Virus record (IMG/VR): IMGVR_UViG_3300008262_000623
Span: 1 to 20,284 of that record
Direction: 5' to 3' (one strand)
Length of the DNA stretch: 20,284 nt
From: a virus
Shown here in pieces: positions 1-20,284 of this stretch. The position numbers were made by a program, and so were the translations under genes. Under the pieces are notes generated by a model. That model was not told the origin of the DNA. It saw only the letters and a list, made by a program, of their open reading frames with translations, and ran no database searches. Position 1 is the stretch's first letter. The number at the start of each line of letters is the position of its first letter.

Positions 1-969
1 TTCCCGATTTCGGATGCGGACAAGCAATATCAATTCTTGAGTGAGGCATCGCGCACCGAGGTGCTCACTGGTCATCGTGTGACAACTCCGCTCATCTTCG
101 GAATTCGTGCCGAGAGCGGTTTCGGGTCGAATAGCGACGAAATGAAAATCGGTTTGCAGATATTCAACACACAAGTCATCGAACCCGCTCAACGCCGACT
201 TGCCAAGGCATTCACCGAGGTACTATCATATGAAATGGAGGGTATTCAAATCAACGTGATTCCAAACACACCGATTGAATTGAACTCTCAGGTTGTAACG
301 CCCGAACCAGTAGCGAGCGCACCCGTAACACCCGTGACAATGTCGAAGGTTCGTGATATCGATATGAGCGACGAGGATGAAAAGTATTGGATTGAGGCAA
401 TGACCGAGCGAGGTGAATACATCGACTTGAATGAATGGCAACTTGTGAGTGAGGAGGACGCTTGCCATACACACGACGAGGAGGTTGATGCAATCAGCAA
501 GATTCAATCGCTTGAACTGGCCTCATACGACTCATATGCCAACGGTGACCAAAAGTCGAAGTGGGGTGACGCGGGAATGTATAAACTACGCTATGCATAC
601 ACAACGAACATAAGTAAAAAATCGCGCGAGTTTTGTCGAGCAATGGTCTCGATGTCTAAAAACGGAAAAGTATTCCGATATGAGGACATTCAAAATATGA
701 GTGACAACGGTGTGAATGGTCAGTTTGCGCCCTCAGGGTCAAGCAGTTACGACATTTTCACCTTTAAGGGCGGTTGCTTTTGCAGGCACGCTTTCAAGCG
801 TCTCATCTATATGCGTAAAAGAGATGAGAACGGTCGCATACTACCGAACAAAGGACTCGAAAACGACAAGAGAGTCGGCAACAATCCATATGTCCCGCAA
901 AAAGGCATCGAGGGACAAACACCCTATTCAATGCCAAATCACGCATCACTTAAATACACTTACGAATAA
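1..969 (+). CDS. Phage portal protein, 3' part, with Cys/His-rich C-terminal extension
   Basis: The frame is open from base 1 to TAA at 967-969, so the gene is cut by the left edge and the TTG at 37 is not a start. The first ~80 residues (LTGHRVTTPLIFGI, then GFGSNSDEMKIG and a helix with VIEPAQRRLAKAF) resemble the end of the portal core in siphovirus portals, the ring through which DNA is packaged. After a Pro/Val-rich linker and an acidic segment comes a ~110-residue domain with SREFCRAMV and CFCRHAFKR, Cys/His motifs that recall the MuF-type minor head domain fused to portals in some phages. The next gene starts on the last base of the stop codon. Portal identity is fairly secure; the role of the C-terminal domain is inferred. 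Confidence 0.75.
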   Translation, partial: FPISDADKQYQFLSEASRTEVLTGHRVTTPLIFGIRAESGFGSNSDEMKIGLQIFNTQVIEPAQRRLAKAFTEVLSYEMEGIQINVIPNTPIELNSQVVTPEPVASAPVTPVTMSKVRDIDMSDEDEKYWIEAMTERGEYIDLNEWQLVSEEDACHTHDEEVDAISKIQSLELASYDSYANGDQKSKWGDAGMYKLRYAYTTNISKKSREFCRAMVSMSKNGKVFRYEDIQNMSDNGVNGQFAPSGSSSYDIFTFKGGCFCRHAFKRLIYMRKRDENGRILPNKGLENDKRVGNNPYVPQKGIEGQTPYSMPNHASLKYTYE

Positions 970-1298
970 TGGCCGAGGTTCTATTTATCAATGACGTTTA
1001 CGTCAAAAAATACACGACTATCAACGGAGCGGTTGACCCCAACTTGCTTTATCCGTCGATTTATTTGTCTCAGGACAAGTATTTGAGTGCATACTTGGGA
1101 ACGTCGCTTTACACTAAGTTGAAAGATGATATCGCGGATAATACTTTATCGGGCGACTATCAAACACTTGTCGACGACTATGCTCGTCGAGTAGTCCTTT
1201 GGTGGACAATGGTTGAGGCATTACCGTCACTCACATACAAGGTTGATAACGGCACACTCGTTCAACGTCAAAGTGAGGACTCAACCCGATTCAAATGA
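969..1298 (+). CDS. Head-tail connector-like protein (DUF6712-like), short
   Basis: 109 residues, start overlapping the portal stop by one base (TAATG). The pattern LFINDVYVKKYTTI, then LYPSIYLSQDKYLSAYLGT, then YTKLKDDI and RRVVLWWTMVEALPSL, resembles the N-terminal two thirds of the DUF6712 / gp6-type connector family that follows the portal in Bacteroidota phages, and the position fits a head-closure adaptor. Family members I recall run to about 170-200 residues with a C-terminal helix. Here TGA comes right after QRQSEDSTRFK, so the C-terminus is missing or has moved to another frame. Assignment is from remembered family patterns, not a search. Confidence 0.55.
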   Translation: MAEVLFINDVYVKKYTTINGAVDPNLLYPSIYLSQDKYLSAYLGTSLYTKLKDDIADNTLSGDYQTLVDDYARRVVLWWTMVEALPSLTYKVDNGTLVQRQSEDSTRFK

Positions 1299-1390
1299 GG
1301 AAGGGAAGCGGTTCATACATTTTCAGCCGAGGCAATACTGCAACGAGTCACGACGTTTATGACTATCGACTTTCACAATTGCCGCGATGA
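1295..1390 (+). CDS. Small ORF, 31 residues, unknown function
   Basis: ATG lies in an ATGA overlap with the connector stop, and its own TGA forms another ATGA overlap with the next ORF. The product begins MRKGSGSYIFSRGN and ends YDYRLSQLPR, a basic peptide with no recognisable domain. Codons (tac, ttc, cga, ggc, gac, caa) match the neighbours. The coupling at both ends argues for a real gene. The alternative is that this stretch is the degraded or frameshifted C-terminus of the connector. Confidence 0.4.
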   Translation: MRKGSGSYIFSRGNTATSHDVYDYRLSQLPR

Positions 1391-1503
1391 AAAACGAGAA
1401 AAACTCCGTTAATAAGCGAAAAGAGATGCTCGTTGTCTTGAAAGCATACGAGCAACGTCTCCTCGATAAATGCAAAAAGTCATATGAAAAGTTGGGTAAA
1501 TGA
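1387..1503 (+). CDS. Small lysine-rich helical ORF, 38 residues
   Basis: Starts in an ATGA overlap with the previous small ORF and ends inside the first codons of the membrane protein gene at 1484. The product is highly charged and predicted helical (MLVVLKAYEQRLLDK, ending KKSYEKLGK). No domain recognised. It fills the only apparent gap between connector and lysis genes, and coupling at both ends supports expression. Confidence 0.45.
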   Translation: MKNEKNSVNKRKEMLVVLKAYEQRLLDKCKKSYEKLGK

Positions 1504-1813
1504 GATAGGTCACTACTTTACTAAAGAGTCAACATATATCATCGGTATGAGCATCGGTTTACTTGGCAAATTGTCGTATGAGATTTACAAAAAGAGAGCA
1601 CTCACCGTCGTTCAATGGTTGGCGGTTGTCGGAATGAGTGTCTTCTCCGGGTATATGGTTTCGCTTTATTGCAAGTCGAACAACTTGGGTGATTCCTCGC
1701 AGTATTTAGTACCTATCGGGACGCTCTTGGGGGAGAAGATTTTTATCTATATCTTTACGAATTACAAGTCAATTTTGACGGGTATATTCAACCTCATCAT
1801 CAAACCAAAATGA
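1484..1813 (+). CDS. Putative holin (three membrane segments)
   Basis: 109 residues with three hydrophobic stretches at about 18-35, 42-62 and 74-92, separated by short basic or polar loops (EIYKKRAL, CKSNNLGD). Size, topology and the IGTLLGEKIFIYIF segment resemble the LydA / holin superfamily III proteins. It is followed without a gap by another membrane protein and an M15 endolysin, so a role in making the inner membrane permeable at lysis is likely. It overlaps the upstream 38-residue ORF by 20 bases, and its own stop overlaps the next start (ATGA). The holin call rests on topology and context. Confidence 0.6.
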   Translation: MKSWVNEIGHYFTKESTYIIGMSIGLLGKLSYEIYKKRALTVVQWLAVVGMSVFSGYMVSLYCKSNNLGDSSQYLVPIGTLLGEKIFIYIFTNYKSILTGIFNLIIKPK

Positions 1814-2382
1814 GTGAAAAAAAACCACTTGGAAAGCGAATCGCCGAGTCTAAATTCGGGACTTTTGTACGCGAGAAGGTGAAACCCGTCGCGGGTGATG
1901 TGCTTAAAATAGTCGGGGACGTTACTGGCGTCGAAGCAATCGAACGAGTCGGTGAGTTGTTAAACGCTGAAAAGGAAAAGAGTGCCGCTCATCGTGACCT
2001 CGCTCTTGAGTTCGAAAAGTATCGAATGGAATGGCAACTTGAGATGCACCGAATCGATGTGCAAAATGAACTTGAGACATACAAGGCCGAGGTCGAAGAT
2101 AGGACGTCAGCACGGTTAAGAGAGGCGGAATTCACCAAAGCGACGGGAGGTCGAGACTGGTTGATGGCGGCGGTTGTGATTACTGGCCTTTTGTTACTCA
2201 TCACGACAATCATCACCTTGACGTTCATCGTGATTCCCGTCGAGAATCAACGTCTCGCGGATATGTGTTTCGGGGCGATTATGAGCATCGGAGCAAGCAT
2301 CTTCTCATACTATGTCGGTTCATCGAAATCGAGCGCGTTAAAAGACACGACAATCCACAAATTGACCAACAATGCCGAGTAG
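1810..2382 (+). CDS. Membrane protein with coiled coil, 3TM-holin-like
   Basis: 190 residues. The N-terminal ~50 residues are basic and soluble, residues ~50-97 are a charged coiled coil (FEKYRMEWQLEMHR), then DRTSARLREAEFTK leads into GGRDWLMAAVVITG and two membrane segments (118-142 and 152-171, ending SYYVGSSKSS). The DR.SAR.RE motif followed by two TM helices and a YY.GSSKSS end is the layout of the gene-transfer-agent/3TM-type phage holin group and related lysis-cassette proteins. Start overlaps the previous stop (ATGA) and the endolysin start lies inside its last codons. Which of the two membrane proteins is the holin cannot be told from sequence. Confidence 0.55.
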   Translation: MSEKKPLGKRIAESKFGTFVREKVKPVAGDVLKIVGDVTGVEAIERVGELLNAEKEKSAAHRDLALEFEKYRMEWQLEMHRIDVQNELETYKAEVEDRTSARLREAEFTKATGGRDWLMAAVVITGLLLLITTIITLTFIVIPVENQRLADMCFGAIMSIGASIFSYYVGSSKSSALKDTTIHKLTNNAE

Positions 2383-2755
2383 AAAAATCGAGGACTGCGT
2401 TCCGATATTGCAAAAGTGTTGGCGTGATGGATCCAAAGCATTCGCCGCACTCAATCCTGAGTTGCCTCAACCGCTTATCACTTGCACCTATCGAACACCT
2501 CAAGAGCAACTCGACCTATATGCTCAAGGCCGAACGAAACCCGGAGGAATTGTCACCCAAATAAAGCGCGGAGGTAAACACAATTCATATCCGTCAAAAG
2601 CATTTGATATCGCATTCAAAGATCGGAACGGGAAATTGGACTGGTCGCCTAAATTGTTCGAGAAATTTGCCCATATAGTCGCGATTCAATATCCTGAGGT
2701 TGAATGGGGCGGTCGTTGGAAGTCATTTAAAGATATGCCACACTTTCAAGTATGA
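2372..2755 (+). CDS. Endolysin, M15 family D,L-/L,D-peptidase (VanY-like)
   Basis: 127 residues, the size of single-domain M15 phage endolysins such as L-alanoyl-D-glutamate peptidases. The zinc-site pattern is visible: His70 and Asp79 in KHNSYPSKAFDIAF, then EWGGRWKSFKDMPHFQ with His124. TCTYRTPQEQLDLYAQGRTKPG is the usual N-terminal substrate-cleft segment, compare the SG.RT..EQ..LY.QGRT pattern of the family. It would cut peptide cross-links in peptidoglycan. There is no signal peptide, so export depends on the holin encoded upstream. It overlaps both neighbours by a few bases. Confidence 0.88.
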   Translation: MPSRKIEDCVPILQKCWRDGSKAFAALNPELPQPLITCTYRTPQEQLDLYAQGRTKPGGIVTQIKRGGKHNSYPSKAFDIAFKDRNGKLDWSPKLFEKFAHIVAIQYPEVEWGGRWKSFKDMPHFQV

Positions 2756-2976
2756 TTGAACCTGATAAAATACAACACCTCATCGCGGGTCTGATTATTT
2801 ATGTGCTTGCTTGCATCGTGATGCCGCCAGTAAGTTGTTTTATTATTTGCTCGTTCTTTGCTTTCGGCAAGGAATTCCTCGACTCGTCTCAGGGTCGTCG
2901 ATTCAATATGGAGGACTTTCTTTTTACGATGCTCGGAGGCACGCTCGGACTGATTCTCGACTTGCTTTTTTTCTAA
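2752..2976 (+). CDS. Small membrane protein of the lysis cassette (YfiM/DUF2279-like)
   Basis: 74 residues, ATGA overlap with the endolysin. Pattern: DKIQHLIAGLIIYV, a hydrophobic segment, then FAFGKEFLDSSQG, then NMEDFLFTMLGGTLG and a final hydrophobic stretch. DK..H...G, (G)KE..D and ED...T..GG are the conserved features of small YfiM/VanZ-like membrane proteins often found beside phage lysis genes. Function unknown, perhaps a lysis accessory. The stop TAA overlaps the TAG of the converging minus-strand gene by two bases, so there is no spacer between the two blocks. Confidence 0.55.
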   Translation: MIEPDKIQHLIAGLIIYVLACIVMPPVSCFIICSFFAFGKEFLDSSQGRRFNMEDFLFTMLGGTLGLILDLLFF

Positions 2977-3206
2977 TAATCGTCGTCGTACATATTTGCA
3001 CGCCATTCATTAAACACCGACCGCATTGCTTTCGTGCTTGCGCGGGTTTCGTCATCCAATTCAACGCCGTCAATGTAGTCGGCGAATAGGTGTGCCATTG
3101 ATTCGGATAGGTGCGACCCTATCGTGATGAAAGCGTCGTCTAAAATATACTCCTGAGCACATATGCGGAGCACCTTTTCAATCGGATTGTAGTCAAGTCG
3201 AACCAT
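2973..3206 (-). CDS. Hypothetical acidic protein, 77 residues
   Basis: Last gene of the minus-strand block. I chose ATG at 3206, which overlaps the upstream stop as TAATG, over an upstream GTG at 3233. Product begins MVRLDYNPIEKVL and ends RANMYDDDY, with an acidic mid-section (DYIDGVELDDET). No domain recognised. It converges on the plus-strand lysis block with overlapping stop codons. Confidence 0.6.
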   Translation of the reverse strand: MVRLDYNPIEKVLRICAQEYILDDAFITIGSHLSESMAHLFADYIDGVELDDETRASTKAMRSVFNEWRANMYDDDY

Positions 3207-3442
3207 TAAATGAGCGTTATTAGATAGGCACACAACGCACCTAATAAAGTGAGCAAGATACTTAATGAGTTAAACATTATTGTTCGTTTTTTGACGGCCT
3301 CAAATAACTCAATTAAGATTGAAACGGCGAGCATCGCAATCATCGCGGGTCGCAATTCAAGCACAAGCATCATAAGAGCAAACACAACCAGTCCGATGAC
3401 GAATTGCTTTGCCTTTCCTTTTATCGCGTCACTTAGGTTCAT
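3206..3442 (-). CDS. Small integral membrane protein, 78 residues
   Basis: Starts MNLSDAIKGKAKQF, then two close hydrophobic segments (IGLVVFALMMLVLE and AMIAMLAVSILIELF), a basic loop (AVKKRT), and a third segment ending the protein (ILLTLLGALCAYLITL). It is probably a three-pass inner membrane protein. It overlaps the upstream nuclease gene by 14 bases and the downstream gene by one. Function not recognised; superinfection exclusion or an antiholin-like role is possible but nothing in the sequence shows it. Confidence 0.6.
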   Translation of the reverse strand: MNLSDAIKGKAKQFVIGLVVFALMMLVLELRPAMIAMLAVSILIELFEAVKKRTIMFNSLSILLTLLGALCAYLITLI

Positions 3443-3905
3443 ATATCTTTTTAAATAGGAACGGAGTAAACGCGGTTTTTTCTTCCCATCGAGTCACCTC
3501 GTCGTATTTGATGACCCACATTTTCGCGTAGTTGGGTGCGGCAATTCGGATAAATGCGTAGTGTGTCACATCGGACTTTTTGCGATGTGCTTTGGTGTTC
3601 ACCCGGAACTCATCACCGCTGATCCACTTGACATCGATTCGACTTGTGCCGACGATGACGTCGGGTTCGGGTACTGGTTTCCCTCCGAGGAGCACGCCCA
3701 TCGTGTAAGGTTTCCCCTCTTTTTGGAGATAGTAAGCAAACACCATTTCACAAAGGACGCCGAATCGACTGATTTTGTCCTCTTGCGTTCCCCGTGAAAA
3801 TTCGGGGAATAGTGTACGCAACTCCTCATTCGATTCGCTTCGCATCCGACCGATGACATCAGCGACCTCGTTGAGATATTCGGGGTATGTGAAGGACGCG
3901 ATCAT
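3429..3905 (-). CDS. PD-(D/E)XK-fold nuclease-like protein
   Basis: 158 residues. The restriction-endonuclease-like core is visible: a helix with Glu53 (FGVLCEMVFAYYLQKEG), Asp82 in EPDVIVG, then Asp91-x-Lys93 in RIDVKWISGDEF, followed by a helix and strand (THYAFIRIAAP). The spacing fits E...PD...(D/E)xK. It could be a phage endonuclease, a Holliday junction resolvase-type enzyme or a DNA-end processing nuclease. Two genes from ninG, it probably belongs to the recombination set. Substrate is unknown. Start ATG overlaps the stop of the 53-residue ORF upstream. Confidence 0.6.
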   Translation of the reverse strand: MIASFTYPEYLNEVADVIGRMRSESNEELRTLFPEFSRGTQEDKISRFGVLCEMVFAYYLQKEGKPYTMGVLLGGKPVPEPDVIVGTSRIDVKWISGDEFRVNTKAHRKKSDVTHYAFIRIAAPNYAKMWVIKYDEVTRWEEKTAFTPFLFKKIYEPK

Positions 3906-4063
3906 AGGTATTGCCTTTTGCCCGTTAATTTGTAAAGCGATGTGTTGACCTTGTTCAATTTAGTTCGGACTTGTGATTCGCTCAAGTCGTCGTTTTTTCG
4001 TAGCAATTCCCAACGTTTCTCGCGGAGTTGCATCAATTTGAGGATTTCGTTTTCGGTATACAT
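3902..4063 (-). CDS. Small charged protein, 53 residues
   Basis: This short ORF fills the gap between ninG and the nuclease gene and overlaps both (TAATG with ninG, ATGA with the nuclease). The product starts MYTENEILKLMQLREKRWEL and continues with LSESQVRTKLNKVN; it looks like two amphipathic helices. No family recognised. The double overlap and neighbour-like codons support a real gene. Confidence 0.6.
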   Translation of the reverse strand: MYTENEILKLMQLREKRWELLRKNDDLSESQVRTKLNKVNTSLYKLTGKRQYL

Positions 4064-4587
4064 TATTTGAGTGATTTTAGGAGTTTACGATAGTGTTGTA
4101 TGAGGTTTTTTATTTCGTCAAGCGATAGCCGCAATGGTTCATTTTTGATTTGATGAAGGTGATTGTATTGACTTGTTCCAATTCGGTCAGGGAGTCGCAA
4201 CGAGTATTCGATAAGGTTGCCGTGTTTATGCTGGTTGCACTCGACACACTGGCCGTGACAATTGTCCTCGTTGAATCTTAAGTTCGGATAAGAACCCACC
4301 GAGTAGAAGTGACCCGCATCATATTTGCCGACGAGCGGTTTATCACAACTGATGCAAGGTCGGTGCTTGTCTCGCTCCCGGATGTATGCGTTGAATGCTT
4401 GTTGCAAGTCTCGTCGCCAGTGACTAACTGACTTGACCCGTTCGCGCATTGCTTTGATTTCACGCTTTGATTTTTTATCTTCGACTCGTTTCGCATATGA
4501 GATGATGCATTGAGGTTTGGTGCAAGTTGGTTGCAGTGATGAATAGGTCGGTTCAAAGAACTCGCGACAAATCTTGCATTTTTTCAT
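4063..4587 (-). CDS. ninG: NinG/Rap recombination endonuclease
   Basis: 174 residues, matching the lambda NinG (Rap) layout throughout. An N-terminal zinc finger is Cys4, Cys7, Cys22, Cys27 (MKKCKICREFFEP, CTKPQC), followed by a basic helical linker. Then come FNAYIRERD, PCISCDK (Cys78, Cys81), YDAGHFYSVGS (90-98), LRFNEDNCHGQC (103-114) and CNQHKHGN. The DAGH/NCHGQC..CN segment is the HNH-like nuclease core. Rap cuts branched recombination intermediates in Red-type recombination, which fits the annealing protein and exonuclease encoded upstream in the same block. Confidence 0.92.
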   Translation of the reverse strand: MKKCKICREFFEPTYSSLQPTCTKPQCIISYAKRVEDKKSKREIKAMRERVKSVSHWRRDLQQAFNAYIRERDKHRPCISCDKPLVGKYDAGHFYSVGSYPNLRFNEDNCHGQCVECNQHKHGNLIEYSLRLPDRIGTSQYNHLHQIKNEPLRLSLDEIKNLIQHYRKLLKSLK

Positions 4588-4602
4588 TTATGAAGGCCGC
4601 AA

Positions 4603-4780
4603 CTATGAGGTCACGATAGCGCGAATATCGTGAAGGAAATCGATTGCTCTGCTTTCGTTGGTGTCTCCAATTAGATGACACTCGTCCCACAACTTTGACG
4701 CATCCGTTATGCAAATGAAATAAGACGTTATTGTCGTTCACTATGTCGCACGACTTGTCGGTATTATAGTAGATTCTCAT
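4603..4780 (-). pseudogene. Small gene with apparent frameshift (about 59 residues if restored)
   Basis: From ATG at 4780 (TAATG overlap with the upstream ORF) the frame reads MRIYYNTDKSCDIVNDNNV. Near 4713-4723 the coding look moves to the +1 frame, which reads ICITDASKLWDECHLIGD, then NESRAIDFLHDIRAIVTS, and stops with TAG at 4603-4605, just before ninG. The original frame instead runs on to 4553 as a Arg/Ser-rich peptide overlapping ninG by 35 bases. Removing one T from the TTT at 4718-4720 would give a continuous reading. It may be a sequencing or assembly indel, a real mutation, or recoding. Function unknown. Confidence 0.45.
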
Positions 4781-4929
4781 TAGAAAAGGGTTAAATTGGT
4801 TTGATTTGGTTGATTGGACTTATTGCCTTTTGTGGCATTGATTCGGTCAAGTAATTCAATCACTTGTTGTTTGTGATAGTAGTGTTGTGGACTATTCTCG
4901 ACCTTGCTTTTGAGTTCCTCGATAGTCAT
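4780..4929 (-). CDS. Small hydrophilic protein, 49 residues
   Basis: ORF between dnaB and the frameshifted gene, TAATG overlaps at both ends. Product starts MTIEELKSKVENSPQHYY and ends in an Asn/Gln/Thr-rich tail (NQPNQTNLTLF). No family recognised. Position directly after dnaB might suggest a helicase accessory role, but this is only context. Confidence 0.55.
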   Translation of the reverse strand: MTIEELKSKVENSPQHYYHKQQVIELLDRINATKGNKSNQPNQTNLTLF

Positions 4930-6254
4930 TAAAATGGATTTTCGGTATAGTCGGTGTATTTCATTATGGACGGGTGAAATCGCATTTGTGCAATTCCGAT
5001 GCTCCCGTTTCGTTGCTTGGCGACGATGTACTCACCCAGTCCCTCGGTTGAATTCCCTCGTTCATCGCGCATCATATCGTAATACTCAGGACGAAATAAG
5101 AAAGTCACAACGTCGGCATCTTGTTCGAGCGACCCGGATTCGCGAAGGTCGGAGAGTAACGGTCTTTTTTCGCTCCTCGATTCCACACCTCTCGAAAGTT
5201 GGGCGAGCACGATCATCGGAATGTTGCATTCTTTTGCGATTAACTTGAGATTGCGACTGATATGACTTAATTCTTGCTCACGACTGACGCCCTTGGCCTT
5301 TGTTCCACTGGTCATCAATTGGACGTAATCGACGAACACTACCTCGATTCCGTTTTTGTGTTGCAGTCTCTTGACTTTCGCCCTCAGGTCAATGACTGAG
5401 AGAGCGGGTGTGTCGTCGATGTATATCGGAAGGGCGTTCAATTGGTCAAGATATCGATAGTATGTCTTGAGTGTCTCATCGTCGAGGCGATATTTCATCA
5501 ACGTCGCCCCATCAATTCCCGAAAGCATCGACATCAATCGATAAGTGATTTGCTGAGATGACATCTCAAGTGAGAAAAATGCAACTGGCGTCCCTCTCCG
5601 GGCAAGTTCGAGAACCTCAGTCAATGCCATTGCCGTCTTTCCCATTGCGGGACGTCCCGCCATATACATCAGGTCGGACTTTTGATGCCCTCCGATGAGC
5701 GTGTCGATGCTTTTGATACTGGTTGAATATCCACTCACCTCGCTTGAGGAGTTCATTCGGGTGATGATGCTCTTGGTCACCTCATTGGAGAGTTGACTGA
5801 TGTGTTTGACGTCGCTTTTGATATTAGCCGCGAGAATCGATTCAAGTTTCGTGATGACCTCTGCGTATAAATCGAATGCATCCGACTCGTCTATCGTCGT
5901 CTTGTCGGCAATTTCGAGGCATATGTTCCTCATTTGTCTCATTAGGTGAAACTCATAAAGCAATTTGCACCAAGTATCGAGGTTTGCGGTCGATGCGATT
6001 CGGTTTGTGAGTTGTGAGAGATAGGTCGCTCCGACTGATTCAAGTTCACCAGTCTTGCGGAGGTGTCGATTGATAGTTAAAAGGTCAACCGGGTCACCTT
6101 GGTTGGTCACTTGAGCGATTGCCGTGTGGATCGTTTGGTGTCTTGGATGAAAATACATTTCTGGTGTCACTTGTGAAATGACATTTGCCACACTTGAGGG
6201 TTCGAGTAGCATCGCACCGAGAATGCATTGTTCGATTTCAATATCATAGTTCAT
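4929..6254 (-). CDS. dnaB: Replicative DNA helicase DnaB
   Basis: 441 residues, usual length. The N-terminal domain is intact (EQCILGAMLLEP, LLTINRHLRKTGELESVGA). The RecA-like motor shows Walker A GRPAMGKT at 200-207, the SLEMS segment at 228-232, Walker B VVFVDYVQL at 305-313, the AQLSR segment at 351-355, and LLSDLRESGSLEQDADVV, all hallmarks of DnaB. It unwinds the phage replication fork as a hexamer. Start overlaps the stop of the replication initiator-like gene (ATGA), the usual initiator/loader-helicase neighbourhood. Confidence 0.96.
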   Translation of the reverse strand: MNYDIEIEQCILGAMLLEPSSVANVISQVTPEMYFHPRHQTIHTAIAQVTNQGDPVDLLTINRHLRKTGELESVGATYLSQLTNRIASTANLDTWCKLLYEFHLMRQMRNICLEIADKTTIDESDAFDLYAEVITKLESILAANIKSDVKHISQLSNEVTKSIITRMNSSSEVSGYSTSIKSIDTLIGGHQKSDLMYMAGRPAMGKTAMALTEVLELARRGTPVAFFSLEMSSQQITYRLMSMLSGIDGATLMKYRLDDETLKTYYRYLDQLNALPIYIDDTPALSVIDLRAKVKRLQHKNGIEVVFVDYVQLMTSGTKAKGVSREQELSHISRNLKLIAKECNIPMIVLAQLSRGVESRSEKRPLLSDLRESGSLEQDADVVTFLFRPEYYDMMRDERGNSTEGLGEYIVAKQRNGSIGIAQMRFHPSIMKYTDYTENPF

Positions 6255-6880
6255 ACTGGTCGGTATTTGGATGATTGTTGATAGGTTGGTTGATTTGATT
6301 CCTTGGCCTTGTGTTCATCTTTAAACCACACGCCTCTCATTTTTTGTTTCCAATTGATGACTGGTTTGCCTCGCGAGTCGCGCCAACTGGCCGAGTCGTA
6401 ATAGTTGAAAGCGTTTGATGCTATGTCGGAGCGATAACCGTTCGCAGTAAAAAACTCAATCACCTCTTGTTCGGTTGGCGGTTCAATTCGAGTGCGGACA
6501 TTATTGCCATTGCTTTTCGGTGTGCGTATCTTATCTACGTCAGTAGATACATTTACATTCTCATTTACATTCTCATTTACATTTACATTAGCATCAACTT
6601 TGCTTTCATCTTGCTTTCGCCTTGCTTTACGTTTGCTTGTATTTTGCTTTATCTCGTTGAATTTCAACTTGTCTCGCTTGCCGTTTGCATATCGTTTCAA
6701 GTTTGCGTCGAGTTGTGGTTTAATCAATCGGAAGATTGTTCGTGATACGCCAGTGAGTTCAATCTCATTAAAATTGAGTGAGTATTCGCAGATTGCTCTC
6801 CATACCTCCGACTGGTTGGTATCAGGAAGGTCGCAAATCGCCTCGTAAAACGAGCGGTAAATAATAAAGGATTCTCTCAT
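6251..6880 (-). CDS. Replication initiator-like protein (DUF6291-type N-terminus)
   Basis: 209 residues from ATG at 6880. An in-frame extension to 7003 exists, but its 41 residues do not look family-like and the typical N-terminus is MRESFIIYRSFYEAICDLPD. The first ~85 residues (RAICEYSLNF, FRLIKPQLDANLKRYANG) match the DUF6291 pattern. A Lys/Arg-rich stretch and an Asn/Val/Glu repeat form a linker. The C-terminus (EQEVIEFFTANGY, NAFNYYDSASWRD, INWKQKMRGVWF) resembles the end of phage replication initiator/DnaD-like proteins. It lies just upstream of dnaB and probably helps load it. Confidence 0.65.
   Translation of the reverse strand: MRESFIIYRSFYEAICDLPDTNQSEVWRAICEYSLNFNEIELTGVSRTIFRLIKPQLDANLKRYANGKRDKLKFNEIKQNTSKRKARRKQDESKVDANVNVNENVNENVNVSTDVDKIRTPKSNGNNVRTRIEPPTEQEVIEFFTANGYRSDIASNAFNYYDSASWRDSRGKPVINWKQKMRGVWFKDEHKAKESNQPTYQQSSKYRPV
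6551..6590. repeat. Short tandem repeat in the linker of the replication protein
   Basis: Two copies of ATTTACATTCTC followed by two copies of ATTTAC and a related unit, encoding alternating Asn/Val/Glu on the minus strand. Units are multiples of six bases, so copy-number changes keep the frame and only change linker length. Confidence 0.75.
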
Positions 6881-7030
6881 CGAAAAAATACCCCCCAAAT
6901 CTCGCGAAGGACTATCCGACGGTCGATTGACCAATTGGCAACGCGAAATAAGGAGGGATTTTTTAATTTTTTCATTCGGATAGTCAGCACAATTATACTC
7001 CATTAAATGAATAAGGCGAGTGAAATCTAT
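6881..7030 (-). promoter_or_regulatory. Leader region with 10-bp inverted repeat and CCAATTGG palindrome
   Basis: 150 bases between the YqaJ stop and the chosen start of the replication gene. It contains a perfect 10-bp inverted repeat, GACTATCCGA at 6910-6919 and TCGGATAGTC at 6976-6985. Inside it are a perfect palindrome CCAATTGG (6931-6938), a small dyad GGTC-GATT-GACC (6921-6932) and two CGCGAA copies. No clear TAnnTTTG box was seen. It could be an operator, a leader RNA structure or part of an origin. Part of it would be coding if the upstream ATG at 7003 is used. Confidence 0.4.
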
Positions 7031-7732
7031 TTACAACGCGCTCCACTTATTGACAATGTCTCGTCGATAGGCATCAGCACGCTCAATCCGCTCAAGCAAC
7101 TCACCAACTTTCAGCGCGTCGAACTCGATGAGTGTGTGATGTAGCATTCGATGATCGGGTTGACGCGGGTCGAACGACGCAAACACCCAGTGCGTCCGAT
7201 TAAACGTCAGCATATTCAATTGAACTTGCCAATAATAATCTTCATTGATGTCGTAAAGCGAAGCACCGTCAACAACGCGCGAATGCATAAAGTGATTGAT
7301 TGAATTGAATGGGCATTTGACCTCAACTCCGACATCGATTCCGAGTTCCGCGTGATGCATCATCGCATCGGGCGAACAACCAGTGTAATCGTTGAACAAT
7401 TTGAATGAAGGTTTCAACTCGGTTCGGTCGTTAGGTGAATTGATGGCGCGTTGAACGTGCTTGAGTGCAATCTCCTCCCATTCATTCCCCCATTCAATCG
7501 CGCGACCAAATGCCTCATCGGTCGTTTGACCCGTGATGACCTCCATTGCTTTCCCGATGATGTACTTTTCGGCGGTCTGCGACCACTTGCCCGATTCCTT
7601 GTCGGCCTTGGTGCGAGGGTCAGTCATCAGCGCGGAGATTCCGCTTCCCGTAAACTTGCCGAGACGCACCTTGTCCCAAGCGATTGAATTTTGTGCGATG
7701 TGCATCATCGCGTCTTGAATATACTGGTTCAT
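7031..7732 (-). CDS. YqaJ-family (lambda Exo-like) 5'-3' exonuclease
   Basis: 233 residues, typical length. The lambda exonuclease/YqaJ core is readable: RLGKFTGSGISALM near the N-terminus, GNEWEEIAL with Glu86/87, the PD motif in GCSPDAMM (Asp122), ExK in GVEVKCP (Glu137, Lys139), and YYWQVQLNMLTF (Gln169/Gln171) closing the site. It would resect duplex ends so that the annealing protein, encoded just upstream with an ATGA-type overlap, can load. Together they form a Red-like recombination pair. Confidence 0.9.
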   Translation of the reverse strand: MNQYIQDAMMHIAQNSIAWDKVRLGKFTGSGISALMTDPRTKADKESGKWSQTAEKYIIGKAMEVITGQTTDEAFGRAIEWGNEWEEIALKHVQRAINSPNDRTELKPSFKLFNDYTGCSPDAMMHHAELGIDVGVEVKCPFNSINHFMHSRVVDGASLYDINEDYYWQVQLNMLTFNRTHWVFASFDPRQPDHRMLHHTLIEFDALKVGELLERIERADAYRRDIVNKWSAL

Positions 7733-8391
7733 TGTCTTGATTGAATAAGTTGGTTTAATTTGGTTTTTTGTTCATCGCTCATCAAATCGGCGAGCGTCTC
7801 CATTGCATTCCGAATCTCGAACTCATCTGCTCCGCTTTTGATGCCTTGCTCAAGTTTTAACATCGTGCTCTCCGGGAGTTCGGTGACTGGTCGTTGCAAC
7901 TTAAAAGGGCGATAGGTGTCGGCGTTCTTTCGGTTAAGGTCGCGACCGAATATCTTGCCGAGTGACTGAGCGGCATTTTTGAGACATTCCGCTTTCAACT
8001 TAGGAAACGCAAGGTCAAGGGCGTTCGGTTTCTTATTCGACGGGGAAAGTGCCCATTGATTCCGTGCTTGCGGGTCGTTTTTCAGCGAGTCAGGGACTCG
8101 GTCAACCATTATGATGACCGATGCACATCCGAGTCGTTTAATGCGCTCCCCGGTAATCGGATGAACGACGACCAATTCGAGACAACCTTGCACCTCATTT
8201 GCGATTGTATTCCAATTGAAATTTTCGGTTGACCACTGGCCGAAAAACAACTCGTCGAGGGTCATTTCGATGTGACTGATGACAAGGGTTCGCGCTTTGC
8301 CATCGGGCGTTGACTCAATTCCCTCGTCGGAGGGTTGAGAATTCAAACGTTGATTGAACTTTTGGAGGGCGTCTATCTTATTCGTGTCCAT
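7729..8391 (-). CDS. Single-strand annealing protein (Rad52/Sak-like)
   Basis: 220 residues. KARTLVISHIEMTLDELFFGQW near residue 32, a beta-rich middle (CLELVVVHPITGERIKRLG), then ALDLAFPKLKAECLKNAAQS at 124-143 followed by LGKIFGRDLNRK resemble the core of Rad52-superfamily phage annealing proteins, where a conserved Ala/Leu/Lys-rich helix is followed by LG..(F/L)GR.L. A helical C-terminus (SDEQKTKLNQLIQ) follows. Partnership with the adjacent YqaJ exonuclease strongly supports a recombinase role. The exact subfamily (Rad52/Sak versus ERF-like) cannot be fixed by eye. Confidence 0.65.
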   Translation of the reverse strand: MDTNKIDALQKFNQRLNSQPSDEGIESTPDGKARTLVISHIEMTLDELFFGQWSTENFNWNTIANEVQGCLELVVVHPITGERIKRLGCASVIIMVDRVPDSLKNDPQARNQWALSPSNKKPNALDLAFPKLKAECLKNAAQSLGKIFGRDLNRKNADTYRPFKLQRPVTELPESTMLKLEQGIKSGADEFEIRNAMETLADLMSDEQKTKLNQLIQSRQ

Positions 8392-8683
8392 CGTATGGGA
8401 GTGCTTGAGTTAATGAATCAATGACTTTTGCGTACAATTGAATGAATCTCTCGCTATCAATTGGAACGACATCGAAATTGTTGAGCAGTTCGCCAACCCG
8501 GTCGTTTATGGCGATGAGACCGCCCGCCTTGTTGTCGATGATCTCGATAACCTTGTTTTCATCAATGATGCAAAAGCATTGCCAGTCGCGTTGTTTATAC
8601 GCGCAGTAGTACGGCAATTCGATTGTGATTGTATCAACCGCCATCGGGCGACTGATAACGTGAGTGATTGTCTTCTTTGACAT
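8378..8683 (-). CDS. Hypothetical protein, 101 residues
   Basis: Begins MSKKTITHVISRPMAVDTIT and contains CFCIIDENKVIEIIDNKAG and LNNFDVVPIDSERFIQLYAK. Mixed alpha/beta, soluble, no membrane segment. It overlaps the annealing protein gene by 14 bases. No family recognised; context suggests a recombination or replication accessory. Confidence 0.6.
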   Translation of the reverse strand: MSKKTITHVISRPMAVDTITIELPYYCAYKQRDWQCFCIIDENKVIEIIDNKAGGLIAINDRVGELLNNFDVVPIDSERFIQLYAKVIDSLTQALPYDGHE

Positions 8684-8695
8684 ATTAAAAAGGGT

Positions 8696-8896
8696 TTAAA
8701 AATTGCTTAATAATTCGAGTGACCAGTCGCGACCAATGCCGCCCGCGATGAAATTGCCATTGTTGTCCTCGCGATAGTCGAGGTCAAGGGAATCACATCG
8801 CTCGATGAACGAGTTGAGTGCTTCGCGAATGTTGCGGAATTCGATGACTTGCGAGGTGCGATTCGGCAAGTTGTTGATGATAAGAGTGTAAGACAT
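8696..8896 (-). CDS. Hypothetical protein, 66 residues
   Basis: I place the start at ATG 8896 (MSYTLIINNLPNRTSQVIEF) rather than the longer frame to 8965, because the next upstream gene ends at 8920 and the 8897-8938 DNA is a low-complexity TTGA-type repeat. The product continues NIREALNSFIERCDSLDL and ends with RDWSLELLSNF. No family recognised. Confidence 0.55.
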   Translation of the reverse strand: MSYTLIINNLPNRTSQVIEFRNIREALNSFIERCDSLDLDYREDNNGNFIAGGIGRDWSLELLSNF

Positions 8897-8938
8897 ATGA
8901 TTGAGGATTGATTGATTGATTACTTGGTTGATTGATTG
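8897..8938. repeat. TTGA/ATTG tetranucleotide repeat tract
   Basis: Plus strand reads as several imperfect ATTG units in two clusters (8906-8920 and 8928-8938) across the stop of the 57-residue gene and the leader of the next gene. Simple-sequence slippage is the likely origin. A leader role is possible but not shown. Confidence 0.5.
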
Positions 8939-9093
8939 CATTTTTCGCAACACAACGTAGTCCATTGTGCATCTTGAACGTATGATTGAAATCGTTCTAA
9001 GGAAAGTGCGTCTTTATATTGGTTTGACAATCCGCACAACGTGCGCTTGCCATTGAGAGTTGCGTGAAATCTATTTTGGTTCTTAAATGACAT
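8920..9093 (-). CDS. Small Cys-containing protein, 57 residues
   Basis: ATG at 9093 to TAA at 8920. Product starts MSFKNQNRFHATLNGKRTLC and has a CxxC-like end (TLCCEKCNQSTK) plus an earlier Cys20, so a single zinc site made of Cys20 with Cys48/49 and Cys52 is conceivable. HATLNGKRTLCGLS followed later by CCEKC resembles small zinc-binding phage proteins. Codon use matches the neighbours. It fills most of an apparent 275-base gap. Confidence 0.55.
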   Translation of the reverse strand: MSFKNQNRFHATLNGKRTLCGLSNQYKDALSLERFQSYVQDAQWTTLCCEKCNQSTK

Positions 9094-9137
9094 TGCGAGT
9101 ATGAGATTTGAATTGATTACTGGGTAAGTAAATGAAA

Positions 9138-9156
9138 GCGCGTTGTCGAGTCGCGC
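9138..9156 (-). terminator. Possible weak hairpin after the 82-residue gene
   Basis: GCGCG (9138-9142) and CGCGC (9152-9156) can pair around a nine-base loop just downstream (minus strand) of the gene ending at 9171. The following bases on the minus strand (TTTCATTTA) are only weakly U-rich, so it may be an attenuator or nothing. Confidence 0.25.
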
Positions 9157-9170
9157 CCCTCGATGGTTTT

Positions 9171-9419
9171 TTATTTTATACCAAAAGGTTTCAATGCTTG
9201 TTGAAAAATGGGGTGCATATTAGAATCGGAGTTTTTCGCCTCTAATTTTTTTTTCTTATCTAAGAATTGCGCCCAAAGTTTTAAGAGTGTTTTATTATCT
9301 TCTCCGAATTCCATATCGAGTATTCTCAGCGCGTCCATTGCTGATTCGATATCCGATATATCTACGCAATTACTTACTTTCAAGTATGGGTTGTTTTTGA
9401 TTTTTTCCGTGAGTGTCAT
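9171..9419 (-). CDS. Hypothetical helical protein, 82 residues; first gene after the 9.4-kb promoter
   Basis: Starts MTLTEKIKNNPYLKVSNC and continues with an acidic helix (DISDIESAMDALRILD) and a Lys-rich helix (LDKKKKLEAKNSD). No family recognised. It is the first gene after a convincing minus-strand promoter and operator (9442-9468), so it heads the annealing/exonuclease/replication transcript. Promoter-proximal small genes in phages are often regulators or host-takeover proteins, but there is no direct evidence here. Confidence 0.65.
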   Translation of the reverse strand: MTLTEKIKNNPYLKVSNCVDISDIESAMDALRILDMEFGEDNKTLLKLWAQFLDKKKKLEAKNSDSNMHPIFQQALKPFGIK

Positions 9420-9441
9420 TGTGTGTGTGTTAATTATTGGA

Positions 9442-9449
9442 CAAATATA
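9442..9449 (-). promoter_or_regulatory. Bacteroidota-type -7 promoter box (P1)
   Basis: Minus strand TATATTTG is an exact match to TAnnTTTG and lies about 22 bases upstream of ATG 9419. No TTTG is present at the expected -33 position, so the promoter may need an activator or a different sigma factor. Confidence 0.65.
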
Positions 9450-9468
9450 TGTCGCATTTTTGCTACAT
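9449..9468. promoter_or_regulatory. 20-bp operator-like dyad O1
   Basis: ATGTCGC-ATTTTT-GCTACAT: the 7-base arms match at six of seven positions. It overlaps the -7 box of P1 by one base, where a bound repressor would block RNA polymerase. A copy with the same geometry lies at 12578-12597. Confidence 0.6.
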
Positions 9469-9560
9469 CCGACACCTGAGTGAAAATAATTTTCATCGCG
9501 CTATGTTAATAACTGCGATAAACTCAATACTGACGCGGGTTTCGTTGTGGAAAAACTATT

Positions 9561-10859
9561 TTAAACGTATGAGTATTTGCCGTAATTCGGCAACAACTCA
9601 AAGAACATTCGCATCATAATCATATCAGCGTAGTCGGGAGATAGGCCGTGCATCCGTTGAATTTCATCTTTACTGGTGACCGTCAACTTGCTATCGCCGT
9701 CAGGGTTTTTACGGCGAATCATATCGAGTTCCTTGACGATCGTTTCCTTGTATTCGCTTGGGAATATCACACGACCGAATTCGATGAACTCTGCGAGTTT
9801 AAAATAACACTCCGCTTTGAGATTGACAAACCTCTCCGGGTGCGATGCTTTGGATCCATTGCGGAAACCTCGCGTTCCTTTCACTATGTCGCAGACACCT
9901 CCTCCGACACCGTCCTCATCGATGATGATATTGCCTAACTTGACGTATTTGAGATTTGCAAGGTTCTTAATTGCCTCGGCAACTTCGGTCACACGCTTTC
10001 GGCGTAACTCGATGACTTGAATAAGTGACAACCCTCGCCACAATCCAATGACCGACCTATCCTTTCCGAGTCGGGCAATGTCGGCGGTGATAAACAACTC
10101 GCCAGTACCGTCAGGTTCACGAAAGCATCGGAGCACATCATCGGTGTTAAATATGGCGTCGTTTGAATCATCAAAGTTCCAATCGCCATCGAGCAACCTC
10201 TTGCGGTCAACCTCAGGCAATTTTGAGAGGGTTTCGATGTATGACGGCGGTAGGTGTGGGTTGTCGATAGCACGCGCTTGAATAAAGGCCATATAAGGAG
10301 GCAACTCCCCGGTCGTCCAAGGCGAATAAAACTCGTTATACAACCAACCTTTTGACGGGTTGCAAGTGAGGAGTCCTTTCGGTGCGAGATTGTACTCATT
10401 CAATTTGAACCTGACGCGACTGCGAACTATATCAACCGCTTTCTTTGATACCTGAGAACACTCGTCGATGTAGAAATCAGTGACCTCAAGCGATCCAAGT
10501 GAGTCGAAATTCGCATCGGACGGATATGCGAACAAGTCCTTTAGCAGAATCTCGCTCCCATTTGCGAACTGGATGATGTTTGATTGAGCATTGAATTGAT
10601 AGTGTTTGTTGGCAACAAGGCCAAACATTCCCGCGACCTCGAAAAACGTCTTTAAAGTAGTCTTTTTAAGCGTATCGAGTTTAGAGCGACCTATGAGTCC
10701 CCGCGTGCCTTTATATTTCAACCTCCGTTGTATTTGCCAAGCGCAACCGATGAACGATTTCGACCCCCCCGCACCGCCTCCGAAGAGCACAAGTTCAAAA
10801 GGCGAGTCGGTCGCCAATGCTTTCAAACATTCGATTTGCTTGGGGAGAAACTCAATCAT
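9561..10859 (-). CDS. terL: Large terminase subunit
   Basis: 432 residues from ATG 10859, chosen over an in-frame TTG at 10871 because it forms an ATGA overlap with the upstream stop. The packaging ATPase shows a Walker-A-like GGGAGGSKS (27-35), Walker B DFYIDE (128-133) and motif III LLTCNPS (163-169). The RNase-H-like nuclease half has FITADIARLGKD (Asp260), IIIDEDGVGGG (Asp314, Asp316) and LSPDYADM (Asp409, Asp412). It pumps DNA into the prohead and cuts concatemers. Unusually it is read with the early genes, opposite to the portal and the other small-terminase candidate. Confidence 0.95.
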   Translation of the reverse strand: MIEFLPKQIECLKALATDSPFELVLFGGGAGGSKSFIGCAWQIQRRLKYKGTRGLIGRSKLDTLKKTTLKTFFEVAGMFGLVANKHYQFNAQSNIIQFANGSEILLKDLFAYPSDANFDSLGSLEVTDFYIDECSQVSKKAVDIVRSRVRFKLNEYNLAPKGLLTCNPSKGWLYNEFYSPWTTGELPPYMAFIQARAIDNPHLPPSYIETLSKLPEVDRKRLLDGDWNFDDSNDAIFNTDDVLRCFREPDGTGELFITADIARLGKDRSVIGLWRGLSLIQVIELRRKRVTEVAEAIKNLANLKYVKLGNIIIDEDGVGGGVCDIVKGTRGFRNGSKASHPERFVNLKAECYFKLAEFIEFGRVIFPSEYKETIVKELDMIRRKNPDGDSKLTVTSKDEIQRMHGLSPDYADMIMMRMFFELLPNYGKYSYV

Positions 10860-11176
10860 CGGATAAACCAACTATTTTCTTTCAACTTTGTCAATTGACG
10901 GATATACTTGTTGTGACTGACCCCGATGACCGAGGAGATATGACTTGCGATATTGATTCCCTCCGAATGGAGTCGCATCAATTCCGATGTTGCCTTGTCA
11001 ACTGAAATCATCCGCTGACTGGCGTACTTGAGGAGGCGTTCGTGATGCAAGTCTTGAATGAGTTGAGAGTTGAGAGCGTGCTCTTTTTTGCTCATCTTAG
11101 GCGGTTCAAGATTCATCAACTCCCTCTCGGTCATCGCATCATCTTTGACATCAATTAGGTTGTCGAACTTAGGCAT
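10856..11176 (-). CDS. Small HTH-like protein upstream of terL; possible small terminase
   Basis: 106 residues, hydrophilic and helical. Residues about 59-96 (SVDKATSELMRLHSEGINIA, then IGVSHNKYIRQL) read like a helix-turn-helix. The stop overlaps the terL start as ATGA, the place where a small terminase subunit is normally encoded. A second small-terminase candidate lies at 14186 on the other strand, and that one has a clearer family signature. Alternatives are a transcription regulator or terminase accessory. Confidence 0.5.
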   Translation of the reverse strand: MPKFDNLIDVKDDAMTERELMNLEPPKMSKKEHALNSQLIQDLHHERLLKYASQRMISVDKATSELMRLHSEGINIASHISSVIGVSHNKYIRQLTKLKENSWFIR

Positions 11177-11643
11177 ACTTTAGTATAAATAAGACCGTTT
11201 AAATATAGGCAATCGGCAATCTTGTTCATCGTGTCGTGAATATCCTTGTCGGTAATGTAAAGGTCGGCGATATTGGTTCGACAATGGATGATGAGTGAAT
11301 GATTGTACTTGTTCGCGAAATATGACCCGACTTGCATTAAGGTGAGTTTTTTGGTGTCAACCAGTTCGGCACAAGCGCAATAAATAACCATCTGCCTCGC
11401 CATCACCTCGCGCCGCTTTCGACTGGTTGTTTCTCGGATATCCTTGACGCCAGTTAGCATCGTGACACACGCGCAAATATGGTCGAAGGTCGCCTCGATA
11501 CTTTGCTCCTCGGCATCGAATTGAGCGATTCGGAGATTGACGTCACAACGAACCTCAGGCATCAACATCGGATGAATCGCGATAAGTGCTTTTTTATGGT
11601 CGCGGGGGTTAATGAGCGACAAGAGGGTCTCAATGGTGTTCAT
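11155..11643 (-). CDS. DnaA domain IV-like DNA-binding protein
   Basis: 162 residues with no ATPase domain. The second half carries the DnaA C-terminal signature: SRKRREVMARQMVIYCA (74-90), LTLMQVGSYFANKYNHSLIIH (100-120) and CRTNIADLY, to be compared with SRKRE.V.ARQ.AMYLAR....SL..IG..FG.RDHSTV.HA...I in bacterial DnaA. In DnaA this domain binds DnaA boxes. The N-terminal ~70 residues (CDVNLRIAQFDAEEQ) are not recognised. It probably binds phage or host origin sites, recruiting or competing with host DnaA. It overlaps both neighbours by a few bases. Confidence 0.75.
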   Translation of the reverse strand: MNTIETLLSLINPRDHKKALIAIHPMLMPEVRCDVNLRIAQFDAEEQSIEATFDHICACVTMLTGVKDIRETTSRKRREVMARQMVIYCACAELVDTKKLTLMQVGSYFANKYNHSLIIHCRTNIADLYITDKDIHDTMNKIADCLYLNGLIYTKVCLSSTT

Positions 11644-11933
11644 TTGTCACCTCCTTTGTATTTGGCAATCCAATTCGGTAGTTTATCAATGTAAGAATCA
11701 TTGTCAATAAATCCAATGACCAACCATTTGAACCCCTCATTCAATTCTACTATTAAGGTATAAGGTTGTTTATCGCGGGAATGCTTGCATATTGAAAACC
11801 GATAAAAATCTTCATATTCAGTCCAAGAGGCAACCCATTCGATTTGCAATAATTCGTCAAGTGAATTGAATTCCCTTGTTTCGTTTTCATAACCCGAAAA
11901 AAAAGCGGGTCGATATTGAATAATAAAGTTCAT
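11640..11933 (-). CDS. Hypothetical protein, 97 residues
   Basis: Start placed at ATG 11933 (MNFIIQYRPAFFSGYENETR), which overlaps the upstream zinc-ribbon gene stop as ATGA; a longer frame to 11981 would intrude on that gene. It is aromatic-rich (WVASWTEYEDFYRF, GFKWLVIGFIDND) and predicted beta-rich, and ends PNWIAKYKGGDK. No family recognised. Confidence 0.6.
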   Translation of the reverse strand: MNFIIQYRPAFFSGYENETREFNSLDELLQIEWVASWTEYEDFYRFSICKHSRDKQPYTLIVELNEGFKWLVIGFIDNDSYIDKLPNWIAKYKGGDK

Positions 11934-12100
11934 TCGATAGTATATAAGGATTCCCAAATAAACCGCCCACAAACCGAGCACTTGAGTTGCTTCTCACCTT
12001 TATCAACTCGCTCGATAGTGTCATCAATAAAGTCACGATAACTCAAGTCCTCAGGTTCGCGATGCGGACACTTAGAACGGAAGGTCGTTGCCACTTTCAT
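11930..12100 (-). CDS. Small zinc-ribbon-like protein, 56 residues
   Basis: Short ORF filling the gap between the SSB-tailed gene and the 97-residue gene. It has an early CPH pair (Cys11, His13) and a late CSVCGRFIW knuckle, enough for a C/H-x-CxxC zinc site. The start is ATG 12100, inside the last codons of the upstream gene (29-base overlap), or GTG 12094. The stop overlaps the next start as ATGA. Function unknown. Confidence 0.55.
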   Translation of the reverse strand: MKVATTFRSKCPHREPEDLSYRDFIDDTIERVDKGEKQLKCSVCGRFIWESLYTIE

Positions 12101-12311
12101 CGGACTCAACTGGTGCTTTTGGTTTGATTTCGGTCGTTTCGACTTTCATCGATAGAAACTTTCCGTTTTTCCCCTCCTTAACCCAAGCGACGAGGTTGTA
12201 AAGGTCGCCGCCGATTTTGATGTTGCCTCGATAGTCGGGTTGCTTATCCTCGGTCTTTTTAGTGTTACGGAACAACGCTCCGAATTTCTCTTGTGGTTCA
12301 AAATTGCTCAT
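12072..12311 (-). CDS. Small protein with SSB-type C-terminal tail
   Basis: 79 residues. The body (EKFGALFRNTKKTEDKQPDYRGN, then DLYNLVAWVKEGKNGKFLSM) looks like a minimal beta-barrel of the kind in short phage proteins of this pattern. The last residues DESGNDLPF closely match the acidic DDDLPF tip of bacterial SSB that docks repair and replication proteins. It is the second gene of the early transcript, upstream of recombination and replication functions. It may be a mini-SSB or a competitor for the SSB-tip binding pocket. Fold and DNA binding are inferred. Confidence 0.6.
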   Translation of the reverse strand: MSNFEPQEKFGALFRNTKKTEDKQPDYRGNIKIGGDLYNLVAWVKEGKNGKFLSMKVETTEIKPKAPVESDESGNDLPF

Positions 12312-12312
12312 C

Positions 12313-12522
12313 TTATTGATTGTTTATGTGATTACTTACTATATGACAAATGTCCTTATTGGTTACCTCACTCAATCGGCGAAGGTGTTTATATTGAATC
12401 GCGTCAGGTCGTTCAATCCATCGGTATATCGTCCATCGAGACACCCGCAGTTTTTTCGCGCACAAGTCCCGCGTTCCGAACTCATCCAGTATGAACTCCT
12501 CTAATTTATTTACTTTTGCCAT
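12313..12522 (-). CDS. Small helix-turn-helix regulator (Cro-like)
   Basis: 69 residues from ATG 12522; a TTG two codons upstream is less likely. DLCAKKLRVSRWTIYRWIER (19-38) is a clear helix-turn-helix followed by YKHLRRLSEVTNKDI, the layout of small Cro/XRE-type or YdaS-like phage repressors. It is the first gene of the minus-strand block and lies next to a divergent promoter region with a 20-bp dyad (12578-12597) repeated at 9449-9468. The simplest reading is that it binds these dyads, autoregulating itself and controlling the divergent sigma-like gene and the second early promoter. Confidence 0.75.
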   Translation of the reverse strand: MAKVNKLEEFILDEFGTRDLCAKKLRVSRWTIYRWIERPDAIQYKHLRRLSEVTNKDICHIVSNHINNQ

Positions 12523-12561
12523 TGTCAATCGTTTTAGGTCGCCCGCATATCAGTCACGGGT

Positions 12562-12569
12562 TACATTTG
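12562..12569 (+). promoter_or_regulatory. Plus-strand -7 box for the sigma-like gene (P3)
   Basis: TACATTTG fits TAnnTTTG and lies about 37 bases upstream of the TTG start at 12607. There is no clear TTTG at -33; the nearest is TTTT at 12532-12535, 26 bases away. The expected start site is just before the operator dyad. Confidence 0.45.
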
Positions 12570-12570
12570 G

Positions 12571-12578
12571 CAAAGATA
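12571..12578 (-). promoter_or_regulatory. Minus-strand -7 box for the early block (P2)
   Basis: Minus strand TATCTTTG fits TAnnTTTG. A TTTG at 12602-12605, 23 bases upstream, is a plausible -33 element. The box lies about 49 bases upstream of ATG 12522. Confidence 0.65.
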
Positions 12579-12597
12579 TGTAAGTTATTCGCTACAT
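12578..12597. promoter_or_regulatory. 20-bp operator-like dyad O2
   Basis: ATGTAAG-TTATTC-GCTACAT: the arms match at five of seven positions and the right arm is identical to O1. It overlaps the -7 box of P2 by one base, exactly as O1 does at P1, and lies just downstream of the expected start of the plus-strand promoter. Confidence 0.6.
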
Positions 12598-12606
12598 CGA
12601 ACAAAG

Positions 12607-13119
12607 TTGACAACTTGCGACATAAATATCGAATTGAGTAAACACCTCCCCATATGGCAACGCTTCGCAAGCGGGTTGATGCGTGACCGGGTTAAGGGCG
12701 ATGACCTACTTTCGGAAACGATGCTCAAGATATTGGAGAACCAAGGCGACAAGTTGTGTCAACTGGCGAGTGATGGCGGTCTATTCGCATACGTCAACCG
12801 CTCACTTTATTTGATGGCAATCGACAAGTCAAGTCGATACGGTACAAAATATCGCTCATTTGAAACAAGATGGGTCACTGAATCAACCGCGCACGAAAAG
12901 GAACGTGATGCGCCTTGGTTGGGTAGCAGACTCGACAACGAATATCTCGACGCATATATATCGATGATGCCCGAACTCGACGCAACAATGCTCCGACTTT
13001 ATATGATGACCGATTTCAGTTATCAAAAGTGCTCGGACGAAACGGGAATCGAGGTCAAGACCCTATATAAGTTAGTGGAGAAAGCAATTAACAAAATCAA
13101 ACGCAATGTTCAATTTTAA
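12607..13119 (+). CDS. Phage RNA polymerase sigma-like factor
   Basis: 170 residues with an ECF-like two-part layout. Residues ~16-80 resemble sigma region 2 (WQRFASGLMRDRVKGDDLLS, ETMLKILEN, AYVNRSLYLMAIDKSSR), and ~120-165 resemble region 4 (MPELDATMLRLYMMTDFSYQ, ETGIEVKTLYKLVEKAINKI). The start is the TTG at 12607 or a second TTG at 12634; no ATG precedes region 2. As first gene of the plus block it could redirect host RNA polymerase to phage late promoters. Divergence from the HTH regulator suggests control by the shared operator. Confidence 0.65.
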   Translation: MTTCDINIELSKHLPIWQRFASGLMRDRVKGDDLLSETMLKILENQGDKLCQLASDGGLFAYVNRSLYLMAIDKSSRYGTKYRSFETRWVTESTAHEKERDAPWLGSRLDNEYLDAYISMMPELDATMLRLYMMTDFSYQKCSDETGIEVKTLYKLVEKAINKIKRNVQF

Positions 13120-13552
13120 CGTCCCTAATACCGTCCGCAAGGAACGATTCGACACTTGCCGAGCGTGTAAATACTACAAAGAGCAAACGCATTCGTGCGG
13201 AACTAAGTTCATCGGAAACAAAATAGACGACCAAGATGACGAGAATGTCGTCACCTACTATCGAAGGAAAGCAAGACTCTGCGGTTGCGATATGCGACTC
13301 AAAACTTGGTTGAGACTTGCCGAATGCCCGGTGGGGAAATGGGGAAAGTATAAACTGACCGACGACGATGTCGAGCAACTCAAGACATTTCTCAACTCGT
13401 TGCCCAAGACGGGGAGTTTAAGTGACCCGAAAATCATCACCGAAATCACCAAGTGGTTCAACAAGATGAGCGACCAACGAATCTCGTGTACCAGTTGCAA
13501 CGCCAAGGCAATTCTCAGCGAATTAAAACGACATATAAACGAAAATGAATAA
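13106..13552 (+). CDS. Cysteine-rich zinc-binding protein, 148 residues
   Basis: Starts inside the last codons of the sigma-like gene. The N-terminal half has CRACKYY (Cys18, Cys21), Cys31, LCGCDMRLK (Cys59, Cys61) and AECPVGKWGKY (Cys74), a pattern I know from small phage proteins of Bacteroidota with a CxxC...C...CxC...CP.GKW zinc module. A second CTSC knuckle (128-131) leads into AKAILSELKRHI. It is probably a nucleic-acid-binding structural or regulatory protein. Exact function unknown. Confidence 0.65.
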   Translation: MFNFNVPNTVRKERFDTCRACKYYKEQTHSCGTKFIGNKIDDQDDENVVTYYRRKARLCGCDMRLKTWLRLAECPVGKWGKYKLTDDDVEQLKTFLNSLPKTGSLSDPKIITEITKWFNKMSDQRISCTSCNAKAILSELKRHINENE

Positions 13553-13889
13553 ATATCTCGCACGAACCCGCGTCTCGTTTGATTACGACGGCGTCCTAAC
13601 AACCCCACAAGGCAAGCGACTCGCAAAAAACGCCCTCGCTGACGGTCTTGAGGTGCTCATCCTGACCGCTCGCAGAAAATCCGAGGGTCTATCCGTTTTT
13701 AATGTGGCCGACCGAATTGGAATAAGTAGGGCGAATGTGATTTTCACCCAAGGAATGGATAAGTACACATTCGTGATGAGACATCACATCGGGACTCACT
13801 ACGACAATTCCAAGGAGCAAGTCGACAAAATAAACGCAAGAGCACCACACGCCAAAGGAATCCTATTTAACGCCGATGACTATGCCTGA
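13545..13889 (+). CDS. HAD-like phosphatase
   Basis: 114 residues. HAD motif I is SFDYDGVLTTP (Asp13, Asp15), motif II is LILTARR (Thr41), the conserved lysine is in GMDKYTFV (Lys73), and THYDNS (Asp87) fits motif IV. There is almost no cap, so it is a minimal C0-type HAD, possibly acting on a polynucleotide 5' or 3' phosphate or a nucleotide. It sits between the cysteine-rich protein and packaging genes. Overlaps the previous gene by eight bases. Confidence 0.75.
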   Translation: MNKYLARTRVSFDYDGVLTTPQGKRLAKNALADGLEVLILTARRKSEGLSVFNVADRIGISRANVIFTQGMDKYTFVMRHHIGTHYDNSKEQVDKINARAPHAKGILFNADDYA

Positions 13890-13977
13890 TGCAATATATT
13901 CAACAATAATGCTACTCATAGGTATATGGGCGGTTATGGGCGTAATTGACGCGATAAAACAAACAACCCGATATTAG
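13882..13977 (+). CDS. Single-pass membrane peptide, 31 residues
   Basis: Starts eight bases before the HAD stop (ATG 13882, or in-frame ATG 13876 two codons earlier). Almost the whole product is one membrane helix (IYSTIMLLIGIWAVMGVI) ended by DAIKQTTRY. Function unknown. Confidence 0.45.
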   Translation: MPDAIYSTIMLLIGIWAVMGVIDAIKQTTRY

Positions 13978-13980
13978 ACT

Positions 13981-14124
13981 ATGCCACTACCCAAACCAAG
14001 CGCAAACGAGGACAAAAGTCAATTCATCGGTCGATGTATGGCAGAGACCAAGATGATAAGCGAGTATAAAGACCCAAAGCAACGATATGCGGTGTGTCAA
14101 ATGCAATGGAAAGAACGCAAGTAA
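13981..14124 (+). CDS. Small protein with MPLPKP...AVC..QW motif, 47 residues
   Basis: The product starts MPLPKPSANEDKSQFIGRCM and has QRYAVCQMQWKERK at the end. This LPKP...F..RCM...QR.AVC..QW pattern is a short conserved module that I recall either as a free-standing phage protein or at the N-terminus of head/prohead proteins. Two conserved Cys (Cys19, Cys39) may pair or bind metal. It is close to packaging genes. Function not established. Confidence 0.6.
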   Translation: MPLPKPSANEDKSQFIGRCMAETKMISEYKDPKQRYAVCQMQWKERK

Positions 14125-14170
14125 GTGCGATTTCGCCACCGATGAAACACCAGTAAAATAAGGAAAAACG

Positions 14171-14178
14171 TATTTTTG
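14171..14178 (+). promoter_or_regulatory. Possible -7 box before the small-terminase-like gene
   Basis: TATTTTTG matches TAnnTTTG in the only gap of this block (14125-14185) but lies only seven bases from ATG 14186 and has no clear -33 element. If used, the mRNA would be nearly leaderless. Confidence 0.25.
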
Positions 14179-14185
14179 AGATAAG

Positions 14186-14524
14186 ATGAACCACCAAAAC
14201 CCGACATTAAAAAAGGCAATGGTCGAAGCGATGAAAAAATCGCTCGGCATTGTCTCGACCGCTTGCGCCGAGGTAGGTATCAATCGGAGCACTCACTATG
14301 ACTGGTTGAGAACCGATGAGGAGTACAAGCAAGAGATTGAGCACATTGACGAATCAGTCATCGATTTCGCTGAGTCTAAGTTGCATAAGTTGATTGACGG
14401 CGGCGATGTCGCTTCGACAATCTTCTATCTCAAGACCAAGGGCAAAAAACGCGGGTTCGTGGAACGCACCGAATTGACGGGCAACGAGGGTCAACCTATC
14501 ATTCATATTGCCGCGAACCTATGA
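14186..14524 (+). CDS. Small terminase-like protein (phBC6A51-type HTH)
   Basis: 112 residues. AMKKSLGIVSTACAEVGINR (35-codon N-terminal region) followed by STHYDWLRTDEEYKQEIEHI is the homeodomain-like HTH of the phBC6A51 group. DFAESKLHKLIDGGDVAS, then TIFYLKTKGKKRGFVERTEL is the conserved continuation found in phage small terminase candidates. It would recognise the packaging site and recruit terL. terL is encoded about 3.3 kb away on the opposite strand. Stop overlaps the next start (ATGA). Confidence 0.7.
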   Translation: MNHQNPTLKKAMVEAMKKSLGIVSTACAEVGINRSTHYDWLRTDEEYKQEIEHIDESVIDFAESKLHKLIDGGDVASTIFYLKTKGKKRGFVERTELTGNEGQPIIHIAANL

Positions 14525-15105
14525 AGATAAACGTTCCTCAAAATTACAACGACATCACGCTCGGCGAGTTCGTGCGATATCACGCGCTCAAGTCCGATGT
14601 CGAGAGGGTGATGCTCATCACTGGCGCATCTAAAAAGACCGTTGAGTCGTGGCAAGCATCAACCATTGAGACAATCGTGAACGAATACTCGACCGCTCTC
14701 GACAACGGAACTCCCCGACTCGATTACGTTGTCAAGCGCGATACCGACCTCGGATTCGTTCCTGACATCGACGCGCTATCACTCCGCGAACACATCGACC
14801 TTGACACATACGCCCAAGCGATTTGGAAAGATAAAGAACAACTCGACTATTCGCATCTCCCGAACTTAATGGCGGTGCTTTACCGACCGATAAAAAGTCG
14901 GTTCGGCAAATACTACGAACTCGAAACATACGACGTTGACCGGATCAAGTACTACATCGAATCAGTCAAGTCACTAACAATGGCGCAAGTTCACGGAGTG
15001 TTGGTTTTTTTTTCGACTATTCTAAGCGAATTGGTACAAAGTTCAGTTCACTTTTTGGAGGAGGAGACGAAGATGATGAGGAGTCAATTGGAGGCAATGA
15101 TATGA
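14521..15105 (+). CDS. Tail assembly chaperone, first ORF (gpG-like)
   Basis: 194 residues, ATGA overlap with the small-terminase-like gene. ITLGEFVRYHAL, SLREHIDLDTYAQ, LPNLMAVLYRPI and AQVHGVLVFFSTILSELVQ match the tail chaperone family I know from Bacteroidota phages, equivalent in role to lambda gpG. It would bind the tape measure protein and tube subunits during tail assembly. A run of nine T (15005-15013) lies in the GVLVFF codons, and slipping back one base there fuses the protein to the next ORF, giving a 250-residue GT-like product. The tape measure gene is not seen next to it. Confidence 0.65.
   Translation: MKINVPQNYNDITLGEFVRYHALKSDVERVMLITGASKKTVESWQASTIETIVNEYSTALDNGTPRLDYVVKRDTDLGFVPDIDALSLREHIDLDTYAQAIWKDKEQLDYSHLPNLMAVLYRPIKSRFGKYYELETYDVDRIKYYIESVKSLTMAQVHGVLVFFSTILSELVQSSVHFLEEETKMMRSQLEAMI
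15005..15013 (+). promoter_or_regulatory. Poly-T slippery site, candidate -1 programmed frameshift
   Basis: Nine consecutive T read as gtt ttt ttt tcg in the zero frame, giving T TTT TTT (15006-15012) with both tRNAs able to re-pair after a -1 slip. The -1 frame is open from 15012 through an acidic Gly-rich linker (FGGGDEDDEESIGGND) straight into the ORF at 15102, ending at TGA 15270-15272. Confidence 0.6.
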
Positions 15106-15272
15106 ACCGATGGGGATGGATGAACATCATCGAGACACTTGCCGACCGAGATATCACGAAATTCGATGCGGTGCTCAACCGACCAGTGTATGAGGTGATG
15201 ACGCACCTGAGTTATTTGAGAGACTATAACGACACACAACGACAACGTTTTCACACGGTCAAATTGATGTGA
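15102..15272 (+). CDS. Tail assembly chaperone, second ORF (T-like domain)
   Basis: 56 residues from an ATGA-overlap ATG, beginning MNRWGWMNIIETLADRDITK and continuing FDAVLNRPVYEVMTHLSYLR. The WGW...I..LA..DI.K.D.V......V...L.YL pattern is what I associate with the second tail chaperone component in Bacteroidota siphophages. It can be made alone or, by the -1 slip at 15005-15013, as the C-terminal part of a fusion. The next gene starts at GTG in a GTGA overlap with its stop. Confidence 0.65.
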   Translation: MNRWGWMNIIETLADRDITKFDAVLNRPVYEVMTHLSYLRDYNDTQRQRFHTVKLM

Positions 15273-17449
15273 CCGACATCGTGCAAGAGAACCAATATCC
15301 TTGGATGCACGTTGTCCCCGTATCGATGACACCCGGAGACGGGTCGATGTCGTATGAGTTCGACGTCGTGTTTGCCGACTTGCCTCGCGATAAGGAGACC
15401 CCGACCGAGTATCAACGTGAATCGTTGAGTGATTGCATCCGATTAGCGGAGGACTTAATCAGCGAGATTAAAAACGGCGGCATCATCTTCGGAACTGAGG
15501 TCACTCTTGAGGGCGGAACGACAATCGAACCATTCATCGAGGAGTACACTCACACGCTCACTGGGGTGAATTGCAAGTTGTCGATGACATTCCCGAATGA
15601 TTGGTCAGCGTGCGAGATTCCCGCCGATTGGAGTGCGGGTGGTTCGGGTTCGGGCGGTTCGGGCGGTGGTGGTGGCACGAGCATAGTGTTGCGCACTAAT
15701 GGCACCGATAACGCAATCCAAACCATTCTCGACCTAACCGAAGGCACCAATATCACCATCACCGACCTTGGCGATGGTCGCGTGCGATTCGATGCTACCG
15801 GTGACATCGGAGCAACTTGGGGGTCGATTGGTGGGTTGCTCTCGAATCAAACCGACTTGCAAAATGCACTCGACCTCAAGGTTGACATCACCTCACTTGC
15901 GGCGGTAGCGACATCGGGTGATTACAATGACTTGAGCAATTTGCCGACCATACCAACGGCGACAAGTGACCTCACCAACGATAGCGGTTTCATCACGATT
16001 GGTGATGTGCCTCCTCAAGTTAACGCCGATTGGAATGCGACCACCGGAGTTGAGGAGATATTGAATAAGCCGACTATACCGAGCGAGTTGCGTGACTTGA
16101 CCGATGTCAATATCGCAAGTCCTCAACAAGATGATACCTTGCTATTCAATGCCGCAACCAACGAGTTCATCAATGGTCAACTCGGTGCGGTAGCATACTC
16201 GAATGACTATAATGACCTTGACAATCTACCGACAATACCACCGGTTATCGGTGATATGCTCAAGAGTGTATATGATACCGATGATGATGGTATCGTTGAT
16301 TTCGCCGAATCGATGAAAACCGAGGTGCGTAATTCGACCGGAGCGACCTTGTATAAGGGGCACATCGTATACTTGAGCGGTAGCACCGGCAACTTGCCGA
16401 ATGCGGTATATGCCCAAGCGAACAACGATGCGAATAGTGCTCAAACATTCGGAGTCGTATTCGCCGACATCGCCAACAATAGCAATGGTTTCGTCATTAC
16501 CTTGGGTCAAATCAATACCCTCGACACACGCACGACCGCGACCAATCCTTTTACGAGTGATACCTTGGTCGATGGTGATGTCGTATACCTATCACCCACA
16601 ACCGCCGGTCACATCACTCGCGTCAAGCCGCACGCACCTCAACACATCGTATATGTCGGAATGGTGGTGCGCACATCACCGACTAACGGAACCATTCAAT
16701 ATCGCATCCAGAATGGTTATGAACTCGATGAGATACACGATGTGGTCGCGACATCGCCGGTCGATAACGACTATATGTATTACGATGCATCGACATCACT
16801 CTATCGCTTGCGTCAACTTACCGCCGCACGCATAACCGATGCGAATGCGGTCGGTCAGAACCTCGTTAAGTTGGCGAATCCGAATGCGATATCGTACTTG
16901 AGGGTTAATGCCGACAACACCATCACCGCTCGCACACCGGCACAAGTGGTGACCGATTTGGGAATCTCAACGAGTCTCATCTTGGGTCGTGACTTTACGG
17001 GGGTGAGTGTGGTCAACACCACAACCAACACGATAGCATTCAGCACCGAGATACCGGCGAACACCTTGCAAGCGAATGATTTCATTGAGTTCATCACTCA
17101 ATTGAACACCAACACACCCAATGGAACCTCGACCACCTATCGCGTATATGTGAACACCTCGCTATCGCTAACCGGAGCGACTCAAATCGCGACTTTCAAT
17201 AACTCGGTCGGTACCGGTAACACCGGTTTTCAACGCAACATATACATCACCGCTATTGGTGCGAGTGGTAACCTACGCATATCACCGACCGCGAATAACA
17301 ACGCGACATCATATGTCAATAGTTCTGTCAACGCATCGAACATAACCATCAACACGACCGCGAGCATCTTTATCATTCTTGCGATTCAAATGGGTAACAA
17401 CACAAGTACGGCATCAACGGCGGCAACAATTGTAAGATTAACACGATAA
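15269..17449 (+). CDS. Structural domain fused to a tail fibre / receptor-binding protein
   Basis: 726 residues starting at GTG. Residues 1-~120 (YPWMHVVPVSMTPGDGSMSY, ESLSDCIRLAEDLISEI, SMTFPNDWSACEIPADW) look like a free-standing ~130-residue structural protein of Bacteroidota phages. A Gly/Ser linker (about 125-137) joins it to a fibre. The fibre has DYNDLSNLPTIP (about 218) and DYNDLDNLPTIP (about 313), VNADWNATTGVEEILNKPTI between them, a beta-rich module (STGATLYKGHIVYLSG), and a Thr/Asn-rich C-terminal ~200 residues likely to be a receptor-binding head. It probably anchors by its N-terminus and binds the host surface with the C-terminus. Confidence 0.65.
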   Translation: MTDIVQENQYPWMHVVPVSMTPGDGSMSYEFDVVFADLPRDKETPTEYQRESLSDCIRLAEDLISEIKNGGIIFGTEVTLEGGTTIEPFIEEYTHTLTGVNCKLSMTFPNDWSACEIPADWSAGGSGSGGSGGGGGTSIVLRTNGTDNAIQTILDLTEGTNITITDLGDGRVRFDATGDIGATWGSIGGLLSNQTDLQNALDLKVDITSLAAVATSGDYNDLSNLPTIPTATSDLTNDSGFITIGDVPPQVNADWNATTGVEEILNKPTIPSELRDLTDVNIASPQQDDTLLFNAATNEFINGQLGAVAYSNDYNDLDNLPTIPPVIGDMLKSVYDTDDDGIVDFAESMKTEVRNSTGATLYKGHIVYLSGSTGNLPNAVYAQANNDANSAQTFGVVFADIANNSNGFVITLGQINTLDTRTTATNPFTSDTLVDGDVVYLSPTTAGHITRVKPHAPQHIVYVGMVVRTSPTNGTIQYRIQNGYELDEIHDVVATSPVDNDYMYYDASTSLYRLRQLTAARITDANAVGQNLVKLANPNAISYLRVNADNTITARTPAQVVTDLGISTSLILGRDFTGVSVVNTTTNTIAFSTEIPANTLQANDFIEFITQLNTNTPNGTSTTYRVYVNTSLSLTGATQIATFNNSVGTGNTGFQRNIYITAIGASGNLRISPTANNNATSYVNSSVNASNITINTTASIFIILAIQMGNNTSTASTAATIVRLTR

Positions 17450-17450
17450 T

Positions 17451-17711
17451 ATGAAAAATATACAACCTCTTGACATCTGGAGTGATGGTATAACGAAAAC
17501 GGCGGTATGCCTCAAGTTATACATCAGTTATGACGACCTTGAAACTCGTGCGGCATTGCAATACTCGCTATGTGATGTCGATGGTGCCACCATATACGAG
17601 GGACAACTCCAAATCACCGGCGATGACTATCTCAATTGGGGTGCGAGTAGCGACTCAAATACCGAGGCGTATATCATCGCGGCAACACAACTCAACCTCA
17701 CTCTTGCATAA
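17451..17711 (+). CDS. Hypothetical beta-rich protein next to the fibre, 86 residues
   Basis: Starts two bases after the fibre stop. It is acidic and beta-rich: IQPLDIWSDGITKTA, LKLYISYDDLETRAALQYSL, YEGQLQITGDDYLNWGA and YIIAATQLNLTL. The last residues overlap the gp10-like start. Its size and place suggest a small virion or fibre-attachment protein, but I recognise no family with certainty. Confidence 0.6.
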   Translation: MKNIQPLDIWSDGITKTAVCLKLYISYDDLETRAALQYSLCDVDGATIYEGQLQITGDDYLNWGASSDSNTEAYIIAATQLNLTLA

Positions 17712-18256
17712 TGGCAAAAGGAAGGGATATCGACATACTTGAGTCGTTCGGTGAATCGGTCGTTCGTCGAGCAATGAGCAATCTCAAGGTGATGCGCTCC
17801 ATTCGCGGCAAAAGTCGCAATCGTGTCGCTACGGGGAACTTAATGGAATCATTGACGTACAAGTTGCGCGTTCGCAACAATAAGTACACGATGGATTTCA
17901 CGACCAAGTCGTGGTTAACTAAGCGATACGCCGACGTCATCGAATACGGTCGCAAGCCGAATAGCAAAGCACCGCCATCGGACTCGATTTATGACTGGTT
18001 GAAAATTCGCAAGATTCGACTCCGCAACGAAAAGGGTCAGTTCATTAAGACAACCGAGTCACGTCTTCGCTCCGCATCGTGGAATATCGCGCAAAGTATC
18101 GGACGCAAGGGTATCGTCGGAATCAATTATTTCAACGAGGCCATCACCGAGGAGATTGACGCAAGAGGTGATGAGTTTTTTGATTTGCTGAAAAATGAAC
18201 TCGAAAAACGTTTATTGTTAAACTCCCGCACTCAGTCGGGCAAAGGTATAAAATAA
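17711..18256 (+). CDS. HK97 gp10-like tail completion/neck protein
   Basis: 181 residues, very basic. The helix ESFGESVVRRAMSNLK, VATGNLMESLTYKLR, a strand pair, then YADVIEYGRKPNSKAPPSDS, YDWLKIRKI and ASWNIAQSIGRKGIVGINYF are the layout of HK97 gp10-type proteins (GxLxxSl....YA..vEyGr.p...p......W......). These sit at the head-tail or tail-terminator interface of siphophages. Stop and next start overlap (TAATG). Confidence 0.65.
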   Translation: MAKGRDIDILESFGESVVRRAMSNLKVMRSIRGKSRNRVATGNLMESLTYKLRVRNNKYTMDFTTKSWLTKRYADVIEYGRKPNSKAPPSDSIYDWLKIRKIRLRNEKGQFIKTTESRLRSASWNIAQSIGRKGIVGINYFNEAITEEIDARGDEFFDLLKNELEKRLLLNSRTQSGKGIK

Positions 18257-19563
18257 TGGCAATTACAATCGAATCGCAACCATACTCATTAACGCCGCGA
18301 GGTCAACGACTGATGTTCATCGCAACATCGGATAACACTGGTGAATTACAATTTAAATTTGGGGTAAAAGTAACCGCGTCAAGCACTGGTCAGGTGCTTC
18401 AATTTTTAGTGACTCCCGACATCGACGGCAAGTTGATTTTTGACTTGCAAAGTGTGGTCAAGTTACGCAACGAGGATTCTCAAGATGGGTGGCACTCCGT
18501 AGACTTTACGAATTATTTTGAAGAACCCGTCGGGGGTGCTTATGAAGATTACGACGTTCAAATCCAAGAGTGGTGGTTGATTACGCCAGTGGGCGGCGCA
18601 CCGACAATGACCGAGAACGAATCGGCAAGAGAAGATATATCTCTCCGAGTATTTAATGCATCGCTATCGCCGTCATACGGATATCGACCCGACGTCACAA
18701 CAACGGACAATCCTTATTCCTTTTCACTTGGCACAAACACCGCCCAAACGTTGAGCGATAGGGTTGCCTCAACTCACAAGTGGTATATGGCCGATTCATT
18801 TGCAATTGGTTCGGTTGATGCCGTTTATATTCCCGTTTTTAATGGCGATTATGGATTGCTTTCGATATTGGCAACAAATCAATATCCGTCAAGTGACCCC
18901 CCATTCTACGCACGATATACTATTTATGATGAAACTGGAGCATTGTCAACTTTCACGTTGAACACGGGGGTCATCAACGGAATGGTTCACGTCCCTTGCT
19001 ATCCAAAAAACCTAAGCAATGACGGAGCAATATCCGTCAACCCTGACAATACTCCCAATTGGAGTTATTACACGATTAGCATACTTGACGAAAGCACGAA
19101 TCTTGCGGCGATTACTTATTGTTTTTACAATGCTTCAATTTGGGGTCAATACGATTGCCGATTCGACCGAGTTCGCCTTGGTTGGGTAAGTTCGCGAGGA
19201 GGTTGGGACTATTTCAATTTCATAAAGAAAAACGAATGGAACAATCAAATCGAGCGCAAGCAATATCGTCGGGTTCTTTATCGTAACTCGACCGAGATAT
19301 TTAGAGCCGCAGACCGTCAACTTTTTGACCGCGAGAATATCGTCTCGCGAAATATGACCATAACGAGTGATTGGTTGCAAGAGGGTGAGTATGTATTTTT
19401 GAAAAACTTACTTTTCTCGAATCAGGTGCAAATGATAAACATCGACGGCACTCAAACACCAGTGTCGATAACCGATACCGCATTCAACGAGAAAAAAGAG
19501 CGAAGCGGTAAAAAGTACAATATCACTCTCACGATTACACTTTCACAAGACTACTGGTTATGA
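18256..19563 (+). CDS. Putative tail/baseplate protein
   Basis: 435 residues, beta-rich, soluble. The N-terminal third resembles immunoglobulin-like repeats (ITIESQPYSLTPRGQRLMF). The C-terminal third has DRVRLGWVSSRGGWDYFNF, KKNEWNNQIERKQYRRVLY, then TITSDWLQEGEYVFLKNLLF and a closing VSITDTAF...LTITLSQDYWL. This R(L/V).W....GGWD.F.F...N......R..Y pattern is what I know from tail structural proteins of Bacteroidota phages encoded with baseplate genes. Precise location in the tail is not known. Confidence 0.6.
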   Translation: MAITIESQPYSLTPRGQRLMFIATSDNTGELQFKFGVKVTASSTGQVLQFLVTPDIDGKLIFDLQSVVKLRNEDSQDGWHSVDFTNYFEEPVGGAYEDYDVQIQEWWLITPVGGAPTMTENESAREDISLRVFNASLSPSYGYRPDVTTTDNPYSFSLGTNTAQTLSDRVASTHKWYMADSFAIGSVDAVYIPVFNGDYGLLSILATNQYPSSDPPFYARYTIYDETGALSTFTLNTGVINGMVHVPCYPKNLSNDGAISVNPDNTPNWSYYTISILDESTNLAAITYCFYNASIWGQYDCRFDRVRLGWVSSRGGWDYFNFIKKNEWNNQIERKQYRRVLYRNSTEIFRAADRQLFDRENIVSRNMTITSDWLQEGEYVFLKNLLFSNQVQMINIDGTQTPVSITDTAFNEKKERSGKKYNITLTITLSQDYWL

Positions 19564-20284
19564 CGAATGAAGTTCATTTGATTGTTCGCAGAGGCGAGGA
19601 GACTCCTATTTTAAGTATGAGCAACGCGCCAACACTTGGCGATGTTGGATCGCAACGAATTATTGTCGACGCTTTTGCGGGTCAAGATGACCTCGTGGGT
19701 CAAACAATCACGCTCATCAATTCCAATGGCGACACAAACGCAAGGTTCTGCAATTCGATTCAAGAGGACACGCCGTCTCCGGGTCAAACGCGAATCAATT
19801 TCCTCACCACTTTCACCTTTGATTTTCGTCAAGGTGCGGGAGGTTATTTCATTATTGGTGAGACTAAAGATTATTATGTTGACCTTTATGAAAATGAGTC
19901 GATATCGCAAAACTGGTCATTTACCGACCTTGCCGAATTAAGAGCGACGGGGAGTTATTCGCGAGAGTTTCGCATTCCCTTGACTGACCGAAATCAGGAG
20001 GTATTCGGAGCGGTTGCAAATGTCAACTTTTTAAGTTCAAATACAACCGACACGCTATTCAACACAAAGATTCCCGCAGAAATTCGAGTCGATTCGTTGC
20101 CCATCATTCGCGGACACTTGCGATTGATGAAAGTATTCAAGCAACGCGATAGGCACATCGACGTTCAAGTCGCTTTCTATTCGGAGACGCCCGACTTGTT
20201 TCGGGCAATCGGCGAAAAAAAGTTGAGTGATATTGTCGCGCTCAATACATTAAATGAAGTAATCAATTACGCTAATGTAACAAC
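19560..20284 (+). CDS. Putative tail/baseplate protein, 5' part (cut by window end)
   Basis: ATG at 19560 in an ATGA overlap with the previous gene; the frame stays open to the window end (241 codons). The N-terminal part has IIVDAFAGQDDLVGQTITLI and a beta-rich stretch. DLYENESISQNWSFTDLAEL is followed by TGSYSREFRIPLTDRNQEVF and LFNTKIPAEIRVDSLPIIRG. The SYS..F.IP.T..N...F motif is one I associate with a large tail protein of Bacteroidota phages encoded after the previous family. The rest of the protein lies outside, so function cannot be set. Confidence 0.6.
   Translation, partial: MTNEVHLIVRRGEETPILSMSNAPTLGDVGSQRIIVDAFAGQDDLVGQTITLINSNGDTNARFCNSIQEDTPSPGQTRINFLTTFTFDFRQGAGGYFIIGETKDYYVDLYENESISQNWSFTDLAELRATGSYSREFRIPLTDRNQEVFGAVANVNFLSSNTTDTLFNTKIPAEIRVDSLPIIRGHLRLMKVFKQRDRHIDVQVAFYSETPDLFRAIGEKKLSDIVALNTLNEVINYANVT

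Follow-up and report, generated by a model that had tools for sequence, protein, structure and literature searches.

Two minus-strand operons in the window, the whole analysed stretch of 20,284 nucleotides from an uncultivated Bacteroidota phage, begin at promoters that carry a similar dyad immediately 5′ of the −7 box, and this raises the question of which regulator reads both sites. The first operon is headed by the gene of an HTH protein (12313–12522, minus strand), for which the length of 69 residues given in a preliminary description is right, with ATG at 12522 and the stop ending at 12313. The remainder of this operon (9561–12311, minus strand) encodes, small proteins included, an SSB-like protein (12072–12311), a DnaA-domain-IV-like protein (11155–11643), a 106-aa protein (10856–11176) and the large terminase subunit (9561–10871). 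The second operon (3429–9419, minus strand) starts with an 82-aa protein (9171–9419) and includes, besides further genes, those for a YqaJ-type nuclease (7031–7732), a DnaB helicase (4929–6254) and NinG (4063–4587), all on the minus strand. Divergent from the HTH gene lies that of a 170-aa protein resembling RNA polymerase sigma factors (12607–13119, plus strand; PHROG 1740, E 9e-10; Sigma70_r4_2 below cut-off). We refer to the promoter of the HTH/terminase operon as P_sig and to that of the second operon as P_term.

Re-reading of the sequence confirmed both pairs of dyad and −7 box at the places given in the preliminary description. At P_sig the −7 box TATCTTTG (12571–12578, minus strand) is abutted on its upstream side by O1, whose 18-bp core reads TGTAGCGAATAACTTACA on the minus strand (12579–12596); at P_term the box TATATTTG (9442–9449, minus strand) is abutted in the same way by O2 with the core TGTAGCAAAAATGCGACA (9450–9467, minus strand). 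Written as 20-bp dyads, O1 is ATGTAAGTTATTCGCTACAT (12578–12597) and O2 is ATGTCGCATTTTTGCTACAT (9449–9468), and each overlaps its box by one base, as described before; equivalently, an 18-bp dyad stops right before the box. The common form directly 5′ of both boxes is TGTAGC-N6-(G/C)NNACA. The dyads are imperfect, with 5 and 6 of 9 symmetric positions. When the two 60-bp upstream regions were dinucleotide-shuffled, the palindromy of both 18-mers together with their shared in-register 8-base run was reached in 0 of 40,000 shuffles; on this ground, and for the conservation among relatives described below, a chance origin was rejected. The upstream 18-mers of the two sites score 10 and 11 of 12, and none of the other eight TAnnTTTG boxes in the window has one above 5 of 12.

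A plus-strand box, TACATTTG (12562–12569), which a single base separates from the −7 box of P_sig, had been overlooked in the preliminary description. It is a candidate promoter element of the sigma-like gene and pairs with 12571–12578 as TACATTTG-G-CAAAGATA. All three boxes, TATCTTTG, TATATTTG and TACATTTG, fit the −7 element of the Bacteroidota primary sigma factor, refined as TAHHTTTG in Flavobacterium johnsoniae (PMC6847099). Pairs of the form TAnnTTTG-N0–2-CAAAnnTA were found in 22 contigs, only at the promoter between the HTH and sigma-like genes, and never in shuffled sequences. To judge from its sequence, the back-to-back pair is a symmetric core element fit for polymerase in both directions. 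In this near symmetry it resembles the bidirectional promoters of E. coli, where symmetric −10 elements let polymerase bind in either orientation, one excluding the other (Warman et al., PMC12825309). Here, unlike in E. coli, the symmetry arises from two Bacteroidota −7 boxes, and the element, a candidate promoter in either direction, belongs to phages, is kept at one locus in several lineages and has a putative operator on one side.

We compared the locus with about 90 related loci of uncultivated Bacteroidota phages, some of which overlap the same contig. TAnnTTTG boxes with an upstream 18-mer of at least 9 of 12 occur 69 times, every one at P_sig or P_term, and none of the 404 other TAnnTTTG boxes in these relatives carries the composite of dyad and box. 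When long relatives were searched with the composite pattern, no record gave more than two matches, and these fell at P_sig and P_term. Exact scanning of IMG/VR for the composite yielded nine contigs, eight of them known relatives; the ninth (L158) comes from a record in which the HTH and sigma-like proteins are encoded too. Contigs newly recovered with an HTH profile have the dyad at the predicted place.

Counted per contig, 40 carry both HTH gene and dyad, 20 carry neither and 0 have the dyad alone; in 4 more the HTH gene goes with a site that is variant or displaced. Most HTH-bearing lineages keep the dyad at both promoters. Relatives in which the −7 box persists and the dyad is lost, which the preliminary description had named as contrary evidence, do exist (L060–L080 and L082–L089), but these are exactly the HTH-less phages. 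Presence and absence of dyad and HTH gene are clustered on the tree, so the pattern reflects few independent gains or losses. In L024, L027 and L034 the dyad is retained though its distance to the −7 box changes by +1 or −4, which fits an element distinct from the promoter core. In the HTH-bearing L016, L058, L059 and L062 no standard dyad abuts P_sig, and the site behind the terminase is missing from the L012/L048 lineage. The right arm is poorly conserved at the HTH promoter, with a mean of 3.2 of 6 symmetric positions versus 5.0 at P_term. One locus, L010, seemingly had the second dyad and no HTH gene; its sigma and 143-aa genes are inverted relative to relatives and its left end looks foreign, and it was excluded as rearranged or misassembled.

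The distribution across relatives bears on which protein would bind the dyads. A bacterial host regulator might do so, linking early phage expression to cell state and leaving the HTH protein a bystander; the promoters are of the host primary-sigma type (PMC6847099), and Bacteroidota regulators bind inverted repeats of this general kind, with GTAACnnnnGTTAC assigned to HcpR2 (PMC1274295). A site of the HcpR2 type was rejected, as the spacing of that motif differs from that of the dyads. More generally, the dyad follows the HTH gene and not the phage family, being absent in 20 of 20 HTH-less contigs that share the sigma-like gene and the terminase. HTH-less lineages may have other hosts, which would weaken this co-occurrence argument, and we regard a host regulator as unlikely. 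Binding by another phage protein appears very improbable: the sigma-like and DnaA-domain-like proteins belong to DNA-binding families and their genes adjoin the sites, but the former gene occurs in every one of the 64 contigs compared, dyad-bearing or not, and the latter protein was detected in 20 dyad-less contigs and missed in 16 dyad-bearing ones. None of the other genes of the region (sigma-like, SSB, DnaA-like, 106-aa and others) tracks the dyad. The relatives thus support the earlier proposal, which assigned both dyads to the adjacent HTH protein as its operators.

We further characterized the HTH protein by structure prediction. The AlphaFold2 model is compact, with five helices and a pLDDT of 92.9, and Foldseek places TP901-1 MOR, C.BclI and P22 Cro as its closest PDB folds, with SinR and HigA also among the neighbours; E-values against the PDB exceed 0.1 and the structural matches share little sequence identity with the protein (14–31%). 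Pfam scores stay under the cut-offs (HTH_3, 19.5 versus 23 bits; P22_Cro, 12.4 versus 30.2), and neither the HTH nor the sigma-like protein has a match in 50,697 annotated phage records. The protein belongs with the lambda-repressor/Cro fold by its predicted fold, not by sequence. In the L053–L057 clade the recognition helix reads TRMTAHRW or TRTTTYRW in place of SR[WF]T.YRW, and the right arms of the dyads at both promoters are mostly changed to GTTACA; this co-variation concerns a single clade and hence one event.

Three PHROG families named terminase small subunit (3218, 24579 and 2538) also match the HTH protein weakly, with E from 0.001 to 0.03, and in one large clade (L024, L025, L027, L034) its gene directly precedes that of the large terminase. 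A role as terminase small subunit, with the dyads as part of packaging, is nevertheless scarcely credible: the dyads sit at promoters in a nearly fixed place relative to the −7 box and as two copies far apart, the HTH gene comes first in its operon in the window, four genes from the terminase, and a separate candidate small subunit with a weak Sf6_terminase match is encoded at 14186–14524 (plus strand). We disfavoured this identity, the PHROG matches being weak only and the gene position speaking against it.

Positions, conservation, limitation to two promoters and co-occurrence with the HTH gene are observed, and the fold is predicted. On this basis the dyads are probably operators of the 69-aa Cro/Xre-type protein, which would repress its own and the replication operon. 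An HTH dimer would occupy the 18 bp just upstream of the −7 box and block initiation, because RNA polymerase must bind there. In this way the protein would repress its own operon with the SSB-like, DnaA-like and terminase genes, and the subsequent replication operon too, with the result that the two would be read early and damped after the protein accumulates. We infer binding, repression and timing, as well as any effect on the sigma-like gene. Relative to the opposing candidate sigma promoter, O1 covers about +4 to +23. Because the −7 box of that promoter and the HTH promoter adjoin back to back, a dimer bound at O1 could act there too, and one operator may govern three promoters.

The same protein might instead activate the early promoters from the spacer in the manner of MerR. 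On one side of the operator is the −7 box, on the other the −33 region, whose element (TTTG) is weak in F. johnsoniae (PMC6847099); the nearest TTG is 23 bp upstream of the box at the HTH promoter, and none was found within −33 range at P_term in the window sequence. Activation is improbable in our view, as the protein is predicted to be a small Cro/Xre domain without ligand or coiled-coil part, operators abutting a −7 box generally block polymerase, and the first transcript of an infection must start before any HTH protein exists, because its gene sits behind the same operator.

A Cro-type repressor without CI is the best reading of this putative regulator. Like P22 Cro, TP901-1 MOR and lambda Cro it would be small, single-domain and of the lambda-repressor fold; as with Cro-type repressors, its gene comes first in an early operon and dyad operators overlap early promoters, its own included. 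In contrast to those systems, each promoter here has a single operator, not three, and is of the TAnnTTTG type, and the partner repressor or integrase of temperate phages was not found in the long relatives searched. Among related records of 26–33 kb, which may be incomplete, Phage_integrase was found in 0 of 12 and a resolvase in 0 of 10, and the long relatives, possibly incomplete too, contain no second HTH_3/Xre protein; a lysogeny repressor of a CI/Cro pair with integrase was rejected accordingly. Tentatively, and with more doubt than confidence, we propose a master switch: one Cro-like dimer on one operator would set three promoters, shutting the early promoter of its own gene and that of the replication operon, and acting on the sigma-like one, and the two mutually exclusive −7 boxes together with the repressor would choose between early genes and a sigma-led late programme, without lysogeny.

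To our knowledge, little of phage gene regulation in Bacteroidota has been worked out. The closest annotated phage by large terminase, Flavobacterium phage 11b (46% identity), has all annotated genes on one strand, unlike the window, and a search of open-licence papers for operators or repressors of Flavobacterium phages turned up nothing for these phages. In a group where annotated relatives with the HTH or sigma-like protein are lacking, the analysis yields a concrete candidate repressor, two defined putative operators and a natural comparison set of phages that have or lack the pair, which makes early-gene control testable on host TAnnTTTG promoters. If the proposal is true, the HTH protein and its operator could find use in Bacteroidota genetics as a compact repressor tool. 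With the back-to-back −7 boxes, bidirectional promoters as described in E. coli would be extended to phages of Bacteroidota, and at the sigma/HTH locus the choice of direction would have a clear meaning.

Inspection of the sequence located both dyads and both −7 boxes as the preliminary description had placed them: the boxes (TAnnTTTG type) lie on the minus strand at 9442–9449 and 12571–12578, with the dyad O2 (9449–9468) at the promoter of the second operon and the dyad O1 (12578–12597) at that of the HTH operon. In both composite sites, ATGTAGCGAATAACTTACATATCTTTG and ATGTAGCAAAAATGCGACATATATTTG on the minus strand, an 18-bp dyad of the form TGTAGC-N6-NNNACA is followed directly by the TAnnTTTG box. 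Aligned in register, the two sites have a run of 8 bases in common and match at 12 of the 18 dyad positions; palindromy is partial in each (5/9 and 6/9), and none of 40,000 dinucleotide shuffles reproduced palindromy and common run together. No comparable dyad was found at the window's other eight TAnnTTTG boxes.

The window, whose 20,284 bases make up an entire IMG/VR record, probably represents only part of the genome of a tailed phage. Its minus strand carries an early-looking block of two operons from ∼12.5 down to 3.4 kb, the first encoding the HTH protein (12313–12522), an SSB-like protein, a DnaA-domain-like protein and the large terminase, the second an 82-aa protein, a YqaJ-type nuclease, DnaB helicase and NinG; that the block is early we infer solely from gene content. 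From 12.6 kb onwards a sigma-factor-like gene (12607–13119, plus strand) and, further on, mostly plus-strand genes are found. The large terminase gene (9561–10871) lies within the minus-strand block, apart from a candidate small subunit (14186–14524, plus), and in relatives it is likewise on the strand opposite to the sigma-like gene. Flavobacterium phage 11b is the nearest annotated phage by terminase (46%), and bacterial genome assemblies gave a single match, to a contig from a metagenome bin assigned to Flavobacteriaceae; a flavobacterium or a related bacterium is therefore the probable host.

The identically placed operator claimed for both promoters recurs in related phages. Queried with the sigma-like protein and with the large terminase, IMG/VR yielded about 90 loci, most of which carry the same dyad in the same place at both promoters, although flanking sequence and first genes vary. 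We scored the 18-mer upstream of each TAnnTTTG box against TGTAGC-N6-GCTACA: 69 boxes reached at least 9 out of 12, all at one of the two promoters, versus 0 of the 404 other boxes in these loci. As the same contig sometimes contributes two loci, per-contig counts are the fairer measure here. Long relatives contain no more than two copies of the composite per record when up to 3 mismatches are allowed, and every copy lies at one of these promoters. In a few lineages (L024, L027, L034) the spacing differs, the dyad being set one base farther from the box or running four bases into it; it is therefore more than an extension of the promoter element. Of the 32 contigs with both sites, 29 have a more symmetric dyad at O2 than at O1 and 3 show no difference (means of 5.0 at O2 and 3.2 at O1, out of 6).

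Structure prediction folds the HTH protein, at high confidence (pLDDT 92.9), into five helices of the lambda-repressor type, the closest solved folds being TP901-1 MOR, C.BclI, P22 Cro, SinR and HigA; its sequence profile matches fall below family cut-offs. The proposal that it regulates both dyads agrees with their co-occurrence, counted per contig where the HTH-to-sigma region was readable and with a dyad scored as present if at least 8 of 12 arm bases matched and it lay no more than one base off the box, or if its TGTAGC arm was exact. HTH gene and dyad occur together in 40 contigs and are both missing from 20, four contigs (L016, L058, L059, L062) combine the gene with a variant or displaced site, and no contig has the dyad without the gene. 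No other gene of the region tracks the dyad in these contigs: the sigma-like gene is present everywhere, the DnaA-like gene was detected in 20 contigs without dyad, and SSB and 106-aa genes were found with and without it. On the terminase tree this association falls into clusters and goes back to a few independent changes. An HTH-profile scan returned contigs unused before, of which those extending far enough carry the dyad, and eight of the nine contigs returned by an IMG/VR scan for the exact composite were relatives already known, the ninth being L158, in whose record HTH, sigma-like protein and terminase are likewise encoded; these two independent checks both agree with the proposed pairing. 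Arm variants of the TGTTGC...GAGTCA type occur in the L104–L112 lineage and are common to both promoters in L107. In the L053–L057 clade, the recognition helix reads TRMTAHRW or TRTTTYRW and the arms are altered at both promoters (right arm mostly GTTACA), a joint change that, as one event, is only suggestive.

In HTH-less relatives (L060, L064–L080, L082–L089, L092–L096) some −7 boxes are preceded by different inverted repeats, such as CACAATAGAAAATTGTG, or GTGTAAAAAGTTACAC in L094, a pattern that suggests an exchange of regulators and operators among lineages. In L010 (1–1300), which lacks the HTH gene, the sigma and 143-aa genes are inverted compared with relatives and the junction bears inverted repeats of the TGACACTTT...AAAGTGTCA type, reflecting rearrangement or misassembly.

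Related records 26–33 kb long were searched for a tyrosine integrase (twelve records), a resolvase (ten) and a second HTH_3 protein (nine), and none of these was found. The phage, which falls outside the definition of a lysogeny switch, thus seems to have a Cro-type repressor but no such switch, although the related records come without a completeness estimate and may be partial. Judged by sequence comparison, on which the interpretation as a whole rests, the protein would work like Cro with its operators and be a new member of that kind by fold and layout.

The stretch from the large terminase gene to the second promoter contains two DnaA-box-like sites on the minus strand, TTATTAACA (9504–9512) and TTTTCCACA (9546–9554), 42 bp apart. 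Among 77 relatives, 32 have such sites within these 110 bp, compared with 0.016 per 110 bp elsewhere, and some of the sites are perfect TTATCCACA. A first-operon protein (11155–11643) resembles DnaA domain IV (Bac_DnaA_C, E 6.5e-5; 1.2e-7 in L067), and the stretch might serve as an origin of replication with an initiator that the phage itself encodes.

A single base separates a plus-strand box, TACATTTG (12562–12569), from the −7 box of the HTH operon on the minus strand, giving the arrangement TACATTTG-G-CAAAGATA (12562–12578). Searching all loci for TAnnTTTG-N0–3-CAAAnnTA, we found such pairs (with N0–2) in 22 contigs. The first set contributed 18, of which 17 have the pair at the HTH/sigma intergenic region and one has it at a contig end; the four from the new set all have it at the intergenic region. 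The contig-end pair belongs to the lineage L085–L089, whose members have it at the HTH/sigma region. No pair occurred in 800 kb of dinucleotide-shuffled loci. It is found in several lineages, HTH-less phages (L082–L089) included, and is missing in a large clade whose HTH gene does not adjoin the sigma gene. Taking the 4–5 nt from −7 element to transcript start in F. johnsoniae (PMC6847099), starts would fall near 12565–12566 (leftwards) and 12574–12575 (rightwards). As each predicted start lies in or beside the opposite box, polymerase would be limited to one direction at a time, as at symmetric E. coli promoters (PMC12825309). O1 would then span roughly positions +4 to +23 of the transcript of the sigma-like gene.

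Upon phage entry, host polymerase would read both minus-strand operons until accumulating HTH protein binds O2 and O1 beside the −7 boxes and blocks them. Given its higher symmetry, O2 may close first and self-repression follow later. The sigma-like gene might either be repressed along with these operons or be freed from competition; the pairing of a symmetric promoter with repressor and operator is the less usual part of this system.

Follow-up and report, generated by a model that had tools for sequence, protein, structure and literature searches.

The phage locus described here very probably encodes a G/GT-type fusion, in which a run of nine T near the end of the reading frame for a G-like domain leads, through a –1 shift, into a T-like domain, and the comparisons across its sequence family make it probable that this fusion is produced mainly via RNA polymerase slippage. 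In the proposed scheme most transcripts would be read in frame 0 to give a 194-aa G-like protein, while a fraction, recoded at the T9 run, would give a 250-aa fusion made up of the G part, a short linker and the T-like domain. The main route that we infer is slippage of the host RNA polymerase with insertion: it would add a U (U10) when the RNA-DNA hybrid sits wholly inside the U9 run, the ribosome then reading the transcript normally; –1 ribosomal slippage on U UUU UUU could contribute too.

The run and its two frames in the window

The window analyzed is the full 20,284-base IMG/VR record IMGVR_UViG_3300008262_000623. An earlier note on this DNA had proposed a programmed –1 slip at T TTT TTT that joins two neighbouring chaperone ORFs, and its coordinates and its reading of the run, the heptamer and the –1 frame proved correct when the sequence was read again. 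The features of the locus are as follows.

14521..15105, + strand: ORF1, putative G-like tail assembly chaperone, frame 0, 194 aa
15005..15013, + strand: T9 homopolymer, the proposed slippage site, with nine or ten T in 180/180 relatives
15006..15012, + strand: T TTT TTT heptamer in X XXY YYZ phase
15012..15272, + strand: –1 frame extension, linker and then T-like domain, 86 codons and stop
15014..15105, + strand: dual-coding overlap of frame 0 and frame –1, with suppressed divergence at 4-fold sites
15102..15272, + strand: ORF2, T-like core with its own ATG overlapping the ORF1 stop, 56 aa
15269..17449, + strand: next gene, tail-terminator-like N-terminal domain and long fibre-like part

In ORF1 the run is read as GTT TTT TTT TCG (V-F-F-S), extending from the second base of the first of these codons to the first base of the last, and the only X XXY YYZ heptamer that lies in phase within T9 is that at 15006–15012. 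When base 15012 is read twice, the frame passes into the linker FDYSKRIGTKFSSLFGGGDEDDEESIGGND, then into MNRWGWM..., and reaches a stop at 15270–15272; positions 14521–15012 and the –1 extension together encode the 250-aa G-T fusion. The ATG of ORF2 at 15102 is codon 31 of the 86-codon –1 frame, and it overlaps the ORF1 stop as ATGA.

The downstream end of the locus has a peculiarity of its own. Relative to L001 and L002, the window is without 95 bp at 15247/15248, a length that is not a multiple of three and that could reflect either a real mutation or an assembly artefact. The deletion takes the end of ORF2, whose terminal residues in the window (FHTVKLM) are atypical, as well as ~25 codons from the beginning of the gene that follows (MLTKTSYNIVIERFKAFADGH...), the corresponding ~25 residues being absent in comparison with L001–L003. 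In the window, therefore, neither the ORF2 end nor the beginning of the following gene has its usual form.

Conservation and dual coding across the family

The relatives span about 20–94% identity and come from phage isolates, a prophage of a cultured strain and metagenomes. They were gathered with seed peptides that leave the run length free, and the seed that covers FF accepts TTT or TTC and constrains the following residue to Y, S or W; nine highly diverse ORF1 proteins gave a profile too divergent for use as a scan seed. The run is unchanged in the five nearest relatives (proteins 91–94% identical), and both gp38 of the isolate Nonlabens phage P12024S (~26% identity) and L013 (32% identity) carry T9 at the codons where the window has it, followed by the same –1 frame domain. 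Further scans added ~170 loci. For the whole set, at least nine T were present in 189/189 loci that reach the site, and the T-domain profile was matched in the –1 frame in 184/184 uncut loci. Among 180 relatives that reach the site, a count from which most duplicate records were removed (a few are still counted twice) and two single-ORF relatives were set aside, 175 have T9 and five have T10. This is a diverse sample, in that 46 of the first 93 complete loci are <70% identical to one another. Several phages of the T9 chaperone family were found in marine Flavobacteriaceae, and the T9 site is also carried by a prophage of the cultured Flagellimonas onchidii XY-359 and by another Flavobacteriaceae genome (L195). 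Two metagenome-assembled contigs binned as Euryarchaeota and Pseudooceanicola (L188 and L189) contain the same phage family with T9 intact, and are probably misbinned viral contigs.

The earlier note had named relatives without a slippery run as one observation that would count against it. There is no such genome among the 180 relatives, the exact site of the slip is conserved across this large family, and every relative examined keeps the run together with both frames. Because run and frames recur in this way, chance is excluded as their origin.

Both frames bear marks of selection at the protein level, as judged from 4-fold sites and conserved motifs. Over 104 pairs, the 4-fold sites of frame 0 were divergent at 36% upstream of the run and at 14% in the overlap. 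Between the window and L001 there are 51 differences in 483 bases upstream and none in the 93 bases of overlap, a result that has p ~3e-5 at the upstream rate. Conserved motifs are present in both frames: the tail of frame 0 retains its own conserved residues, and in the –1 frame conservation includes the linker ahead of the ATG. In addition, the stretch from the run to the W-x-W core is free of ATG, GTG and TTG in 147/160 complete T frames (a TTG that may arise where the run ends is disregarded), so that nearly all relatives would reach the T domain by recoding. Comparison across the family shows that the run, the two frames and the fusion architecture are under selection.

A fusion of the two parts may also occur in simpler form. 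Ten predicted viral proteins of 226–267 aa were hits for the ORF1 model as well as for the T-domain model, the strongest of them significantly in both searches, which suggests that the G-T fusion also exists as one ORF. The AlphaFold model of ORF1 has a mean pLDDT of 84, the T-domain model (ma8eb99ef44c6) has a low mean pLDDT of 69, and the alignments behind these models were built without P12024S. Two Flavobacteriaceae genomes (L198 and L199), whose neighbouring genes differ from those of the window, have single-ORF relatives of 284–295 codons with a T-like C-terminus, in which hhalign gives the T part no more than a suggestive similarity (E about 0.1). Like the 226–267-aa viral proteins, they share with the window an ORF1-related G-like part followed by a C-terminal T-like part. 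Since they have neither T9 nor a second frame, this element may make its G and T parts 1:1.

Polymerase or ribosome at the run

RNA polymerase slippage and –1 ribosomal frameshifting yield an identical 250-aa protein. The run is not shorter than nine T in any relative, though seven would be enough for a ribosomal –1 shift. Where the phase is the common one, the T at either end of the run can be explained by the neighbouring codons, V, L or I (xTT) before the run and Y, W, C or S (Txx) after it, and hence only those lineages in which the run has changed phase argue directly for length. There are about five separate lineages with changed phase and flanking residues, and all still have a run of 9–10:

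L066: AGT TTT TTT TTT CGT
L039: ATT TTT TTT TTG TTT
L041/L075/L089 clade, L041 and L091: CTT TTT TTT TTC
L041/L075/L089 clade, L089: GTT TTT TTT TTG
L041/L075/L089 clade, L075: GTC TTT TTT TTT CTG
L139 and L169: CGG TTT TTT TTT G
L196: GGT TTT TTT TTG

In these lineages the V before the run has become S, G, R or F and the Y after it F, L, V or A, with some flanking T lost and others regained. Elsewhere in the same genomes 12% of A/T runs of at least seven reach nine; five independent retentions by chance would have a probability of ~2e-5, which is a rough guide that treats the lineages as independent.

The leading alternative is programmed –1 ribosomal frameshifting, in which two tRNA-Phe would slip in tandem on U UUU UUU, and we regard it as a serious but less probable possibility. 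Each phase of T9 includes an in-phase T TTT TTN, so ribosomes could slip at all of them. Such a heptamer is found in 95/95 loci of the first set, the last in the run being T TTT TTT in 91, T TTT TTC in two and T TTT TTG in two, and ribosomal shifting is the established mechanism for G/GT, that of lambda included, in which the T-bearing form is a minority product (PMC5009743). However, a seven-nucleotide site leaves unexplained why 180 relatives have at least nine T, including the lineages that lost and regained flanking T. Stimulators, which often but not always assist a ribosomal shift, were also sought and rejected. RNA structure, upstream or downstream of the run, did not rise above background in 46 representatives (downstream mean z –0.09 versus –0.12 in the control, from simple folding energies that are blind to pseudoknots), and Shine-Dalgarno-like 4-mers were present in only 6/46, with 0/46 in the control.

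The strict length of the run, irrespective of phase and flanks, and the lack of an RNA stimulator in these 46 representatives lead us to favour RNA polymerase slippage. Of the programmed –1 shift in the earlier note, then, the exact site stands, whereas the ribosome as the agent of slippage fits the length pattern less well than RNA polymerase does. Published work points the same way: E. coli RNA polymerase already inserts bases at T7 (5% rescue) and T8 (10%), more so as the run lengthens and with a preference for poly(T) (PMC6260861), and slippage with added bases has been reported on runs of nine A or T (PMC5009743). Selection against A/T runs appears at length nine in many bacteria (PMC1088944). 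No depletion of 9-nt A/T runs was seen elsewhere in the present genomes, a point against polymerase slippage, and run depletion is therefore not used as independent evidence for it.

Two other parts of the window touch on this subject. The gene at 12607–13119 (+) may be a phage sigma factor, and P12024S has a gene annotated as Sigma-70 region 2 at a similar place; a sigma factor there would fit transcription by the host RNA polymerase. There is also a second T9 at 9246–9254, which is A9 on the coding strand, in the KKKK codons of an 82-aa ORF (9171–9419, –), and no relatives of this stretch were found among the fetched loci.

Function of the pair and its products

A function as tail chaperone is inferred from the G/GT architecture and from a place in the tail module ahead of the tape measure gene. 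In L187, TerS and TerL are followed by ORF1/T, and then come a tail-terminator-like gene, an HK97-gp10-like gene, two larger genes, the tape measure gene and a protease gene. The tape measure gene (phrog_339, E 8.6e-9) is four genes downstream of ORF1/T, and the protease (PF14550) is followed by a capsid gene recognized by eye. By eye, L191, which comes from the record of one of the window's close relatives, has a similar order and a tape-measure-like ORF downstream. In P12024S, L013 and L187 the TerL gene is upstream on the same strand. The window has its TerL at 9561–10871 (–), ~3.7 kb from ORF1, and a small-terminase-like HTH gene at 14186–14524 (+) where TerL stands in those three. By analogy with lambda gpG/gpGT, the G part would coat the tape measure protein and a few T domains would recruit tail tube subunits.

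That a recoded G/GT-like pair should serve some function other than tail assembly seems improbable to us in view of this architecture and position. What speaks for another function is that the locus has no name in the profile collections: neither ORF1 nor the T domain is named by any Pfam, NCBIfam or PHROGs profile, ORF1 matching phrog_32199 (unknown function) with E 1.3e-6 and the two parts falling in PHROGs into two families, 32199 and 38404, neither of known function. A sequence search of the PDB with the chaperone parts returned nothing informative, and a fold search of the PDB with the ORF1 model nothing significant, the HK97 tail assembly chaperone 2ob9 appearing at E 5.8 and probability 0.06. 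A fold search did match a protein annotated as a tail assembly chaperone, at a weak and not significant E 0.18 with probability 0.69, and this match counts against another function.

The possibility that the locus makes two separate proteins only, in which case ribosomes would reinitiate on ORF2 at the ATGA overlap and the T run would be incidental, is very improbable. In the window a reinitiation event could take place, given that overlap and a GGAGG ahead of the ORF2 ATG, and P12024S ends its frame 0 in TAATG. However, an ATG adjoins the frame-0 stop only in the close clade of the window and in P12024S, and the GGAGG is absent from L002 and L003. An ATG before the W-x-W core occurs in 8/160 complete frames (four sampled members of the window clade, P12024S, L082, L085 and L100), and L054 together with L112, L113 and L115, which are 53–55% identical to it, has no ATG at all in the T frame. 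Most relatives are thus without a start codon for such a protein, and neither the conservation of the linker in the –1 frame nor the constraint on silent sites would be expected of an incidental run. The earlier note had also envisaged a free T-like domain beside the fused one; with 147/160 complete relatives having no ATG, GTG or TTG ahead of the T core, a selected free product finds no support beyond the window's own clade and P12024S.

An error in the homopolymer, with one continuous ORF as the true sequence, is hardly credible: such runs are error-prone and single-ORF G-T relatives do exist in L198 and L199, but the same frame relation is found in ~180 loci from many projects, isolate genomes, the prophage of a cultured strain and L195 among them, and conserved residues are kept in the frame-0 tail.

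Relation to known recoding systems

Few recoding events in phages are as widely conserved as the G/GT shift, which is regarded as ribosomal. Lambda gpG/gpGT and the conserved G-GT frameshift genes of long-tailed phages resemble the locus in a small first ORF with a –1 shift near its end, in a T-like domain that is entered in the –1 frame, and in a tail module where the tape measure gene comes later. The locus differs from them in having no detectable sequence relation and in standing right after the terminase genes, four genes ahead of the tape measure gene (L187) rather than directly before it, and it has an invariant T9/T10 where they have a seven-nucleotide site that varies between phages. 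Genes with A9/T9 transcriptional slippage (Shigella mxiE and spa13, Thermus thermophilus dnaX and some insertion sequence elements) resemble it in a conserved homopolymer of nine A or T and in a second product from another frame; in the present locus, slippage is a proposal drawn from sequence conservation.

Among sequenced phages, the Nonlabens phages P12024S and P12024L (gp38/gp39 in P12024S numbering) have the homologous ORF1. P12024S differs from the window in having TAATG and not ATGA, and in a TerL gene directly upstream where the window has its own elsewhere on the minus strand. Its gp38 and gp39 (L006 6001–6695) were deposited as two unlinked hypothetical proteins, and the T9 fusion is not annotated. 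In Flavobacterium phage 6H (L200 10048–10927, –), AGN89393 shifts frame twice within the G domain, possibly through sequencing error or else through recoding, and its deposited 191-aa product is probably truncated; 6H was for this reason dropped as an outgroup.

The literature covered, which leaves out most subscription journals, neither reports transcriptional slippage for a tail chaperone nor describes the shift in this family. By its architecture the locus belongs to the G/GT kind, in which the slippage step would be new; if the shift is ribosomal, the locus would be another member of that known kind. With slightly less assurance than for the account of the locus as a whole, we consider it likely that these Flavobacteriaceae phages have replaced the ribosomal G/GT shift by polymerase slippage at T9, so that the G:GT ratio, on which tail assembly depends, would be set during transcription. 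Automated annotation overlooks the fusion, as the unlinked gp38 and gp39 and the two PHROGs illustrate, and the signature of T9 with FRxR...W-x-W is usable to annotate tail chaperones in hundreds of phage contigs. Isolates that carry the T9 locus exist for work on the mechanism. If the proposal is true, phages can solve the problem of G/GT stoichiometry at the RNA polymerase, in the manner of dnaX and insertion sequences.
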